Positions 1 through 64,000 of a DNA stretch of 64,000 bases are shown piece by piece. Positions within the stretch are counted from its first letter, which is position 1. The number at the start of each line of letters is the position of its first letter. The notes beneath the pieces are model-generated. The model searched no databases and was not told the origin of the DNA. It was given only the letters and a program-made list of their open reading frames with translations. Made by a program: the position numbers and the translations under genes. Source of the DNA: a virus; the IMG/VR virus record IMGVR_UViG_3300030419_004857, positions 1 to 64,000 of that record; one strand, 5' to 3'.

Positions 1-59
1 ACCGGCCCGCCACGATTCTACGGCTTACAGCCGCGCTCATGCCACCGAGCTACAAGGGC
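1..59 (-). tRNA. tRNA-like sequence, truncated by the window edge
   Basis: Read on the minus strand from 59 there is a 7-nt acceptor-like strand (GCCCTTG), then TA, a perfect D-stem pair GCTC/GAGC with a GG-containing loop, then a strong hairpin CGGC-TGTAA-GCCG, and the beginning of a T-arm-like GCCGGT at the edge. The hairpin contains GTA, which would suggest tRNA-Tyr. However, the anticodon arm is about two nucleotides too short for a canonical 5+7+5 arm, so the isoacceptor is not assigned. The 3' end lies outside the window. It could be a degenerate tRNA or a tRNA-like processed RNA. Confidence 0.4.
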
Positions 60-95
60 TTCACTTGTTTCAATTGTCAAAGATCGTTGTATTAT

Positions 96-149
96 CTCCC
101 CCCGGCAGTAGTCGGCTAGCACCTACTCTTGAGTTGCTGCCGGGGGGAG
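96..149 (-). ncRNA. 13-bp perfect hairpin in the leader of the tRNA-like transcript
   Basis: Positions 96-108 and 137-149 are perfectly complementary over 13 bp (CTCCCCCCGGCAG arm) around a 28-nt loop. The loop has smaller internal complementarities. It lies just downstream of the minus-strand promoter at 166-194 and upstream of the tRNA-like sequence, so it would form in that transcript. No T-run follows, so it is not an obvious terminator. A processing structure or small RNA is possible. Confidence 0.5.
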
Positions 150-165
150 CTTGTGTTGTGCGTGT

Positions 166-194
166 ATTGTACCAGACACGCCTCTGGTTGTCAA
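166..194 (-). promoter_or_regulatory. sigma70-type promoter
   Basis: On the minus strand TTGACA (189-194), a 17-bp spacer and TACAAT (166-171). It would drive the leader hairpin and the tRNA-like sequence. The -35 hexamer contains the TGA stop of the upstream gene. Confidence 0.8.
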
Positions 195-424
195 CCGTTT
201 TTCTTCATTGCGTCGGAATCGACATACTGAACTGGCAACGTTCGGAAGTGAAGCCCGCCCAGTCCGCAAGCCTCAAAGAACCGGTCACGGTCAAACCGGG
301 GATTCTCTCGTTCAAAGTAATCCGCTAGATCACTCGCCATCTCGTGAGAGAACTCACGCCCCACCTTGGGGAGATGCTTCTTGATGATCGCTGCCTGTTC
401 CTCGAATACTTTTCGCGTCAGCAT
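191..424 (-). CDS. small phage protein of unknown function, 77 aa
   Basis: Starts MLTRKVFEEQAAIIKKH and contains LADYFERENPRFDRDRFFEACG. This pattern (hydrophobic-ADYF..-NPRFDR-RF--ACG) I associate with a widespread family of small phage proteins without known function. The start at 424 is chosen because GAGAGGG lies about 8 nt upstream; an in-frame upstream ATG would place the start before the promoter. It is preceded by its own sigma70 promoter (462-490). Its TGA stop is embedded in the -35 box of the next promoter. Confidence 0.75.
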   Translation of the reverse strand: MLTRKVFEEQAAIIKKHLPKVGREFSHEMASDLADYFERENPRFDRDRFFEACGLGGLHFRTLPVQYVDSDAMKKNG

Positions 425-461
425 TGTGTCGCCCTCTCGTGTGTTGTTGTTGTGAGCGTGT

Positions 462-490
462 ATTGTATCACACGTCTCGCCTGTTGTCAA
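462..490 (-). promoter_or_regulatory. sigma70-type promoter
   Basis: TTGACA (485-490), 17-bp spacer, TACAAT (462-467) on the minus strand. It drives the gene 191-424 and overlaps the TGA stop of the gene 487-651. Confidence 0.85.
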
Positions 491-651
491 CCCTGTTTGT
501 GTGGCTGTCCGGTGAATATGTCAAGCCCGTTCTCGGCTCGCCACTGGTACAACCGGATACGCGACTCACGTTTCTCCGGGGTGTCCTTCACTTGCTTCTG
601 TTGTGGGTTACGATAGTCCGCTGTCGCCTTGCACGGAATACTGATATCCAA
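487..651 (-). CDS. small hypothetical protein, 54 aa, TTG start
   Basis: The open frame begins at a TTG with AGAGGG seven bases upstream and reads DISIPCKATADYRNPQQKQ; it ends near GLDIFTGQP. It is rich in Arg, Lys and Gln and may bind nucleic acid, but I do not recognise a family. Its TGA stop (487-489) lies inside the TTGACA of the next promoter, the arrangement seen at several neighbours. Hairpin A (701-744) sits between it and the upstream gene. The start codon is an inference from the Shine-Dalgarno spacing. Confidence 0.55.
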   Translation of the reverse strand: MDISIPCKATADYRNPQQKQVKDTPEKRESRIRLYQWRAENGLDIFTGQPHKQG

Positions 652-700
652 CTGTCTGCCCTCTTTCTAGTTCACTGGCTCACAGGTCGTCCCGTTGTGG

Positions 701-744
701 AGCGGCCTCGTTAGCGTGATACTGTGAACGCTAACGAGGCCGCT
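701..744. repeat. Hairpin family member A
   Basis: 17-bp perfect arms 701-717 and 728-744, loop 718-727, followed on the plus strand by TTGTTTTACC. The flank GTTGTGGAG before the left arm and TACC after the right arm are shared by other members. It is intercistronic on the minus-strand transcript. Confidence 0.85.
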
Positions 745-760
745 TGTTTTACCTCAACCC

Positions 761-952
761 CTACGGGGGTGGGATCATAGCGGGCTTGCACGGTGGCGAA
801 TACCGACCCGCCAACGCTCGGATCAACTCGTCCTCGTCCACCAACATCTGGAAAACGTGGTCGCCAATTGTCACGGCCAAAACCGTAGAGCCAACCGGCC
901 TAGCTTGCGTTGCGTCAAGCGTCTCCACCTTTGCATCATGTATCTGTATCAT
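761..952 (-). CDS. small hypothetical protein, 63 aa
   Basis: Begins MIQIHDAKVETLDATQ. The centre is a compact beta-like stretch (VLAVTIGDHVFQMLVDEDEL), and the C-terminus is proline-rich. A GAGG ribosome site stands about 7 nt before the ATG. The start follows directly after the stop of the 31-aa membrane peptide gene at 956, so the two are co-transcribed. No family recognised. Confidence 0.65.
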   Translation of the reverse strand: MIQIHDAKVETLDATQARPVGSTVLAVTIGDHVFQMLVDEDELIRALAGRYSPPCKPAMIPPP

Positions 953-955
953 CGT

Positions 956-1051
956 CTACCTCGTGCCAATAATAATGAGTGTCCAGTATACCAGAAACGA
1001 CATCGTCAGCCAAGTGTCCCGATCAATCCTTTTCAGTGTCTTCACTTTCAT
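956..1051 (-). CDS. 31-aa single-pass membrane peptide
   Basis: Translation starts MKVKTLKRIDRDTW, basic, followed by a hydrophobic segment (LTMSFLVYWTLIIIG) and ends GTR. This is a short N-in membrane peptide topology. The ATG overlaps the TGA of the upstream gene (ATGA), with GAGGG just upstream, indicating translational coupling. Too short for homology calls. The same region has many other tiny membrane peptides. Confidence 0.6.
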   Translation of the reverse strand: MKVKTLKRIDRDTWLTMSFLVYWTLIIIGTR

Positions 1052-1119
1052 CCCTCTACAATATCCTTTACCAACAAACTAAACAAAGCCGCTGCCACTG
1101 CCCACATCCACCAACTCAT
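1048..1119 (-). CDS. 23-aa membrane peptide
   Basis: Starts MSWWMWAVAAALFSLLVK, almost entirely a hydrophobic helix with aromatic residues at the front and a short charged tail (KDIVEG). It is the first gene after the promoter at 1144-1171 and overlaps the next gene by ATGA. The ribosome site is weak (AGGAC 9 nt upstream), so assignment rests on position, coupling and composition. Confidence 0.5.
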   Translation of the reverse strand: MSWWMWAVAAALFSLLVKDIVEG

Positions 1120-1143
1120 CGCGTCAGTCCTCGATTCGTATGT

Positions 1144-1171
1144 ATTATACCAGATATGCCGCCGATGTCAA
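1144..1171 (-). promoter_or_regulatory. sigma70-type promoter
   Basis: TTGACA (1166-1171), 16-bp spacer, TATAAT (1144-1149), a perfect match to both consensus hexamers. It drives the three-gene run 1119 to 761. The upstream gene's TGA stop is inside the -35 box. Confidence 0.85.
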
Positions 1172-1398
1172 GCCCACCAGATACGCTCACCGGCCAACGC
1201 TCTCGCACCGAGGTGAACCGATTCGGCCCACGCCCACAGCTTCCGATTCTTCTCGGTTGGTACGGCGGATGCCTGAGCCTTGTACTTGTCCATCACGGCT
1301 TTCGCCTTGTCAACGTCGGTCAGCTTGGCACGTTGTGCCCGGTCGATGCCCTTGTTGATTTTCTCTCGTGTGATCTCTGCTGCCATTGTCCAAGTCAT
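1168..1398 (-). CDS. small hypothetical protein, 76 aa, helical
   Basis: Begins MTWTMAAEITREKINKG and is rich in Ala, Lys and Glu (KAKAVMDKYKAQASA), predicted largely alpha-helical. AAAGGG stands 6 nt before the ATG at 1398, supporting this start over the internal Met5. It has its own promoter (1435-1462), and its TGA is inside the -35 of the next promoter. No recognised family. Confidence 0.7.
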   Translation of the reverse strand: MTWTMAAEITREKINKGIDRAQRAKLTDVDKAKAVMDKYKAQASAVPTEKNRKLWAWAESVHLGARALAGERIWWA

Positions 1399-1434
1399 GT
1401 GCGCCCTTTCGTGTGTCGCGTGTTGTATGCCCCC

Positions 1435-1462
1435 ATTATACTATATTATCGTCAAAAGTCAA
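1435..1462 (-). promoter_or_regulatory. sigma70-type promoter
   Basis: TTGACT (1457-1462), 16-bp spacer, TATAAT (1435-1440) on the minus strand, upstream of the 76-aa gene. Confidence 0.8.
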
Positions 1463-1497
1463 GCCCAACCTCCACCCTATCTCCCCTTTTTTCCTAA

Positions 1498-1514
1498 TTG
1501 AGATCCAGTCTCAA
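1498..1514. promoter_or_regulatory. palindromic site TTGAGA-5-TCTCAA
   Basis: TTGAGATCCAGTCTCAA has 6-bp inverted arms around a 5-bp centre. A closely related perfect palindrome, TTGAGACTGAGTCTCAA, occurs at 5168-5184. Both lie in rare gene-free gaps next to hairpin family members, so they may be repressor or regulator operators. Confidence 0.5.
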
Positions 1515-1545
1515 CTCACTGACCCACAGCCTTCCCTCTTCGCAA

Positions 1546-1577
1546 GCCGGGCGGTTGTCGCAAGACAGCCGCCCGGC
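1546..1577. repeat. Hairpin family member P
   Basis: 14-bp stem (1546-1559 with 1564-1577, one G-T pair) closed by a GCAA tetraloop. It is followed on the plus strand by GCGTTCTACC, the shared tail. The upstream flank CTCACTGACCCACAG matches other members. Confidence 0.7.
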
Positions 1578-1579
1578 GC

Positions 1580-1608
1580 GTTCTACCCTATCCCGCCTTC
1601 TATGTCAA
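1580..1608 (-). promoter_or_regulatory. possible weak sigma70 promoter
   Basis: TTGACA (1603-1608), exactly 17 bp, then TAGAAC (1580-1585), a 4/6 match. It overlaps the TGA of gene 1605-1724 and the tail of hairpin P. No gene follows before the next promoter, so function is doubtful. Confidence 0.35.
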
Positions 1609-1724
1609 CCCCAATTTGTCATTATTCCTACGAATGTGATTGTCACCATCGCCGCCGCGAATCCCATTGACAGCATCCACATGAGGATGTATACCCACTC
1701 ACACGCCACACCAAACCACTTCAT
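1605..1724 (-). CDS. 39-aa membrane protein
   Basis: Begins MKWFGVACEWVYILMWML and continues with a long hydrophobic, Met-rich stretch ending TNWG. One or two membrane passes are possible. The ATG overlaps the upstream stop as TAATG, and GGAGG lies 8 nt upstream, so it is coupled to gene 1724-1942. Its TGA stop is inside a TTGACA hexamer. Confidence 0.65.
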   Translation of the reverse strand: MKWFGVACEWVYILMWMLSMGFAAAMVTITFVGIMTNWG

Positions 1725-1942
1725 TAGACTTCCTCCGTTCGGATAGTATAGCAGCCCGCGTCCTCGCCCCGTGGCAGAACTTGATAGGCCACCCCTTCGG
1801 TGGACACCGAGATACTGAACAGCCGATGCCCGTCAGCGTTGTGTACGTCCACGGTCGCCACCCCCAATTCGGGAATGTCTTCCATGCTGAAGAATCCCAT
1901 TCCGCCCTGAGTGTCACAAACGTCCATATGATCAAGTCTCAT
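1724..1942 (-). CDS. hypothetical protein, 72 aa
   Basis: Starts MRLDHMDVCDTQGGMGFF; acidic and beta-rich in the second half (GVATVDVHNADGHRLFSISV). AAGGGG lies 8 nt upstream of the ATG, and the upstream gene stops two bases away. It is the third-from-last gene of the operon that begins at 2440. No family recognised. Confidence 0.7.
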   Translation of the reverse strand: MRLDHMDVCDTQGGMGFFSMEDIPELGVATVDVHNADGHRLFSISVSTEGVAYQVLPRGEDAGCYTIRTEEV

Positions 1943-1943
1943 T

Positions 1944-2189
1944 CTACGTCCCCTTCACTTTCCAGATTTTCACTCTCTTGCCCAACTCACCGTTGAACCC
2001 AACACCGCCACCGGTCAGTTGTGAATAGTCAATTGCCATTCCCACCTTGCCACCATCTGCAAGCCCAAGTTGACCATGCAGGATGGTGATGTACTGGTGT
2101 TTGCGGTGAGCCTTCAACGGCACGATTGCGAAGTCGTGCTTGGCTCCCCTGTCGAACAAGTCGCCTGTCTTCGGTTTGTGTTGCATCAT
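1944..2189 (-). CDS. hypothetical protein, 81 aa
   Basis: Begins MMQHKPKTGDLFDRGAKHDF; basic, with a glycine-rich beta-like middle (LGLADGGKVGMAIDYSQLTG). GGAG precedes the tandem ATGs, so translation may begin at 2189 or 2186. It is followed by gene 1724-1942 with a 1-bp gap. No family recognised. Confidence 0.7.
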   Translation of the reverse strand: MMQHKPKTGDLFDRGAKHDFAIVPLKAHRKHQYITILHGQLGLADGGKVGMAIDYSQLTGGGVGFNGELGKRVKIWKVKGT

Positions 2190-2197
2190 TTTCTCCG

Positions 2198-2440
2198 TCA
2201 GTCACTCACACAGAATCGGGTAGGGGGACGGTAGTTCGGCCCAGCCTCGTGGGCCGCTTGCCGGTCACGGTTGCCCGCGAACCACGCCTTCCACTCGTCC
2301 AGCCAGTGGGGGAAAGTTATACCAGCCCGCTGGTTGTCAACCTGCTCGCAGCGGAAACACTGGTTGCCCGCCACAAAGGACGCACAAGTCAGTCGGCCAC
2401 AAGCACAGTTGTGTGGGCTGGTGTGATTGTTGTTGGTCAT
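2198..2440 (-). CDS. small Cys-rich protein, 80 aa, possible zinc binding
   Basis: The N-terminal half contains four cysteines in CACGRLTC and CFRCE spacing typical of a small zinc-binding knuckle. The rest is rich in Trp, Arg and His (HWLDEWKAWFAGNRDRQ). GAGAGGG lies 7 nt upstream of the ATG at 2440. It has its own promoter at 2474-2503 and leads a four-gene operon to 1605. A DNA- or RNA-binding role is an inference. Confidence 0.7.
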   Translation of the reverse strand: MTNNNHTSPHNCACGRLTCASFVAGNQCFRCEQVDNQRAGITFPHWLDEWKAWFAGNRDRQAAHEAGPNYRPPTRFCVSD

Positions 2441-2473
2441 AGTGTTACCCTCTCGTGTTGTTTGTCAGAACGT

Positions 2474-2503
2474 ATTATAGCAGACGCCCCCGCCCGCCGT
2501 CAA
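2474..2503 (-). promoter_or_regulatory. sigma70-type promoter
   Basis: TTGACG (2498-2503), 18-bp spacer, perfect TATAAT (2474-2479). It starts the operon 2440 to 1605. Confidence 0.75.
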
Positions 2504-2505
2504 CC

Positions 2506-2805
2506 CTACCACCCGCAGTCATCGTACTGCCCGTGGTCCCAGTCGTCCCCACCCATGTAATCCTGCCACTCGGTGTACTCGTCCGGTTGCCCGTCGTCCT
2601 CATAGTAGTCGTCGTCGTCCACGTCCTCCACCACCGGCAACTCGTCCTTGCGGATCTGGAACGTCTCCGGTTCGTCTTTGGCTCCGAACACCGGGAACGG
2701 GTACGCTGGGGGGTACGGTGCGGATTCTTCCCGTGCCCGCTTGTCGGCCTCGATGATCTGGGCCTCGATGTCGGTCACGTTGTCGCGGGTCTCGTCGTGT
2801 CGCAT
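2506..2805 (-). CDS. acidic hypothetical protein, 99 aa
   Basis: Begins MRHDETRDNVTDIEAQIIEAD and ends in a run of Asp, Tyr, Glu and Trp, including EYTEWQDYMGGDDWDH. It is a clear paralogue of the 74-aa protein at 3352-3576: both share the first 20 or so residues and the C-terminal EY.EWQDY.GGD block, while the centre differs. GGAG lies 5 nt upstream of the ATG. The acidic, aromatic tail could mimic DNA, as some phage inhibitors do, but that is speculation. Its leader contains hairpin B. Confidence 0.75.
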   Translation of the reverse strand: MRHDETRDNVTDIEAQIIEADKRAREESAPYPPAYPFPVFGAKDEPETFQIRKDELPVVEDVDDDDYYEDDGQPDEYTEWQDYMGGDDWDHGQYDDCGW

Positions 2806-2850
2806 GGTATCTCCATTTTTCTCACTGGCTCACAAGCAGCACCGTTGTGG

Positions 2851-2894
2851 AGCGGCCTTGTTAGCGTGAGACTGCGAACGCTAACAAGGCCGCT
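2851..2894. repeat. Hairpin family member B
   Basis: 17-bp perfect arms 2851-2867 and 2878-2894, loop 2868-2877, plus-strand tail TTGTTTTACCTGA. It lies in the 5' leader between promoter 2961-2989 and gene 2506-2805. It is the closest relative of member A. Confidence 0.85.
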
Positions 2895-2960
2895 TGTTTT
2901 ACCTGAACATCGCGGCGGGTCGACCCCGGAACTTGGGGAGCTTGTCACCCGTGTGCGTGT

Positions 2961-2989
2961 ATTGTATCCGACCTCGCCCCGGCTGTCAA
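2961..2989 (-). promoter_or_regulatory. sigma70-type promoter
   Basis: TTGACA (2984-2989), 17-bp spacer, TACAAT (2961-2966). It drives gene 2506-2805 with a leader of about 150 nt containing an AAGCTCCCC motif and hairpin B. The upstream gene's TGA is inside its -35. Confidence 0.85.
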
Positions 2990-3093
2990 CCCCTATTGTT
3001 GGTCAGCCGCCAGATAAGTCGGTCCATCAGGTCAGCACAAACGATTCCGCCAAACACGGCGAACACCAGATCGGTAAACCACATGTCGTGCAT
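2986..3093 (-). CDS. 35-aa membrane peptide
   Basis: Begins MHDMWFTDLVFAVFGGIVC, a single hydrophobic segment, with a basic tail (DRLIWRLTNNRG). GGAG lies 7 nt upstream. It follows hairpin C on the transcript. Its TGA lies within the next TTGACA. Part of the tiny membrane peptide set. Confidence 0.6.
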   Translation of the reverse strand: MHDMWFTDLVFAVFGGIVCADLMDRLIWRLTNNRG

Positions 3094-3145
3094 CAGACTA
3101 CTCCATTGCCCTTTTCACACTGACTCACGAGTCGCTCCGTTGTGG

Positions 3146-3181
3146 AGCAGCGTCGTTGACCTAGGACGAAACGACGCTGCT
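3146..3181. repeat. Hairpin family member C
   Basis: 12-bp perfect arms 3146-3157 and 3170-3181. Loop TAGGAC can pair with GTTCTA in the plus-strand tail TTGTTCTACCTGA (six pairs, one G-T). It lies between genes 3214-3285 and 2986-3093. Confidence 0.8.
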
Positions 3182-3213
3182 TGTTCTACCTGAACAGCGC
3201 CGCGTCCCGCCGA

Positions 3214-3285
3214 TCACAGCGTTTCCAGATTTACCAACAACTGGTACACCGCCACTCCCGCCGCTATCACATACATCACGCCCAT
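3214..3285 (-). CDS. 23-aa membrane peptide
   Basis: Starts MGVMYVIAAGVAVYQLLV, nearly all hydrophobic, ending NLETL. GAGGG lies 4 nt before the ATG. It follows the 16-aa peptide gene with a short gap, in the operon starting at promoter 3654-3682. Confidence 0.5.
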   Translation of the reverse strand: MGVMYVIAAGVAVYQLLVNLETL

Positions 3286-3292
3286 ATCGCCC

Positions 3293-3343
3293 TCACTTGT
3301 AAACCGCAATAAACAACAAAGCCGCCGCCGCCACTTGCACCAT
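3293..3343 (-). CDS. 16-aa hydrophobic peptide
   Basis: MVQVAAAALLFIAVYK, a single hydrophobic helix with a terminal Lys. It starts 8 bp after the stop of the 74-aa acidic gene. The ribosome site is weak, so it could be spurious. Support comes from position in the operon and similarity in type to its neighbours. Confidence 0.35.
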   Translation of the reverse strand: MVQVAAAALLFIAVYK

Positions 3344-3351
3344 CGTATCCA

Positions 3352-3576
3352 CTAGTAGCCCTCACCCCACACGGATTCACTGTGATCATAGTACTCGTCA
3401 CCGCCGAAGTAATCTTGCCACTCGTCATACTCCGATGGCTGATGATCATCTTCCTCAATGTCGTCTTCATCGGTCACGACCGCATCGAAGAACCAACCCG
3501 CCGTCTCGCGGTTGTCGGCCTCGATGATGGTATCTTCGGTGTCGGTGATGTTGTCGCGTGTGTCGTCGAATCGCAT
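3352..3576 (-). CDS. acidic hypothetical protein, 74 aa, paralogue of 2506-2805
   Basis: Begins MRFDDTRDNITDTEDTIIEAD; the tail has DDHQPSEYDEWQDYFGGDEY. The N- and C-terminal blocks match the 99-aa protein at 2506-2805, which has a longer middle. GAAAGGG lies 8 nt before the ATG at 3576. Promoter 3654-3682 with the conserved AAGCTCCCC leader precedes it. Function unknown; the strong negative charge is the main visible feature. Confidence 0.75.
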   Translation of the reverse strand: MRFDDTRDNITDTEDTIIEADNRETAGWFFDAVVTDEDDIEEDDHQPSEYDEWQDYFGGDEYYDHSESVWGEGY

Positions 3577-3653
3577 TGTGTCTACCCTTTCAAGGTAAGT
3601 GTGTTGGGTCGGCCCCGTTGAGTGGGGAGCTTGTCACCCGTGTGTATGTAGGT

Positions 3654-3682
3654 ATTGTATCAGGACTGCCAACGAGTGTCAA
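3654..3682 (-). promoter_or_regulatory. sigma70-type promoter
   Basis: TTGACA (3677-3682), 17-bp spacer, TACAAT (3654-3659). It drives the acidic gene 3352-3576 and the two peptide genes after it. It overlaps the 3' end of gene 3660-3878. Confidence 0.85.
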
Positions 3683-3878
3683 CCGTCCGCTTCACGTATC
3701 TCCGTCGCCACACCCCACGGATGTACTGTTCACTTCCACAGTGGAGAATGGTGTTGCTGTAATCACCATGCCGGATGCCGATGTACCAGCTTGTACCCCG
3801 ATGCCACATGGTGATTTCTCTGTCGTTAGCCTTGCACCATGTCATGGTCGGTGCGGTTGTCGCGATCACGGTCTTCAT
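3660..3878 (-). CDS. hypothetical protein, 72 aa
   Basis: Begins MKTVIATTAPTMTWCKANDR and is rich in Trp, His and Arg, ending in a basic segment (RRRYVKRTVDTRWQS). The reading frame runs through the -35 box of promoter 3654-3682 and stops at the TGA just before its -10. The ribosome site is weak (AGAG close to the ATG). Hairpin D is directly upstream. I judge it probably real from composition. Confidence 0.5.
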   Translation of the reverse strand: MKTVIATTAPTMTWCKANDREITMWHRGTSWYIGIRHGDYSNTILHCGSEQYIRGVWRRRYVKRTVDTRWQS

Positions 3879-3909
3879 TTCTCTGACTCACAGGGGGTGT
3901 TGTTGTGGA

Positions 3910-3954
3910 GCAGCGTTGTTAGCGTGAGACGGGCGAACGCTAACAACGCTGCTT
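3910..3954. repeat. Hairpin family member D
   Basis: 17-bp perfect arms 3910-3926 and 3938-3954 with an 11-nt loop. Plus-strand tail TTGTCTTACCCGA; loop GAGAC can pair with GTCTT. It lies between genes 3976-4041 and 3660-3878. Confidence 0.85.
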
Positions 3955-3975
3955 GTCTTACCCGACCTCCGACCG

Positions 3976-4041
3976 CTAGTCGAAGTCGCCAAGCAGCCAA
4001 GCGATGATGATGATAAGTCCGAGGTAACCTGAGAAGCCCAT
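3976..4041 (-). CDS. 21-aa membrane peptide, MGFSGYLGL family
   Basis: Starts MGFSGYLGLIIIIAW and ends LLGDFD. A second copy with the same frame of conserved residues is at 4759-4824, so this is a genuine duplicated gene under protein-level constraint. GGAG lies 6 nt upstream, favouring this ATG over one four codons earlier. It is driven by its own promoter (4073-4101). A single hydrophobic helix with an acidic end. Confidence 0.75.
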   Translation of the reverse strand: MGFSGYLGLIIIIAWLLGDFD

Positions 4042-4072
4042 GTCATTCTCCATGTGTGATGTGTATGCCAGT

Positions 4073-4101
4073 ATATTACCGACTCGCCTCTCCCGTGTCA
4101 A
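4073..4101 (-). promoter_or_regulatory. sigma70-type promoter
   Basis: TTGACA (4096-4101), 17-bp spacer, TAATAT (4073-4078). It drives the 21-aa peptide gene 3976-4041 and, through hairpin D, probably gene 3660-3878. Confidence 0.75.
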
Positions 4102-4153
4102 CCCCCAATTTACTAATTTATAAAATCGCTGGCTCACGCCTCCCCTTCTTGTG

Positions 4154-4190
4154 GAGCCGCGTGGATGTCCTAAGACCATTCACGCGGCTC
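4154..4190. repeat. Hairpin family member E
   Basis: About 12 bp (4154-4165 with 4179-4190). Loop TAAGAC is perfectly complementary to GTCTTA in the plus-strand tail TCGTCTTACCCGA. It lies after gene 4250-4423 and before promoter 4073-4101. Confidence 0.8.
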
Positions 4191-4249
4191 GTCTTACCCG
4201 ATCTCGGAAAAATCCGGTTTTGGGCTTGACTTCCGCGCGGCGGTTGATC

Positions 4250-4423
4250 TCAGCAATGCCGGTGTGTGTCGTGCCAATAGTCGAACCCGCTTGGCCCGTC
4301 GCCGGTCGGTTTCGGCTTGTCGGTTTTCACGCCGCTCGCCTCGTCCGCTTTCCGCTTGGCGACCCGAGCCTTATAGTCGGCCCATCGTTTGCGTCGCCGT
4401 TCCCAGTCTTGTGCGTTTGTCAT
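4250..4423 (-). CDS. small basic protein, 57 aa
   Basis: Begins MTNAQDWERRRKRWADYK; very rich in Lys and Arg in the first half, ending GFDYWHDTHRHC. AAGGG lies 7 nt upstream of the ATG. It follows the endonuclease VII-like gene by 3 bp, as last gene of that operon. A nucleic-acid-binding role is plausible from charge alone. Confidence 0.6.
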   Translation of the reverse strand: MTNAQDWERRRKRWADYKARVAKRKADEASGVKTDKPKPTGDGPSGFDYWHDTHRHC

Positions 4424-4426
4424 TCT

Positions 4427-4759
4427 CTATCCCTTCAAGTAATTGATTGCCCGACGCAGCATGTCGATGCTGTCGCCAAACTTGCCAAGTGCGTTGTTGC
4501 AGTCGTTGCACAACCAGCCCCGAAACTCATCGGTGTCGTGGTCGTGGTCGAGTACGATCTTGCCGCCGCTCCGTTTGCAGATCGGACACGTCGCGTCGGT
4601 CGGTTTCGTATTCTCCCGATGGAGTCTTGCCCGGACTTTCCGTTGGTGTCCCCGGCAATCGTTGCAAGTGTGTTTCCGCAACACGCCGCTTGGCAGTGTG
4701 TTGTTGATCGGAAAGTGGTCGAGTGGTTTCGTCTCGTCACATCGTTTGCAGATCCGCAT
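4427..4759 (-). CDS. recombination endonuclease VII-like HNH nuclease
   Basis: A 110-aa protein with Zn-binding cysteine pairs (C4/C7, C32/C35, C58/C61, C84/C87) and the characteristic LDHDHDTDEFRGWLCNDCN block at 70-88, followed by ALGKFGDS and LRRAINYL. This is the Endonuclease_7 family pattern; DHDH supplies the catalytic and metal-binding residues. Family members cleave branched or nicked DNA, and in T4 gp49 resolves junctions before packaging. The length fits small phage members. The ATG overlaps the upstream peptide stop (TAATG), so translation is coupled. Confidence 0.9.
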   Translation of the reverse strand: MRICKRCDETKPLDHFPINNTLPSGVLRKHTCNDCRGHQRKVRARLHRENTKPTDATCPICKRSGGKIVLDHDHDTDEFRGWLCNDCNNALGKFGDSIDMLRRAINYLKG

Positions 4760-4824
4760 TAGTCGAAGTCTCCCAAGACGAAAGCGAGCACAATCAGCAG
4801 TCCGAGGTAACCTGAGAATCCCAT
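4759..4824 (-). CDS. 21-aa membrane peptide, MGFSGYLGL family
   Basis: Starts MGFSGYLGLLIVLAF and ends VLGDFD, a paralogue of 3976-4041 with conservative changes in the hydrophobic core. GGAG lies upstream at good spacing. It is the first gene of the operon with the endonuclease VII-like protein, whose start overlaps its stop. Confidence 0.75.
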   Translation of the reverse strand: MGFSGYLGLLIVLAFVLGDFD

Positions 4825-4858
4825 TGTCGTTTTCTCCGTTGCGTTGTTGTATCTGTCC

Positions 4859-4886
4859 ATTGTAGCAAACCGCCGCCCGCTGTCAA
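4859..4886 (-). promoter_or_regulatory. sigma70-type promoter
   Basis: TTGACA (4881-4886), 16-bp spacer, TACAAT (4859-4864). It drives the operon 4824 to 4250. Confidence 0.8.
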
Positions 4887-4888
4887 CC

Positions 4889-5014
4889 CTACCGCCGTCG
4901 CGACTTGAACGGGTTGAAGCGGCAGAAGTCTTGCACTGCGATCAGCCCCATCGGAACCACGATCAGTGCGAGTGCGGTCAGTGCGATCAGTGCGTCGATT
5001 GTTGTGGTCGTCAT
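4889..5014 (-). CDS. 41-aa membrane protein
   Basis: Begins MTTTTIDALIALTALALIVV, one hydrophobic segment, then a basic cytoplasmic-type tail (FCRFNPFKSRRR). GGAG lies about 9 nt upstream. It has its own promoter (5048-5075), and TAG is followed within two bases by the next TTGACA. Confidence 0.65.
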   Translation of the reverse strand: MTTTTIDALIALTALALIVVPMGLIAVQDFCRFNPFKSRRR

Positions 5015-5047
5015 TGTGTTGTCTCCGTTGCGTTGTTGTGAGTCTCC

Positions 5048-5075
5048 ATTGTAGTTGATCGGCCACCTACGTCAA
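5048..5075 (-). promoter_or_regulatory. sigma70-type promoter
   Basis: TTGACG (5070-5075), 16-bp spacer, TACAAT (5048-5053), upstream of the 41-aa membrane protein gene. Confidence 0.75.
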
Positions 5076-5167
5076 TCCACTTTAGTCACTTTGGCCCATT
5101 TTTTTCCAGTGCAACTACCGTGCCAAACGGCCCCAGCAAAACCCGTGCCAATCGGAAAATTTCCTTA

Positions 5168-5184
5168 TTGAGACTGAGTCTCAA
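5168..5184. promoter_or_regulatory. perfect 17-bp palindrome
   Basis: TTGAGACTGAGTCTCAA, two 8-bp arms around a central base, related to the site at 1498-1514. It is immediately followed by another dyad at 5187-5203. Operator-like; the regulator is unknown. Confidence 0.55.
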
Positions 5185-5186
5185 CA

Positions 5187-5203
5187 TGTAGCATTATGCT
5201 ACA
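5187..5203. repeat. short dyad S1, TGTAGC-5-GCTACA
   Basis: TGTAGCATTATGCTACA, 6-bp arms with a 5-nt centre. Related dyads recur at about 6079, 6240, 6408, 6572, 6771, 6966 and 7182, one per repeat unit. Confidence 0.65.
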
Positions 5204-5213
5204 CTTCGCCTTC

Positions 5214-5251
5214 AAGCTGCATGGGTGTGGAAAGACACACCCATGCAGCTT
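5214..5251. repeat. Hairpin family member F
   Basis: 16-bp perfect arms 5214-5229 and 5236-5251, loop GAAAGA. Plus-strand tail TGTCTTACCCGA; AAGAC at the loop edge can pair with GTCTT. Confidence 0.85.
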
Positions 5252-5311
5252 GTCTTACCCGACCCCCTAGAGGGCCGGGCTTGCCCAGCTTACCAAGCTT
5301 ACCCAGCTTGC

Positions 5312-5383
5312 CTACCAGTCCGCGTTCCCCAAAAGCCCCTCATATACCACAGCTACCAAAGCCACCAGAAACAGCGTATTCAT
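5312..5383 (-). CDS. 23-aa membrane peptide, MNTLFLV family
   Basis: Starts MNTLFLVALVAVVYEGLLG and ends NADW. It has a paralogue at 5515-5577 with the same opening residues and the same upstream AGGGA ribosome site. The two gene-plus-hairpin units are diverged tandem copies. A single membrane helix. Confidence 0.6.
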   Translation of the reverse strand: MNTLFLVALVAVVYEGLLGNADW

Positions 5384-5426
5384 GCCAATTTCCCTATCTT
5401 ACCTAGCTTCACACACTCCGCCGTTC

Positions 5427-5462
5427 ATCGGCGTCGTTGGGCTACAACGAAACGACGCCGAT
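5427..5462. repeat. Hairpin family member G
   Basis: 12-bp perfect arms 5427-5438 and 5451-5462, 12-nt loop. Plus-strand tail AGTCTTACCCGA; loop GGG(C)TA can pair with TACCC with one bulge. Confidence 0.8.
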
Positions 5463-5514
5463 AGTCTTACCCGACCCCCCATTGGGCCGGGCTTACCCAT
5501 CTTGCCAAGTCTGC

Positions 5515-5577
5515 CTATCCCCCCAAAAGCCCCTCGTAGATGATAGCTGCCAGAGCGACCAGAAATAGCGTATTCAT
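5515..5577 (-). CDS. 20-aa membrane peptide, MNTLFLV family
   Basis: MNTLFLVALAAIIYEGLLGG. Paralogue of 5312-5383; the two differ by conservative hydrophobic swaps, suggesting selection on the peptide. AGGGAG lies about 7 nt upstream. It lies between hairpins H and G. Confidence 0.6.
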   Translation of the reverse strand: MNTLFLVALAAIIYEGLLGG

Positions 5578-5620
5578 ACCAAACTCCCTATCTTGCCTAG
5601 CTTCCGTCACGTCGCCGTCA

Positions 5621-5656
5621 ATCAGCGTCGTTGAGGTGAAACGAAACGACGCTGAT
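5621..5656. repeat. Hairpin family member H
   Basis: 12-bp perfect arms 5621-5632 and 5645-5656. Loop GAGGT is complementary to ACCTC in the tail CGTCCTACCTCA, a tail variant that changes together with the loop. Confidence 0.8.
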
Positions 5657-5740
5657 CGTCCTACCTCATCCCGCCCTGCACGGTGGGCCGACCCCGGAGC
5701 TTGGGGAGCTTTCGCCCTTGTGTGCTGTGAGCGCCTCGCC

Positions 5741-5791
5741 TCATCCGTCGATGATGATGGCGATGATCGCGATGATCAGAAACCAATTCAT
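5741..5791 (-). CDS. 16-aa hydrophobic peptide
   Basis: MNWFLIIAIIAIIIDG, a single helix. AGGGAG lies about 6 nt upstream, and a strong sigma70 promoter (5825-5853) directly precedes it with no other gene between. The promoter and ribosome site argue it is expressed despite its size. Confidence 0.55.
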   Translation of the reverse strand: MNWFLIIAIIAIIIDG

Positions 5792-5824
5792 GTTGTTCTC
5801 CCTAGTGCGTTGTTGTGTACGGGT

Positions 5825-5853
5825 ATTGTATACCAACACCCCACCACTGTCAA
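5825..5853 (-). promoter_or_regulatory. sigma70-type promoter
   Basis: TTGACA (5848-5853), 17-bp spacer, TACAAT (5825-5830). It drives the 16-aa peptide and probably the duplicated 20- and 23-aa peptides downstream. Confidence 0.85.
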
Positions 5854-5855
5854 CC

Positions 5856-5957
5856 CTACTTGCGCCACGAGTGTGCCCGTGCATCCTGAATACCGAGGAT
5901 GATGATGGGCAGGACGATGGCGGTCAGCATGGCGGCGGTGATGAGTGTGTTGGTCAT
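5856..5957 (-). CDS. 33-aa membrane peptide
   Basis: Begins MTNTLITAAMLTAIVLPIII, one hydrophobic segment, with a polar basic tail (RAHSWRK). GGAG lies 9 nt upstream. It ends with TAG two bases before the TTGACA of promoter 5825-5853. No promoter of its own is evident, and the sequence upstream is the non-coding array. Confidence 0.55.
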   Translation of the reverse strand: MTNTLITAAMLTAIVLPIIILGIQDARAHSWRK

Positions 5958-5986
5958 GGCCTGTGGCTCCGGTTATGTCGTCGTTG

Positions 5987-6022
5987 ATCAGGGTCGTTGA
6001 GGTGGCACGAAACGACCCTGAT
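5987..6022. repeat. Hairpin family member I
   Basis: 12-bp perfect arms 5987-5998 and 6011-6022. Loop AGGTGG can pair with TTACCT in the tail TTGTATTACCTGA, including two G-T pairs. Confidence 0.8.
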
Positions 6023-6150
6023 TGTATTACCTGAAAGCGTTGTTCGAATTTTCAAGCATTAGATTATGGGATTTCTAAAGTGTAGCATAATGCAACAGTT
6101 AAAAGTTCGCCGGTTTCTTGGTCTCCGAACACTCGATCCGCCGCACTTTA

Positions 6151-6185
6151 ACGTGGCTAGCTTGAATAAGACAAGATAGCCACGT
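6151..6185. repeat. Hairpin family member J
   Basis: 14-bp arms 6151-6164 and 6172-6185 with one mismatch, loop AATAAGA, tail CGTCCTACCTA. Five of six positions between loop TAAGAC and tail GTCCTA can pair. Confidence 0.75.
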
Positions 6186-6309
6186 CGTCCTACCTAATGC
6201 TGTTCGAGTTTTGAAGCCTTAGATTGTGGCATCTCTAAAGTGTTGCATTATGCAACAGTAAAAGTTGGCCAGTTTCAAGGTTTCGCAACGCTCGATCCGC
6301 CGCTCTTTA

Positions 6310-6344
6310 ACGTGGGTGAGTTGAGTAGGACAACTCACCCACGT
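6310..6344. repeat. Hairpin family member K
   Basis: 14-bp perfect arms 6310-6323 and 6331-6344, loop AGTAGGA. Loop-edge GTAGGAC is perfectly complementary over 7 nt to GTCCTAC (6346-6352) in the tail, the clearest pseudoknot candidate. Confidence 0.85.
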
Positions 6345-6477
6345 CGTCCTACCTGAAAGTGCCCCGATTCGTATGCTTGAAGCCCTTCAATCCGGGCAAC
6401 TCTAAAGTGTAGCGAAATGATACACAAAAAGTTCCCCTAGTTCAAGCGCTCTCAACCCTCGATCCGCCGCACCTCAA

Positions 6478-6510
6478 CGCGGGTGGATTGTAAAAGACAA
6501 TACACCCGCG
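6478..6510. repeat. Hairpin family member L
   Basis: 14-bp arms 6478-6491 and 6497-6510 with one mismatch. Loop AAAAG with following AC can pair AAGAC to GTCTT in the tail CGTCTTACCC. Confidence 0.75.
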
Positions 6511-6643
6511 TCGTCTTACCCAAAAGTTCCCCCGATTCAAACGCTTCAAGCCCTTCAATCTGGGCATGTTGAAAGTGTAGCATTATGCTACAAAAAAAGT
6601 TCCCTAGTTTCTTGGTCTCGCAACCCTTGATCCGCCGCACTTC

Positions 6644-6678
6644 ATGAGGCTAGGTTGAGTAGGACAACCTAGCCTCAT
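6644..6678. repeat. Hairpin family member M
   Basis: 14-bp perfect arms 6644-6657 and 6665-6678, loop AGTAGGA. GTAGGAC pairs with GTTCTAC in the tail over 7 positions with one G-T. Confidence 0.85.
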
Positions 6679-6837
6679 CGTTCTACCTAAACAGGTGCTT
6701 CAAACCTCGAACAATGCTATATACGGGCAAACACGACGCGACGTAACTCGTTGCTATTGCTGGACTTAGAGTGTAGCAAAAAGCCACACGCTAACTAACT
6801 TGTAAAAGATCGCACATGCTCATTTATCGCCGCCTTT

Positions 6838-6874
6838 GATGTGGCTAGGTTGAATAGGACAACCTAGCCACATC
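6838..6874. repeat. Hairpin family member N
   Basis: 15-bp perfect arms 6838-6852 and 6860-6874, loop AATAGGA. The tail here is CGGATCACCCGA, and the loop-tail complementarity is lost. Confidence 0.8.
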
Positions 6875-7033
6875 GGATCACCCGATCTAATGTTCCAAAC
6901 CTCGCACAACGCTATATACAGCCAAACGCGCCGCGCCCTAAGTCGTTGGTATCACTAGGCTTAGGGTGTAGCAAAAAGCCACACACTATCTAAGGCTTCA
7001 AACCTCGCACATGCTCACTTACGCCCATCTTCG

Positions 7034-7068
7034 ACTTGGATAGATTGAAGAGGACAATCTATCCAAGT
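7034..7068. repeat. Hairpin family member O
   Basis: 14-bp perfect arms 7034-7047 and 7055-7068, loop AAGAGGA, tail TGGCTTACCTGA. The loop does not match the tail well. It is the last member before the HNH genes. Confidence 0.8.
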
Positions 7069-7116
7069 TGGCTTACCTGAAAGGCTCAAAACCTCGCACA
7101 TCACTATATACGCCTA

Positions 7117-7199
7117 ACTGTCATAATGGCAGACATATGCTATATTGGCACTGTCATACTGGCACACTGCCACCCTGACATGTGTAGCATTATGCACCA
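7117..7199. repeat. short direct repeats plus a last S1 dyad
   Basis: CTGTCATAATGGCA near 7118 and CTGTCATACTGGCA near 7151 are near-identical repeats about 33 bp apart. They are followed at 7182-7199 by GTGTAGCATTATGCACCA, a partial S1 dyad. No gene is visible from 7110 to 7369. The repeats could be iterons or operators. Confidence 0.4.
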
Positions 7200-7280
7200 C
7201 TGGCTCGGGCAATTGGCGCAAAAGGCACTTTAGGTAGTCTAGGTAAGGTGGGGTTTTCTGTTTGGATAGGTAAAAAGGGT

Positions 7281-7327
7281 AAAAAAGGAGAAAAAGCCGG
7301 GGTGGTGCTAACAAAATTGGCACGCCC
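7281..7327 (-). terminator. possible terminator for the minus-strand HNH operon
   Basis: On the minus strand GGGCGTGC and GCACCACCCC form an interrupted stem, followed by CGGCTTTTTCTCCTTTTTT. The stem is imperfect, but the T-tract is strong and its position after the HNH gene is sensible. Confidence 0.4.
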
Positions 7328-7369
7328 ATCAATAAAAGTATTAGCTAAACTGTCCCTATATGCCCCTTT

Positions 7370-7825
7370 TCATTCACCCAGCGCCCGCTTGTTCCCCTTT
7401 TTCTTCATCGCCGTTTCAGGATCAATCCCCTTATTCAACCTATTATAAAATGCCGCGTAGCTAACTTCGCACCTTTCATCCTCCACCCACTCGCCCACAT
7501 TCTTTTCTTCCCCAAAAGCCTCAATTTTCACATTAGACTTCATGTTATTGGCGTTCTCTTTCGGAGTCACCTCCCGCAAATTGGCCCTAGTGTTGTTCAG
7601 CCTGTCATTATCTAAGTGATCTACAAAGATATACGGACTACTAGTGCCCGCAACCATCCTATGCATCGACTTATGCCTTCCCCCAATTTTTGTAATGGCA
7701 TAGCCCTGCTTATTGATATGCCAGCTATACCTGCTCAGCCATGCATAATCTTCCGGGCTAACTTTTACATACTGCCCTGCCCCCGTCACGCCCCCCAAGG
7801 GGATCTCAAAATATAGATCACTCAT
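7370..7825 (-). CDS. HNH homing endonuclease-like protein, 151 aa
   Basis: N-terminal beta-rich region (EIPLGGVTGAGQYVKVSPED.AWLSRYSW) typical of phage HNH proteins with an AP2-like or NUMOD-type fold. The HNH core follows: H55 in MHR, D69-H70 and the N-rich segment DNDRLNNTRANLR. The C-terminal part (DERCEVSYAAFYNRLNKG) resembles a small helical DNA-binding module. Such genes are usually selfish mobile elements that cut homologous alleles. It overlaps the preceding gene by 8 bp. Confidence 0.85.
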   Translation of the reverse strand: MSDLYFEIPLGGVTGAGQYVKVSPEDYAWLSRYSWHINKQGYAITKIGGRHKSMHRMVAGTSSPYIFVDHLDNDRLNNTRANLREVTPKENANNMKSNVKIEAFGEEKNVGEWVEDERCEVSYAAFYNRLNKGIDPETAMKKKGNKRALGE

Positions 7826-8042
7826 TTTCTGATTCCTTTTTGTTTACGGTTTTACATACGCTCCTACCATGAGCCTTAGCTATACCCATTGAATATCGCC
7901 CTTTCCTCACTTGATCCACACTAACGCTGTCCTTTATTCCTAGTTCATACCTGATTCTGGTCAACTCTATTGAGATTCTTTCGTCTGTATATGTGTTACA
8001 CAGATTTTTAATGTAATCTTTTTCTTTTTCTGTGAGTTTCAT
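7818..8042 (-). CDS. small putative DNA-binding protein, 74 aa
   Basis: Starts MKLTEKEKDYIKNLCNTY; the pattern DERISIELTRIRYELGIKDSVSVDQVRKGRYSMGI resembles a helix-turn-helix in phage regulators that select sites by VS-DQVRK-type recognition helices. The start at 8042 is preferred because upstream in-frame codons overlap the divergent promoter region. It sits at the divergence point between minus and plus transcription, so a switch role is possible. Confidence in function is low. Confidence 0.6.
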   Translation of the reverse strand: MKLTEKEKDYIKNLCNTYTDERISIELTRIRYELGIKDSVSVDQVRKGRYSMGIAKAHGRSVCKTVNKKESENE

Positions 8043-8060
8043 AGTGTGACTTTCAAAGAC

Positions 8061-8074
8061 TTCATGTGTATAAT
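8061..8074 (+). promoter_or_regulatory. GTGTATAAT late-type promoter, start of the plus-strand block
   Basis: TTCATGTGTATAAT, matching the GTGTATAAT motif found before portal, protease, fibre and major tail genes. A GTGACT lies 17 bp upstream (8046-8051), a partial -35 match, so host sigma70 might also use this copy. Confidence 0.6.
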
Positions 8075-8123
8075 ATAATATGGCGACTTTTAATTTTTCC
8101 GCACACATTTTAGGCCGTAAACC

Positions 8124-8297
8124 ATGAAAAGAATTCAAGCAGAATTAGCTATGCGTGCCAGTGCTGAGTTGGAAAAGGAGATTGAAGAAGAGCTTCAGAA
8201 GGAAGATCCCGATCCAAAACAGGCTAAGGCAATATTAAAAGCTGATGAAAATTCCAAAAGGGATGACCGAAGACCAAGTGATCGAGACAATAAATAA
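8124..8297 (+). CDS. small charged protein, 57 aa
   Basis: Begins MKRIQAELAMRASAELEKEI and is nearly all Lys, Glu, Asp and Arg, likely one long helix. It is the first frame after the promoter at 8061-8074 and overlaps the sigma-like gene by 53 bp. The ribosome site is weak (TAGG). It could be a real small gene or a leader; no family recognised. Confidence 0.45.
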   Translation: MKRIQAELAMRASAELEKEIEEELQKEDPDPKQAKAILKADENSKRDDRRPSDRDNK

Positions 8298-8787
8298 AGT
8301 TATATCAAGATATATTTATAAATTTCGATTTGGTTATTACGAGTCAGAAGATATCAGACAAGAAGCTTTCATTATCGCAATGGAGGCTCTTGAAAGGTAT
8401 GACGAAGAGCGTCCGTTAGAAAATTTTCTGGCTGTCCATGTAAAAAACCGTTTAAGCAACTTTAAACGCGACAAATTCTTTCGTAAAGAAGGGGATTCTA
8501 CCAAAACCGACTGGAATTCCCCTAACAATGCTAAGAGGTTTCTTATGGAACCGCTAAATATTGACAATATCAGGGATGAGTACGAAGAGAATATGAAAGA
8601 TCCAGACGATTTTATTGATCGTATAGCCAATACAGAGATATTCGGCTTGATCGACAAGAGTCTGGACATCAAATACAGGGCAGACTATCTGAGAATGCTT
8701 GACGGAGTCTACGTCCCCAAGCCCCGTAGAGAACAAATCTACCAAGAGATACTCTCCATTTTAAGGAGCACCAATGAAGAAGGGTAG
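8245..8787 (+). CDS. phage sigma-like factor, 180 aa
   Basis: Residues about 20-80 match sigma70 region 2: SEDIRQEAFIIAMEALERYD, then ERPLENFLAVHVKNRLSNFKRD, the part that binds the core polymerase clamp and the -10 element. The C-terminal segment (YLRMLDGVYVPKPRREQIYQEIL) may be a reduced region 4 helix-turn-helix. Length is close to T4 gp55 (185 aa), the late sigma factor. It is likely to direct polymerase to the GTGTATAAT motifs here, which lack regular -35 boxes. An alternative start is Met at 8263. Confidence 0.8.
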   Translation: MKIPKGMTEDQVIETINKVISRYIYKFRFGYYESEDIRQEAFIIAMEALERYDEERPLENFLAVHVKNRLSNFKRDKFFRKEGDSTKTDWNSPNNAKRFLMEPLNIDNIRDEYEENMKDPDDFIDRIANTEIFGLIDKSLDIKYRADYLRMLDGVYVPKPRREQIYQEILSILRSTNEEG

Positions 8788-9568
8788 ATTTTCAAAAACA
8801 GAGATCTCTTTCATTACAGAGAATCACGAAACTTTAAGCTATCAAGAAATAGCTTTAAAATTGAATCGTGATGCTTACAGCGTAGAGAACTTTATCAAGA
8901 GTAAGCTTGGTGAATCGATAGAAGATAAGAAAAGAATCCAAGCGCTCTATGATTTAAAAAACCGTCCCTACTGGGAAGACCTCAAAGGCCAGTTCAACGA
9001 ACACGAACTTGAGATGCTTTTATACCATTGGGGTCGCATCATAGGCCAATTCAGAGACGACGTTCTACCAACTGAAGAACTTCAGGTCTTAGACGCCATC
9101 AAACTAGAAGTCCTCATGAATCGCGCTCTAAAAAATCAACAAACGAACATGGAAGACATCGATACATACGAAGAGCAGATTACAGAAGAGAAGGGTAGAC
9201 CAATTGAATACCAAGACAGAGACTACATATTCAATCTTGAAAGACAAATAGCTGTAGCCAGAGCAGCCCAAGAAGCTCTAGGACGTGATTACAAAGACCT
9301 ACAAGTCAAAAAATCCGCCATGCTTAAAGATCTCAAGGCTACCAGAGAACAGAGAATCAAACGGCTGGAAGATTCCAAGCAGACATTCATATCTTGGGTT
9401 TCAAACTTAATGACCAACCCTGATATTAGACAAGAGATAGGAACAGAAATGGAAAAGATGCGTCTATCCATTAACAAAGAAAAAGAAAGACTATCTGAAT
9501 GGCATCAATACGAAGATAAGCTCGTAGATCAACCTTTCCTAACCCCGGACACTGTCAAGGATGAGTAA
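8774..9568 (+). CDS. helix-turn-helix plus coiled-coil protein, 264 aa
   Basis: Residues 5-45 (GRFSKTEISFITENHETLSYQEIALKLNR) form a Myb/SANT-like helix-turn-helix common in phage DNA-binding proteins. Residues about 150-250 are a long charged coiled coil. This layout could suit a small terminase subunit, since none is otherwise seen upstream of the large subunit, or a late-transcription cofactor next to the sigma gene. It overlaps the sigma gene by 14 bp, so the two are coupled. Which role applies cannot be settled from sequence alone. Confidence 0.55.
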   Translation: MKKGRFSKTEISFITENHETLSYQEIALKLNRDAYSVENFIKSKLGESIEDKKRIQALYDLKNRPYWEDLKGQFNEHELEMLLYHWGRIIGQFRDDVLPTEELQVLDAIKLEVLMNRALKNQQTNMEDIDTYEEQITEEKGRPIEYQDRDYIFNLERQIAVARAAQEALGRDYKDLQVKKSAMLKDLKATREQRIKRLEDSKQTFISWVSNLMTNPDIRQEIGTEMEKMRLSINKEKERLSEWHQYEDKLVDQPFLTPDTVKDE

Positions 9569-10344
9569 TGTTCGAATTCCCCAAGATAATGATAGCGTCC
9601 ATGCACCGTACTGGCCACCATGCTATTGCTATATGGTTAATGCACCAACAACTAGGCATTCCATACTTCCAGCTTAAAACTATTACCCAGTGGCTATTTT
9701 ATCTTGAAACCCAACAGGGTATAAGCTTTCTTTTAAATAACCCCCTAGTAAGAGACGAAAATCAACACCCAGACAAAGCCAACGTTTCTCAGATCATGAA
9801 AGACTACTGTGAAGCCAATTCTACTAATTTAATAATTGGTACACACGAACAACACAGTCTCAAGGATGTTGTCTGGTCCTGCGGAACTTCAGATGTGTTT
9901 GCAGTTAATACGAAACTAGTTGTTGTTTTAAGAGATTTTAAAAATTGGATTGCAAGCTGTATAAAAATGGCCGGTAGGGACGGAAAGCGGTATGATAGTA
10001 TAATCAACGACAATAAGATTAATCTTTACAAGGATCACTGCAAATTCTTTTTTGAGCCAAATGGAATAGAGTATGTCTTATTTAATCAGTGGTTTACTAG
10101 TGAGGAATACAGGCGGGATTTGGCGGCGAGATTAGATTTAGATTTTACTGACGCGGCTATAGATCAAGGTTCTCCTTTTGGGGGCGGAAGCTCTTTTGAC
10201 AAGATGGAGTATTTGAAGAGCGCCTCGATGATGAAGGTGAACGACAGGTATTCACAGATGGAGAATCACCCAATATACAAAAAGATAATTCAAGACAACC
10301 AAGAGATTTTGGAGATGAGCAATGAGATATTCACAAATCTCTGA
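9568..10344 (+). CDS. sulfotransferase-like protein, 258 aa (copy 1)
   Basis: Near the N-terminus MIASMHRTGHHAIAIWL fits the 5'-phosphosulfate loop of PAPS-dependent sulfotransferases; VVVLRDFKNWIASCIKM fits the 3'-phosphate motif (R then S). Family members transfer sulfate from PAPS to hydroxyl or amine groups. It starts one base before the stop of the previous gene and is followed by a tandem paralogue. The substrate is unknown; a surface glycan of phage or host is plausible given the neighbouring GDP-mannose dehydratase. Confidence 0.7.
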   Translation: MFEFPKIMIASMHRTGHHAIAIWLMHQQLGIPYFQLKTITQWLFYLETQQGISFLLNNPLVRDENQHPDKANVSQIMKDYCEANSTNLIIGTHEQHSLKDVVWSCGTSDVFAVNTKLVVVLRDFKNWIASCIKMAGRDGKRYDSIINDNKINLYKDHCKFFFEPNGIEYVLFNQWFTSEEYRRDLAARLDLDFTDAAIDQGSPFGGGSSFDKMEYLKSASMMKVNDRYSQMENHPIYKKIIQDNQEILEMSNEIFTNL

Positions 10345-10366
10345 TTCTTGACTCGGTAAAAGAATA

Positions 10367-11194
10367 ATGTACGAAAATGTAAGAAAAATTTTGTTACCGG
10401 CCACACACCGCAGTGGTCATCACGCTGTTGGTGTCTGGCTTTTACATCAAGCTGAAGAAGTAGAAGATTTTAATATGCAAACTGTTCCTGATTGGTGGAA
10501 TTACTTGGTGGTCAAGGGTGGGTTAAGATTCTTTTTTAACAACGTCTTGAAAGAGTGTCCTTTTACAGCACCAGCACCGACTAGTATCGCCGTTTCTGAC
10601 AACGGGATGTACGTCAGTGTCGACGCGGCGACGATGATTAAGATTGGAGATCACTCTCATAAAGACATAGAGATGTTTATAGGAACACATGAGCAAGAAA
10701 CTTTAAAAGATGCAATTCGGCGTGGGGATAAATCAAGCTTTTTTTATAAACCAGATATGATTTTGATAATAAGGAGCTTTCATAATTGGGTAGCAAGCTG
10801 TTTGAAATATGCAAGAAGCATGAAAATTCGTGGTTCTATTTGGGTAGAACCTTTTAGCGAAACAAACATAGGCGTTTATATAGAGCATTGTAATCATGCT
10901 ATTAAAGGAACAGTGCCTTTTATTCTTTATGACGAATGGTTTGCTAGTAAGAAGTATAGGAAAGAGACAGCGGAATCTTTAGGGTTTCATTTTACAGATG
11001 CGGCTATTAATCAATTGTCTCCGTGGGGGGCTGGAAGTTCTTGGGATGGGGGCAAGTATTTAAAGAACGCCAGTGAGATGGATGTTTTAAATAGATACAA
11101 GCAGATGGAAGACGATGAAGAATATCAACAGGTTATACAAAATAACGAAGAGGCTATAGATCTCAGTAATCAATTATTTGGAAAAGTATCATGA
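10367..11194 (+). CDS. sulfotransferase-like protein, 275 aa (copy 2)
   Basis: Paralogue of the preceding gene: THRSGHHAVGVWLLHQ replaces its loop, IGTHEQETLKDAI and LIIRSFHNWVASCLKYAR are shared, and the C-terminus repeats SPWGAGSSWDGGKYLKNASEM. Copy 2 has an extra segment near residues 65-95. The arrangement suggests tandem duplication followed by divergence, so acceptor specificity may differ. Its stop overlaps the start of the ExbB-like gene. Confidence 0.7.
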   Translation: MYENVRKILLPATHRSGHHAVGVWLLHQAEEVEDFNMQTVPDWWNYLVVKGGLRFFFNNVLKECPFTAPAPTSIAVSDNGMYVSVDAATMIKIGDHSHKDIEMFIGTHEQETLKDAIRRGDKSSFFYKPDMILIIRSFHNWVASCLKYARSMKIRGSIWVEPFSETNIGVYIEHCNHAIKGTVPFILYDEWFASKKYRKETAESLGFHFTDAAINQLSPWGAGSSWDGGKYLKNASEMDVLNRYKQMEDDEEYQQVIQNNEEAIDLSNQLFGKVS

Positions 11195-11739
11195 TGAAAT
11201 ATTCGCAAACTCTTATTAAGCATCAATTATTTCTTAGGTGGTGGTTGTTTATTACCGCCGTAGTGGCTGCGTTTGTTTACATGGCTTTTCAGGGGGTTTT
11301 TGTTGATATTTGGAACAATGACAGCACCAAGTTAAGCTTCTTGCTTCTTGGGCTGTTTTCGGTAATGTCATTTTGGTGTGGGTACAAAACTTGGACTCTC
11401 AGTCGTTTTATAGACGAGGGCAAGGACGAGCCACATCTTATAGAGAGAATTGAGAGGCTTATGGAGGTTGGATGGTTTACAAGTGATCTTTGCCTGACAA
11501 TTGGTATGGTGGGGACCGTTATAGGTTTTATTATGATGTTGTCAGGATTTGCGACAGTAAATATAGCCGAAGTTCAAACCGTACAGGCTCTTATTAAACA
11601 GTTGGGCATTGGTATGTCTACATCTTTATATACAACCTTATCGGGTCTTGTCTGCGGCGCGCTGCTAAAGATTCAGTATTTTAATCTCAATCAAGCAATA
11701 GATACGGTTCAGAAGAATGAAGAGAAACTATCACACTAA
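11191..11739 (+). CDS. MotA/TolQ/ExbB-family membrane protein, 182 aa
   Basis: Predicted membrane helices at about 13-33, 48-67, 100-120 and 138-160. The last two carry the family pattern: GMVGTVIGFIMML (105-117) and LGIGMSTSLYTTLSGLVCG (138-156), corresponding to the pore helices of ExbB, TolQ and MotA. Family members form pentameric proton or sodium channels that drive a partner with a single membrane helix. The next gene supplies such a partner and overlaps by 23 bp. Finding this in a phage operon is unusual. Confidence 0.75.
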   Translation: MMKYSQTLIKHQLFLRWWLFITAVVAAFVYMAFQGVFVDIWNNDSTKLSFLLLGLFSVMSFWCGYKTWTLSRFIDEGKDEPHLIERIERLMEVGWFTSDLCLTIGMVGTVIGFIMMLSGFATVNIAEVQTVQALIKQLGIGMSTSLYTTLSGLVCGALLKIQYFNLNQAIDTVQKNEEKLSH

Positions 11740-12319
11740 CCTTTCGTTTTTGGACCTCTTGTTCAATACGCTGCTGTGCTTTGCGGCACTCTTTGCGCTG
11801 TCGTTTGTCTTGATAAACCCCAGTAAGAAGAAGAACAACGTGCGGATGAAGGCCGAGTTCATGATCACCACTACGTGGCCGAGAGATCTAGATGACGACG
11901 TTGATATGTACGTGGAAGACCCGCAGGGAAACTTGGTGGCTTTCATGCGTAGAGAAGAAGGCTTGATGCATCTGGATCGTGATGACTTGGGGCACAGAAA
12001 TGATAGTATAAATACCGAATGGGGTGTTATAGAGTTTAAGGATAATAGAGAAATAGTTACTATCAGGGGGACCGTGCCGGGCGAATATGTTGTTAATGTT
12101 CATATGTATATGAAGCGGAGCGCTGTGGTAGAGGTTCCGGTTACAATACAGTTAGACAAGATAAATCCTTATTCGACCGTCACGATTAAAGAAGTGATTT
12201 TAAGAATCAGTGGGGATGAGGGAACTGCTTTTAGATTCACTTTGAATAAAGACGGAGATGTAATTGATATTAATCAACTAAAGAAAAGCTTGATATCTCA
12301 GGGAGAAGCGCCACTATGA
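11717..12319 (+). CDS. ExbD/TolR-like partner with a DUF2135-like outer domain, 200 aa
   Basis: A short basic N-terminus is followed by one membrane helix (9-33) with aspartate D13 in FLDLLFNTLL, the place and context of the essential Asp in ExbD, TolR and MotB. The periplasmic part holds a beta domain (DDDVDMYVEDPQGNLV, later GLMHLDRDDLGHRND and GEYVVNVHMY). I relate this to DUF2135-type domains found in some surface proteins. It probably forms the stator axis with the ExbB-like protein. No peptidoglycan-binding OmpA domain is seen. Confidence 0.65.
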   Translation: MKRNYHTNLSFLDLLFNTLLCFAALFALSFVLINPSKKKNNVRMKAEFMITTTWPRDLDDDVDMYVEDPQGNLVAFMRREEGLMHLDRDDLGHRNDSINTEWGVIEFKDNREIVTIRGTVPGEYVVNVHMYMKRSAVVEVPVTIQLDKINPYSTVTIKEVILRISGDEGTAFRFTLNKDGDVIDINQLKKSLISQGEAPL

Positions 12320-12921
12320 GCATTCCGTTAGCATTTTTTATTCTCAGTGCGCTGCTGTTATGGCTCATCATTGGAGTTAAAGGGCGCTGGGGCGTGAAAG
12401 CCTTTGTGATTTCATTGGTTCTATATTCGTGCCTGTCAATTGACTTTTCTTTAGAGAATTTAATGGGGTGGCCATCGGATCAGTCTTTGCCGAAAGAGTT
12501 TCATGTTCACTGGGTTAAGATAAAAGAGCCGAACAAAAAAACATCTGAAAAGGGTTATATATACGTCTGGGCTACCGATCTAAATCGTTCTATCTCTAAA
12601 CAAGGATGGCAGGGATGGAAAGGGTATTTTATTTCTTTCCAGAGTTATGACCCAACAGAGCCAAGAGCCTATAGATTAGATTACTCTAAAGACAGACATG
12701 AACAAGCGCAGAAGGCTTTAGATATGATCCAATCTGGAGAAAAGGTTGGCGGAAAAAATAACGGCAAGGGAGGTGGGGGTAAAGGTAAAGGCAAAGGAGG
12801 CAAGGGTAAAGGAAAAGGAAACGGCAAGGGGTCAAATGGTGGAGGAAGTCTTAGTAGAAGCGACGATATCATTTTTCACGAATTGCCGCCATCTAAGCTT
12901 CCAGAAAAGGTTACAAGATGA
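12316..12921 (+). CDS. third membrane protein of the ExbB/ExbD-like cassette, 201 aa
   Basis: Two N-terminal hydrophobic segments (about 3-21 and 29-46), a soluble domain with WHV/WATDLNRS-type text in residues 60-130, then a low-complexity Gly/Lys tail (about residues 143-172) built from GKG and GGKG repeats, and a short C-terminus. Start and stop overlap both neighbours by 4 bp, so it is translated with the cassette. The Gly/Lys tail could bind polyanions such as cell wall polymers. No family recognised. Confidence 0.6.
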   Translation: MSIPLAFFILSALLLWLIIGVKGRWGVKAFVISLVLYSCLSIDFSLENLMGWPSDQSLPKEFHVHWVKIKEPNKKTSEKGYIYVWATDLNRSISKQGWQGWKGYFISFQSYDPTEPRAYRLDYSKDRHEQAQKALDMIQSGEKVGGKNNGKGGGGKGKGKGGKGKGKGNGKGSNGGGSLSRSDDIIFHELPPSKLPEKVTR

Positions 12922-14012
12922 CAAAAACCGCTGTAATATTTGGCGTGTCTGGCCAAGATGGAAGTTACCTTTCCGAGCTTCTCCTTGAGAAGGATTACAA
13001 AGTTGTAGGCGTCATACGTAGGTCAAGTTCTCCCATCACTAGTAGAATTGATCATTTAACATCTGATAGCAACATGACCGTTGTAGAAGGCGATGTTACA
13101 GATTTAAGTAGTATCTACTCTATAATAGAAAATCATGAACCCGATGAGATTTATAATTTAGCGGCACAGTCTCATGTTGGTACATCTTTTAGCCAGCCTC
13201 TCTTGACTTGGGATGTTACAGCGATGGGGTGTTTAAATCTTTTGGAAGCTATTGTGCGTGTAAATCCGGGCATTAGATTTTATCAAGCAAGCTCCAGTGA
13301 GATGTTTGGGGACTCCTTTAGTGAGCACTACACTAAGGGAAAATTTCAAAACGAAGACACACCCTTTAATCCCCAATCCCCATACGCTATTGCTAAACTA
13401 GCAGCCCATAATGCAACAGAACTATACAGAAAGATTCACGGTCTACACGCTAGCTCCGGTATTTTGTTTAACCACGAAAGCGAGAGGCGTGGAGAAAAAT
13501 TTGTTACCAGAAAAATAAGTCGATATGTTGCAGATCTTTATAAGTTTTTATCTGATCATAATCACGATATATTAACTGGGGAAATTATTGATTATAGCAG
13601 CACCCATATCGCATTAGATGTTAGTAAGTTTATCGACACAAAGGCTAGCTGTTCTATTTTCCCCAAATTGGGATTAGGAAACTTGAGCGCTTGTAGAGAT
13701 TGGGGTTACGCTAAAGATTATGTTGAAGCCATGTGGTTAATGCTTCAAGAAGATAATCCAGAGACCTACGTTATATCTACTGGAAAAACATACTCCGTTA
13801 AAGATTTTCTTTCTGCTGCTTTTCAGGCCGTTGGTATCGTTGATTATCAAGTATACGTTACTGCTGATTTAAGTCAGTTTCGCCCGTCTGAAGTCCCGTA
13901 TCTAAAAGGAGACTCCTCTAAAGCCAAGGATCGTTTGGGATGGGAACCGAGAACTTCGTTTCAGGAGTTAGTTAATATCATGGTTCAATCCGATTTAGAG
14001 AGAAAACAATGA
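12918..14012 (+). CDS. gmd: GDP-mannose 4,6-dehydratase
   Basis: An extended short-chain dehydrogenase: Rossmann motif GVSGQDGSYLSELLLEK (9-25), NLAAQSHVGTSF near 81, the SSSEMFG block with the active-site Ser/Glu, and the YAIAK catalytic pair. GILFNHESERRGEKFVTRKI is diagnostic of GMD. The enzyme converts GDP-mannose to GDP-4-keto-6-deoxymannose, precursor of GDP-fucose, rhamnose or perosamine. At 364 aa it is full length. Phages carrying it usually use it for glycan or DNA-sugar modification; no following reductase or transferase is obvious. Confidence 0.9.
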   Translation: MTKTAVIFGVSGQDGSYLSELLLEKDYKVVGVIRRSSSPITSRIDHLTSDSNMTVVEGDVTDLSSIYSIIENHEPDEIYNLAAQSHVGTSFSQPLLTWDVTAMGCLNLLEAIVRVNPGIRFYQASSSEMFGDSFSEHYTKGKFQNEDTPFNPQSPYAIAKLAAHNATELYRKIHGLHASSGILFNHESERRGEKFVTRKISRYVADLYKFLSDHNHDILTGEIIDYSSTHIALDVSKFIDTKASCSIFPKLGLGNLSACRDWGYAKDYVEAMWLMLQEDNPETYVISTGKTYSVKDFLSAAFQAVGIVDYQVYVTADLSQFRPSEVPYLKGDSSKAKDRLGWEPRTSFQELVNIMVQSDLERKQ

Positions 14013-14926
14013 AAGACGTACAAATCTTAACTAACGACCAAGTTTTACAACTACTTTCAGTAGAAGAATGCATTCCTGTTATCGAGAATCTGTTTTGCTG
14101 CTTGGAAAATTGTCAGATGCCACCAAAAATGTATCTTGACATTCCTAATGGGGATTTTCGAGCAATGCCAGCTATAGTAAATAATACTGCTGGAATAAAA
14201 TGGTGTGGAGTTCATTTAGACGAAACAGGTTTAAAACGAAGATGTAATATTTTTGCTAAAGTCATTATTAACGATGTTAACACTGGGGAAATGTTACTAA
14301 TGATGGACGCGGAGAAATTAACCGCAATTAGAACCGCTGCGGTTACTGGCGTGGCAACAAAATGTATATCGAGACCAGACGCCTCCGTGGCGGCTTTTGT
14401 GGGATGTGGAAATCAAACGTTGTATCAGATACAGGCGGTTCTTGCCGTAAGAGATATTAAAGAGGTTAGATTGTTTGATCTTAGTGTTAATACTGCGGAA
14501 AAATTAATGCACAGTTTAGATGTTGACTGTCCTGTAAATATTTATGATTCGTTGGAATTGTGTTTGAAGGAGGCTGATATTGTAACTACATTAACTCCTT
14601 CTAGACACGGTTTTGTAGAATACGCCTCATTAAAGAACCCTGTGCATATTAATGCGGTTGGAGCAGATGCTGAAGGCAAAAGAGAGCTATGTCCATCGGT
14701 TTTGGAAAATGTAGACTTTGTTGTTTACGATGACTGGGAGCAATGTTCGCATTCAGGAGAGATTCAATATGTACCTATAGAGCAAAGAAAGCAGAGATGG
14801 TCGTCTTTAGGAGATGTTATGTCTGGCTTGGTTCATGTAGAAGGAGATCAGACTCTATTTGATGCTACTGGTTTAGCGATAGAGGATGTGGCTACAGCTA
14901 GATATCTTTATGAAAAGATTAAGTAA
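14009..14926 (+). CDS. ornithine cyclodeaminase / mu-crystallin family enzyme
   Basis: 305 aa with the family blocks: MDAEKLTAIRTAAVTGVATK (substrate-binding region), nucleotide-binding AAFVGCGNQTLYQIQAV, INAVGADAEGKRELCPSVL and DATGLAIEDVATA. Members are NAD(P)-dependent enzymes acting on cyclic imines or amino acids, such as ornithine cyclodeaminase, alanine dehydrogenase or siderophore-pathway enzymes. The exact substrate cannot be told. It overlaps gmd by 4 bp, so it probably works in the same small-molecule or sugar pathway. Confidence 0.8.
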   Translation: MKDVQILTNDQVLQLLSVEECIPVIENLFCCLENCQMPPKMYLDIPNGDFRAMPAIVNNTAGIKWCGVHLDETGLKRRCNIFAKVIINDVNTGEMLLMMDAEKLTAIRTAAVTGVATKCISRPDASVAAFVGCGNQTLYQIQAVLAVRDIKEVRLFDLSVNTAEKLMHSLDVDCPVNIYDSLELCLKEADIVTTLTPSRHGFVEYASLKNPVHINAVGADAEGKRELCPSVLENVDFVVYDDWEQCSHSGEIQYVPIEQRKQRWSSLGDVMSGLVHVEGDQTLFDATGLAIEDVATARYLYEKIK

Positions 14927-14946
14927 TACTGAAATTGGAGAGAACA

Positions 14947-15387
14947 ATGGGAAGCAGGAATGTAATTGTGTATTTTATTATGGGAGTCTTGGCTGTTGTA
15001 CTTGGATATGATATGTACTTACAGCGACAGACACAAATATTAACCTCTCAGTACTATAGGAATATTATAGAGCAGGAAGAAAAAGATAGACAATTTATTG
15101 TGGAACATGTGGAGGACATATATAAATTGTCCGCGTTGGATTCTATAAGAGGGTACGTAACCATGGACACATTAATTCGGGTGTTTCATTATGCAAAGCC
15201 TCACAAGTCTCCCGCATGGGCTTGCCCAGAGTGTGCAGACATAAGAAAGAAGGGTTTGCCTAATAAGCAACTACCGGGTAAAAGACCAAAGCTACCACCA
15301 CAAACAGGTCCAGCGAGAACTGCCAATGTTACAATACCTAGTGATCGTAGACATGACAAAAGCCTTAAAACAGTTGAAGGCGGCTAG
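14947..15387 (+). CDS. membrane-anchored hypothetical protein, about 146 aa
   Basis: The ATG at 14947 with GGAG 6 nt upstream is preferred over an in-frame TTG at 14935. It starts MGSRNVIVYFIMGVLAVVLG, a membrane anchor, followed by a charged region, a CPEC pair (WACPECADIRKKG) that may bind zinc, and a proline-rich basic tail. No family recognised. It overlaps the next gene. Confidence 0.6.
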   Translation: MGSRNVIVYFIMGVLAVVLGYDMYLQRQTQILTSQYYRNIIEQEEKDRQFIVEHVEDIYKLSALDSIRGYVTMDTLIRVFHYAKPHKSPAWACPECADIRKKGLPNKQLPGKRPKLPPQTGPARTANVTIPSDRRHDKSLKTVEGG

Positions 15388-15586
15388 CATAAAAGTGCAT
15401 AATAGGTCAGAAGTTAAAATGCACGTCAAGGCTAAAGACCCTGACGATGCTTGCGCTGTTGCCATTGATAAGATCTATAAAGATATTTTAAAAACTAGAA
15501 ACTCGGCTCGTGTTAGAGACACGGCAGAAAAAGTAAAACATCTGATTTCTATAAAAAAGATCAGGAAGGCCAGTTCTAATAAATAG
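15326..15586 (+). CDS. small basic hypothetical protein, up to 86 aa
   Basis: Contains MTKALKQLKAASIKVHNRSE and a helical Lys-rich tail (KVKHLISIKKIRKASS). The first ATG at 15326 overlaps the previous gene by 62 bp; an ATG at 15353 is an alternative, and neither has a strong ribosome site. The sequence KAKDPDDACAVAIDKIYKDIL looks like a genuine protein. Function unknown. Confidence 0.55.
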   Translation: MLQYLVIVDMTKALKQLKAASIKVHNRSEVKMHVKAKDPDDACAVAIDKIYKDILKTRNSARVRDTAEKVKHLISIKKIRKASSNK

Positions 15587-15606
15587 GTCATACAGGACAT
15601 GTTTCA

Positions 15607-15891
15607 ATGACTAGAAGAAACTATGACGATCCTATATATACGGATTGGAGAAATAAGGTTTATGATAGAGACAATCACAGATGTCAGATGCCGGATTGCA
15701 CTAGTAGGAGATCTAAGGCTCGTCTAAATGCTCATCATATAAAAAAGTGGGCAGATTGCCACTGGTTAAGATACGAAGTAAGAAATGGAATAACTTTGTG
15801 CTGGACATGTCATAAGAGAGTGACAGGTTCAGAAGAGTTATACGAAGGTCTTTTTATGCATATAGTCAGCAATAATGAACAGTCCAAATAA
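15607..15891 (+). CDS. HNH endonuclease, 94 aa
   Basis: Contains the HNH core CQMPDC..., LNAHHIKKWADCHWLRYEVRNG and TLCWTCHKRV, with two zinc-binding cysteine pairs around the His-His and Asn. Small HNH proteins encoded beside terminase are common in siphoviruses and in several phages stimulate terminase nicking during packaging. Its place just upstream of the large terminase fits that role. It overlaps the ERCC4-type gene by 17 bp. Confidence 0.85.
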   Translation: MTRRNYDDPIYTDWRNKVYDRDNHRCQMPDCTSRRSKARLNAHHIKKWADCHWLRYEVRNGITLCWTCHKRVTGSEELYEGLFMHIVSNNEQSK

Positions 15892-16366
15892 GTATACTAT
15901 CATTAAAGATACGAGAGAGAAGGACGGATGGAATTTTGAGCCATTCCAGAAGTGTGAAGCCGTAATAAACGAAGGTTTAAAAACGGGTGATTACACTCTG
16001 GAGGGGCTGGAGGAGATCTTATGCATAGAGAGAAAGGCGTCTGCTAAAGAGATAGCAATTAATCTGGGCAAAGATAGAAAGCGGTTTGAGGCAGAACTGG
16101 AGAGGATGAGGGGCTTCAGATGGGCTTACATAGTTTGCGAATTCTCTATCGCTAATTTAATGGAGTATCCTGCTGGATCAGGAATTCCCAAGAAGCAATG
16201 GAAGTTTATACGTATGAATGGAAAGTTTATGTTGCGACGACTTCGTGAAATCACAGAACAATACGAAGTACCTGTTTTGTTTTGTGACAGCAGAATAAGC
16301 GCTCAAGAAAAAGCCATGCAAATTTTTGACGAGGTAACGGAGACTTTGTTAAATGAAGAACATTGA
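15875..16366 (+). CDS. ERCC4-type nuclease, 163 aa
   Basis: Shows the ERCC4/XPF nuclease signature in order: DTRE (12-15), TGDYTLE (37-43, Asp39) and CIERKAS with E52-R53-K54. These residues bind metal and cleave branched DNA in XPF, Mus81 and archaeal Hef. Phage versions are thought to act in recombination or in debranching before packaging. It overlaps the start of terminase by 14 bp, indicating coupled expression with packaging. Confidence 0.85.
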   Translation: MNSPNKYTIIKDTREKDGWNFEPFQKCEAVINEGLKTGDYTLEGLEEILCIERKASAKEIAINLGKDRKRFEAELERMRGFRWAYIVCEFSIANLMEYPAGSGIPKKQWKFIRMNGKFMLRRLREITEQYEVPVLFCDSRISAQEKAMQIFDEVTETLLNEEH

Positions 16367-18320
16367 CTCTATAATCGACGATGCTTGGCTGAATCTTAAT
16401 ATAGATGAATCTTCTATCATCAATCCATTCAGCGTTCCCGTTGATCGAGACTTTCATGTCAAACTAACATGGCTCTTAACTCAGCCTGAATATTTTTCTT
16501 TTGTTTGTAAAGAAATATTCAATGTTGAAATTTTGCCCGTGCAAGGCTTGATGCTTCAAGAAATGTGGAATCGGAAATTTCCCATGCTTATTGCCTCTCG
16601 TGGATTTGGAAAGTCTTTTATCTTATCTCTATACTCTCTAATGCGCGCCCTTCTATTTCAAGGGCGAAAGATTATCATCGTCGGTGCGGCTTTCAGACAA
16701 TCTAAGGTTCTGTTTGAGTATATGGAATTCATTTGGCGAAACGCGCCTATCCTAAGAGATATTGTAGGAGCAAATGGAGGCCCACGTAAAGATGTAGACA
16801 TGTGCAGAATGACAATTGGGGACAGCACAATTACATGTCTACCCTTGGGTGATGGATCTAAGATCAGAGGCCAGCGAGCCAATGACATTATTGCAGATGA
16901 ATTTGCCTCAATCCCTAGAGAGATTTTCGAAAACGTCGTGGCGGGTTTTGCTGCGGTTTCTTCGTCGCCAATAGAAAACGTGAAGAGGCTAGCTGCAAAA
17001 AAGAAAGCAGAAGAGCTTGGTCATGAAATAGGTGTAGATTATGACGAAGACAGTAGTACAGGAAACCAAATCGTATTGTCTGGAACCGCTTTTTATGACT
17101 TTAATCATTTTGCTGAATATTGGAAAAAATGGAAGTCTATTATAAAGAGCAAGGGTGACCCCAAAAAGCTGCAATCAATTTTTGGAGACGAAGATATTCC
17201 CAGCGGTTTTGACTGGAAACAGTATAGTATTATCAGAATACCGTTTGAACTTTTGCCCACCGGCTTTATGGATGACGCACAGGTGGCTAGGTCTAGAGCC
17301 ACGGTCCATTCAGGTATTTATGAGATGGAATTTGGCGCGTGTTTCTCCACCGACAGTCATGGTTTCTTTAAGAGGAGCCTGCTTGAAAGCTGTGTGGCGT
17401 CACCTGAAAATTCTATTTCTTTACCCAGTGGAGATATTGATTTTCATGCCCAGATCAAGGGTGACCCCAATATACGATATGTCTATGGTATAGATCCAGC
17501 GTCCGAAGTAGACAATTTCAGTATCGTAATATTAGCTCTACATTCAGACCACACTAGAATTGTATACTCTTGGACGACCACTAGATCAGAGCATAAAGAA
17601 AAATTAAAGGCTGGCCTCATAAAAGAGACAGACTTTTATTCTTATTGCGCTAGAAAGATTAGAGATCTGATGAAGATTTTTCCATGTGAAGAAATTGCCA
17701 TGGATGCTCAAGGAGGTGGAATTGCAGTCATGGAAGCTCTTCATGACAAGGATAAAATGCAAGAAGGTGAAATTGCTTTGTGGCCAACAATTGATGATAA
17801 CAAGGAAAAAGATACAGATGGAAACCCCGGCCTTCATATATTAGAAATGATCCAGTTTGCTAAGTCTGATTGGGTCACGGAAGCCAACCATGGAATGAGA
17901 AAAGATTTCGAAGACAAGGTGCTTCTGTTTCCTTACTTTGATTCCGCTACCATAGGCTTGGCCATATCGGATGATAAAATTAAAGATAGAAAATACGATA
18001 CGCTAGAAGACTGCGTTATGGAAATTGAGGAATTAAAAAATGAACTATCTATGATTATCATGACCCAAACTCCGTCTGGAAGGGACAAATGGGACACGCC
18101 AGAAGTTAAACTTCCCGGCGGTAGAAAAGATAGACTGCGTAAGGATAGATATAGCGCTTTATTAATGGCGAATATGTCGGCTAGAACTAAGCAGAGAACG
18201 CCACCCACCCCCACTTACGATACTGTTGGGGGGTTCGCTGGAAGGGTCGGTAGAGAGGGTGGGCCAGATTTTAATGGTCCGTCGTGGTTTACAGAAGGAA
18301 TAAAAGGCGTATACGAGTAA
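16353..18320 (+). CDS. terL: terminase large subunit
   Basis: 655 aa. N-terminal ATPase: Walker A-type ASRGFGKS (81-88), Walker B IIADE (179-183) and a coupling region around LSGTAF. The C-terminal RNase H-like nuclease has YGIDPASEVDNFSIVIL and AMDAQGGGIAVMEAL, carrying metal-binding Asp residues. The enzyme packages and cuts the concatemeric genome at the portal. The length is at the upper end of the family. It is followed by a late promoter and portal. Confidence 0.95.
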   Translation: MKNIDSIIDDAWLNLNIDESSIINPFSVPVDRDFHVKLTWLLTQPEYFSFVCKEIFNVEILPVQGLMLQEMWNRKFPMLIASRGFGKSFILSLYSLMRALLFQGRKIIIVGAAFRQSKVLFEYMEFIWRNAPILRDIVGANGGPRKDVDMCRMTIGDSTITCLPLGDGSKIRGQRANDIIADEFASIPREIFENVVAGFAAVSSSPIENVKRLAAKKKAEELGHEIGVDYDEDSSTGNQIVLSGTAFYDFNHFAEYWKKWKSIIKSKGDPKKLQSIFGDEDIPSGFDWKQYSIIRIPFELLPTGFMDDAQVARSRATVHSGIYEMEFGACFSTDSHGFFKRSLLESCVASPENSISLPSGDIDFHAQIKGDPNIRYVYGIDPASEVDNFSIVILALHSDHTRIVYSWTTTRSEHKEKLKAGLIKETDFYSYCARKIRDLMKIFPCEEIAMDAQGGGIAVMEALHDKDKMQEGEIALWPTIDDNKEKDTDGNPGLHILEMIQFAKSDWVTEANHGMRKDFEDKVLLFPYFDSATIGLAISDDKIKDRKYDTLEDCVMEIEELKNELSMIIMTQTPSGRDKWDTPEVKLPGGRKDRLRKDRYSALLMANMSARTKQRTPPTPTYDTVGGFAGRVGREGGPDFNGPSWFTEGIKGVYE

Positions 18321-18333
18321 TTTGGTGTATAAT
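18321..18333 (+). promoter_or_regulatory. GTGTATAAT late-type promoter before portal
   Basis: TTTGGTGTATAAT directly after the terminase stop, about 50 bp before the portal start. No good -35 hexamer. Identical to the copy at 38981-38993. Confidence 0.65.
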
Positions 18334-18383
18334 TGAATGGCATTGTTTTTCAATCAATACAAATACAATCAAATTAAGGTGAA

Positions 18384-20633
18384 ATGATGGACGACCCCAT
18401 TAAAGACATGCAGCACTCGCAGGCTCTGGTGACTTGGACAGATGACCAAACAAAAACTCAAGCACTAGAGACTCTTGCTGAAACTTTGGATCACTATGAT
18501 GGCGTGCAAAAATCAGTCGGGTATCGTCGATCTTTTTTAGATATAGAGCCAAATAGATCTGTTAGAACTTCTTATAGCAGAGAAGACTACAATAGGTTTC
18601 GTTCTGGAGAATCAGTTCCGGCTAAGCAGAAAGAGGCTATTGGTCTATGCATGTCTGCTTATGATAAAGTTGGTATAATCAGAAACGTTATTGATCTCAT
18701 GGGGGATTTTGGTAGTCAGGGCATTGGGCTTGTTCATCCTAACAAGAGGATAGAAAAATTCTACCGAAAATGGTTTAAAAAAATTCATGGAAAAGAAAGA
18801 TCAGAAAGGTTTCTTAACACTCTGTATAGATGTGGAAATGTTATTGTAAAAAGAAGAAATGCCAAAATTAACAAAAAGCTAGAAACAGAGCTTAGATCTT
18901 CTGGAGCAGACATTATACCAGAATCTGTACCCTTTGTGAAGAGAGAGGTTCCTTGGAAGTACGATTTTCTGAACCCCCTTTCTGTTGAAGTGGTTGGTCA
19001 AGAACTAGCGATGTTTGTAGGCAAGCCTCAGTACGCTTTAAAGATTTCCAACCTGATGAAGGGGTATCTATCTGGTGGCTTAACTGGTCAGTCAAGATAC
19101 AGAGGACTCGTTAACCAGCTACCATCCGACCTCTTAGAGGCTGTTAAAAACGGCCAGACAGTCATCCCCTTGGACCCAGATAAGATTTCTGTGTTTCACT
19201 ACAAAAAGGACGACTGGTTGGTTTGGGCTAGCCCTCTTATTTTTGCGATCCTTGATGATATAATCATGTTAGAGAAAATGAAGCTCGCAGATATCTCTGC
19301 GCTTGACGGGGCCATCTCTAATATACGCTTGTGGAGCATAGGTGATTTAGATAATAAAATTCTCCCCACTAAAGCTGCTATCAATAAGCTTAGAAATATC
19401 CTAGCCAGCAATGTGGGCGGGGGAACGATGGATCTGGTTTGGGGACCAGAACTTAAGTTTACTGAATCTAATAGTCAAGTATATAGATTTTTAGGTTCTG
19501 AAAAATACCAACCGGTTCTTACCAACATTTATGCCGGTCTGGGGATTCCTCCCACTCTCACAGGAATGGCCAACACTGGCGGGGGCTTTACAAATAATTT
19601 CATCTCTCTAAAGACTCTAGTCGAAAGACTTGAATACGGCAGAGAGGTCTTGGCTGATTTCTGGAATCAGGAGATTGAAATTGTTCAAAAGGCTATGGGC
19701 TTTAGATTTCCTGCTAAAGTTCATTTTGATCAGATGACCCTATCTGATGAAGCGTCAGAAAAGAACTTATTGATTCAATTGGCTGATAGAGATATTATCA
19801 GTTATGAGACTCTACAAGAAAGGTTTGGAGAAATTCCTGAAATCGAAAAGATCAGAATTAAGAGAGAGTCAAGGGAACGAAAATCCGAATCTATTCCTCA
19901 AAAGTCTGGACCTTATCACAACCCGCAACATCGCAACGATTTAGAAAAAATCGCTTTGCAAAAAGACATGATTGCTCCAGAAGATGTGGGACTTGTGCCT
20001 TGTGATGATACCGGAGATCATCCACTCACCAATCCTGACGATAGACGTAGTGATGAGCAGATTGAGGAAAAGAAAGACGAGCTTAAGGATAAGCAAGAAG
20101 ATAGAGATCAGAAAAAGTTTGATAGACAGCAGGAGAAGAAAGAAAAAGATCCGAATCTTCAACAGCAAGAACAATTCGAACCAAAAGGTCGGCCTGAAGA
20201 CGGTAGACCTAAGAATTCCAAAGACAAGCAAAAGCGCAAGCAAAAAACGGTAGAGCCTCGCGTTTCTGCTGACTCAGAGCGTATCAATCTTATGCTATGG
20301 GCCACTCAGGCTCAAAGCAAGATTGCAGAAATTGTTCATCCTCCACTTCTAGCTCACTACGGCAAGAAAAATCTGCGCGGGTTGACAAAAACACAAATGG
20401 AAGAATTAGAGTACGTTAAGCTAAGTCTTCTATGCAACATGCAACCCTATACAACCGTAGACGCCAATATTATAAATGATATTCTCAAACAAAATCTTGA
20501 GGCTGACGCTTCTGTATTAATGGCTCTCAAGCAGTTCAACAGTGATTTTGTTGCTACGAATGATAGATCTCCAACTATCGATGAGGTAAGATATATGCAT
20601 ATCTCAGCTTATGCTCTCTACTGCGAGGGCTAG
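18384..20633 (+). CDS. portal protein, 749 aa
   Basis: The position directly after terminase, size and the conserved region GLGIPPTLTGMANTGGGFTN, followed by SLKTLVERLEYGREVLADFW, fit phage portal proteins, which form the dodecameric DNA gate at one capsid vertex. Residues about 545-640 are a highly charged Lys/Glu/Asp/Gln linker, and a C-terminal domain of about 100 residues follows. The extra C-terminal domain is longer than in the typical 450-550 aa portals. AAGGTG lies upstream of the ATG at 18384. Confidence 0.85.
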   Translation: MMDDPIKDMQHSQALVTWTDDQTKTQALETLAETLDHYDGVQKSVGYRRSFLDIEPNRSVRTSYSREDYNRFRSGESVPAKQKEAIGLCMSAYDKVGIIRNVIDLMGDFGSQGIGLVHPNKRIEKFYRKWFKKIHGKERSERFLNTLYRCGNVIVKRRNAKINKKLETELRSSGADIIPESVPFVKREVPWKYDFLNPLSVEVVGQELAMFVGKPQYALKISNLMKGYLSGGLTGQSRYRGLVNQLPSDLLEAVKNGQTVIPLDPDKISVFHYKKDDWLVWASPLIFAILDDIIMLEKMKLADISALDGAISNIRLWSIGDLDNKILPTKAAINKLRNILASNVGGGTMDLVWGPELKFTESNSQVYRFLGSEKYQPVLTNIYAGLGIPPTLTGMANTGGGFTNNFISLKTLVERLEYGREVLADFWNQEIEIVQKAMGFRFPAKVHFDQMTLSDEASEKNLLIQLADRDIISYETLQERFGEIPEIEKIRIKRESRERKSESIPQKSGPYHNPQHRNDLEKIALQKDMIAPEDVGLVPCDDTGDHPLTNPDDRRSDEQIEEKKDELKDKQEDRDQKKFDRQQEKKEKDPNLQQQEQFEPKGRPEDGRPKNSKDKQKRKQKTVEPRVSADSERINLMLWATQAQSKIAEIVHPPLLAHYGKKNLRGLTKTQMEELEYVKLSLLCNMQPYTTVDANIINDILKQNLEADASVLMALKQFNSDFVATNDRSPTIDEVRYMHISAYALYCEG

Positions 20634-20652
20634 TTTTTGGATTTATTTAGAT

Positions 20653-20666
20653 TTATGGTGTATAGT
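20653..20666 (+). promoter_or_regulatory. GTGTATAGT late-type promoter variant
   Basis: TTATGGTGTATAGT, a one-base variant of the GTGTATAAT motif, just before the protease/scaffold gene. Confidence 0.5.
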
Positions 20667-20683
20667 TTACTGAGGTGAATTAT

Positions 20684-22219
20684 ATGAGCATACCTATTTA
20701 TAAATATGAACTCAGAGATGGTCTCGAAGAGGTTCTTCGGGCCACTTCTAGTATTGCGTATTCTTCCCCCTTGAGGAGTCATACTCCCAGCGAAGGTGAG
20801 GAAGAGAAGGCAAAATTGGTTGCGTTAAATTCTTTTGCGGAAAACAAAGAACAATTTGATCTGTATTATTTAACTTCCGTTCTTGTTTCTACGGGATGGA
20901 ATAAAAATGATGACATTTTCGATATTGAAGAAACATGGGCCGCTAGAAACACCCCAGAAGATAAACAGTTTAATTTCATGCACGATGAAACAGATATCAT
21001 CGGTCATATAACTGGAAATTTTGTTCTCGATTCTAATGGTCAGAAAGTCCACGAGATTGTTGGTACAAAAAATCTCCCAGAACAATTTGACATTATTACT
21101 AGTGCCGTTCTTTATAACAGTTGGTCGGACCCCAAGTTAAAGGAAAGAATGGCTAAGATTATTTCTGAAATTGAAGAAGACAAATGGTTTGTTAGCATGG
21201 AGTGTCTGTTTGCGGGATTTGATTACGGTGTAATTACTCCTGATGGACAACACAAAATCATAGCGAGAAGCGAAGAGTCTTCATTTTTAACAAAACATCT
21301 TAGATCATATGGAGGCACAGGAGAGTATGAGGGACATCAACTTGGGCGTTTATTGAGGAGTATATCATTTTCCGGTAAAGGATTGGTCAGCAACCCTGCG
21401 AATCCAAGAAGCGTCATTATTAATGACACAAGTTTGTTTAAGAAGAACAATGAGACATATTCGATAACTCAGTCAAATATTAGGGAGAACTTCAACATGG
21501 CTAATGAAGACATCCAGTTACTACAAAAACAGAACGACGAACTTAGAGCCGCTCTAAATCAAGCGAAGAGTGATGAAGAAGCTCTAAAGTCCGCAATCTC
21601 TGCGAAAAAGGACGAAGAGGTGCAAGCTAAGGTCGAAGCCTTTGAAGCATCTATTGTTGAAAAAGATGAAGCTATTGCTAAGTTACAAGAAGACGCAAAA
21701 GCTTTTGAAGACAAAGTTCAAGAAATTGAAGAGCTACTAGCTAAGAAGGATGAAGAGCTTACTGAAGCTAACTCAAAGATTGAAGCTCATGAAACTGCGA
21801 TCAAGCTTGAGGCTCGTAAGACAGCCCTAGTCGAAGCCGGTTTTGATGAAGCCGACATTGAGAAGGCTCTAGAGACATTCGCTGACGTTTCAGATGAAAT
21901 GTTTGATGAGATTGTCAATCTTACTGCTAAGAAAGGCAATCCCTTCGAGAAGAAGGATGACGAAGAAGAAGACGAAGAAGATGCCGGTTACATGAAGAAG
22001 AAGGCCGAGACCGAAACAGAAGCGTCTGATGAAACCGACGAGACCGTCGATGAAGCAGAAGCTGATGTAGACGTTGAAGCCCTTGACAATGCAGAAGAAG
22101 ATACTGACGCAGCGCTTGCTGACGCCGGTAACGACGAAATTGATACTGCGCGAACAAGTGCAAGCTCATGGCTTGAGAAGCATGTTCTTCATACAACAGC
22201 TAGTATCGACGAAGAGTAA
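20684..22219 (+). CDS. prohead protease fused to scaffold, about 511 aa
   Basis: The ATG at 20684 with GAGGTG upstream is preferred over a GTG at 20675. The N-terminal half has a conserved His (FNFMHDETDIIGHI) and WFVSMECLFAGFDYG, which I take as the protease His and Ser regions. The C-terminal half (from about residue 272) is a coiled coil rich in Glu, Lys and Ala with an acidic tail, typical of scaffolding cores that are digested during head maturation. It lies between portal and major capsid genes, as expected. Confidence 0.75.
   Translation: MSIPIYKYELRDGLEEVLRATSSIAYSSPLRSHTPSEGEEEKAKLVALNSFAENKEQFDLYYLTSVLVSTGWNKNDDIFDIEETWAARNTPEDKQFNFMHDETDIIGHITGNFVLDSNGQKVHEIVGTKNLPEQFDIITSAVLYNSWSDPKLKERMAKIISEIEEDKWFVSMECLFAGFDYGVITPDGQHKIIARSEESSFLTKHLRSYGGTGEYEGHQLGRLLRSISFSGKGLVSNPANPRSVIINDTSLFKKNNETYSITQSNIRENFNMANEDIQLLQKQNDELRAALNQAKSDEEALKSAISAKKDEEVQAKVEAFEASIVEKDEAIAKLQEDAKAFEDKVQEIEELLAKKDEELTEANSKIEAHETAIKLEARKTALVEAGFDEADIEKALETFADVSDEMFDEIVNLTAKKGNPFEKKDDEEEDEEDAGYMKKKAETETEASDETDETVDEAEADVDVEALDNAEEDTDAALADAGNDEIDTARTSASSWLEKHVLHTTASIDEE
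21497..22219 (+). CDS. nested scaffolding protein from an internal start, 240 aa
   Basis: An in-frame ATG (MANEDIQLLQKQNDELRAAL) has GGGAG about 9 nt upstream and begins exactly where the coiled-coil scaffold starts. This mirrors lambda C/Nu3, where a scaffold is translated from inside the protease gene. It is an inference from the ribosome site and domain boundary. Confidence 0.5.
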   Translation: MANEDIQLLQKQNDELRAALNQAKSDEEALKSAISAKKDEEVQAKVEAFEASIVEKDEAIAKLQEDAKAFEDKVQEIEELLAKKDEELTEANSKIEAHETAIKLEARKTALVEAGFDEADIEKALETFADVSDEMFDEIVNLTAKKGNPFEKKDDEEEDEEDAGYMKKKAETETEASDETDETVDEAEADVDVEALDNAEEDTDAALADAGNDEIDTARTSASSWLEKHVLHTTASIDEE

Positions 22220-22262
22220 CCAATAGTAGAATCTTATTGTCCATAAAATAGGAGAAATAGAT

Positions 22263-22769
22263 ATGGCTTTAAAAGCTGACAGACATGAACTTGATGTAGA
22301 CATTTCGTTCTTTATGAACGAAACAGGCGAGAAGGGTCAGATCGTTGTGGCCAGTACCGGCGGTTCTGGTGCGGCGATGGACCAAGGTCAAGCGCTGGTA
22401 ACTATTGCCGCTGCTGACGCCACCAACATCCCCGTTGGCGTTCTGCTCAACGACGTGGTTGATCTTGACCTTACCCGTCAACACATCAACTTCCACAAAG
22501 ATGAAGTCCAGAAGGGTGGCAAAGTTAGCCTCCTTAAGAAGGGTTACATTGTAACTGATCAGATTGCAGGTACGCCCACTATTGGCGCTCTTGCGTTCCT
22601 TGACGACGCCGACACTGGCAAGTTTGCCACAGAAGACGAAGTCGCGGATACCAAGTACAGTCAGGTTGGCCGTTTTATGTCCATCAAGGACGAAGACGGT
22701 TACTGCAAGGTAGAAGTTAACCTGCCTTCACCGATGAATAAGGCTGGCGCCGCAGGCACTGATATTTAA
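22263..22769 (+). CDS. head decoration-like protein, 168 aa
   Basis: A small beta-rich protein (GQIVVASTGGSGAAMDQG, then PVGVLLNDVVDLDL) between scaffold and major capsid. This is where decoration or capsid-stabilising proteins are encoded in siphoviruses. GGAG lies upstream. The text IPVGVLLNDV and GKVSLLKKGYIVTDQI is typical of decoration proteins with a D-like fold. It is probably present in hundreds of copies on the capsid surface. Confidence 0.7.
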   Translation: MALKADRHELDVDISFFMNETGEKGQIVVASTGGSGAAMDQGQALVTIAAADATNIPVGVLLNDVVDLDLTRQHINFHKDEVQKGGKVSLLKKGYIVTDQIAGTPTIGALAFLDDADTGKFATEDEVADTKYSQVGRFMSIKDEDGYCKVEVNLPSPMNKAGAAGTDI

Positions 22770-22798
22770 AATTAACCTTTTCAAAAGGAGACGATAGC

Positions 22799-23806
22799 AT
22801 GAGTAGAATGACAAGACCTGATGGTCCTTTTATCGAACTTATCAAGCGCTCAGGCAGTGCTGATAAGACTGAAGCGCTCAACGCGCAGCATGAGTTAGCG
22901 CTTGCTCTAGAATTACCTCTTCGCAAAGGCGTTTTGGTTGGTGATATTCTAGACAACATTTTCCAAAGACTACCGATGGAGCCGGGTGTCAGCGTGGAAT
23001 TTCCACTAGACCTACTCTCTCCGGGTACGGAAAATGATCACGTTGCTTACACGAACCCCGGCCATGGCCGCATTCCAGAACGCGCTGTGGAAGGCGACTA
23101 TGTCATGGTTCCCACGTACACGGTTGCAAGTTCAATCGATTATCTCTTGCGTTATGCAAGAGAAGCACGTTGGGATGTAGTGGGTCGTGCCATGCAGGTT
23201 CTCGAAGCTGGATTCGTTAAGAAGATTAACGATGACGGCTGGCATACCCTGCTTGCTGCTGGCGTAGACCGCAACATTTTGGTTTACGACGCTGACGCCT
23301 CCGCTGGGCAGTTTACCAAGCGCCTTGTATCTCTTCTAAAGAGTGTAATGCGCCGTAACGCTGGCGGAAACGGTGGTTCCCTTAATCGCGGAAGACTAAC
23401 AGACCTATGGCTCAGCCCTGAAGCTCTTGAAGATATCAGGAACTGGGGTCTTGATCAGGTTGATGAAGTTACTCGCCGCGAGATTTATATGGCCGGTGAC
23501 GATAGCGCCTCTCTGACTCGCGTGTTTGGTGTAAACCTTCACGACATCGACGAGCTTGGCGAAGGTCAAGAGTATCAGACCTTCTTCGTCAATCAGCTTT
23601 CCGGTACGCTTCAGACGGATGATAAAGAGCTAGTTGTTGGTCTTGATCTTTCAGCCAACGACAGCTTTATCATGCCCGTGAAGCAAGAAGTTCAGATCTT
23701 TGAAGACGAAGCACTACATCGTCATCAGAGAGCGGGCTTCTACGGTTGGGCTGAACTGGGATTTGCTGTGCTGGACAACAGGAGAATTCTCCTCGGCTCC
23801 TTCTAA
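22799..23806 (+). CDS. major capsid protein, 335 aa
   Basis: Position after protease and decoration genes, an AAAAGGAG ribosome site, a downstream strong terminator and length all fit the HK97-fold major capsid protein. Contains ALELPLRKGVLVGDILDN near the N-terminus and RRNAGGNGGSLNRGRLTDLWL in the middle, followed by a beta-rich C-terminus with QVQIFEDEALHRHQRAG-like text. The shell protein assembles hexamers and pentamers around the scaffold. Codon choice is more GC-rich than its neighbours, as expected for high expression. Confidence 0.85.
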   Translation: MSRMTRPDGPFIELIKRSGSADKTEALNAQHELALALELPLRKGVLVGDILDNIFQRLPMEPGVSVEFPLDLLSPGTENDHVAYTNPGHGRIPERAVEGDYVMVPTYTVASSIDYLLRYAREARWDVVGRAMQVLEAGFVKKINDDGWHTLLAAGVDRNILVYDADASAGQFTKRLVSLLKSVMRRNAGGNGGSLNRGRLTDLWLSPEALEDIRNWGLDQVDEVTRREIYMAGDDSASLTRVFGVNLHDIDELGEGQEYQTFFVNQLSGTLQTDDKELVVGLDLSANDSFIMPVKQEVQIFEDEALHRHQRAGFYGWAELGFAVLDNRRILLGSF

Positions 23807-23832
23807 TCCCAAGCCAATTGGCTACACAAAAG

Positions 23833-23866
23833 ACCGTCCTCATGAAAAGTGGGGGCGGTTTTTTTG
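23833..23866 (+). terminator. intrinsic terminator after the major capsid gene
   Basis: About 10 bp stem ACCGTCCTCA / TGGGGGCGGT (two G-T pairs), 7-nt loop, then TTTTTTT. It lies 27 bp after the capsid stop and just before a late-type promoter. Confidence 0.85.
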
Positions 23867-23867
23867 T

Positions 23868-23881
23868 ATTTGGTGTATAAT
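23868..23881 (+). promoter_or_regulatory. GTGTATAAT late-type promoter after the capsid terminator
   Basis: ATTTGGTGTATAAT immediately follows the terminator and restarts transcription into the fibre genes. Confidence 0.65.
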
Positions 23882-23920
23882 AGAGTGTGCAGTCCCATTA
23901 TAATCTGATTGATATTAAAG

Positions 23921-24322
23921 ATGACTAAAAAAAGCAAAAGTGATTTAACATCGCAGGCTAACAGCCTATTACCAGATAATATCACGGGGGCGATATCTCC
24001 GTCAGATGTACGTACAAATTTTACAGATGGAATTGATTCCTTTGCTGCTATTGACCCCAGTGTCACCCCCGCAGACGGCGGGGTTGCTTTTTGGACCAGT
24101 TCTGATGTGGTCAGTTACGATGCGGATATAAAATGGGATTCTTCCGATAATGAGCTAACTTTAAATGGCCAACTTATAATGCAGAATGACAATGCTCCAG
24201 CCTCCTCTAGCGCAACGTGCAGCCAAGGTGAAATTAGATGGGGAAGTTCTGGCGGCAACCACTATCTGTATATTTGTGTTAGTAGCAACACATGGAAAAG
24301 ATCAGAGTTAGCCTCTTTTTAA
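23921..24322 (+). CDS. virion protein with an adsorption-type N-terminal module, 133 aa
   Basis: Begins MTKKSKSDLTSQANSLLPDN; DNITGAISPSDVRTNF resembles the opening of the large fibre at 34168 (DNSEGDISAQDVRENM), so both probably use the same attachment module. The remainder is a small beta domain ending GNHYLYICVSSNTWKRSEL. An in-frame TTG at 23909 is an alternative start. Likely a minor fibre or its adaptor. Confidence 0.6.
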   Translation: MTKKSKSDLTSQANSLLPDNITGAISPSDVRTNFTDGIDSFAAIDPSVTPADGGVAFWTSSDVVSYDADIKWDSSDNELTLNGQLIMQNDNAPASSSATCSQGEIRWGSSGGNHYLYICVSSNTWKRSELASF

Positions 24323-24346
24323 GATAAGATACAATAGGAGATAAAA

Positions 24347-24757
24347 ATGTCAGATGCCATGAGCAATTATTTGGAAGCAAAGCTGATCAATCATGTATTG
24401 AGAAATACAGCTTTCACCACTCCCGGTACAAGTGTGTACGTTGGATTAATTCAATTTTATGAATCCGATACTCTGGAAGCTGGAACCCTAACTCAGGAAG
24501 TTAGTGGAGGCTCATACGCAAGACAACAACACACCGCTTGGGATGACCCCTCTGGTGCTGGAGTTACCGAAAATACAGGAACAATTACATTTCCTACGGC
24601 TACCGCAGATTGGGGCTTGGTTTCAGGCGTTATTATTGCAGACGCTGCAACAGCCGGAAATGTTCTACTACACGGACCTTTAACTACACCCAGAGACGTA
24701 GTAAGTGGCGATGTTTTCAAGTTTAATGATGGCGATCTAGACATCTCCTTCACCTAA
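24347..24757 (+). CDS. phage tail fibre-type structural protein, 136 aa
   Basis: Contains SNYLEAKLINHVLRNTAF, GTSVYVGLIQF, VSGGSYARQ and TITFPTATADWGLV, then DVFKFNDGDLDISF. This order is typical of a common small virion protein family in environmental phages, usually listed as tail or fibre protein. GGAG lies upstream. The role in the particle is not known. Confidence 0.7.
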   Translation: MSDAMSNYLEAKLINHVLRNTAFTTPGTSVYVGLIQFYESDTLEAGTLTQEVSGGSYARQQHTAWDDPSGAGVTENTGTITFPTATADWGLVSGVIIADAATAGNVLLHGPLTTPRDVVSGDVFKFNDGDLDISFT

Positions 24758-24793
24758 AAACTATACCCTGTTTAAGAAAAAAGCGAGGGTATA

Positions 24794-25414
24794 ATGGCTC
24801 TGGTTTTAGCAGATAGAGTAAAAGAGACTACAACCACCACAGGCACTGGCGCGGTAACTCTCGCCGGGGCGGTGAATGGTTTTCAAGCGTTCTCTGATGG
24901 TGTAGGTAATAGTAATACTACGTATTATACTATTCAAGATGCTAATGGAACAGCGTGGGAGGTCGGGTTAGGAACTTTAAATGCTGACTCTACCACGCTT
25001 ACTCGCACCACTGTTTATGAGAGTAGTAACAGTGATGCTGCTATTACTTTAACCAGCGGCACTCATACAGTTTTCTGCACATATCCCGCTGGTAAATCTG
25101 TATATCTAGATTCAATTGGGAATCTTTCTCACGCAATAGTTCCGTATACAACTATCACCGGAGATACTACCCTAACCACGGATAACGTGGTTGTTTTTGT
25201 AAATGCTACTAGTGGAGAGGTGGATGTAACGTTATACGCGGCTACTTCCAACGGAGGACGGACATTGGTAATTAAGAAAACTGACAGTGGTAATACTGTA
25301 AATATTCTTAGAGCGGGAAGTGAAACAATAGACGGGATGACTTCTTTAGCTTTATATCACCAAAATGAATCTATTACTTTAATGTCAGATAATAGCAATT
25401 GGTTCATTGTCTGA
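24794..25414 (+). CDS. tail fibre-type protein, 206 aa
   Basis: Starts MALVLADRVKETTTTTGTG and continues GAVTLAGAVNGFQAF, an N-terminal module widespread in phage fibres. The C-terminal 60 residues (TLVIKKTDSGNTVNI, IDGMTSLALYHQNESITLM) recur at the end of the 688-aa fibre at 25464. This suggests a shared trimerisation or tip module. GCGAGGG lies upstream. Confidence 0.7.
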   Translation: MALVLADRVKETTTTTGTGAVTLAGAVNGFQAFSDGVGNSNTTYYTIQDANGTAWEVGLGTLNADSTTLTRTTVYESSNSDAAITLTSGTHTVFCTYPAGKSVYLDSIGNLSHAIVPYTTITGDTTLTTDNVVVFVNATSGEVDVTLYAATSNGGRTLVIKKTDSGNTVNILRAGSETIDGMTSLALYHQNESITLMSDNSNWFIV

Positions 25415-25426
25415 TTCGTGTATAAT
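25413..25426 (+). promoter_or_regulatory. GTGTATAAT late-type promoter before the fibre gene
   Basis: GATTCGTGTATAAT, overlapping the stop of the preceding gene and 38 bp before the 688-aa fibre gene. Confidence 0.6.
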
Positions 25427-25463
25427 ACAATAAATAGCCACCAAATAATATTGGAGTATAAAA

Positions 25464-27530
25464 ATGTCATACGTACCGCATGGTTTTGAAATTAACACTC
25501 TTGGAGCGGCAGAAGCTTCTAAGTTTCTTACCGTTGATAGCAACATTGATGTTGCATCAGGTCTTAGAAATTTGACGGCTACTGGTTATCTTCAAGGAAC
25601 CACCTCCTTAAGAACAGCGTTAATAGAATACACAGACGGCGATGATGCCATTACTATCGCTGACGGCGGCGGTGTGACAATGGCGGCTGGAATAACCTCT
25701 ACGGCTGCTTCTAATACGTTTGGTGCTACTTCATTCAATGATGCTAACATTACCAATGTAGGTGATATAGCTTTAGATAGTATCAGTGCTGATGGTACAG
25801 ATATCAATCTTGCGCTTACCGATAATTCCGCAACAGCCTTTACTATTAAACAGGGCACTGATGCTTATCTTATTGTAGATACCGGAGACGGTAGTGAATC
25901 GGTTTCTATTGGTACTGGAATTTCAGGTACTGAGATTACAATTGGTCACGCCACTTCTGAAGTAACCATTGGCGACAACCTTACAGTTACCGGTAACCTT
26001 ACAGTTAGTGGCGATACAGTAACCCAAAACGTAGCTACCGTTCTTGTTGAAGACCCTCTGATGCTATTAGCTCATGGCCAAACCGGATCAGGGGGTTATG
26101 ATGCGGGTTTAATTGTAGAGCGTGGCGATGATACAAACGTTGGTATTATATGGGACGAAACTGCCGACGAATTTTCCGTCATTAACACATCTTCTACTGC
26201 AACAGAAGCCGGTAATGTAACCATTGCTAGCTATGCCGCTTTTCAGTCGGCTGCTCTTACGGCAAGTACTGGAACCTTTTCAGGTGTTTTGAAAACTGAT
26301 GACACCACTGAGGCGACTACTACAACTGATGGCGCGCTTCGGACAGCCGGTGGCTTGAGTGTTGCAAAAAGCGCTGTTATTGGTGATGATCTTGACTTAC
26401 TATCTGATAACGCTATTTTCTCCATGGGTCTCGGTAGTGATTTTACGATTACACATGATGGAACAACCGGGGTTACTCTTGCTGGTAATCCCATCACTAT
26501 TACTTCTGGCGGCGCTGCAACATGGTCAACTTCTGCTGGTGCTCTGACAATCGACGCTGCCGCTGCGGCTTTAACTTTAGATGGCCATACTGGAGTTACA
26601 GTTCAATCATCAAACTCTGGGGATATTACGCTTGATTCTGTTGCTGCGGTTAATATTGATGCCGGAACTGGAGTGATAAATTTCCAAGATAGCGGCTCAA
26701 CCGTATTGAGTCTAACCGAAAGTGGTAGCGGAGATGTAACAGTAAAACTAGTCACCGATGCTAAAGACCTTATCTTCACAGATAATGCCGATGCAGAAGG
26801 TTTTAGAATTCATGATGGCGCCGTAGGAGTTTCTGTTGTTGGAGATGTTCGAATTGCAGAACGCGCCGACCATGCTCAGACACCCGGAGCCGGTTATGGT
26901 CAACTTTGGGTTAAAAACGAAGCCGCGAACTGTGAATTATATTTTACCACAGATAACGGTAATGATATCCAGTTGACAGATGGTTCGTCTATTGCTGCTG
27001 GTGGTGGTGTTGCCGACAGTGTTGCTGCTGATGATATTAGTGCTGGCGATGCGGCTGTTAATATTACTACTAGTATGGGCGATATCACTCTGGCCACACA
27101 GGCTACTGATACCGACATTGTCCTTCAGGTAAACGATGACGGTTCTGTTATTACCGCCTTAACCCTTGATGGCAGCGAAGCTGGTGCGGCCACCTTTAAT
27201 AGTACAGTTACAGCTACTACTTCTGTGAAGGCTACAACCGTTTTTTGTATGGGTGTACAAAATGCCTCTGCCGACGTTAATCCGGCAAGTAAAGGACTTA
27301 CTGCTATTGACGCTTCTGGCGATAATTATACTGTGACCCTACCTACTGGTACAGCAGGGGCTATTGGTAATATGTATACAATCAAGAAGGTGGATAGTGG
27401 TACTAATACCGTTACTATTACTACAGCCACCAATGATAAAATTGATGGTGGTGATAGCATGCTCCTTTATCATCAATACGAAAGTATTACGGTGATTTAT
27501 GCCGATACGAATAAATATTACGTCATATAG
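25464..27530 (+). CDS. tail fibre, 688 aa
   Basis: Low-complexity, beta-repeat protein rich in Thr, Ala, Gly, Ser, Asp and Val, typical of trimeric beta-helical fibres. Residues about 79-112 (ASNTFGATSFNDANITNVG) are repeated in the next gene. The C-terminus (MYTIKKVDSGTNTVTI, DGGDSMLLYHQYESITVIY) is homologous to the end of the 206-aa protein. It probably contacts the host surface or supports a distal tip. Confidence 0.75.
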   Translation: MSYVPHGFEINTLGAAEASKFLTVDSNIDVASGLRNLTATGYLQGTTSLRTALIEYTDGDDAITIADGGGVTMAAGITSTAASNTFGATSFNDANITNVGDIALDSISADGTDINLALTDNSATAFTIKQGTDAYLIVDTGDGSESVSIGTGISGTEITIGHATSEVTIGDNLTVTGNLTVSGDTVTQNVATVLVEDPLMLLAHGQTGSGGYDAGLIVERGDDTNVGIIWDETADEFSVINTSSTATEAGNVTIASYAAFQSAALTASTGTFSGVLKTDDTTEATTTTDGALRTAGGLSVAKSAVIGDDLDLLSDNAIFSMGLGSDFTITHDGTTGVTLAGNPITITSGGAATWSTSAGALTIDAAAAALTLDGHTGVTVQSSNSGDITLDSVAAVNIDAGTGVINFQDSGSTVLSLTESGSGDVTVKLVTDAKDLIFTDNADAEGFRIHDGAVGVSVVGDVRIAERADHAQTPGAGYGQLWVKNEAANCELYFTTDNGNDIQLTDGSSIAAGGGVADSVAADDISAGDAAVNITTSMGDITLATQATDTDIVLQVNDDGSVITALTLDGSEAGAATFNSTVTATTSVKATTVFCMGVQNASADVNPASKGLTAIDASGDNYTVTLPTGTAGAIGNMYTIKKVDSGTNTVTITTATNDKIDGGDSMLLYHQYESITVIYADTNKYYVI

Positions 27531-27548
27531 TAATTAGGAATTTAGAAC

Positions 27549-29849
27549 ATGGTACATTCTATAACGTTACAAACGTATGACGGTACTATTACCGATAACG
27601 ATATATTGGGGCAGATTTGTTTTGCCGCTCCCAATGAGCATGCTTTTGCTGCGGGAGCAGTAACTGCGTCTATTTTTGCTAGGTCGGAAACAGGGTTTGA
27701 TGATGATGAGAATGAAACTGAATTAGTGTTTGCAACGGCTTCTGGGGGCGCGACAGGTGCGCGTCCCACCGCCTCCCTTACTGGTGACATGATCCTTAGT
27801 TCTGCTGGTCTTTTAACTGTTGCGGGTGGGATAACCTCCACCGCCGCTAGCAACACTCTTGGCGCAACCTCGTTTAATGATGCCAATATCACTAATGTCG
27901 GGAATATAGCGCTGGATAGTATTTCTGCCGATGGTTCCACAATAACCATTACAGGAAATACAACCTTTGCTGATGGCGCTTATGACTTTGACATCGCATC
28001 ACACGATACTTCAAATGGATTGAAGCTTGGTGGAGCGCTTGTTACTGCTACCGCTGCCGAACTTAACCTTTTGGATGGTTCTTCTGCTGGTACTGTTGCT
28101 AATAGCAAAGCTGTTATTTACAGTGCAGCAGGGATTGTTCAGGCCACCGATTTGAAAGTTCCAGATGGTGGGGGTATTCATGGCGGCACTGTTTCTGACT
28201 TTATTGTAATTGGCTCTGATACTGTTACCATTAAAGATGGTGCTTATGATTTTGATATTGCATCACATGACACTTCAAATGGACTAAAGCTGGGTGGAAC
28301 TCTTGTTACCGCTACCGCTGCCGAACTTAACTATCTAGATATTAGCACATTGGGAACCGCAGCGACCAGTAAAGCGGTTACTGTTTCTGCTGGAGGCAAA
28401 ATTACTCTCGGCAGCATTGAGATTGAAGGTAGCGCTTTCGACATTGATGGCGGAACTATTGATGGAGCTACTATTGCAACCAGCGATATTACGGTTGGTA
28501 GTAGTAAAACTCTAAATGTTTCTGGTGGAACGCTAACAACCTCTGCTGCACAAAACCTAGCGATAGTTCAAGGTGCGGCTTCCAATATAGATATTGGTGC
28601 TTATGAGCTAAGAGCGCAGACACTCGAATCTGATGTTGCGACTGGAACGGCTCCTTTAACTGTTGCATCTACTACTAAAGTAACCAACCTCAATGCCGAC
28701 AAATTAGATGACCAAGAGGGTAGTTATTATTTAGACTTTAGTAATTTTGTAGTTGATGCTGACGAAATTAGTGGCGATAAGATTCATGGCGGTACAATTA
28801 GCGGTAATGTTGCTTTAGGAGATGGGGCTACAGCAACCACACAGCCTTCTAGTGATAATTCAACAAAGATTGCAACTACAGCATATGTTGATGCGGCGAG
28901 TGGTGGTGGTAGTGGCGACATAACAGGTGTCGATCTTACTGGTGGTACAGGAATTGACATAGGTTCTGAAACCAACACTACTTCTGGTGATTACAGTGCA
29001 ACCATATCAGTTGACGTTTCAGACTTCATGACATCGGGTGCAAATAACCGCGTGTTGACCGCAGTTGACGCAGATAGTTTTCAAGGTGAATCTAACCTTA
29101 CCTTCGGTGGTGGAGATCTTCTCGTTGGGGGTTCTACTCCTTCTGTTACTATCGGAGATGCCGGATCAGAAGACGTTAAGTTGGTATTCGACCACGCCTC
29201 TCAAGATTATTATCTTGGTGTAGATCACTCAGAGAGCGAGAAATTTATGATTGGTCTTGGGTCCGCTGTTGGGACAACGCCTGTTATAACTATGACGAGT
29301 AGTGGCGCTCTCAGTGTTGGAGTCGATGATACCGGATACGATTTCAAGATTTTTGGGGCTACGTCAGGTAAATATATGGAATGGGACGAAAGCGGGGACC
29401 GCTTGCAGGTATTCGGTTCGTACAGAAACGAAATGGGGAACGCCACAAACGGACCCGCAGTAGCTTACAACGGGACTGTGGCACTTGCTGACGGTGGTGC
29501 AACAATCGATATCGATTGGTCAAAAAGTAACTACCACTGGGTGAGACTTGGACAGAATGTAGACGTAACCAAGATTACCTTCACAAACATGTTCAGAGGC
29601 GGGAGATACATTCTCAGGATAGAACAGAACAACGTTTCGGCATCGGATGTCTCTTGGGAAACCGTGGAGGGGGGCAATTCGAGCACGGCAGCTTTCACCG
29701 AGGTTAGGTGGGTTGGAGGAGACGCTCCTACAATGTCAACGGGAACTAGCTCAACAGATGTGTACGGATTTCTTTGCACTAGGAGTAATGGTAGGGGTAT
29801 GGACTGTTTTGTTATTGCTCAAGACTTACAAGAAGATGATCATCATTAA
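27549..29849 (+). CDS. tail fibre, 766 aa
   Basis: Beta-repeat fibre related to the preceding one through TSTAASNTLGATSFNDANIT. Internally it has a duplicated block (GAYDFDIASHDTSNGLKLGG followed by LVTATAAELN) about 95 residues apart. The C-terminal 200 residues form a different, more globular region (SKSNYHWVRLGQNVDVTKIT, SASDVSWETVEGG) that may be the receptor-binding or tip domain. GGAATTTAG lies upstream. Confidence 0.75.
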   Translation: MVHSITLQTYDGTITDNDILGQICFAAPNEHAFAAGAVTASIFARSETGFDDDENETELVFATASGGATGARPTASLTGDMILSSAGLLTVAGGITSTAASNTLGATSFNDANITNVGNIALDSISADGSTITITGNTTFADGAYDFDIASHDTSNGLKLGGALVTATAAELNLLDGSSAGTVANSKAVIYSAAGIVQATDLKVPDGGGIHGGTVSDFIVIGSDTVTIKDGAYDFDIASHDTSNGLKLGGTLVTATAAELNYLDISTLGTAATSKAVTVSAGGKITLGSIEIEGSAFDIDGGTIDGATIATSDITVGSSKTLNVSGGTLTTSAAQNLAIVQGAASNIDIGAYELRAQTLESDVATGTAPLTVASTTKVTNLNADKLDDQEGSYYLDFSNFVVDADEISGDKIHGGTISGNVALGDGATATTQPSSDNSTKIATTAYVDAASGGGSGDITGVDLTGGTGIDIGSETNTTSGDYSATISVDVSDFMTSGANNRVLTAVDADSFQGESNLTFGGGDLLVGGSTPSVTIGDAGSEDVKLVFDHASQDYYLGVDHSESEKFMIGLGSAVGTTPVITMTSSGALSVGVDDTGYDFKIFGATSGKYMEWDESGDRLQVFGSYRNEMGNATNGPAVAYNGTVALADGGATIDIDWSKSNYHWVRLGQNVDVTKITFTNMFRGGRYILRIEQNNVSASDVSWETVEGGNSSTAAFTEVRWVGGDAPTMSTGTSSTDVYGFLCTRSNGRGMDCFVIAQDLQEDDHH

Positions 29850-29860
29850 GGGAATCAGTT

Positions 29861-30232
29861 ATGGGTATGGATCAGGTTACAATAGCGAGCGATGTTGCTG
29901 TTTCTAGTTGTTCGGGTTCTGGACCCGCTTATACGGTAAACTACAGTGGGACCGACCCTGTTATAAAAGTAAACGTGGGAGATGAAGTTACAGTTAATAA
30001 AAGAGAGGCTGGAGCGGGGGGCGGTAGTGATATTATAGGAGTATATACATATAAAGTAACCGGTTATACAGATTCAGACACTCTTACACTTACATATGTT
30101 TCTGACTCGCAACTCGACGGGGACGATTCTCCTTGCGACATTCCTTCTGGAACAGGCAGTTCAGGATCTCCCAACAAAGCACCTCATACTTTTAAGAGGA
30201 ATGTAAGCCCGTCCTTCGGTATGTTTGTTTAA
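29861..30232 (+). CDS. small virion protein, 123 aa
   Basis: Begins MGMDQVTIASDVAVSSCSGS; beta-rich (YTVNYSGTDPVIKVNVGDEV) with Gly/Ser linkers and a C-terminal basic stretch. It lies between fibre and modification genes. AAGGG lies about 8 nt upstream. Perhaps a fibre-associated or chaperone-like protein; no family recognised. Confidence 0.55.
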   Translation: MGMDQVTIASDVAVSSCSGSGPAYTVNYSGTDPVIKVNVGDEVTVNKREAGAGGGSDIIGVYTYKVTGYTDSDTLTLTYVSDSQLDGDDSPCDIPSGTGSSGSPNKAPHTFKRNVSPSFGMFV

Positions 30233-30243
30233 ATAATAGATTT

Positions 30244-31302
30244 ATGGAAAAAATCGAATACAGCCCAAGTGATATCGGTGAGTGTCAATGTCCCCAGTCG
30301 GGATTTTGTGAATTTTTCAGGCAGGAGATGACATACGACCCGCCCAATTGGCAATGGTGTCAAAACGCCACTCCAGAAGAGAGGATGAAGTACAAGGCGG
30401 ATTGTGACAAGAAGCATGATAGGAGATCTTTTATTTTTACAGGAAGATTCGTAACTATTGATAATATGATGGATGCTATCAAGCATGGTCTTTTACCAAA
30501 AGTAGGTGATCTTAATCTAAGAGGAGTTGCAGGGGTTCCCAGATCTGGAGTTTTTCCCGCTAGCATAGTGGCGATGTGGTTGAATATTCCCCTGTATGTT
30601 TTTGATGAAGAGGGTAAATTTTCTCCATTGTCGGCAATGTCCGACTTTGGAGGTGTAAGGATGCAACACCACAGAGAACGCGATGGGGCAATACTTGTGC
30701 TTGATGATACCGTTTATGGCGGCGTCTCAATGCAAAATATTAAAAAGCGCATCGGAGATAATAATAAGGTGCTGTATGGAAGTGTTTATGTTCACACGAA
30801 AAGTTCTCATGTAGTAGATGTTTTTGGAGAAATATTAGACCCGCCTCATATATTAGAGTGGAACTTTTTTAACAGTTCCTATATTGAAAATTCTTTGATA
30901 GACTTTGACGGTATATTGTCACCAAACGTACCATATGAAAAATGCCAGAGGGAAGAAGATTACATAGACTACATAACAAATGTAAAACCTTTCTACCATA
31001 GATTACCCAGAACCTACAAGTGCAAAGGTATTGTCACAGCAAGACTTGAAAAATACAGGGATATAACGGAGGCATGGCTAGATAAATACAATATAGAATA
31101 TGGTTCATTAACAATGTTTCCTACGGAGAGAGAGGAAGAAAGAGACGCTAACCACATTCTTGAAGCTGCTAAATTTAAAGCAGAAGTTATAAGAAAATTA
31201 AATTCGGCATATTTTGTAGAGAGTGAAATAGCAGAAGCTCATTTAATAAGAAAGAATATTTCAAGGGTGGTGATTTGCCCAGACGAAGGAAGATTTGGCT
31301 AA
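30244..31302 (+). CDS. phosphoribosyltransferase-HAD-like bifunctional protein, 352 aa
   Basis: N-terminal Cys motif (ECQCPQSGFCEFFRQEM, later WQWCQNATPEER) likely binds zinc. Residues about 95-210 are a type I phosphoribosyltransferase, with GVPRSGVFPASIVA and the PRPP loop AILVLDDTVYGGVSM. From about 218 a HAD-like part begins with LIDFDGILSPNVP and includes CKGIVTARLEKYR. The opening Cys pattern resembles proteins of glycan or small-molecule synthesis loci. The substrate is unknown. Its stop overlaps the methyltransferase start (TAATG). Confidence 0.7.
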   Translation: MEKIEYSPSDIGECQCPQSGFCEFFRQEMTYDPPNWQWCQNATPEERMKYKADCDKKHDRRSFIFTGRFVTIDNMMDAIKHGLLPKVGDLNLRGVAGVPRSGVFPASIVAMWLNIPLYVFDEEGKFSPLSAMSDFGGVRMQHHRERDGAILVLDDTVYGGVSMQNIKKRIGDNNKVLYGSVYVHTKSSHVVDVFGEILDPPHILEWNFFNSSYIENSLIDFDGILSPNVPYEKCQREEDYIDYITNVKPFYHRLPRTYKCKGIVTARLEKYRDITEAWLDKYNIEYGSLTMFPTEREEERDANHILEAAKFKAEVIRKLNSAYFVESEIAEAHLIRKNISRVVICPDEGRFG

Positions 31303-31862
31303 TGGAGAAGATAAAGGAATTTGAAACAAGGAATGAGATGTATCTTGACGTTCCAAAAGGAGGGGTTGGGGCTGAAATAGGAGTGTGCAAAGGCATGAAT
31401 GCAATTAACCTATGGCACATAACAAAGCCGAGCAAGATGTACTTATGCGATTCTTGGAGAGAAAGACATCCGAACTATTGTGCAATTGAAGATACCAAGC
31501 TATGGGAAGATGACCATCGGGAGTTGGTGAAAAAACTTTTTGAGTTAGAAGTAGAGAACAACGAAGTCGAACTCGTTAGAGAATGGGGCGGAAACTTTTT
31601 ATACAACCTGCCTGATGACTCATTAGACTGGGTTTATTTAGATGCCTGTCATGACTACAAGCCTGTGTCAATAGAAATTGAAAACTCTTTAAACAAAGTC
31701 AAGGCTGGAGGATTGATTATGGGACATGATTATTGGACTAATTCCCTAAACTGGAAAGCCGGTGTTATCAGGGCTGTAAATGAACGAATACAAAACGGGG
31801 ACATGAAGATGGTAGGCATTACCATAGAAAAATTTACAAGCTACATGTGCAAGGTTCTATGA
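31302..31862 (+). CDS. class I SAM-dependent methyltransferase, 186 aa
   Basis: Starts MEKIKEFETRNEMYLDVPKG. The SAM-binding motif GVGAEIGVCKGMNAINL is near residue 22, and LDWVYLDACHDYKPVSIEIE with LKVKAGGLIMGHDYW-like text matches the Methyltransf_24 type seen in glycan loci. Motif II D in YLDACH and the final strand are intact. It is coupled on both sides by overlapping stop/start codons, so it forms a unit with the phosphoribosyltransferase and sulfotransferase-like genes. Confidence 0.8.
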   Translation: MEKIKEFETRNEMYLDVPKGGVGAEIGVCKGMNAINLWHITKPSKMYLCDSWRERHPNYCAIEDTKLWEDDHRELVKKLFELEVENNEVELVREWGGNFLYNLPDDSLDWVYLDACHDYKPVSIEIENSLNKVKAGGLIMGHDYWTNSLNWKAGVIRAVNERIQNGDMKMVGITIEKFTSYMCKVL

Positions 31863-32398
31863 TATACTTACCAAAAAGAGCAGCTTTTGTTCATATACCA
31901 AGAACCGCAGGACATTCGATAAAAGCCGCTGTTTCAAATGTTTGCGCTAGAAACAATATACCTTTTGTGGTTAGTACTGTTCCTTCATGGATAAAGGAGT
32001 TTGACAGGGTTGAAATACATCAGAGAGCTTCGACCCTTAAGGGTTATATTAGGGAGTGGCCTGATATTTATCGATTTGCAATTCATAGACCTATACAAGA
32101 AAGAATTGAAAGTGTTTGTAAATGGGTAGAGTATCTGAGGAAAATAGGGTTTAACAAAGATCCAAACACCTCATCTGAGATAAAAGAGTTTATAGAAAGA
32201 GAAAATTATAGAGAGTGGATAGCAGAAAACTGGAAGCATTACACGACACAGTTTTTTACTGAAGGAGTTTACGGTGAGGATCTAGGCGTGGAAATTTATC
32301 CTTTTGAAGATCTTCATGACAGATGGGATGAAATTTGTAGAAAATGTCAAATTCCACAATGCGAACTACCTAGGTTGAATACTCCTTCAGGTGTATAA
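31859..32398 (+). CDS. sulfotransferase-like protein, 179 aa
   Basis: The ATG at 31859 overlaps the upstream stop (ATGA), with AAGG 5 nt before. FVHIPRTAGHSIKAAVSNVC is the PAPS-loop motif of the Sulfotransfer_2-type family; FAIHRPIQERIESVCKWV provides the R and S of the 3'-phosphate motif. WKHYTTQFF and EIYPFEDL also fit. It is distantly related to the pair at 9568-11194. It probably sulfates the product of the adjacent enzymes or a surface glycan. Confidence 0.75.
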   Translation: MIYLPKRAAFVHIPRTAGHSIKAAVSNVCARNNIPFVVSTVPSWIKEFDRVEIHQRASTLKGYIREWPDIYRFAIHRPIQERIESVCKWVEYLRKIGFNKDPNTSSEIKEFIERENYREWIAENWKHYTTQFFTEGVYGEDLGVEIYPFEDLHDRWDEICRKCQIPQCELPRLNTPSGV

Positions 32399-32399
32399 T
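32388..32399 (+). promoter_or_regulatory. GTGTATAAT late-type promoter
   Basis: CAGGTGTATAAT overlaps the stop of the sulfotransferase-like gene and precedes gene 32433. Confidence 0.55.
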
Positions 32400-32432
32400 C
32401 TACATGTATTACAGTAAATAGAGGACTTAAAC

Positions 32433-32792
32433 ATGGCTGAACTAACTGCAAATTTCAACGGTAAGAATATTACCGTAACATATCCAGATTCCATACTTGG
32501 AAAGGCTCAAGAAGCTTTTCCTGCCATGAACGCTAACTTATGGTCTTCATTCTACCAAGACAAACTAGATGCCTTAGACGAAGACGAGCCAAGCGAAGAC
32601 CAGTTAAGTGAATGGAAGTATGAGTTTACAGTTGACTGTATTATGAATCGTATAGTACGCACAATAAGATCTTATGAAATACAAAAGGCGGTTAAAAATG
32701 TTGAGGACCAAGCAAAAGCTGCTGTGGATGAGACGTTAGATCAAATCAATGTAGAAATTGAAGACGAATCATCTGGTCCAAGTTTTGTATAG
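32433..32792 (+). CDS. hypothetical virion-region protein, 119 aa
   Basis: Begins MAELTANFNGKNITVTYPDS; the middle is acidic (DALDEDEPSEDQLSEW), and the C-terminus is helical and acidic. It is preceded by a late-type promoter and GAGG. It is the first gene of the connector run. No family recognised; possibly an assembly or head-completion protein. Confidence 0.55.
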   Translation: MAELTANFNGKNITVTYPDSILGKAQEAFPAMNANLWSSFYQDKLDALDEDEPSEDQLSEWKYEFTVDCIMNRIVRTIRSYEIQKAVKNVEDQAKAAVDETLDQINVEIEDESSGPSFV

Positions 32793-32799
32793 GTGATGT

Positions 32800-33333
32800 A
32801 TGTTTGGGTTTCATGCGGTAAGTGAAGCTGCCTTTTCTTCTTTTGCTGGTGCTATTCACACCGCAGAAGCTTCTCTTGGTAATGAGTTTGGCTTTGATGA
32901 TGGTTTTACCGCCGGATTTGAAGTTGAACCAGCCGTATTAAACGCATCCGCCACCATGATTTGGGCAGGTAGTTCTGCCTTGGAGAAGGGGTTTGGGTTA
33001 TCCGCCGATGCAGTCCTGTTGTCCGATCTCAGTCTTGGTCGCCCAAAGCCGGGTACAGCGTCATTACAAAGTGATTCGATTTTTTCCTCAAAGGGTGTAT
33101 TAATAAGTATAGGGAAGGCTAATTTAGCGGGAGCCGCTAAGTTTGCAGGATTCGACTGGAGTGAAATTAAGTTTTCGCTGTATATTGATCAGGCGAGAAG
33201 TATGACAAATTATATTGATAAACAAAAAGGTGTTACTTTATATTTGGATCGAGAATTAAATGAGACTCTTAGAATAGATCAAACCTCCTCTAAGACTTCA
33301 TATATAGATAAAGAATTGTCGATGGAGACTTAA
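32800..33333 (+). CDS. hypothetical structural protein with short repeats, 177 aa
   Basis: N-terminal half is rich in Ala, Phe and Gly (FSSFAGAIHTAEASLGNEFG). The C-terminal third repeats YIDK/YLDR units (SLYIDQARSMTNYIDKQKG, TLYLDRELN, TSYIDKELS), a short-period beta-repeat. No family recognised. It starts 8 bp after the previous stop and ends 1 bp before the next start. Confidence 0.55.
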   Translation: MFGFHAVSEAAFSSFAGAIHTAEASLGNEFGFDDGFTAGFEVEPAVLNASATMIWAGSSALEKGFGLSADAVLLSDLSLGRPKPGTASLQSDSIFSSKGVLISIGKANLAGAAKFAGFDWSEIKFSLYIDQARSMTNYIDKQKGVTLYLDRELNETLRIDQTSSKTSYIDKELSMET

Positions 33334-33334
33334 A

Positions 33335-33646
33335 ATGGCCGCTAATGAGATTCATGTAGATGATGTTGGAACTAAATTCATTGTTACCATTAAGGATGGT
33401 GACACTGCTATTAATGTTTCCGCCGCTACCACAAAAAACATTATCTTAAAAAAGCCGTCTGGAACAAAAGTGACGGCAGCAGGATCTTTTGAAACGGATG
33501 GTTCGGACGGCGTGATAAGCTACGTTACGACAGGAACCGAATTAGACGAGGCGGGTACATATAAAATACAGGCGTATGTTGTTTTATCTGCCGGTAACCA
33601 GTTTCATAGCGACATATCCACTTTCAAAGTTCATAGAAACGTATAA
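33335..33646 (+). CDS. BppU-like Ig-fold baseplate protein, 103 aa
   Basis: MAANEIHVDDVGTKFIVTIK followed by SAATTKNIILKKPSGTKV and GTYKIQAYVVL. This matches the N-terminal fold of BppU-type baseplate upper proteins and related Ig-like domains that attach fibres to the tail. It consists only of that domain. It is likely an adaptor between tail tip and fibre. Confidence 0.65.
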   Translation: MAANEIHVDDVGTKFIVTIKDGDTAINVSAATTKNIILKKPSGTKVTAAGSFETDGSDGVISYVTTGTELDEAGTYKIQAYVVLSAGNQFHSDISTFKVHRNV

Positions 33647-33655
33647 GGGGGCAAC

Positions 33656-34168
33656 ATGGCTTGGCAAAACGAGATGTCTATCATAGTTCGTCACCTAGTT
33701 AACGATCTAGACTCTAGCGCCTATGTTTTTTCCAACGATAGGGTGGAGGAGACAATTTTGGTTGCCTCACAACTTGTGTTGCACGAAATGGACTTTGAAA
33801 ATACGTACAGTGTGGATGTAGATTCTTCATCTTTATCCCCAGATCCCACATCGTCCAGTAATAAGGATGACGCATTCATTAGTCTTGTTTGTCTGAAATC
33901 TGCATACATTCTTCTGGGCAGTGAAATTAAAACTCATTCGCTAAACTCCATCTCTCTTAAAGATGGTCCCTCTTCTCTAGATCTAAGAGGGATCGTGCAG
34001 GGGTTAAATATACTATTTTCTGACGTAGTTAAAAGGTATGATGAAGCTAAGCTTCAGTATCAGCTTGGTGGCAGCATTGCTGGTCAAGCCGTCCTTAGCC
34101 CCTATTCTCCCGGTAGCGACGTGGCATATAGAACAAATCTATCCTCAAGATCAGGACGTTTTGAGTAA
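33656..34168 (+). CDS. putative head-tail connector (adaptor), 170 aa
   Basis: All-helical pattern at the N-terminus (MSIIVRHLVNDLDSSAYVFS, RVEETILVASQLVLHEM) followed by SLVCLKSAYILLGSEIK, resembling phage head-tail adaptor proteins that bind the portal ring. Its stop overlaps the fibre gene (TAATG). The assignment is from composition and position only. Confidence 0.5.
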   Translation: MAWQNEMSIIVRHLVNDLDSSAYVFSNDRVEETILVASQLVLHEMDFENTYSVDVDSSSLSPDPTSSSNKDDAFISLVCLKSAYILLGSEIKTHSLNSISLKDGPSSLDLRGIVQGLNILFSDVVKRYDEAKLQYQLGGSIAGQAVLSPYSPGSDVAYRTNLSSRSGRFE

Positions 34169-36450
34169 TGGCAGAATACACAAAGGCTAGTCTAAAGACT
34201 AAAATTAATGCTGATCTCGCTGACAACAGCGAAGGCGATATCAGTGCGCAAGATGTTAGAGAAAATATGATTAACATAGTTGACTCTGTTAATCCTATTA
34301 TGGCTAGCGGTTCCAGTGTATACTTTCAGAATGATGTTGCTATATGGTCTAGCGGAGTTCTCACAAAGAATACTGCGTTGGGAGTAATTAAAGGCCAGTG
34401 GGGTAAAAATTCAAGCGGTTTCTACGACACGTCAGCTATTCGCTTTTCAAGCGGCGGGGATACGGTCAATAAAGATGACGGCCACATATCATTTTACACA
34501 GCCCCTTCTGGATCTCTTAGCACTACAGGCGGTCCCGATTTAAGATGTAGAATGATGATCTCTAACAGCGGCGTTATTTCTATGTTCGGTAGTGGAGTTG
34601 TTCACCCCACTCTGCATTTACAATCTATACACGGTTCTGGACTCAACCTTTTATTCGACGGCTCTCCAAAAGACATGGCTGTTCCAGAAGGTAAAAATTT
34701 CCAGCTAGGACATTGGAATTCCAATACGTCTACATTTACCAATAGATTTACAATAAATGACAAGGGGTATATGGGCTTGGGGGTTGATTTGCCCAGCCAG
34801 CCAATTCATGTTAGACATTCTGGTGTTAATACTTCCAGTTATATTTTAAGGTTTGATTCCCAAAATTACCCTTCCTCGACTAACGCCGACATTCTTCTGT
34901 ACAAATATGATACGGGAACAACCACCCATAGTGCTGATGACATGCAGCTTGGATTTGGCATGGGTGTTAATGCTATAGGTAGTGGAAATGGTTATTTCTT
35001 TATTGGAAATGATGCAAACAGAGACTTTGCGGTCACCGCGCTGGAATCTATGCTCGTAATCAACAGTGGGGGAAATGTTGGCATAGGAACCACCATACCA
35101 AAAGAAAAGTTGGTAGTGGGAGAAGATCTGGGAGATCTAAGTACAACTGGAAATGCTGTAGTTATTGGGTCTAAAAATGGTCCCTCTCAATTATTTATAG
35201 GGTCTGGTATTAATGACCCCCTGACAGCGCAATATGGTAAGGTTAAATGGGAGGATGATAATCAGAGATTCGTTTTAAGCACCAAAAAGAATTATCATTA
35301 TGCGGATCAGCTAGTTTTAGATTCTACTAATGGCAACGTGGGAATAGGGGGTTCTGGCCATCCTTCAACAGTATGGCGTCCTTCTTACAATTTACACGTA
35401 GCTGCTAGCGGAGCTTCTGGAAAAATCGCTTTAGAAAATTCACGCAATACTGAGACCGCTATATACATTGGTAAAGACACTGACGGCACAGGCTCGGTTG
35501 GTGAAGGTCACTGGTCACAGATAGGCTATAAGTCTGCCACCGAAGTTCTCAAGATCAATAATTCGGGATCATTTGTCCCCTCTCATCTGACCATTGACAG
35601 ATTAGGCCACGTAGGCATAAGTACTGACTCAGTATATAGTTCTAACACCATAGGCACAGACAAGCTACATATTCACGGTGAAAATACCGGTGTCCTCATT
35701 GGAACTCCCTCTGGAGGATCTGGAAAAACTGCACTTAGACTGCTAGGCTCTAGAGAATCAGGCACTTCGTCTGACGACAACGCTTTTATCCAAGCTGGAA
35801 CTACATCTGCCGATACAGGTGCGAAATTACGCATAACCAGAATGGATACTGACGATACCAATATTTCACGCATGGATGTATATGCAGATACTTCTGAATT
35901 TCATGGAAACCTGTCTCTTGCGGGAAATATTTTACTAAACGACTATTGGATTAGTAACGATGGTGGCAATGAGGGTCTTAGAGTTGGTGATGATGGCAAG
36001 GTTGCTATCGGCAAGACTCCGGGCGCTACTCATACATTTGAGCTTAACAGCGGTCAGGGCGCTCAACCAACAAGCACACTATGGGTTAATACTTCTGACC
36101 AAAGAGTAAAAGAGAATATTGAAACTATTGATACGTCTGATGCTCTAGACAAAATAATGTTGTTAAGACCTGTTAGTTTCAATTTCACACACGATTTCTG
36201 TCATTGCATTAGTTCAGATCATGACCAAACCCACTATAACTTTATAGCTCAAGAAGTTGCAAGCGTCTTTCCTGATTCTGTAATTGATACTGATAATCAT
36301 GTTGAGGATCATGAAACGGGCGAGATATCAATATCTGATCTTAAGGGATTAGATGCGCATGCAATTAACATACATTTAGTTTCTGCTGTACAAGAGTTAA
36401 AAACACAACTTGACGCGGCATTAGTTAGAATTTCAGAACTAGAATCCTAA
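34168..36450 (+). CDS. tail fibre with intramolecular chaperone (peptidase S74) domain, 760 aa
   Basis: The N-terminus DNSEGDISAQDVRENMINIV is the module shared with 23921. The centre has beta-helical fibre repeats with GNVGIGTT and GHVGISTD motifs typical of fibres that end in S74. The final 120 residues begin TSDQRVKENIETIDTSDALD, with the catalytic Ser-Asp of the self-cleaving chaperone, then LLRPVSFNFTH, YNFIAQEVASVFPD and LVSAVQELKTQL. The chaperone trimerises the fibre and is then released. This is probably the main receptor-binding fibre. Confidence 0.9.
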   Translation: MAEYTKASLKTKINADLADNSEGDISAQDVRENMINIVDSVNPIMASGSSVYFQNDVAIWSSGVLTKNTALGVIKGQWGKNSSGFYDTSAIRFSSGGDTVNKDDGHISFYTAPSGSLSTTGGPDLRCRMMISNSGVISMFGSGVVHPTLHLQSIHGSGLNLLFDGSPKDMAVPEGKNFQLGHWNSNTSTFTNRFTINDKGYMGLGVDLPSQPIHVRHSGVNTSSYILRFDSQNYPSSTNADILLYKYDTGTTTHSADDMQLGFGMGVNAIGSGNGYFFIGNDANRDFAVTALESMLVINSGGNVGIGTTIPKEKLVVGEDLGDLSTTGNAVVIGSKNGPSQLFIGSGINDPLTAQYGKVKWEDDNQRFVLSTKKNYHYADQLVLDSTNGNVGIGGSGHPSTVWRPSYNLHVAASGASGKIALENSRNTETAIYIGKDTDGTGSVGEGHWSQIGYKSATEVLKINNSGSFVPSHLTIDRLGHVGISTDSVYSSNTIGTDKLHIHGENTGVLIGTPSGGSGKTALRLLGSRESGTSSDDNAFIQAGTTSADTGAKLRITRMDTDDTNISRMDVYADTSEFHGNLSLAGNILLNDYWISNDGGNEGLRVGDDGKVAIGKTPGATHTFELNSGQGAQPTSTLWVNTSDQRVKENIETIDTSDALDKIMLLRPVSFNFTHDFCHCISSDHDQTHYNFIAQEVASVFPDSVIDTDNHVEDHETGEISISDLKGLDAHAINIHLVSAVQELKTQLDAALVRISELES

Positions 36451-36462
36451 TAGGAGAAAATC

Positions 36463-36711
36463 ATGGCTGATCCAGCAGTCAATATAAGTGGCACTACAGA
36501 AAGAAACGGTAGTATCGTAGTTGGTGCTCCAAGAGCCGCCGGAACTGGTGCTCTTGGAAGTAATTATATTATTACCCCCGGAGATGCAGTTTCGGCCACT
36601 TCAGGGCCGGTTCGTGGTGTCAATAACGCCATGGATATTGCTGATGTAGTTACCAAGTATGGCGCCAGATTTGACGATATAACATATTATACTGACGATA
36701 GTGCCGAATAA
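36463..36711 (+). CDS. small virion protein, 82 aa
   Basis: Begins MADPAVNISGTTERNGSIVV, rich in Gly, Ala, Thr and Val, ending with YYTDDSAE. TAGGAGA lies upstream. It sits between fibre and neck genes. No family recognised; composition fits a small exposed structural protein. Confidence 0.55.
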   Translation: MADPAVNISGTTERNGSIVVGAPRAAGTGALGSNYIITPGDAVSATSGPVRGVNNAMDIADVVTKYGARFDDITYYTDDSAE

Positions 36712-36722
36712 TTGGGGCTGAC

Positions 36723-37214
36723 ATGGCTATTAATATTCCGTCATCAGCGTTTGAAAAATTCAATGAGGCCATCCTTCTTTTCAACAGGACTGTAACTTTA
36801 GTTTATCCTGAAAAGAGAGATAGGTGTCCTAATTGTATAGTTAATACTATTGGTGGAAGGTCTATTAATACTTATAGAAGTGGTGGGGCTTTCCCATTCA
36901 GTAGAGGGGTTCTTTGTCCTTTATGCGGAGGTAAGGGTCTAAAGTTAACAGAGAATACCGAAGAAGTCCAGATGAGAGTTTACCACAATGCTAGAGATTG
37001 GGTAAAGATAGGATTTGAAGCGGATATCCCTAGTGGGTCAATTCAGACTATAATTTATATGTCTGATTATGTGAAAGTTGTAAAGGCAAAAGAGTTGTTG
37101 GTTGATGTAGGAAAATATAACAAGATGCGTTTCAAGAGACTGGGAGAGCCTTTTACACAAAGCTTGCAACAAAATCCTACACAATACGCCGTTGTTTTTT
37201 GGGAGAGGGTATAA
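36723..37214 (+). CDS. neck-region protein with a zinc ribbon, 163 aa
   Basis: RCPNC (about 38-42) and LCPLCGGKG (about 65-73) form a C4 zinc site of DnaJ-like type. The rest is beta-rich (VQMRVYHNARDWVKIGFE, IIYMSDYVKVVKAKELL) like head-closure or stopper proteins. The gene order before the tail genes supports a head-completion role. Its stop overlaps the next start (TAATG). Confidence 0.55.
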   Translation: MAINIPSSAFEKFNEAILLFNRTVTLVYPEKRDRCPNCIVNTIGGRSINTYRSGGAFPFSRGVLCPLCGGKGLKLTENTEEVQMRVYHNARDWVKIGFEADIPSGSIQTIIYMSDYVKVVKAKELLVDVGKYNKMRFKRLGEPFTQSLQQNPTQYAVVFWERV

Positions 37215-37888
37215 TGGCGGGAATAATTCCAGCACCGGGTTCAATTAATATAAAGCTTTTAGATACTGACGATATGATCGTTAGCTTGATAATGGCGGGA
37301 CTGGCTTCCAAGGCTAATGATGTAATTGATCGTGCTGCTAGAAAAAGTATATCACCTATTGGCGATGTCGTACAGGAGGCCGTTTTTAATTGTCCTGAGA
37401 TGGTAGAGTTAAGATCGGGAGTTCTCAGAGGAGAATTTGGTCTAACCAAAGGTAAAGCCCAGAGTGCCTCACAGGATATAGCCAAAAGGGTTGGCGATAG
37501 TATAATGGTCAGAGCGCATAAAGTTACATCTTTGGGTAGTTCATCAAAATTAAGAGGTGGAATCGAGATTTTGGTTCAGCCTATTGATTTTGGTAATGTT
37601 CTGTCCTCTCCTCTAGGAATGATTAGGTCAGAAAAAGGTGTACAATTACAATGGTTAGAATGGTTGCTGACTCTGGGAGATGCCGTTATTGTAGACGGTT
37701 ATGAATTCAGGGCCAAGCCGGGAAAGGGAAGAAGTGGATTAGGTGCTATGGCAGAAATGAAAACTGGCATATGGAGAGTCCCCCCTGAGTATGCTGGTAC
37801 AGAAGACAAGAACTTTATCACCAAAGCTTTAGACAATAGGAAGATTGGTGATAAAATTGCTTCAATTTTACAAAAAAATATGATGTAA
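37214..37888 (+). CDS. putative neck or tail-completion protein, 224 aa
   Basis: The ATG at 37214 overlaps the upstream stop, with GAGAGGG 5 nt before. MAGIIPAPGSINIKLLDTDD is followed by a helical segment (LASKANDVIDRAARKSISPI) reminiscent of HK97 gp10-type tail-completion proteins. The C-terminus is basic. The role is inferred mainly from position. Confidence 0.45.
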   Translation: MAGIIPAPGSINIKLLDTDDMIVSLIMAGLASKANDVIDRAARKSISPIGDVVQEAVFNCPEMVELRSGVLRGEFGLTKGKAQSASQDIAKRVGDSIMVRAHKVTSLGSSSKLRGGIEILVQPIDFGNVLSSPLGMIRSEKGVQLQWLEWLLTLGDAVIVDGYEFRAKPGKGRSGLGAMAEMKTGIWRVPPEYAGTEDKNFITKALDNRKIGDKIASILQKNMM

Positions 37889-37904
37889 CCACAAAGGCTG
37901 TATC

Positions 37905-38969
37905 ATGGCAGAAAGCCACGCAAGATTAAATAAAATTAACAATGTGGGCGATACCAGTATAACCCCTGCGATTAGAGATAATCTTGTAGAGTTTTTTGAT
38001 TGGGCTATATTGGACGCTGGCGGATTCTTTAACGTAAATGTACCCACTGAAGGATTTTACGGGGGCGACAAACATAAGCTAAGAGTTGTTGACGATCCCA
38101 ATTATACCTTGGGGCAGGTGTGGGAGGGGTTCAGATCTAACTGGGTTTGGCAAAGTGGATTGTCATGCTCAGATCAACCTTTAGTTGTTCAAAAATTGTT
38201 GGAAGATAGTGAGTATCCTCTAGCGAAGCGATCACCGGGAATTTCCGGGGTCTTTATTGGGTCGACATTCCAGCCAGTGTCTGGAGTGGGAGATTACTCC
38301 CATCACATTAACTATCCAGCGGGGAGAGTGATCTTTGATAGTGCAATTTCCACCAGTAGCGATGTAAAGGTAGAATTTAGCTATAAATGGGTAAATGTTA
38401 TTCCGGCCAACAATGAGTTTTTTAGAGAGATCCAATATCGTTCTCAAAGAGCAGATGGAGATTTTACATTAGTGGGTTCTGGAGACTGGTCTCAGTTGGG
38501 TGAAACTAGGCTGCAACTACCGGCCATAGCGGTGGAGCCAACAGTTCGTAGAACTCATTCGCCCTTTAATTTAGGAAGCTCGGCATCTTATGTGGCCTCT
38601 GATGTTTTATTTCATGTTTTAGCAGAAGATGATTTTACAAGAGACAAGCTAGTTGACATGGTTTCTCTTCAAGGAGACAAGACTATTTTCATGTTTGATA
38701 GCGATAGAATTGGAAGAAGAGATGATTTTCCGTTAGATTACAGAGGAATGGTTGCGGCCAGCGGACAAAGATATCCAGAACTGGTTGCTCCTAGTGGTGA
38801 GGGAGGCTCCCCCGGTGCGGGGAAAGGATATAGAGTTGGTGCGTTGGCAGCGTCAGAAGGTAAATTTGACAGTTTACGACTTACTGAAGCTAGAGTGACC
38901 ACCACAAGCGCCTTAAGTCCGTCCTTATATCATGGGGTTGTAAGGATCACTACCGAGGCAATCATGTAA
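37905..38969 (+). CDS. structural protein before the major tail gene, 354 aa
   Basis: Begins MAESHARLNKINNVGDTSIT; contains INYPAGRVIFDSAIS and VKVEFSYKWVNVIPAN, a beta-sandwich-like stretch. Proteins of this size and place often close the tail or terminate it. No definite family. It is followed by a late-type promoter and the major tail gene. Confidence 0.45.
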   Translation: MAESHARLNKINNVGDTSITPAIRDNLVEFFDWAILDAGGFFNVNVPTEGFYGGDKHKLRVVDDPNYTLGQVWEGFRSNWVWQSGLSCSDQPLVVQKLLEDSEYPLAKRSPGISGVFIGSTFQPVSGVGDYSHHINYPAGRVIFDSAISTSSDVKVEFSYKWVNVIPANNEFFREIQYRSQRADGDFTLVGSGDWSQLGETRLQLPAIAVEPTVRRTHSPFNLGSSASYVASDVLFHVLAEDDFTRDKLVDMVSLQGDKTIFMFDSDRIGRRDDFPLDYRGMVAASGQRYPELVAPSGEGGSPGAGKGYRVGALAASEGKFDSLRLTEARVTTTSALSPSLYHGVVRITTEAIM

Positions 38970-38980
38970 AAAACCCCCCA

Positions 38981-38993
38981 TTTGGTGTATAAT
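38981..38993 (+). promoter_or_regulatory. GTGTATAAT late-type promoter before the major tail gene
   Basis: TTTGGTGTATAAT, identical to the copy before portal, 40 bp upstream of the major tail protein start. No -35 hexamer. Confidence 0.65.
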
Positions 38994-39033
38994 TAAACGA
39001 GCATAATATCCCCTCAACTAAGGAGAGAAAATA

Positions 39034-40056
39034 ATGCCTAATAGAGTATTTTGGGCGGGTCAAGGACTCGCTATTAACACAACTGTCAAAGCTCTGCACG
39101 AACCCGCCGCCGCCGATGCGGTCAACGTTCGTGGTATCCAGAGTGTTGGTATTACCACTACATTCAATCTAGAACAAGTTTTCCAACTTGGACAGCTTAC
39201 CGTATATGAAGATGTAGAAGATATTCCCGATATCGAAATTACGGTTGAAAGAGTACTTAACGACGATAAGAGTTTATATACTCTTACTGGAGCGGTTTCT
39301 GGTAATTCGCTCACCCAAAACCAAGACAAAACATTCGACGTGTATTTCGAAGTTCATAATGACGCGACCGAGAACATCGACGACGATGGAGGATTTCCAG
39401 CCGCACAAGCACATTGTTCGGGCTTGTATGTTTCTTCAATGAGTTGGACCTTCCCAACCGATGGAAACTGTACTGAATCGTTTACGTTTGTTGGTAATGG
39501 TAAAAAGTGGCAGTCTGGAAGCACAGTTGCATCGACTTATGACACCGATGGTATACCGACCGTGGTTGGCGAAGCCAAGGTTTGGCGTAGACAGCAGGTC
39601 GAACTGGAAACCATTCCAACTTCTGTTAACAACATGGATTCTACACCTAAAGTTATGAGTGCTTCAGTTAGTATCGATCTTGGTAGAGAAGCCATTAACG
39701 TTCTTGGCAAAAAACTACCTTATTATCGTTATGTGACTTTCCCAGTAGAAGTTACCTGTGAGCTTGAAGTTCTGGTTAGAGATGCTTACTCCGCAACCGA
39801 TAAGATGGCTGATGGTATTAATGCCGTTCCTGATCCGGGCGCTGGCAGTGGTTCTAACGTTACTGCTGAATCCATTAAAATTAAAGGAACTGGACGTGAG
39901 GCCGGTGGATACACCAAGGAGTGGAACTTGGGCGATAAGAATAAGCTTACTGGTGTCACTTGGGGTGGGGGATCGACCGGTGGTGAAAATGCCACTGTTA
40001 CGTTCTCATATAGAAACTTCAATGACTTTACTTATACCGAAACTGTTGTATCTTAA
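39034..40056 (+). CDS. major tail tube protein, 340 aa
   Basis: MPNRVFWAGQGLAINTTVKA, then GIQSVGITTTFNLEQVFQLG and DIPDIEITVERVL, a beta-rich protein of the size and position of siphovirus tube proteins. It has its own promoter, a strong AAGGAGAG ribosome site and GC-rich, high-expression codon use like the major capsid gene. A terminator follows. Subunits stack as hexameric rings along the tape measure. Confidence 0.8.
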   Translation: MPNRVFWAGQGLAINTTVKALHEPAAADAVNVRGIQSVGITTTFNLEQVFQLGQLTVYEDVEDIPDIEITVERVLNDDKSLYTLTGAVSGNSLTQNQDKTFDVYFEVHNDATENIDDDGGFPAAQAHCSGLYVSSMSWTFPTDGNCTESFTFVGNGKKWQSGSTVASTYDTDGIPTVVGEAKVWRRQQVELETIPTSVNNMDSTPKVMSASVSIDLGREAINVLGKKLPYYRYVTFPVEVTCELEVLVRDAYSATDKMADGINAVPDPGAGSGSNVTAESIKIKGTGREAGGYTKEWNLGDKNKLTGVTWGGGSTGGENATVTFSYRNFNDFTYTETVVS

Positions 40057-40061
40057 GATAA

Positions 40062-40131
40062 AGGGGGGAACCCCTGTCAGTACGTATTGCGATAGCCACA
40101 GAGGATAGGCGAGTGAACGTACTGGCGTAAT
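40062..40131 (+). other. structured intergenic region after the major tail gene
   Basis: Contains GGGGGGAACCCC and an 8-bp complementarity CAGTACGT ... ACGTACTG spanning about 45 nt. It precedes the leader peptide with a strong ribosome site. It may be a 5' leader structure controlling the downstream assembly genes. Confidence 0.4.
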
Positions 40132-40154
40132 ACATAAGGAACGAGAGGAAGGCT

Positions 40155-40205
40155 ATGAAAAAAATTAAGTTCCCGTTTGTGAAATTTCATCATGAAACTT
40201 CATGA
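40155..40205 (+). CDS. 16-codon leader peptide overlapping a terminator
   Basis: MKKIKFPFVKFHHETS, preceded by GAGAGGAAGG, the best ribosome site of the area. The frame lies inside the hairpin at 40167-40218, and its stop is within the right arm. Translating ribosomes would break the hairpin, which is the layout of an attenuator. Confidence 0.45.
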   Translation: MKKIKFPFVKFHHETS

Positions 40206-40218
40206 GCGGGAATTTTTT
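40167..40218 (+). terminator. intrinsic terminator / possible attenuator
   Basis: Outer stem AAGTTCCCG / CGGGAATTT, internal loop, inner stem GAAATTTCAT / ATGAAACTTC, then a TTTTTT tract (40213-40218). It separates the abundant major tail protein from the low-abundance assembly proteins. Confidence 0.65.
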
Positions 40219-41205
40219 GTATCAAGGATCATGTCTGGTCTATTGAAGTATGAAAAAGATGACTTGATTCTTTTTATGCACCCGTTAGATGCTGGACAGT
40301 ATTATGAGGCTCAAGAAGTATTTCAAAAAACTTACCGCGAGGCATTGTCTGAGGGGATAATGACAGAGGAAGAATGCTTGTTAATGCTTGTTGAGCATGG
40401 ATTGTGGAATGATGAAAAGCAGGAAACGATGGATGGGATAGAGAAGGATATGGAAACGTTAAAAATTGAAGTATTTGAAGGCTATTTTAAGGAATCTGTA
40501 AAAAATGCTGCTAAGGATCTCTTAAATAATGCCAAGATAAAATACAGCGAACTTCATGATGAAAGACATTCATATGATTTTGTTACCTGTTTAGGTGTTT
40601 CTACTTTTGCCAGATTTAATTGGATTATAGAAAATACCACCAAACATCTTGACGGAAGCATGTGTGATTGGGAAGAAATTTCTATGCAAGATGTTTTGAT
40701 GCATTTTCAAAAATCTCAGATACCGGAAGATGACTTTAGAGAATTGGCTAGGAGTGAACCTTGGAGAACTATGTGGTCCACCGGAAAAGCAAATGGCCAA
40801 CTGTTCGATAAACCGGGGATAGAGTTAACTGTAGAACAGAGGACTTTAATGGCGTGGTCTGGATTATATGATAGCGTACAAGAATCACCTGAAGCCCCGC
40901 CCGATGAATTGATAGAAGATAATGATGCTTTGGATGGTTGGCTTTTGGTTCAAAAACGAAACAGGGAAAGAGACAAGGCCAAAGAACAAGCCGACTCTCA
41001 GTTCGGTGACAAAACTATGAATGCTGACGAAGTAATTGTATTTGGAGATAAAGATAAAGTTAATGCTTTGAATACTCCAGAATCAAAATGGACTAAAGCT
41101 CAAAGAATGAAACAGTTAGCGGAGGCGGGAGACAAAGGTGTTCGATATGATAAGTTTGATGATATGGTTCAGAAAAGAATTATCGAACAAAATCAATCAA
41201 CTTAA
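40192..41205 (+). CDS. tail assembly protein, paralogue of 41588 (up to 337 aa)
   Basis: The ATG at 40192 lies inside the terminator hairpin without a ribosome site; the Met at 40231 (MSGLLKYEKDDLILF, after AAGGATC) is a likely alternative. Residues 47-85 (EGIMTEEECLLMLVEHGLWNDEKQ...) are homologous to 41588 (SGAILRQKLDQVMREQGIWNDEKQ). Placed between tail tube and tape measure, the pair probably are tail assembly chaperones, although no lambda G/GT-type frameshift is seen. Confidence 0.55.
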   Translation: MKLHEREFFVSRIMSGLLKYEKDDLILFMHPLDAGQYYEAQEVFQKTYREALSEGIMTEEECLLMLVEHGLWNDEKQETMDGIEKDMETLKIEVFEGYFKESVKNAAKDLLNNAKIKYSELHDERHSYDFVTCLGVSTFARFNWIIENTTKHLDGSMCDWEEISMQDVLMHFQKSQIPEDDFRELARSEPWRTMWSTGKANGQLFDKPGIELTVEQRTLMAWSGLYDSVQESPEAPPDELIEDNDALDGWLLVQKRNRERDKAKEQADSQFGDKTMNADEVIVFGDKDKVNALNTPESKWTKAQRMKQLAEAGDKGVRYDKFDDMVQKRIIEQNQST

Positions 41206-41219
41206 ACGAAAGGAATAAA

Positions 41220-41585
41220 ATGGAAGACAGCTATGAAGAGTTAATCAGGCAGTCTGATAAATTTAAAACAGATAAGGAACAAAGATATAAGGAGGTATCT
41301 AAAGAGAGACTTCTTAAAATTGCCAAAAAGAAAATACAGACCACAATGATTGGGGCTTTAAGCTCACTAGAGAAGCATTTTGGTTTTCTTTGGGGACACG
41401 AACAAGAAGGAGAAGTAACTCCAGAACAGCAACATATGAAAGATCTTTATGAAGAAATTAGATCTGAAATATTAGATAAGGGAAATAACCAAATAAGGAA
41501 TCTTGAAACTGAATTTAGCTATTATGATATCACTTGGTTAAGATATCAAATGGTGTTACCTATGAAATCTCGTGAGGAGGGATAA
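41220..41585 (+). CDS. hypothetical tail assembly-region protein, 121 aa
   Basis: Begins MEDSYEELIRQSDKFKTDKE; charged and helical (ERLLKIAKKKIQTTMIGAL), with a Trp-rich end. It sits between the two paralogous assembly proteins with short gaps. No family recognised; co-occurrence suggests a role in tail assembly. Confidence 0.55.
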   Translation: MEDSYEELIRQSDKFKTDKEQRYKEVSKERLLKIAKKKIQTTMIGALSSLEKHFGFLWGHEQEGEVTPEQQHMKDLYEEIRSEILDKGNNQIRNLETEFSYYDITWLRYQMVLPMKSREEG

Positions 41586-41587
41586 AC

Positions 41588-42508
41588 ATGGCCGAAAGAC
41601 TAACAGTAAACTCTACAGATTCAAAAGGAAAAAAGAAGAAGGTAATCATCGTATTACCAAACGCTAAAATTAATAAAGACGCCCAGCTTGCGTATAATAA
41701 ATCATTTAGCGATGCTTTAAAGTCAGGAGCCATTCTTAGACAGAAGCTCGACCAAGTCATGCGAGAGCAGGGAATTTGGAATGATGAAAAGCAAAAAGAA
41801 TACGACCAGATCATGGTCGATATTAATGATAATGAAAAAAAGCTTGCTGGCGGTGGTATCGCTCTTAGCGAGGCCAAAGCGGTTGCTGTTGAAATGAGAG
41901 TTTTGCGCGAGCGATTCAGAGGCTTGATTGCCGAAAGAACCTCCATGGATGGCAATACGGCAGAAGGACAAGCCGACAATGCCCGGTTCAATTACCTAAC
42001 TTACGCCTGTATGCTGGATGAACAAGGGGATCGAATTTTTGATTCCTATGATCATTATGAAGAAACCGTCGAAGAGCCATACGTGGTTGATTCTGCCGCA
42101 GCTTTAGCAGAAAAACTTTATGGTCTAGACCCTTCATACGAGACTAACCTTCCTGAAAATAAGTTTTTACAGGATTATAAATTCGTTGACAAGGATCTGA
42201 GATTTGTTAACGGGGATGGTCATTTGGTTGATTTAGAAGGTAGGTTAATTGATGACGATGGAAGGTTTATAAAGTATGATGATGAAGGCAATAAGGTGTA
42301 TATTGATATAGAAGGAAACGTTGTAGACGAAGAAGGTGAGTATAAGTTAGACTTTTCTCCATTTTTAGATGATTCGGGTGATCCTGTACCCGTTCCTGCT
42401 AAAAAGGAAGAAAAGAAAGAGGAAGAGGTTAAGAGCGAAGAGAAAAAAGAGCAGCCCAAAAAGGGCCGCAAAAAGAAAGTTTCTGCTGAAGTAGAATCCC
42501 AAGAATAG
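41588..42508 (+). CDS. tail assembly protein with an acidic C-terminus, 306 aa
   Basis: The N-terminal 130 residues align with 40192 over DALKSGAILRQKLDQVMREQ and QGIWNDEKQK. Residues about 195-270 hold a degenerate repeat of roughly nine residues (KDLRFVNGDGHLVDLEGRLI, then DDDGRFIKYDDEGNKVYIDI), and the end is an alternating Lys/Glu tail. It is probably a chaperone loading the tape measure. GGAGG lies 5 nt upstream. Confidence 0.6.
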   Translation: MAERLTVNSTDSKGKKKKVIIVLPNAKINKDAQLAYNKSFSDALKSGAILRQKLDQVMREQGIWNDEKQKEYDQIMVDINDNEKKLAGGGIALSEAKAVAVEMRVLRERFRGLIAERTSMDGNTAEGQADNARFNYLTYACMLDEQGDRIFDSYDHYEETVEEPYVVDSAAALAEKLYGLDPSYETNLPENKFLQDYKFVDKDLRFVNGDGHLVDLEGRLIDDDGRFIKYDDEGNKVYIDIEGNVVDEEGEYKLDFSPFLDDSGDPVPVPAKKEEKKEEEVKSEEKKEQPKKGRKKKVSAEVESQE

Positions 42509-42586
42509 TTTAATCATCCTTGGACAGTGGGTGTACTGCTTATCTTTATGGTAACGGTGCGCCCATTTTTTATGTGAGGCCAATAA

Positions 42587-45500
42587 ATGTCGTCTAGATT
42601 TGTTTTAACAGCACAGCTAAATCTGCAAGCTCCAGATGTTAGAAGAGTCGTAAGAGAAATACGCAGAGACTTGTCTGGAATTACCGTAGATCTCAGAGTT
42701 AAAAACGTTGACAAGATACGTAGAGACATTGATAAAGCCACCAAGTCCTTAAAAAGGATGGACAAGCAGACTAAAGCTAGTGCTACCGGCTTCGCAAAGC
42801 TAAGCAAGCAAATGGGTCAAGCCATTAAGAATGTTATTAGATATGACATTGCTAGAAGTGTAATTACCGGCTTTACTATGGCTCTTCGTGGAGGGGTACA
42901 AGAGGCTATAAAGTTTGAAAAAGAATTGATCAAGGTTGCTCAGGTTACAGGTAAGGCGACTTCCAATTTATCTGATCTTACAGGTGAAATCACTAAAATT
43001 GCCACCAAGTTTGGTGTATCTTCATCTTCTCTGGTAAAAACGTCTAGAGTATTAGCTCAGACTGGTATGGCTGCTAACGAAGTACAGAAGGCATTAAAAG
43101 CTCTGGCTCTTACCACTATTGCCCCCACCTTCGATGACATTTCCAATACTACAGAAACTACCATTGCGATGATGCGTCAGTTTGGTATTGCCGCCAAAGA
43201 CGTACAAAGAGAACTTGGTAGAATTAATGCAATAGCCGGTCAGTTTGCTGTAGAGTCTGCTGACATTGGTGTGGCCATTAGAAGGGCGGGTGGAGCTTTT
43301 AAATCTGCCGGTGGCCAACTGATGGAATTGGAAGCTCTGTTCACTAGTGTTAGAGCTACGACGCGAGAAACTGCGGAAACCATTGCTACCGGTTTCCGAA
43401 CCATTTTCACCAGAATGCAACGCCCAAAAACCATTAAATTCTTAAGGTCTATGGGTATAGAGCTACAAAACCTTCAAGGCCATTTTATAGGTCCATATCA
43501 AGCCGTTCAGAAACTTCATTATGCTCTTAAAGGTTTAGATCCACGAGACGTTAGATATTCACAGATCGTTGAACAGCTTGGTGGTTTTAGGCAGGTGTCT
43601 AAAGTTATTCCAATGATTCAGCAATTTGAAATGTCACAAAGAGCATTAAACGTGGCTATGGCTGGAGGAGGCTCTCTGGCTAAAGATGCGGCAAAAGCTC
43701 AAGAAGGTCTGGGAATTCAATTCACCAAGGTAAAAGAAGAATTTACCGCCCTGATGCGTGAACTTGCCATGAGTGAAGGTTTTAAGGCAATGGCAAAAAC
43801 TGTCTTGGCTCTAGCATCTGCTCTTATCTCATTAGCCAGCGCGCTTAAACCCGTTATTCCTCTCTTGACAATGCTTATGGTGGGCAAAGGTCTGTCAATG
43901 GGGGTGGGCTTTATGGGCAAGGGGCTGGGCAAGATGAAGGGGATGGCGAGGGGTGGAATAGTTCCCGGCAGGGGTAATGGTGATACTGTTCCCGCTATGT
44001 TAGAACCGGGCGAGTTTGTGTTGAGAAAGTCTGCTGTAAATGCTATTGGCGCTGGCAGGCTTGCTGGAATTAATAGGTATAATCGTGGCGGTAGAGTTAG
44101 GATGGCGGCTGGCGGAACGTTTGGTCCAGTGCAGCAGTTTGACAGCAATTCTGCTAGATCAAACATAATGAGGAAGAAAAGAAGAAATTATAATAAAGAG
44201 CGTGGTAAGGTATTTAAGGCCGGTGAGCACGCCTTTAATCCAGAAGACAATATCTCAATACCTCAATATTCGAAAAAGAGCTTAAACGCAGCGTCACTTC
44301 TGGGTACAATTAAATCAGAAAAAGCGGCCAATATAGCGAGGACATATCTCCGTGGTCCTTTTGGACAAGGCAGAGCATATGAACAACTTCTCCGTGGTGA
44401 ACATCGCACCGGCGCGAGGAAATACATGACACAAGCGCCCGGCACGGGTGGAACTCAGCCTTTTGACGGAATGTCAAGGGATGGTAAGTTTGTAGAAGCT
44501 AAATCTGTACAACGGTTCGACCGCCATGCGATTGGGGATAAGGCTCTTCAACAAGCCCTAAAAGGTTCCAAAAAATCGCAAATGGGCGCAATGACTCAGA
44601 ACAAAGATACGATAGGTATCTGGGGTATGAAAGTTAGGGCATATCAGGACAATCCCAAGTCCAGCCGAGAGGTAATTAAGGAACAATTAGGGATATGGGA
44701 TGCTAACGAGAAGAAGCGGGCTGATGCGGCGGCAAAAAAGAAAGCACTGAGAAAAAGAGGAAAGGGAGCAACAGGGGGTGTAGCTGTAGGAACCGATACT
44801 ATACCCGCGCTATTAACTCCGGGTGAGTTTGTTATAAATAGAAAATCTGCTAAAGCTTTTGGGTATGGAAATCTTGGTAAGCTTAATAAGTATGCAAAGG
44901 GTGGCGTTGTAGGCAGGCAAAGGTTTGCAGGGGGTGGTGAAGCTGCGGGCGGTGGTGGATTTATGAAGATCATGGGTCTTACCATGGCTATTGATATGAT
45001 CGTACAGATGACCACTACGATGGGAGGCGCGTCTGAGAAGACTCAAGAATTTGCAAATAAGTTAACGTCAGTAATTACTGGCATGGGCGTTCTTCTAATG
45101 GCTATCCAAAGTGAAGCGGCAGCTAGGATGGCTGGCCAAGTTAGGGGAATGAATATTCCCGTGGTGAGTTCTGCGATGTCAGGAAAGGGCTTGGGGGGTA
45201 GATTTGGTGCTGGTGGTGGTTGGGCTGGCGGGATTATAGATAAAAAAGCAATGAAAGGACACAAGATTTTCGGCAAAAGTATGTCGAGAGAAGCGTTTGA
45301 TAAAGGAATGGAGGCTCGTAAGCTTGCAAAGGCAGATGTTATGAGAGCAGCGGGATCGCCAATGAAGGGCACTGTCATGCACACTAAGGCTGTTGCGGAT
45401 GCTTCAAAGGCGGGAACGGAGGCGTTTAAAAAGACATCAGGCGCAATTATGAAAACGACTAAGGCCATGCGGGATCTTGCGCTGGTCATGGGTATGGCGG

Positions 45501-48500
45501 GCATGGCAGTAGAGATGTATGGAGATCATATACACGAACAGGGCAAAAAGGCGATAGAGGCGGGGAATTACGAAGAGGGCAGGATGAAGATGGTTAAGGG
45601 TGGGACGGCGGCAGGAGCAGGGATGGGTATGGCTATTGGGTCTATTCTTGGACCCTTTGGCGCTGCTATTGGCGGGCTGGTTGGAGGATTGTATGGATAT
45701 TGGAAGTCGGTTAAAGAATCTGCCGAACTGATTGAAAGGGTGAAATTTGGAGAGCAATTAAAGCATTTCAAAAATGCCCTAAAGGCTGTAACAGAGGGCA
45801 AGGCGTCTCCGATGGCGGCTGCTGCAAGTATTTCTGCTGGAGTTAAAGCACTAAAAGACAGATTTAATACTCTTGCTAATGCTGCTGATGTTGATGAGTT
45901 GCAAGGGGAAATTAAAAATGCCGTGCCAGCACTCCAAGCTTATATAGATAAAGTCGCTGAAAATGTTACAAGTTTCGCACAGCTAGAAAATGTGGTTGGT
46001 AAGGATACTTTTAGAACATTCTCCCAGTTTTCTAAAATCCCCGTAAGCAAGCTGAGAAAACAATACACAGAACAAATTGCCTTGATGCAGAAATCTAAGA
46101 CTGCTCAGGCTAAGATGTTAGCGGTGATGGAACAACAAACCAGAACAATGTTGATGGTTCGTGATGTTACTAATTCTTTTGCTGCGTTAGAAGCGGGCTT
46201 GCTTACTTTTGATACCGCTCTGGATAATTTAAGCCAGTCTATGAACAACAGCTTCACTGTCAGCGCTGGCGGTAGTATGGCTCCAGCGTTTAAGAACTTG
46301 GAGTCTATAGTTGATTTTGCTGGCTTTGGAAAAAGGGTGGACGCTTTAGCTGGTATGATGGAGCCTTTTTCTGGTGGAATGGCAGAACAAGTTAAGTCTG
46401 CTGCGGTAGTAATGAGAGACCTTCCCGCCATCCTCTTAGAGGCTAGTAACGAAATTGGGGTTGCTGGTGCAGATGCCGGAACCATTATTATGGACAAGCT
46501 GGACCAAGCTGACGTTGGCGGTTTTCTTACAGATAGCATGAAGCGTGGCTTATCGGCTCAAATAGAAGCGTTTACCCTTGGAGAGGGTGGCGGTGGTAAA
46601 CTGGCCGATATGATCAAGAAAGATCTTGATGGAGTTATTAAGCGTCTGACCAAGGGCGTTTTGACATCTCTCAAGGCTTTCCAAAAAGCCGCCGAATTCT
46701 TCGACAAAGCTAATGCCAGACTAGCTAAAGCATTCCAGCTAAGAAATCAAATTGACCAAAAGATTTTAAATACTAGAATAAAGCTGGAAAAAGTTGAAGC
46801 TGATCATGCCGCACGTCTAAGGAGGGCTAGAGGACAAAAGGCAGATCCCACAGCCCAAAGAGATATGTTCCAAAGACAACAGGCGGTGAGAGCACAGGCT
46901 GCTGGAGTAGCACCCGGTGGAGGCATGAATGTTCAAGGGCTTTCCCAAGAATTTAATTTGCTAAAAGTTAGGATTCAGGCGAGTAACCAACAGTTGGCAC
47001 AACAGGGGCTTGATCCTGCGCAGTTGGCGGGAACACAGAACCTGCTTGATAGCCAGAAGAAGTTGATTGAGCAAAATGCAAATCTCAAAAAACAATTTGC
47101 TGCCACTAAGGATGCATTAGTAGCGTTTGCTGATACCGCGAGTAGAGTAGCGGAGATAGAAAGAAGTCTTGCCGAAGAGAAGAAGTCAAGAGAAGCAAAG
47201 AGGGGCGTTGTTTCCGAGTTTACCTTTGGTACAGACGAGAACAGAAAGCAGCTAGCCCAGTCATTAAATACTACATTCGCTGCTGCTGCGGCGGGAACTA
47301 TTTCTTATGTTGATGAAAAGATGCGTCCCGCCGTAGGAAAAATCTTAGACAGGTTCAAAGACGTAGAGCTACCGGGGCTTGGCGGTAAGACTGGCGGCGA
47401 AGTTAAAAAGGAAATGGAGATTGATTATCTGGAGAGCGTGTTTGGACCGCTTACCGCCGCTCAGAAAAAGCAGATTTTTGAGAGAACCACAGCAGAAGAA
47501 CAACTTATTAAGGAAATGCAGAAAGTTCAAAAGGACGCTTTAGATGCCCAAAAGGCTCTCCTACAAGGCTTAAAGGATGATAGACGCCAAGCTAATCAAG
47601 AAATTACACAGCTTCATGAAAATTTGGTTAACGGGCTAGAAAGAGTTCTTACCGAGCAAAACAAAAGACAGATGCAAAGAGAGTTAGGGCAAGAGAAAAG
47701 CACTAAACAGTCTGCTGATAAGACTCTTGCTGTTTTAACTAAGCTTCAGGCAGATATTGGTGGTGCTGGAGTTGCTGATCTTTCTACTGGTCAGGGCATG
47801 GAGCAATTTAGGAATATGATGCCTGCTATGGTGAAGGCGCAAGAAGCGCAAGCGGAACAGGCAAGAATTGCGGCCAGTGGTGTTCAAGCGGTTTATGAAA
47901 GTGCTCGTAAGGATACATCTATGACCAGTACTGGTTTTGAAGATGTGTTTGCACCGATGGGGCGTGGGGCGGGCATGGGTATCGATTGGGATATGAAAGA
48001 TCTTTCCCATGCTCAGGACTTGATGGAATCTTATATTAGGGATAATGTTAAGGATCAAGAGATTGCAGACGCAATGATCATGGATGGTAAGAATAAGATG
48101 GCGGAAGCGTTTAAAGCGGGTATGGATATTGATGATGCAGGCGTAGTATTAGAGGGTGTTTTTGCTAGCGTTGCCAAAGGACAGATGGATCAGCATCAGA
48201 AGACCATAGACGCTGCTCATCAACTGGCAAAAGCCCAAAATCTAACAACCGTTCAGTTTAACAATCTTGTAACTCACGCCAGTCAATTCTCAACGGTCCT
48301 AAAAAATATTCCAAGCGGAGCCAATATAAAGGACTTGTCTGATGCTTCTCAGACTGCGGCTGGAAACATTCAACAGCTAGATACCAACATTCAGGGCGCA
48401 AACGCAAGATTAGGCCAACTTGGCCAACCCGGCGTTGGTGGACGGGTTCAGACTCTAGCGGTGGGCGGTGTGGCCTTTTCTCCTAAAGGAACTGACACAG

Positions 48501-51313
48501 TACCGGCCATGTTAACCCCCGGTGAGTTCGTAGTTAATAGAAAATCTGCCCAAGCTAATATGGGGACTTTAAAAGCTATTAATGCTGGATATTATTCGGG
48601 TGGTGGCGAGGTGCAGTTGCAAATTCCACATCAAATGAGATACTTCGATTCCACTAAAGATCTTACGGAAAAATCTATTTCTTCATGGAATCCTGCCGAA
48701 CATATAAATAAACCCATGCTGGCTCTCTATAAGACACTTTCTGAAGCAAAACAAGGCATGAAAAGTGTTCCATTTTGGCTTAATGATCCCAAGGCGATGG
48801 ATTGGACTCCGGGGGATACACCTACTGAGGGCATTAATGCAATCATAGGTCATATGATGGGGACGGGTGGTCTGAAAAATCTGCCTTCTGAGGAGTTTAA
48901 ACACGCATATATGCAGTGGATAAAGGGGGGGATGCCCGGAAGCGAAAAAGGAGTAGAAGGTGTAATGCTCGGTGGAAATGATCCGAGTTGGTGGAATTAC
49001 AACAAAGAGAGCGGAGCGGTTTGGACGGATGTAAAAGGTCTGCAACGGGACATGCTCGGAGATTCGCATGCACTTTCTGGCAAATGGTTGGAAGCGAGTA
49101 AAGGATTTGGGGTTGGTACTACCCAAATAGTCTCAGGGAGCGTTTCCGGCGGCGTCGGGGGTCGTGGTCATGGTGGGGACACGACCACAGTGTCGACCCA
49201 CGTGATTCGCCGTCGTCCCGGCCAACAGATACCGGGATTGTGGGCGCAGATGAGACTAAATAATGGAGCCAAGATATTCAAGTTGAGCGAAATAGCAAAA
49301 TCAGGAATAAAAGCTGATATGCATAAGTATTCTGATGGTATCTGGAATATTGGCCCCAATATACAAGGACAAAGCACCCAATATACATCCTTGAAGAAGA
49401 GTACGGGTCTACACAACAGTGGCAGGCAGATGGAGGTTGATGGGCCTAATGGAACCTTAAGTCAGGTCTTCGACTGGGGCGCATTTTTAAAATCTTCTTC
49501 AGAAGGGAAAGCGTTTGTAGACAGATATCAACAGTTTGCGAATGATAAGGCAAACTATGTGGGAACCTTAGCGGCTAATTGGCTGGCTGGAAAAAAGGAA
49601 GAAGCCGTGGTGGCTGCTAGTGATCCCAAGTTAGCAAGGGAATTGATACAGGGTCTTTATACTCATATTGATCAGGCGGGGATTGGGAGGGACTTTTCGG
49701 GTCTTAGTGGTGAAATAGACATGGCGAATCTTCCAATTGGCGGCAGAAGGCAGCTAGGTGGGATTGGATCGAGCACATTGAGACTGCCCGATGTCTTAAG
49801 GTGGGCTTTTAACGATACGATATTTGGTGAGAGAGGCATTTTAGCCAAGATGATGCTAGATTCGGACTCGTGGATCAAAAAAGCAAAGAATGATCACGGC
49901 GTTGCCTCTGCCGCGCTTAAACAAATGTATAACCACGAAACTCCCCATCACTTTATTGGACACATATTTGATCAATATGGTTTTTCAGATATAGGAAAAA
50001 GTGTAGAAGAAAAAAGAGCTACAGATAAACAGGCGAAAAAGCAAGACTTTGACGATGCGACCGCAGCGCGAATATCCGATGCTAATATAGCAATCTATGG
50101 CGCTAATGAGGTGGGAAAGGCTTTCATTAAAAAAGCGTTTGGAGACTCAGCATTTAGAAGAATGAGACTGCCGGGTTACGCAAGAACGAACTTGGAACTC
50201 AATAACCGACAAGGAACATTACAGAGCGCACTTGCTAAGCGTGGATTTTGGAATAAGGGTAAACCGGCAGGAGGTGATGCGTCCCCAGCATGGTTCACAG
50301 GAGCCATATTCCCCACTATCATGAACTGGATTGACATTTTAGATAAGACCCAGCAACGTTGGGGAATAATTTCGGCTTCTGATGGTAAATCCTCTTTCGA
50401 ATGGGACGAAGCTAGGGTTTTGGCTAAGATAGAAGAAGAGCGTTTGGAAAATCCGAAGGCTGCTGGGGGTAAGGGTAGCATGTTTAGTGCGGTGAATGGC
50501 TTTATAAGAATGATCACGCCAAGCATGAGTCCATTCGATAAAAAACATCCATTTCAACAAGGGGGCATCTCAGGCAGTATGAAAACCGGTGGGGCGGCGG
50601 AAGAAGCATTTACTAGAGCCATTTTTAGCGGAGCCGCAGGATATTATCAAGCCGTTGCTGCCGCATCAGAAGCTTTGACAAAGACGGTTGACGAAACATA
50701 TCAGTTGACTCCAGAAGGATTAATGAAACAACAAAAGAAGAAGGCCGCGCCAACAAAACCGACTCGACCGAAAAATGTTCTTGGGATGGCTCAAGGAGGA
50801 GCGGTTAGCTCCGCGATGTTCGTTCCTCAAGGCACTGATACCGTTCCCGCCATGTTAACTCCCGGCGAATATGTAATAAGAAAATCCTCTGTGGATGCTT
50901 TGGGGGTTGAGTTCCTAGATTATCTGAATAACTCCAGTCAGAAATCTACCGGAAGAAAATATAGCAGGGGTGGTCAAGTTCAATATCTACAGGAGGGGGG
51001 TGAAAAGACTGCTGGAGGCGCCAAGCTTGATAGTAGTGCTTTTGATGCAAGTGTAAAACACTTTTCTACTATTGTAGACAAACTTAGTAACATAACTTTG
51101 GGCGGATCACTAACGGTTGATGGTACAGTTAATGTGAATGTTAATCTCAATGGTCATGAAGTTCTTGCGGAAGCCAAATCAGAACTTGGTCGAGCGGCTG
51201 GTGATAAGATCGATGGAGGAATCATTTCCATGCTAAAGGCTCACTTCCCTAAGATTCATCCGAAATTATCATACAGTAGTCCAGAAGGTCCGTCGCATCC
51301 GGGGCCACCATAG
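42587..51313 (+). CDS. tail tape measure protein, 2908 aa
   Basis: Residues about 85-300 match the phage minor tail / TP901-type domain (VTGKATSNLSDLTGEITKIA, TAIMMRQFGIA-like, GLDPRDVRYS). Four copies of a GTDTVPAMLTPGEF-type motif are centred near residues 466, 735, 1968 and 2750. Hydrophobic segments lie near 400-440 and 780-1050, and coiled coils near 1360-1700. About 0.15 nm per residue predicts a tail near 430 nm. Residues about 560-700 look like an inserted nuclease-type domain (see findings). Confidence 0.9.
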   Translation: MSSRFVLTAQLNLQAPDVRRVVREIRRDLSGITVDLRVKNVDKIRRDIDKATKSLKRMDKQTKASATGFAKLSKQMGQAIKNVIRYDIARSVITGFTMALRGGVQEAIKFEKELIKVAQVTGKATSNLSDLTGEITKIATKFGVSSSSLVKTSRVLAQTGMAANEVQKALKALALTTIAPTFDDISNTTETTIAMMRQFGIAAKDVQRELGRINAIAGQFAVESADIGVAIRRAGGAFKSAGGQLMELEALFTSVRATTRETAETIATGFRTIFTRMQRPKTIKFLRSMGIELQNLQGHFIGPYQAVQKLHYALKGLDPRDVRYSQIVEQLGGFRQVSKVIPMIQQFEMSQRALNVAMAGGGSLAKDAAKAQEGLGIQFTKVKEEFTALMRELAMSEGFKAMAKTVLALASALISLASALKPVIPLLTMLMVGKGLSMGVGFMGKGLGKMKGMARGGIVPGRGNGDTVPAMLEPGEFVLRKSAVNAIGAGRLAGINRYNRGGRVRMAAGGTFGPVQQFDSNSARSNIMRKKRRNYNKERGKVFKAGEHAFNPEDNISIPQYSKKSLNAASLLGTIKSEKAANIARTYLRGPFGQGRAYEQLLRGEHRTGARKYMTQAPGTGGTQPFDGMSRDGKFVEAKSVQRFDRHAIGDKALQQALKGSKKSQMGAMTQNKDTIGIWGMKVRAYQDNPKSSREVIKEQLGIWDANEKKRADAAAKKKALRKRGKGATGGVAVGTDTIPALLTPGEFVINRKSAKAFGYGNLGKLNKYAKGGVVGRQRFAGGGEAAGGGGFMKIMGLTMAIDMIVQMTTTMGGASEKTQEFANKLTSVITGMGVLLMAIQSEAAARMAGQVRGMNIPVVSSAMSGKGLGGRFGAGGGWAGGIIDKKAMKGHKIFGKSMSREAFDKGMEARKLAKADVMRAAGSPMKGTVMHTKAVADASKAGTEAFKKTSGAIMKTTKAMRDLALVMGMAGMAVEMYGDHIHEQGKKAIEAGNYEEGRMKMVKGGTAAGAGMGMAIGSILGPFGAAIGGLVGGLYGYWKSVKESAELIERVKFGEQLKHFKNALKAVTEGKASPMAAAASISAGVKALKDRFNTLANAADVDELQGEIKNAVPALQAYIDKVAENVTSFAQLENVVGKDTFRTFSQFSKIPVSKLRKQYTEQIALMQKSKTAQAKMLAVMEQQTRTMLMVRDVTNSFAALEAGLLTFDTALDNLSQSMNNSFTVSAGGSMAPAFKNLESIVDFAGFGKRVDALAGMMEPFSGGMAEQVKSAAVVMRDLPAILLEASNEIGVAGADAGTIIMDKLDQADVGGFLTDSMKRGLSAQIEAFTLGEGGGGKLADMIKKDLDGVIKRLTKGVLTSLKAFQKAAEFFDKANARLAKAFQLRNQIDQKILNTRIKLEKVEADHAARLRRARGQKADPTAQRDMFQRQQAVRAQAAGVAPGGGMNVQGLSQEFNLLKVRIQASNQQLAQQGLDPAQLAGTQNLLDSQKKLIEQNANLKKQFAATKDALVAFADTASRVAEIERSLAEEKKSREAKRGVVSEFTFGTDENRKQLAQSLNTTFAAAAAGTISYVDEKMRPAVGKILDRFKDVELPGLGGKTGGEVKKEMEIDYLESVFGPLTAAQKKQIFERTTAEEQLIKEMQKVQKDALDAQKALLQGLKDDRRQANQEITQLHENLVNGLERVLTEQNKRQMQRELGQEKSTKQSADKTLAVLTKLQADIGGAGVADLSTGQGMEQFRNMMPAMVKAQEAQAEQARIAASGVQAVYESARKDTSMTSTGFEDVFAPMGRGAGMGIDWDMKDLSHAQDLMESYIRDNVKDQEIADAMIMDGKNKMAEAFKAGMDIDDAGVVLEGVFASVAKGQMDQHQKTIDAAHQLAKAQNLTTVQFNNLVTHASQFSTVLKNIPSGANIKDLSDASQTAAGNIQQLDTNIQGANARLGQLGQPGVGGRVQTLAVGGVAFSPKGTDTVPAMLTPGEFVVNRKSAQANMGTLKAINAGYYSGGGEVQLQIPHQMRYFDSTKDLTEKSISSWNPAEHINKPMLALYKTLSEAKQGMKSVPFWLNDPKAMDWTPGDTPTEGINAIIGHMMGTGGLKNLPSEEFKHAYMQWIKGGMPGSEKGVEGVMLGGNDPSWWNYNKESGAVWTDVKGLQRDMLGDSHALSGKWLEASKGFGVGTTQIVSGSVSGGVGGRGHGGDTTTVSTHVIRRRPGQQIPGLWAQMRLNNGAKIFKLSEIAKSGIKADMHKYSDGIWNIGPNIQGQSTQYTSLKKSTGLHNSGRQMEVDGPNGTLSQVFDWGAFLKSSSEGKAFVDRYQQFANDKANYVGTLAANWLAGKKEEAVVAASDPKLARELIQGLYTHIDQAGIGRDFSGLSGEIDMANLPIGGRRQLGGIGSSTLRLPDVLRWAFNDTIFGERGILAKMMLDSDSWIKKAKNDHGVASAALKQMYNHETPHHFIGHIFDQYGFSDIGKSVEEKRATDKQAKKQDFDDATAARISDANIAIYGANEVGKAFIKKAFGDSAFRRMRLPGYARTNLELNNRQGTLQSALAKRGFWNKGKPAGGDASPAWFTGAIFPTIMNWIDILDKTQQRWGIISASDGKSSFEWDEARVLAKIEEERLENPKAAGGKGSMFSAVNGFIRMITPSMSPFDKKHPFQQGGISGSMKTGGAAEEAFTRAIFSGAAGYYQAVAAASEALTKTVDETYQLTPEGLMKQQKKKAAPTKPTRPKNVLGMAQGGAVSSAMFVPQGTDTVPAMLTPGEYVIRKSSVDALGVEFLDYLNNSSQKSTGRKYSRGGQVQYLQEGGEKTAGGAKLDSSAFDASVKHFSTIVDKLSNITLGGSLTVDGTVNVNVNLNGHEVLAEAKSELGRAAGDKIDGGIISMLKAHFPKIHPKLSYSSPEGPSHPGPP

Positions 51314-51325
51314 TAGGAATAGGAT

Positions 51326-54013
51326 ATGGCTACAATTAATAACAATATAGGATTTTCAATGCTAGCGGGCGTGGAACACGTCGGCACTAAAAGCATTGCG
51401 CCTAGTGGTTTCAATCAAGAGTATGGCTATTGGAGAGGTAATAAACACAGGACGGTGATTGAAAATAAATTCAATCAATTGTATATGGCTTTTGAGGGTA
51501 GTGGAGTAACTGGGGGCGCAACCTACCCACTAACTTGGAACAATGCAGGAGAAACTGTTCCAATATTCACCACCGCAGGCACGGCATATAATTCCAGCGT
51601 AAACAAGGCTGGAAGCCTATCAGCCACGATGGGTAATAATGCTATACAGGAAAGGTCTGTTTTTCTTGGCAAACACCCCTTTATGATTGCTAGCGGTATA
51701 ACTACCGAACCATATTTTTCTGCATACGCTAAAGTCTTGCCCAGTGGTAATATGGCCGATACGGTTATAATGGGGCAACATAATGCAGACCCCGCACAAT
51801 TTATTTTAGGCTGCGATGGTGACGGTAAATTTTATGTCCGATCTGATGGCGTGGTTTCCGGCGTAAATATTCCATACTATGCCAAGAGTTCTAAAAACTT
51901 CGCAGACTACGATTATCCTGTACATATTGTAGGTACGTATGCTTCTGGCGATGGGTTTTTAAAACTTTATGTAAATGGCGATTTCGAAAGTCAATCAGCG
52001 TCATTTACCAGAGACATAACTGACAACAGTGACACATGGGTCTATATTGGTAAAAGACAATTTGCATTTGATCAAAGGCCATTTACCGGATGGTATGATG
52101 AATTGGGTGTTGGTAATGTTAGCATGAAAGAGTCTGATGTCAAGGACTTATATTACAGCACATTTGGTTTAAGTAGATTTATTCGAGACGAAATAAGAGA
52201 AGACGGCGATGCAAGTTCAGGAACTATAAGTAAGTGTGGTTGCACAACTCTTCCAACAAGTGTTCAAGCAGAAATTACTGGAATAACTTTACCGGACGGT
52301 GGAACCGACAAGGGCGCGGTGGGAGAAAAAATTACGCTAACATACGATGCTGCCGCCACTTATACCGACTCTGCCGGTCCTACTACCTACACCGGTATAT
52401 GGGATTCTGGAACTACATCTCTATCTTGTGGGGGCACAGTTAGATTAAGATTGTACTGTGGGGCAAGTAGTAATTTTTATATGGCTCATGATTTTTCTTT
52501 TATGAGCGCCGGTGAAGAGCAGAGATCCAGTCAGGTTTGTAGTCCACTTAATATTGCTTTCGCTCTTGCTGGAGTAACTTCTGGAGGCGGGGGGTGCTGT
52601 AGTGATGACGCCGCTGCTGAAATTGCAGTAACTGTTACCGGAAGCCCAACCCCCCAATCTTTTTCGGGTGCGGATTTTGGCGCTGGCTTTTTGGCAACTG
52701 ATGAGACCTATATTCATTTTGTTGTAGAATCTGGCGTCTTGAGTAGTGACAGAGGAAAATCTAACCGTAATCAAGCTATGGGAAAAACCCTTGGTGGGGC
52801 TTATGACAAAACCCTTTGGGGAACTGTCGCTGAACATGCGATCTCATCCCAGATCACCTTCGATCTAGAACCATCCTACGGAAATTTCCACCAGCTAACA
52901 GACATTTCTGTAGAGGTTTTGGCTGAGCATTTAACCAACCATCCCAGCGGTGCAAAACTATCTGTTTCCATAGACAAAAAAAGTGCTGGCCCCAATGAAT
53001 TAAATTGGTATCCTTTGGGGGTAATGGTTCCGTCTGGCTCTCTTCAAAAGCTAACCTTTACTAAGGATTTAGACGAAACTGTATATCGTTTAGATAGTCG
53101 AAGTTTTAAAGAAGAGTTTGATGATCACCAATTAAAACTAACAGTTTATTATCCTCAATCTGACGAGCCTTACGACGGTGAGTTCAAAATTTATTCCACG
53201 AGGGTAAACTACGGGAGCTTCTCGCGGATAGATACTGCTGTTTCGACTGAACCTACACTTTTCACTAAAGGAGGTTCGCTTGTAAGTGCTAGCGGCAATA
53301 TGCCACTGTTTGTAAACGCAGATATAGCCGCAGGAAGTTTAGAGCTATTTATGGATGCCACGCTACCTCAGTTGCTTGGCGGGTCTGTAATGTCGGCTGA
53401 TGCTAGTGTAATTACGAATAAAGATATTTCGTTATTTACTCAAGGAGGAATGATAACTCTTGAGACCCCAATGTATATCTTGGGTTCAACCGAGGGGAAA
53501 ACTGGCTTTGTGGAAGCTTTTGGTTCGATAGGTCTAGAGACCAAGGGTGGCAGACACGTATTTCCTCACGCTCAAGCAACAACATCTCTGTTCATTAAAG
53601 ACGTTGTTTCGGGAAGTGGTTTGGTCTCTGATAGCATGAACCTATTCTTGAAGCCCGCGCCTTCAATATTGACAAGCGGGACTATGAACATGTCTGTAAG
53701 GGGCGATTTCAATAAGACTATACCACTGTTCCTAAAGGGGGCTGAAGCCTCTACAGCAACAGCCACCCTAATACTAGAGGGGCCAGAACAGATCTCAACC
53801 AGCGGAACAATGAATTTATTTATCAAGCAAGCAGACCCTCTTTTCCTAAGCACTTCTCAGTTGTCTTCTAACGCGGGGGTTCTGACCAACAATAATACTT
53901 CTCTACATATTTCCGGTCTTGGGTTCCCCAGCGGAACCATCCCATTGTCAATGCCAAATACTATTGGTAAACCGAACAATTCAATAACGTTAAACATAGA
54001 GGGCTATGAATAA
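51326..54013 (+). CDS. tail-tip protein with a LamG-like domain, 895 aa
   Basis: N-terminal 290 residues include AYAKVLPSGNMADTVIMGQ, VHIVGTYASGDGFLKLYVNG and WYDELGVGNVSMKESDVKDL, the pattern of LamG/concanavalin-like jelly rolls that bind sugars or proteins. After that come a Cys-containing region and short repeats (LFIKDVVSGSG, LFLKPAPSIL, LFLKGAEAS) in the last third. It directly follows the tape measure, where distal tail proteins lie. The start has TAGGA upstream. Confidence 0.65.
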   Translation: MATINNNIGFSMLAGVEHVGTKSIAPSGFNQEYGYWRGNKHRTVIENKFNQLYMAFEGSGVTGGATYPLTWNNAGETVPIFTTAGTAYNSSVNKAGSLSATMGNNAIQERSVFLGKHPFMIASGITTEPYFSAYAKVLPSGNMADTVIMGQHNADPAQFILGCDGDGKFYVRSDGVVSGVNIPYYAKSSKNFADYDYPVHIVGTYASGDGFLKLYVNGDFESQSASFTRDITDNSDTWVYIGKRQFAFDQRPFTGWYDELGVGNVSMKESDVKDLYYSTFGLSRFIRDEIREDGDASSGTISKCGCTTLPTSVQAEITGITLPDGGTDKGAVGEKITLTYDAAATYTDSAGPTTYTGIWDSGTTSLSCGGTVRLRLYCGASSNFYMAHDFSFMSAGEEQRSSQVCSPLNIAFALAGVTSGGGGCCSDDAAAEIAVTVTGSPTPQSFSGADFGAGFLATDETYIHFVVESGVLSSDRGKSNRNQAMGKTLGGAYDKTLWGTVAEHAISSQITFDLEPSYGNFHQLTDISVEVLAEHLTNHPSGAKLSVSIDKKSAGPNELNWYPLGVMVPSGSLQKLTFTKDLDETVYRLDSRSFKEEFDDHQLKLTVYYPQSDEPYDGEFKIYSTRVNYGSFSRIDTAVSTEPTLFTKGGSLVSASGNMPLFVNADIAAGSLELFMDATLPQLLGGSVMSADASVITNKDISLFTQGGMITLETPMYILGSTEGKTGFVEAFGSIGLETKGGRHVFPHAQATTSLFIKDVVSGSGLVSDSMNLFLKPAPSILTSGTMNMSVRGDFNKTIPLFLKGAEASTATATLILEGPEQISTSGTMNLFIKQADPLFLSTSQLSSNAGVLTNNNTSLHISGLGFPSGTIPLSMPNTIGKPNNSITLNIEGYE

Positions 54014-55974
54014 TGTCAGTTTCATTTCACCCCAATGCAGCAGCCGGTGCTTCGTATTTAATACCAACCCCCTTTGTCAGTGTGGGTAAAACTTTTGACA
54101 AGTCTGGTTCTGGAGAAATTTTAGGGGTAAGATATGCTATCACCTTAACCGGAACTCTTATTTACGATAGAGGATCACCCAACTCATCTGGGGGTTTCTC
54201 TTCCTCGGACGCTACCGAAACCATTGCGGCTGATGCAGAATATGCATCCATACAAGCTAAACAAAAAGCGATAATGAATTTGTTTAGTAAGAAAAACGAA
54301 GGTGGATTGTTACATGTGGATAATCCAAAGGCTGGCGCTGTCGGTTTTAAATGTTATCCCAGAATTATATCTGTTGATATGCCGACTCATGATCCGGGTA
54401 GGCCCACCATGGCGGCATATACTATAGTTTTAGAGGCGGATAAATTAATTGGCCCAACAGGCGTATTAAATGATGAGGATGATTGGGAAAGATTAAATAA
54501 GTGGCTAGTTTCTTCGGCAAGTGAAAGTTGGACTATAAATGAGAATGAGGGCGGAAAAGCTATCACTATGGCTTCTGGCCCTATCACCAAAGTGGAAAAA
54601 ACCTACACTCTTACCAGAAATATTAGCGCTACCGGCAAAGGCAAATTTGATACTAGTACAGCAGCGGCAGATGGGCTTAAGGGTGATGACTTTAGTACTA
54701 AATACGTGGAAGATGTGGTTACTTCCTCTGGAGGAGCAGAACCAACATACACAACAGTCGCAAAAGATGGGCAGGCTTGGCAACAAGCTAGAGGCTTTGT
54801 CTATGACATTCTGAAGTATGGAAATGTCTTTTTGGTAGGGGAGCAAGCTAACAGTACCAATACCATGGATGCTAATGGTATTAATTTACCTGACGGATAC
54901 GATGGGTACAACTATGTAAGAAGTGAAACGGTGGACGAGCTTGGCGGCACTTTTAGTGCTACCGAAAGTTGGATATTGCTTCCAGATGGTCATAATAAAG
55001 TAACTGAAACTGTTGAAAGTTCTCTTAGTCAATCTCAAGATACCGGAATAATAAAGGTGTCAATAAATGGCACAATACAAGGAGTGGGAACTCAAAATAA
55101 GGATGCTACTTTACCCGGCACTGAGGCTGCGGATACCACTGTAGATTTTGATGACAAGTATGCCAACGCCACAGCTAGACTAACCGGAATAGAAGGTAAG
55201 TTATACCTGACGGCTCAGGATTTATTACGGGATAATGCTGCGTATAGTAGCACGGTTCTTAACCCAACCCCATTATCTAAAACCGTTGGCAGGAATCCCT
55301 ATACAGGGACTATCACATATAGTTTAGAGTTTGACAATAGGCCCACATTTGCTATACCGGGTGTCAGAAGTGAAACCATTACAGTCAATGACACATATCC
55401 GGGCTATGTAGCAGCCACTACTCAGGTTATAGGCAGGGCTTTAGGTCCGGTTCTACAAAGTATAGGAACTCAAACTGTGTGGGAGCGCTCTCTTAGTATA
55501 TCATGCGTTGTAGACACTTCCGGTGGTTATTGTACGGGGCTAACAGATGATACTGGGGCGGCAGTGACCCAACCTACCAATCAGACTGATTGCGAGGCCG
55601 ATCCCGGTGGAACAGGAACTGCTGGTACTTGGTCTCCGGGTGGGAATAATGCATTGGGGAATCCAGAGGTTGATTTTTATGCTTCTTCTATGGCGGCTAA
55701 GCCCAGTCATGTACAAACCCAAAGAGAGGCGATAATAAAAATTATTGATCAATTCAATCCCGCTAAGGCGGGGACGCATGATGGCACACCCACTGGCACT
55801 CCTCTCATAAATGTGTTTTTTACAAAGTCGCCTTCAGAAACATGGAATCCTAGAACTGGAGCTTGGACATTTGATGTTTCGTGGACTTATGAGCCATATC
55901 TAACGTATCAATTCATACCTCTCGGTACTCCCCAAACTAATTCGGCAGCACCATATCCGAAGACGATTATTTAA
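54013..55974 (+). CDS. tail-tip structural protein, 653 aa
   Basis: Starts MSVSFHPNAAAGASYLIPTP; the first 160 residues (VRYAITLTGTLIY, HVDNPKAGAVGFKCYPRIIS) look like a distal tail or baseplate beta domain, and the end has GAWTFDVSWTYEPYLTYQF. The ATG overlaps the previous stop. It is probably a component of the tip complex connecting tube to hub. Confidence 0.55.
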   Translation: MSVSFHPNAAAGASYLIPTPFVSVGKTFDKSGSGEILGVRYAITLTGTLIYDRGSPNSSGGFSSSDATETIAADAEYASIQAKQKAIMNLFSKKNEGGLLHVDNPKAGAVGFKCYPRIISVDMPTHDPGRPTMAAYTIVLEADKLIGPTGVLNDEDDWERLNKWLVSSASESWTINENEGGKAITMASGPITKVEKTYTLTRNISATGKGKFDTSTAAADGLKGDDFSTKYVEDVVTSSGGAEPTYTTVAKDGQAWQQARGFVYDILKYGNVFLVGEQANSTNTMDANGINLPDGYDGYNYVRSETVDELGGTFSATESWILLPDGHNKVTETVESSLSQSQDTGIIKVSINGTIQGVGTQNKDATLPGTEAADTTVDFDDKYANATARLTGIEGKLYLTAQDLLRDNAAYSSTVLNPTPLSKTVGRNPYTGTITYSLEFDNRPTFAIPGVRSETITVNDTYPGYVAATTQVIGRALGPVLQSIGTQTVWERSLSISCVVDTSGGYCTGLTDDTGAAVTQPTNQTDCEADPGGTGTAGTWSPGGNNALGNPEVDFYASSMAAKPSHVQTQREAIIKIIDQFNPAKAGTHDGTPTGTPLINVFFTKSPSETWNPRTGAWTFDVSWTYEPYLTYQFIPLGTPQTNSAAPYPKTII

Positions 55975-55984
55975 GGAATAAACT

Positions 55985-58900
55985 ATGGCACACGGTGAAG
56001 AACTTATTACATCGCCAGTTGTTCAACAGAGCTTCTTTGGGGCTTCGATTACTAATTTTTCCGTCAACATCGGATTTAATAGTAACTCTTCTAGCCTTAA
56101 TCTTTCCTTGGTGGAAGATAATAAATTTAAAGAAGGGAAAATTCCCAATATAAATAATGGTGTTGCGAGAGGAAGCTCGGTCTGGGAGGGGTATCATCCT
56201 TGGGATCATTCTGCTCACCCCGTAACGACTATGGGTGATTGTCGTGAGCTTCAAATCGGCGCTGCGCGCCCGTTGGCTGATTATGGAGACTTCTTTTGTC
56301 CTCCCACACCCGGAGAACCTGCGTATTTTAAATATTATGACGGTGTTGGAAGCTTGGTTTTTTCCTATAACGGAATTGTAAATCGATACGAAAGAAGTCA
56401 GGGTGGCAGTGGAACTACTTATAGTGTCAGTATCTCAGATCCACGAATGATACTAGAAGGTTCCCAGCTTATTTTTGACAAGTATATGGGAACTACCGCA
56501 CCGGCAGATGCCTCTCACAGCTTAGTGACTTCTCCTTTTGCCAGAACATATACCAACGGCTGGTTGGGGTATTATAATTTAATTAACGTATTTGGATATT
56601 ATGAAGGCGTTCAATACGGAGCGGCATTGAAGACTGACGCGGGGATGCCTTGGTTAAAAGTTTTGGATGCTATGAACATTATGCTTACATCTAATTCTAT
56701 ACCGGGGACGACGGTGGCTCCCTATATGCCTAATGAACCGTATGGCGGGCCTTTATATTACTTACCTAAGAGCGCTCCCGGTGCTCCAATATCTACTTCT
56801 CCAGTTAATGCCCATAGGTATAAAGTAGATGTAATGGATCTAGCTTTATTAAGCGGAACGCGCAACCCGACGACTCCCACAAACAAAGGGGGTATAATTC
56901 CAGATGATTTTAGAATCTCTGGAACAAGCATGAGCATAATGAGTTTTATACAACAGGTTTGTGACACAGGTGCAGCAGACTTCTTTGTTGAATTACAAGA
57001 AGATGGACCTATTTCAGAATATGACAATGCTGGAAATTTGATTGCTACTCATTCAAGTCCCTTCGCCGGGGTTATAAAAGTAAGAGTGATACCAAGGAAT
57101 CGTCCTGTAGTACTAGGAAAAATTAGAGCAGAAATCAACAGGGCTACTACCCTCCCCGACCCCACCACCGGATTAAGCACCTCCACGGGTCCGTGGGCCA
57201 ATAGAGTTGTCTCCTCTAGTCTAGGTTACGAATTTACTGATCCTGAAGTTGGCACTATGATGATTGGTGCTCCTAGAACAAGAGTTATTGGGGTTACTCC
57301 TTTAGGGGCTGCTAAACTTAGATCTGAATATGCTGTTGGGGCTGATGTTCTTGTAGAAGTATATCCAGATGGCGAATTCGACGGCGTTAAGATGAATGGT
57401 TATCCAACTGATTTGTCAACATTAGAAGCATTGAAGCCTCAAGATCCTCAATTCCCCAGTACTTCACCAACAGAAGTTACAAGAAACGACAACTATCTTA
57501 ATTGGTTCTGGGGTTTGCATGGAAATAACCTCGACAAATCAGTAAGGCAATTAAATTCTGTTGAAGAAGGACAAGACGGAATGATAGACATGTTTCCTTG
57601 CTGGGGTTTTCACACTGTGACCCCCGTAGGAACTTCTCATGGCGCGGTTGTTTCAGTAGAAAGCAAGGGAATGCCCATACTAGGGCGATTTCATGATGAC
57701 AGTCCGTATAGAGATTTTGATAAAAGATATGGAATTTTTTCTAGTCATGAAGATCATGGCGTGCTGGAATGGGTAAAGGGTGGAGATAAGGCGACTGGAA
57801 CTGTGGCCGATGCAAGATGTTTAGGTGGCCCACTTGGTAAATACAACGCTTCTTGTCCAGCAAGTCGTAATGTTTCAGTTCCAAGCGCAACTTATAATGT
57901 TCCAAGATTTCGTACACAATCTGATTCAAATATTGCGTGTAGTTCAACCTCTCAAACTGCTGCGTGTAAAGCTATAGATCTTAGTAGTCCTTTTAAGTCT
58001 CCGGTAAGTGCTACTATTCCTATTGACTTGGGGATGATCGGTTATGGTGGTGGTCCCACTGGAATCAATGGAGATTTTAGTAATTATTATTATGCGACTG
58101 TTACAGAATTAAGACATGCCATTCAGGGAAAAGAAGACTGGTTAAAATATATGAGAGATTATCAGCCATTTTTGCCGTGTTATATGGGCTGGAATGGTTA
58201 TTGTCCTATACAAAATATGAATGGTCCGGCGACGGGTAGGGCGATTGCAGGTACTATAGGTCAGGGGCTGAATGTTGGAGCAAACGGTCAACAGCAGAAC
58301 CAAGCCGGTCGTCGTGCTGATGGTAGAAATTCTGAAGACACTTCGGTCGGGGCAATGCAAGCGGCTCAGGCTAGGCAAAAAAAGGCTGTAGCTGCTATAA
58401 TGGCGGAACAGCAAAATCACGCTTTTAAACAGATTAGTAATATAGCTAATAATTATTATGGTAAAAAATACTTAGTTCCTCTACCATATGCTGGACAGTT
58501 TGATGTCTTTGGCGATATGGATAATTGGATTAAAAGAATAGATGCAGCATCTATGCAGTTTGAATTGAGATGGGATATTAGCAATGCTGGCTGGGCTGGA
58601 GAGATAAAGATTGCAGATCCAGATCCCGTCACCGGAAATGCCAATCCAGAAGAGGGAAAAAGATATCCTCATAATGTCAATTTTTATGATGAAGATGGAA
58701 AGCTCGGTGCTTTTGTGGCATTTCCCACTAAGGAGAAGATGAGGGGTTCTAAGCAGATGGCCTTTTTAGATTTTGGATCGATTTCTCCAGACGACATACA
58801 TAGCACACCCTTGGCTAATAATAGTATGGGGGGAGATTCAGAAGGAAAAACTTATGTAAAGGCTAATGTGGATACTAAGACTTATTGGATGTTAGATGCT

Positions 58901-59701
58901 CCTGCAATTGATATTCATAATAATAATGTTACCTCTGCTACTGTTAGACCTTTTGCGTTAATAACTATTAATTCTCCTGTACATTGGTCCACTGACGACT
59001 CCCTTAATATTGGTGGTGGTAAACAAATAACAATTCCTTTGGGGGGATATGCCGACAGTAGACAGATTGACAATTCCAATATAGCTGCGGCGATTGCTGG
59101 AATATATGGAGCGCAGGTTTGGTCTGGAACTGACCTTTCTAAAGCCAATGCTGGACCTTCCAGTGGTGTAGGTCAAATGGCGATGGCCCCGGCTAGATAT
59201 AAACCATGGATGTCTGCTATTCCACAGAGAAGCAACAGATTTACTTGGGGTCCGTGGGCTGCTGGAGTGAATTTTGGCAAGGCAAAATTTATAGATGACA
59301 GTAGTTATTCTCCAGAAAGTTTTGGCAGTGAGGCTTTGATGAATTCAGCAGCTAAAAGTAAAGTACTGACATTGCAAGATCCCAATGTTTTTGTTGAGAG
59401 TGGTAATGTTACACTTACAGGCTTACCAGACCCTCAATATAGCTTGGGGGCGCAGATGCTAGGTGTTGGTCCTACCATTTCAGATATTTCCGTGGATATC
59501 GGGTCGGGTGGAATTACCACATCTTACACTATGCAGACTCAGGCAAAATTCGGAGATACACAAAGCATCTTTGAAAATAGGATAACAAAACTACAAGAAG
59601 ATGCGATGGAGAATTCTAAAAAGATGGCAGCATCTCTTAAGAAGACGAAATTAATTTCGTTTAGAGATCTGGCGGGTAAATTTAACGACCTCAATAAATA
59701 A
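55985..59701 (+). CDS. baseplate hub-like tail-tip protein, 1238 aa
   Basis: N-terminal text GSLVFSYNGIVNRYERSQGG followed by TTYSVSISDPRMILEGSQLI is typical of hub proteins of the gp27/Tal type that cap the tail tube. Around 300-330 FRISGTSMSIMSFIQQVCDT, and later ADFFVELQEDG, continue that fold. The C-terminal 120 residues are polar and helical. No lysozyme or peptidase motif is obvious. It is the largest tip gene and is likely central to the baseplate. Confidence 0.65.
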   Translation: MAHGEELITSPVVQQSFFGASITNFSVNIGFNSNSSSLNLSLVEDNKFKEGKIPNINNGVARGSSVWEGYHPWDHSAHPVTTMGDCRELQIGAARPLADYGDFFCPPTPGEPAYFKYYDGVGSLVFSYNGIVNRYERSQGGSGTTYSVSISDPRMILEGSQLIFDKYMGTTAPADASHSLVTSPFARTYTNGWLGYYNLINVFGYYEGVQYGAALKTDAGMPWLKVLDAMNIMLTSNSIPGTTVAPYMPNEPYGGPLYYLPKSAPGAPISTSPVNAHRYKVDVMDLALLSGTRNPTTPTNKGGIIPDDFRISGTSMSIMSFIQQVCDTGAADFFVELQEDGPISEYDNAGNLIATHSSPFAGVIKVRVIPRNRPVVLGKIRAEINRATTLPDPTTGLSTSTGPWANRVVSSSLGYEFTDPEVGTMMIGAPRTRVIGVTPLGAAKLRSEYAVGADVLVEVYPDGEFDGVKMNGYPTDLSTLEALKPQDPQFPSTSPTEVTRNDNYLNWFWGLHGNNLDKSVRQLNSVEEGQDGMIDMFPCWGFHTVTPVGTSHGAVVSVESKGMPILGRFHDDSPYRDFDKRYGIFSSHEDHGVLEWVKGGDKATGTVADARCLGGPLGKYNASCPASRNVSVPSATYNVPRFRTQSDSNIACSSTSQTAACKAIDLSSPFKSPVSATIPIDLGMIGYGGGPTGINGDFSNYYYATVTELRHAIQGKEDWLKYMRDYQPFLPCYMGWNGYCPIQNMNGPATGRAIAGTIGQGLNVGANGQQQNQAGRRADGRNSEDTSVGAMQAAQARQKKAVAAIMAEQQNHAFKQISNIANNYYGKKYLVPLPYAGQFDVFGDMDNWIKRIDAASMQFELRWDISNAGWAGEIKIADPDPVTGNANPEEGKRYPHNVNFYDEDGKLGAFVAFPTKEKMRGSKQMAFLDFGSISPDDIHSTPLANNSMGGDSEGKTYVKANVDTKTYWMLDAPAIDIHNNNVTSATVRPFALITINSPVHWSTDDSLNIGGGKQITIPLGGYADSRQIDNSNIAAAIAGIYGAQVWSGTDLSKANAGPSSGVGQMAMAPARYKPWMSAIPQRSNRFTWGPWAAGVNFGKAKFIDDSSYSPESFGSEALMNSAAKSKVLTLQDPNVFVESGNVTLTGLPDPQYSLGAQMLGVGPTISDISVDIGSGGITTSYTMQTQAKFGDTQSIFENRITKLQEDAMENSKKMAASLKKTKLISFRDLAGKFNDLNK

Positions 59702-59718
59702 ATATCTAGGAATAAAAA

Positions 59719-61566
59719 ATGCCTCAAGAACCACAAAATACAGATACTCAGAGGGAAAGGTCCGACGAGAATCATGTAATGCTGGGCGGAAAGCTGGTCA
59801 GAAAGACCTACATTTTGTCGGATGATCAAGGTAACCCTCTTCAGGGAATGGATAAAGATGGCGTAACTGGCAATTTGGACAGGGGGGACAAGTCTCCAGT
59901 TATTGATACAGCCACTTTGGGTTCTTTTAAAGGAAATTTTCCTCAGATTATAGAACAAGATCCTAACGATCCCACCAGAACAATTCTTAGCGATAAGCAT
60001 TGGAATGATCAAGCTGGCATGAGTATGGACGGGTTGCTTATTCCGTATTCAGCCGAGTTCGTTACGACGGGTCCACAGGGATCTCTAACAAATGTTCCTA
60101 TTCCTAGCGGTGACCTCCCGTCTTTTTGGAAGCCTGTTGGTATTGGTAATGAATCTCTTATAGATTGGTGGAACGTTGGCTCGGGTGTTATTACGTCTGC
60201 CACATTAAATCCTCTGGCCAGTGGTCATAATATAGAGTATGTTGTTCGAAACTCTAACATGACAGACCTATCTGTCAGAAGCGAGGTGGGAGGCTATGCT
60301 AAATCAGCTAGACCTCTGGGTAAGGTAGCAGAAATTACCAGTCAGAACACGGACGACGCTAATCAAGCAGCTAGACCCATTGGGCTGCGTGGTCCTATGG
60401 TGGTTTCTGGGTGGGGGTATGATATTGATGGTCGTCCAGTCCCCAATGCAAAATATGATGCCGACAGAAGAGTCCCATATAGCTCTGGTGGTGGTGGAGA
60501 TGTAGATAATGTCGGCCTACCGGTTGAATTACAGCATAGTAAAACACGGGCACATTTGAACTTTTTACCACATCATCTTCAAAGAACAGATAGATGGAAA
60601 AGTGGGCCAGTGGATCTTAGATGGGATAGAGAAAGAAAGGTCTGGGTTGGCGGCAGATTTAACGGTGTCTATCTCAGTAAAGCTGTAAAATGTATTTTAC
60701 CAAAGGCGGGGTTAGACGGAAAAAACTCTTTCAACTTTGGTATAAACGATAATGTAACTAATCCCGGCAGACTTTATAGAAATCCATGTCCTCAAACTAG
60801 TTGCACATATGAAACATATTTTAATACTAGTACATATTATCCCGATATAGAAATATATGACCCAGAAGACAAGGAGTGGTGTGGAAATTGTGAAGTGGTA
60901 AAAATAGGAACCGGAACCGCTGCAAAATATGCTGTTGAATGTTCACAATTTTCTACCACCTGTACTCCCTTTTACGACGCTGTTATTGTAAGATCTGTGG
61001 ATCACACGGTAAGAGGAAGAAACGTATATTCAGATTGTGGTGATAAATTTAGTAAAGTTTCCGGTGGAAGCCCGCAAAGCAGAAGAATGGGAGATCCATG
61101 TCATAGATTTGGTGGCAGCGCCTTAGCGCAGAATAGTTTGGGTCCAGAACCATTACATGCTATTATGCCCCCCGTTGCCACAGGAGTTAATGCTAAGTAT
61201 TCTGAAGCTGCTAAGGCAATTTTGTATCAAAAAATACTGATTGAAAATCCTTTAAATCAAGGTTTAATGCTAGGAGACTCTTTTCTTAGTTATGATACTG
61301 GTAGAAGAGTAGCTATATCTTATTCTAAATCAGATAGAGCAACAGGTTGTTCAGGTGGAAATCCAATAACGGTTCAAGAAATATTACCCGTACATGTTAT
61401 ATTGCAAGCAGAGTTTTTCAGTGCCGAAGTGCTGACTCACGCCAATTGTTCACAGGGAGAGTTTAGTAATTGTACGAAAAAACTATTTTTCCAAGGTATG
61501 TCTACACTGGAAGACTGCGGGCCGGATGATGACTACCCGCAAACAGCAATAACAACGGGTGTATAG
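59719..61566 (+). CDS. cysteine-containing tail-tip protein, 615 aa
   Basis: Begins MPQEPQNTDTQRERSDENHV. The second half has many Cys residues (NPCPQTSCTYETYFNTS, EWCGNCEVVKIG, CSQFSTTCTPFYD) with spacings suggesting zinc or disulfide sites. The central region DRTDRWKSGPVDLRWDRERK-like text is seen in tail-tip proteins with knotted surface domains. AGGAATAA lies upstream. No enzyme motif recognised. Confidence 0.55.
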   Translation: MPQEPQNTDTQRERSDENHVMLGGKLVRKTYILSDDQGNPLQGMDKDGVTGNLDRGDKSPVIDTATLGSFKGNFPQIIEQDPNDPTRTILSDKHWNDQAGMSMDGLLIPYSAEFVTTGPQGSLTNVPIPSGDLPSFWKPVGIGNESLIDWWNVGSGVITSATLNPLASGHNIEYVVRNSNMTDLSVRSEVGGYAKSARPLGKVAEITSQNTDDANQAARPIGLRGPMVVSGWGYDIDGRPVPNAKYDADRRVPYSSGGGGDVDNVGLPVELQHSKTRAHLNFLPHHLQRTDRWKSGPVDLRWDRERKVWVGGRFNGVYLSKAVKCILPKAGLDGKNSFNFGINDNVTNPGRLYRNPCPQTSCTYETYFNTSTYYPDIEIYDPEDKEWCGNCEVVKIGTGTAAKYAVECSQFSTTCTPFYDAVIVRSVDHTVRGRNVYSDCGDKFSKVSGGSPQSRRMGDPCHRFGGSALAQNSLGPEPLHAIMPPVATGVNAKYSEAAKAILYQKILIENPLNQGLMLGDSFLSYDTGRRVAISYSKSDRATGCSGGNPITVQEILPVHVILQAEFFSAEVLTHANCSQGEFSNCTKKLFFQGMSTLEDCGPDDDYPQTAITTGV

Positions 61567-61574
61567 GAACAGTA

Positions 61575-64000
61575 ATGGCTATAGGCGACAATTTTGACAC
61601 AACTCCTCCGGGGTATACAAACCAGACCACTGGAAGGAAGTCTGGCCATGGCGTAATTAGTCAGTATCCGGGTCATTATACCGACGACAATCAAGGACAT
61701 CCTTGTAATATAGGATGTGGCTGTAAATCCGCTTGTAGATCTGGAACTGAGTCCGATCCCGCCGCTAGATGCACACTACCCCCAGAGCTAACTATATATA
61801 TTACTAAAGCTGGAAGTAGAACTTCGGCTAGACAGAACATCTCCTCAAACCAATCCACTGAGATAGTACACCTAGTTTATACTAAAGCTTTGGGCGGGGT
61901 TGGCGCTTGGAGAGGTAGAAAATGTTGTCAATTTGACGCAAATGGCAACGAGCTTTGCGATCCATGTGATGTTACTACCGACAAAGATGGAAATAAAACA
62001 GATTGTTCATATAGTGGTCAAGAAGGGACAACACGTAATCGTCCGATATTCCACCCGACGACCGGACAACTGATTGGCCATAGCACTGGTCCCCCCGGAG
62101 GCACTAGAAGAAATGATCTAAATATGCCTGACGGAGATCCGGCTGGTGGTAGATGTCTTCAAGATGGAGACACTCCAAATCAGTTTATGGCTTGTAGGTC
62201 TTATACAGATGCCAATTTCAACAATCTTTATGGACAAGTGAATTTTGAACAGTGTCATAACGGATTTTGTATTGATGGTGCTGGAAATGTTTTGGGTTAT
62301 GATAAAAGAGCTTGTTGTGCTGGTGGATTTACTTGGAAATATCCCCGCTGCTTAGACAGTTCTGGAAATCCGGTTGGTGGTAGCTGTGCAGGAGATGCGT
62401 TAGATGGTTCGGATTGTAGTACTAAATCCGAGTGTGATTGTACGTTAGCAGAAGGCTGCGCGTGGGTGGAGGAATTTGATGAATGGGAATGTTCTGCGCA
62501 GTATAAATCTAGCGGATACACATGGTCTCATAGCTGGATTACTGACCCCTCATCCGCAGATGTAAACGAATGTTGTGGTGGTCAGATTATTTCTGACAAG
62601 GCCCCATCTCATCAACCTGCCGTATCTGGTGGTGGAGGTGAAGGATCTTTAGAGAAAGCAAAGGGGCAGCTTACCTGTATTACTCCTTATAAGGAATATA
62701 TTCTTATACCCGGCGGCGCGCCTAACTTTCAATATGGGTGTAAAGCTGTAGACAATCCAACTCCAGAAGTTAGAAATGATCTTGGAAAAGCTGGCTCGGC
62801 AGGCGTATTTACTTTAATTATAAGAGAGTGTAACTATAACGATAATTGTCTTGATTCACCTAGCGCGCAAGATGATAGTTTGATAGGAAAAGAGACCGTT
62901 TTATATATACCAATTGATCAAATGATTAATTGTTCTGATTTTCGTCTTCCATTTGATCAAAGAACTGCTGAGTTAGGAAATCCAGCAGGGTTTTATCCAG
63001 AAGACGTAAACTGGTGTAATGATCCAGACGAAAATCGTGATGGTACTGCGGACATTAACGGAGAAGGATGCTCTCGTTTTTTGTATCAGGAAAGCGGCGT
63101 GATTCGAGATCGTACTATATATGAGAATGGGGCGCATCAGCTACATCAATTAAACTTGCAGGCCCAGCCATTCAAAGCAACAGAAAGTAACCAGTTAACG
63201 GCTAAAAGTTTAGATCAAGCAAGAGCAGATCAAGCAGCCCACTATGGCTGTGTGTGCGGGGCTGGAGTAGATTGCCCAGACTGTTTAATGGACATAAATC
63301 ACGGATTGGCATATTGGTTTGAAAATGATTTTGTTGGCACTGATTCGGCTTGTTCACAAGCCCGAACTCAAATTAAAGGTATTATTGATGGAGCGGCTAG
63401 TGCGAGAGAGGTATGGAGTTGTCATGATGATTGTGGTGACCCGTCTGGATACTTACATTATTGGTCTGGAGGATTAGAAGGTATAATTTATAGTTCGTCT
63501 CTGGTTGGAGACAGCGGTCTTTATACCGGAAGATTGGGCTATTGGGGCGCTACTGGATTATATCCTGCAAACATATATACTCCATATCAGCCTGAAAATA
63601 GTACTCCACCCATTAGCCACACTTTGGATAATTGTTATGGCTCTCATAGAGGGGGAAGATCTGGAGTTGTGGAGTTTGCCAGTAATACTTCTCCCATAGT
63701 GATTAAATCTACCAATCATGGTCTTGTGGACGATGATTTTATCAGCGTCAAGGGGGTTCTGGGCAATTTTAGCGCCAACACCTTGACGCTCGCAGAATGG
63801 AAGGCTATTTCTTGGCAGGATAAGCTGGGAGATGGTTGTGATGGGGAAGAGTGTCCTAAAATCTTTAATCCTCCGGGGCTTTGCGAAACAGCACCGTTTG
63901 ACACCAGCGGACTAGCAAGCGGATCAATAAGTCTACCTTTATGGGTTGTGGAGATTGTAGATAAAGACCATTTCCTCCTAAAGGACTGCAATGGAGATTA
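61575..64000 (+). CDS. Cys-rich tail-tip or adhesin protein, partial (over 808 aa, right end cut)
   Basis: An uninterrupted frame from the ATG at 61575 (MAIGDNFDTTPPGYTNQTTG) to the window end without a stop. It is strongly Cys-rich: clusters such as CNIGCGCKSACRSG, CSTKSECDCTLAEGCAW and CVCGAGVDCPDC. Spacings resemble EGF-like or knottin modules. It follows the tip genes and probably is an extracellular adhesin or tip protein. The 3' end and full length are unknown. Confidence 0.7.
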   Translation, partial: MAIGDNFDTTPPGYTNQTTGRKSGHGVISQYPGHYTDDNQGHPCNIGCGCKSACRSGTESDPAARCTLPPELTIYITKAGSRTSARQNISSNQSTEIVHLVYTKALGGVGAWRGRKCCQFDANGNELCDPCDVTTDKDGNKTDCSYSGQEGTTRNRPIFHPTTGQLIGHSTGPPGGTRRNDLNMPDGDPAGGRCLQDGDTPNQFMACRSYTDANFNNLYGQVNFEQCHNGFCIDGAGNVLGYDKRACCAGGFTWKYPRCLDSSGNPVGGSCAGDALDGSDCSTKSECDCTLAEGCAWVEEFDEWECSAQYKSSGYTWSHSWITDPSSADVNECCGGQIISDKAPSHQPAVSGGGGEGSLEKAKGQLTCITPYKEYILIPGGAPNFQYGCKAVDNPTPEVRNDLGKAGSAGVFTLIIRECNYNDNCLDSPSAQDDSLIGKETVLYIPIDQMINCSDFRLPFDQRTAELGNPAGFYPEDVNWCNDPDENRDGTADINGEGCSRFLYQESGVIRDRTIYENGAHQLHQLNLQAQPFKATESNQLTAKSLDQARADQAAHYGCVCGAGVDCPDCLMDINHGLAYWFENDFVGTDSACSQARTQIKGIIDGAASAREVWSCHDDCGDPSGYLHYWSGGLEGIIYSSSLVGDSGLYTGRLGYWGATGLYPANIYTPYQPENSTPPISHTLDNCYGSHRGGRSGVVEFASNTSPIVIKSTNHGLVDDDFISVKGVLGNFSANTLTLAEWKAISWQDKLGDGCDGEECPKIFNPPGLCETAPFDTSGLASGSISLPLWVVEIVDKDHFLLKDCNGD

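Follow-up and report, generated by a model that had tools for sequence, protein, structure and literature searches.

A family of hairpin modules between early phage genes

Hairpin modules of ~50-95 bases, repeated in the gaps among dozens of small early genes, constitute a new family in a lineage of marine phages. The family comprises 64 units in nine contigs, namely, that of an uncultured marine phage, whose first 64,000 nucleotides form the stretch analyzed here (the window), and those of eight relatives, and its setting is the early, GC-rich gene region. The natural variation among the units, with two loop classes, compensatory stems, and one pair with and without a unit, allows the structure to be stated precisely and tested.

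All 16 hairpin stems reported in the first-pass annotation are present, their positions being correct to within 1 nt. The stem length given there holds as 12-17 paired positions in each of the 16; pairing is perfect in 12, and the stems at 1546, 4154, 6151, and 6477 have one mismatch or wobble. Against these 16, dinucleotide shuffles of bases 1-7200 yielded a mean of 0.04 such hairpins and a maximum of 1, and only one further example occurs in bases 7201-64000. A covariance model raised the count for the 161-kb contig from the 16 first noted to 21, the five additional units lying at its opposite end, beyond the coordinates previously covered; the search of other phage genomes that the annotation had called for recovered 43 units in eight related marine phage contigs. 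The units of the window, cited below by their left coordinate, and their associated features are as follows.

697-755, minus strand: unit 1, loop class A; GGTAAAAC plus a 17-bp hairpin
1541-1589, minus strand: unit 2, class B; GGTAGAAC plus a 14-bp hairpin
2797-2846, minus strand: 3' flank of unit 3; GTGAGCCAG box (9/9) inside a purine-rich stretch
2847-2905, minus strand: unit 3, class A; present as an ~82-nt insertion when its sigma70-driven leader is compared with the paralogous one at 3509-3684
2961-2989, minus strand: sigma70 promoter whose leader holds unit 2847
3142-3192, minus strand: unit 4, short-stem relative of class A
3905-3964, minus strand: unit 5, class A; preceded by a tiny membrane-peptide gene whose stop codon is 11 nt away
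4151-4200, minus strand: unit 6, class B
5211-5261, minus strand: unit 7, class B
5423-5473, minus strand: unit 8, intercistronic, within the 5853-5211 operon
5515-5577, minus strand: MNTLFLVALAAIIYEGLLGG, a tiny membrane-peptide gene flanked by units 5617 and 5423
5617-5667, minus strand: unit 9, intercistronic, within the 5853-5211 operon
5741-5791, minus strand: MNWFLIIAIIAIIIDG, a tiny membrane-peptide gene that opens the 5853-5211 operon
5825-5853, minus strand: sigma70 promoter TTGACA-17-TACAAT, serving the three-cistron operon with units 5617, 5423, and 5211
5983-6033, minus strand: unit 10
6147-6196, minus strand: unit 11, class B, tandem array
6306-6355, minus strand: unit 12, class B, tandem array; alone in having loop and tail perfectly complementary over 7 bp
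6473-6522, minus strand: unit 13, class B, tandem array
6640-6689, minus strand: unit 14, class B, tandem array
6835-6884, minus strand: unit 15, class B, tandem array; degenerate tag GGTGATCC
7030-7079, minus strand: unit 16, class B, tandem array; degenerate tag GGTAAGCC

The tandem array at 5.98-7.08 kb is gene-free.

Anatomy and covariation of the units

Read on the gene strand, a unit consists of a GGTARRAC tag (YRGGUARRAC in its fuller form and in RNA letters), a 12-18-bp stem with one of the two loop classes, and a purine-rich, T-poor flank. The base of the stem and the loop are conserved, and the middle drifts freely. Positions 2-11 on the 3' side of the stem hold T in 25 of 530 cases (4.7%, against a background of 20.6%) and are 77% purine. 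Part of the family additionally displays a GTGARCYAG box after the stem, matching at no fewer than 8 of its 9 positions in 17 of the 64 units versus 1.6 expected from shuffled flanks; the version flanking unit 3 also occurs at 8-9 of 9 positions in units 1, 4, 5, and 6. The hairpins had been described as followed on the plus strand by a GTYYTACC-type tail, and the motif GTNYTACC indeed follows 14 of the 16 stems, with deviant forms at 6838 (GGATCACC) and 7034 (GGCTTACC), but the units read in sense on the minus strand, where the conserved GGTARRAC precedes the stem as a 5' tag instead of trailing it as a 3' tail. All 64 units in the nine contigs are oriented on the same (minus) strand as the adjoining genes, an agreement that does not amount to 64 independent observations because the genes of the region all run one way within each contig.

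The proposal of a conserved structure with compensatory arms is borne out: the arms vary in sequence and change letters in matched pairs, both sides of the stem covarying with a score of 0.380 versus 0.107 for shuffled sequences among 33 units and, among 67 model matches, of 0.533 versus 0.138 after shuffling and no more than 0.13 when the partners are slid. We also considered assigning the active strand from stem mismatches, which on the gene strand favor G-U over A-C by 25 to 8 in the raw counts. This bias is no longer significant once related units are collapsed (10 G-T versus 6 A-C; P = 0.45), and hence the mismatches do not demonstrate folding of the units at the RNA level.

Gene, promoter, and terminator context

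The units lie, as first described, between minus-strand genes. The further statement that these genes are cotranscribed applies to some units, e.g., 5617 and 5423, through which three cistrons of one operon with one promoter are joined; no further promoter-like site scoring at least 8/12 appears after the promoter of this 5853-5211 operon until 5184. About one-third of the units are instead followed by a sigma70 promoter of their own and sit between it and an upstream terminator or gene end, such that they could be transcribed by read-through only. The terminators are mostly 10-75 bp upstream of the tag and the promoters 97-150 bp (about 110 bp) downstream, the hairpin itself being neither. 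Unit 2847 occupies a leader position, 86 bp downstream of the -35 element of an 11/12 sigma70 promoter, and units 2979, 3828, and 4886 of the related contig L173 have a gene or tRNA upstream and, on their other side, the ribosome-binding site for the following gene. Many units begin 2-15 nt past a stop codon, about 16 directly precede a gene lacking its own promoter, and early genes have sigma70 promoters of their own.

A proposed role in early mRNAs and its alternatives

RNA processing or a regulatory RNA, both raised in the first-pass annotation, is still the leading reading of these covarying, uniformly oriented, T-depleted modules. Specifically, we propose, tentatively and at slightly below an even chance, that the units are sense-strand RNA hairpins by which, at junctions between cistrons or transcripts, mRNAs are processed, protected, or insulated. 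The family itself, the matched changes in its stems, its uniform direction, its placement at junctions, and the shortage of T in the flank are observed; we infer that RNA rather than DNA is the active form, that a factor binds it, and that the units have a processing or insulation role. They would be transcribed within early mRNAs at these junctions, polymerase would read through them without terminating, and they would then act as processing, protection, or insulation hairpins recognized via the tag, the stem base, and the loop. If RNA is indeed active, the family would exemplify how one structured RNA element can serve the majority of a phage's early transcripts. A more ambitious extension, which we regard as rather unlikely, makes the units the sites through which a posttranscriptional system spanning the phage recognizes its targets: a single factor, of phage or host origin, would read the GGUARRAC tag, stem base, and loop at some 21 junctions between early genes and there process or protect every early mRNA. 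This would form a structured-RNA regulon over accessory genes, with the array at 5.98-7.08 kb as a matching small-RNA source or decoy.

A doubtful alternative places the function in the DNA, with a phage sigma factor using the tag and the GTC of the loop as -35- and -10-like elements and the inverted repeat aiding the melting of the -10 element. Proteins with sigma70 region 2 are encoded in all nine contigs, and in seven of them a sigma gene lies within a few kilobases of the hairpin region, in the direction opposite to the units; terminators just upstream and genes downstream of units, as well as the lack of an RNA bias in the stem mismatches, would be in keeping with such promoters. The tag-to-GTC spacing suits them in class B (12-16 nt) but not in class A (about 23-25 nt). 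Further, hairpin-less GGTARRAC-N-GTC sites are absent before other genes (8-153 kb), early genes are already served by their own sigma70 promoters, and structural genes show another promoter-like motif, GGTGTATAAT, which could account for the sigma factors; we accordingly disfavor this reading despite the proximity of the sigma genes to the array. A TTGACA 5' of the tag was likewise discarded as a -35 element: it is found in 20 of the 64 units but at varying distances (5, 8, 9, 13, 15, or 17 nt), and a stop codon overlaps it in unit 1541. Profile PF00940, for the single-subunit RNA polymerase associated with N4 virion-type hairpin promoters, gave no match in the search, nor did the control.

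Comparably improbable is a recombination linker or mobile mini-element, with the units as islands for shuffling early gene modules (PeSL-like) or as REP-like elements moved in trans. Near-identical alleles recur at several places within one phage or across several phages, and upstream and downstream neighbors have been exchanged around units L180 8077, L179 11711, and L174 8777. There is also one leader pair with and without a unit, two paralogous leaders lacking unit 2847 as a block of ~82 nt. Homology ends fall at units 43 times versus 20 by circular shift, but per kb they are no denser in unit-bearing gaps (3.7) than in the remaining intergenic ones (4.1). Units that all face one way and whose arms diverge in compensated fashion, instead of staying identical copies, speak for a structure under selection. 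REP elements with RAYT transposases combine a short conserved 5' tag with an imperfect palindrome and occur in many intergenic copies, features that the units share; however, the units have a single orientation, have no Y1 transposase in cis, and, searched by the class A pattern, were not found as repeats in bacterial genomes. Integron attC sites have R boxes (RYYYAAC/GTTRRRY) at the stem base and an integrase, whereas the tag of the units has no complement 3' of the stem. We set aside the integron reading, and the REP reading as far as it relies on a transposase in cis, as neither a Y1 transposase nor a tyrosine recombinase was found in the nine contigs.

That the units are unusual terminators of early transcripts, factor dependent or acting on a phage-modified polymerase, appears quite unlikely. 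Their frequent location shortly after stop codons, the start of a new transcript at a sigma70 promoter ~110 bp later, and the scarcity of other terminators in the window could be so explained. Yet no U-tract directly follows the stem, as it follows the GC-rich stem of intrinsic (Rho-independent) terminators, canonical terminators already stand upstream of units in the relatives, and about 16 units immediately precede genes that lack a promoter of their own. The original remark that no T-run is kept thus holds also for the gene strand, where the flank is T depleted, and the units are not ordinary terminators.

As a family-wide feature, the loop-tail pseudoknot suggested initially is refuted, and as an explanation of the units it is highly improbable: units 4154, 5213, 6147, 6306, and 6473 have perfect or near-perfect loop-tail complements, but own complementarity equals that of permuted loops (P = 0.21 in this phage and 0.48 over 57 units), and, on geometric grounds, a tail held 0-5 nt away from the foot of a stem of 12-18 bp is scarcely able to contact the loop while the hairpin stays folded. 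Relative to letter-shuffled loops, own complementarity is slightly in excess in this phage (P = 0.018 with Watson-Crick pairs only; P = 0.065 with G-U) and not in the relatives (P = 0.90). The reported joint changes of loop and tail do not go beyond chance, pairing of the loop or tag with the 3' flank is not in excess, and neither own-over-permuted complementarity nor covariation indicates an H-type pseudoknot.

Relationship to known elements

The units belong to no family tested. One blastn query against 50,697 phage records returned no match, and the class A pattern was without a match in 84,980 genomes, a mis-binned piece of the same phage being the exception; no bacterial genome was found carrying this pattern as a repeat, and DNA searches found no cultured relatives of the phage. 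Relatives from the first viral scan, for which the protein encoded at 8774-9568 was the query, carry no units, and none of the 11 loci (L068-L078) from a scan for the tag plus 3' box had a covariance model match. Gathering-level Rfam matches in the window and L009 were to one tRNA alone. The gyrA RNA motif (RF01740) matched unit 4151 below threshold (25.5 bits, E = 0.0067; gathering score, 45 bits) and no other unit or relative.

Dispersed intergenic repeats are common in phage early regions, and function-wise the units resemble two such kinds, PeSL and SAS/ESAS. PeSLs (promoter early stem-loops) of T4-type phages are, to judge from a title cited in PMC4503421, composite promoter-terminator motifs (Arbiol 2010 and Comeau 2014); they have been proposed to allow gene-module shuffling. 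In both cases, numerous intergenic stem-loops occupy a large phage's early region, which is rich in ORFans and prone to shuffling, close to early sigma70-type promoters and to junctions between gene modules. The units differ in lacking a U-tract, in being separate from terminator and promoter rather than forming a composite cassette, and in their conserved tag and loop; breakpoints, in excess at units by circular shift, are not so relative to other intergenic gaps. SAS/ESAS elements, with a function stated to be unknown, occur in cluster K mycobacteriophages and Microbacterium cluster EF; the cluster K ESAS are 17-bp imperfect inverted repeats, mostly with a 4-13-bp spacer, upstream of start codons, and ESAS arms have a conserved consensus and usually an accompanying SAS ribosome-binding-site motif (GGGATAGGAGCCC) (PMC3203893, PMC7302621). 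In the units, by contrast, the arm sequences vary in compensated fashion, the tag is not part of the stem, the position is often after stop codons or terminators, and the flanks inspected show no constant SAS-like box at start codons. Like SAS/ESAS, the units form inverted repeats and are dispersed, in about ten or more copies, among nonstructural genes.

Phage contig and hairpin regions

The virus contig totals 161,265 bp, of which the window forms the left end. No close DNA relative of the phage was found among 50,697 phage records, and its terminase shares no more than about 32% identity with any known terminase. Starting at 2.8 kb, the window is identical at 7751 of 7760 positions to PBOB01000075.1, a 7.8-kb contig in a Red Sea MAG bin; because of this match, the phage source is probably marine. 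PBOB01000075.1 is itself a piece of the phage (99.9% identical) and probably contaminates an “Acidiferrobacteraceae” genome bin. The left-end hairpin region is GC-rich (about 53%, against about 40% for the remaining contig) with small minus-strand genes, and a second GC-rich, small-gene region occupies the right end.

A family of structured elements

All 16 hairpins listed in the first-pass annotation were confirmed at their positions, while shuffles of the region yielded 0.04 on average. A covariance model trained on 33 units recovered, on the contig, these 16 and five further units at the right end, with none between the two groups. With the right-end DUF932 protein as the query, three related contigs were retrieved, and a DNA pattern for class A (defined below) retrieved five more, giving 64 units in nine contigs, the window's included. 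By the same pattern, no genuine unit was present in bacterial or archaeal genomes, the sole exception being the mis-binned phage contig PBOB01000075.1. The units are a genuine, previously unlisted family of structured elements of an uncultured phage lineage.

Read on the gene strand (minus in the window), each unit comprises a YR-GGTARRAC tag (formerly termed a tail), 0 to 5 nt, and the stem. Tag variants (n = 64) are GGTAAGAC (26), GGTAAAAC (14), GGTAGGAC (9), and others (15). The stem base tends toward AGC-N-GC/GC-N-GCT, with one nearly invariant G-C pair (66/67) and a frequent G-G mismatch, and the middle is variable with compensation. Class A has a TTCRCn(n)GTMTC loop on a 17- to 18-bp stem and class B a GTCYT-containing loop on 13 to 16 bp, certain units being intermediate. 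The 3′ flank is T-poor and purine-rich, and 17 of the 64 units carry there a GTGARCYAG box (at least 8 of 9 positions; 1.6 expected).

Stem covariation and loop-tag pairing

The compensatory stem changes noticed earlier are borne out by a covariation score of 0.533, versus 0.138 when shuffled and no more than 0.13 when the pairing partners are slid. For sequences that share ancestry, counts from shuffles cannot be read as probabilities; the slid-partner control, however, preserves relatedness and still lies far below the observed value. Direct compensation is seen in orthologous units before the same gene in two related contigs (GTTGTCG/CGACAAC at L180 9490 versus GTTATCG/CGATAAC at L176 753). 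Judged by this sequence evidence, the structure is conserved.

A loop-tag pseudoknot, also proposed in the first-pass annotation, predicts that a loop fits its own tag better than other units' tags. The fit was no better, either in this phage (P = 0.21 for Watson-Crick pairs, 0.35 with G-U) or across all units (P = 0.48 and 0.47), and the pseudoknot was rejected as a family feature on this ground. Compared with letter-shuffled loops, Watson-Crick complementarity shows a small excess in this phage (P = 0.018) but none in the relatives (P = 0.90). The complement is perfect over 7 bp in the member at 6306; the family does not maintain it.

Genomic setting and likely function

Canonical terminators near units lie mostly 10 to 75 bp upstream of the tag, strict sigma70 promoters cluster 97 to 150 bp downstream of it, and many units start 2 to 15 nt after a stop codon. 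The earlier exclusion of ordinary terminators holds, the 3′ flank being T-depleted. Other units are predicted from their surroundings to lie inside transcripts: unit 2847, which a sigma70 promoter has in its leader; units 5617 and 5423, separating three tiny cistrons served by a single promoter at 5853; and a unit at L173 3828, between tRNA genes and the next gene's ribosome-binding site. From these leader and intercistronic positions, we infer that the units are junction elements that would at least sometimes be transcribed and read through.

A single comparison agrees with the unit boundaries that the alignment shows. Gene 2506–2805 has a unit in its leader; its paralogue 3352–3576 and a homologue in the related contig L178 share the promoter-proximal leader (GGGTGACAAGCTCCCC...GGGG.CGACCC) and gene start and are without about 82 nt, from near the tag to near the end of the GTGAGCCAGTGAG box.

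Action at the RNA level is favored by the constant orientation of the units, their T-depleted flank, and their intercistronic positions. Raw counts of stem mismatches on the gene strand lean toward G-T over A-C (25:8), but the ratio drops to 10:6 when they are collapsed by similarity. The sigma-factor genes adjoining the hairpin array speak for a less likely, DNA-level reading as promoters. The setting resembles that of the PeSL elements of T4-type phages and the ESAS repeats of cluster K mycobacteriophages, yet the units lack defining features of each. With moderate confidence, we consider the most likely function to be that of a hairpin at mRNA junctions that serves in processing, protection, or insulation.

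Neighboring features

Numerous tiny genes (16 to 39 aa) encode single-span hydrophobic peptides and are often the last gene ahead of a unit.
Window 5741–5791, 5515–5577, 3976–4041, and others, also in L178 and L173: tiny hydrophobic-peptide genes

Other genes include the following; several of the relatives also have a sigma gene close to the hairpin region, facing away.
Window 8245–8787, G000 83759–83962, and G000 114882–115040: sigma70-region-2 proteins of the phage
Window 7370–7825: HNH_3 endonuclease bordering the hairpin array
Window 4427–4759: endonuclease VII-like protein within the early region
L008 14153–14536: phage-encoded tmRNA (tag AEKQYALAA), with tRNAs as well

Sub-threshold matches to the manA RNA (RF01745), slightly upstream of units, are probably divergent manA RNAs of these phages.
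L009 14674–14871, minus strand: E 3e-3
L178 8832–9010, plus strand: E 6e-9
L173 1462–1662, minus strand: E 3e-4

The 17-bp palindrome TGTAGCATTATGCTACA (at most 4 mismatches) occurs in eight copies (window 5187, 6081, 6241, 6408, 6576, 6772, 6967, and 7183), about one per hairpin of the gene-poor tandem array in the right half, and looks like a repressor operator. A second palindrome, TTGAGA-N4-6-TCTCAA, a possible operator, adjoins some units (window 1498 and 5168; L178 and other relatives). The promoter-like motif GGTGTATAAT, a candidate late promoter, precedes structural genes at G000 18324, 23872, 32390, 38984, and 68679.
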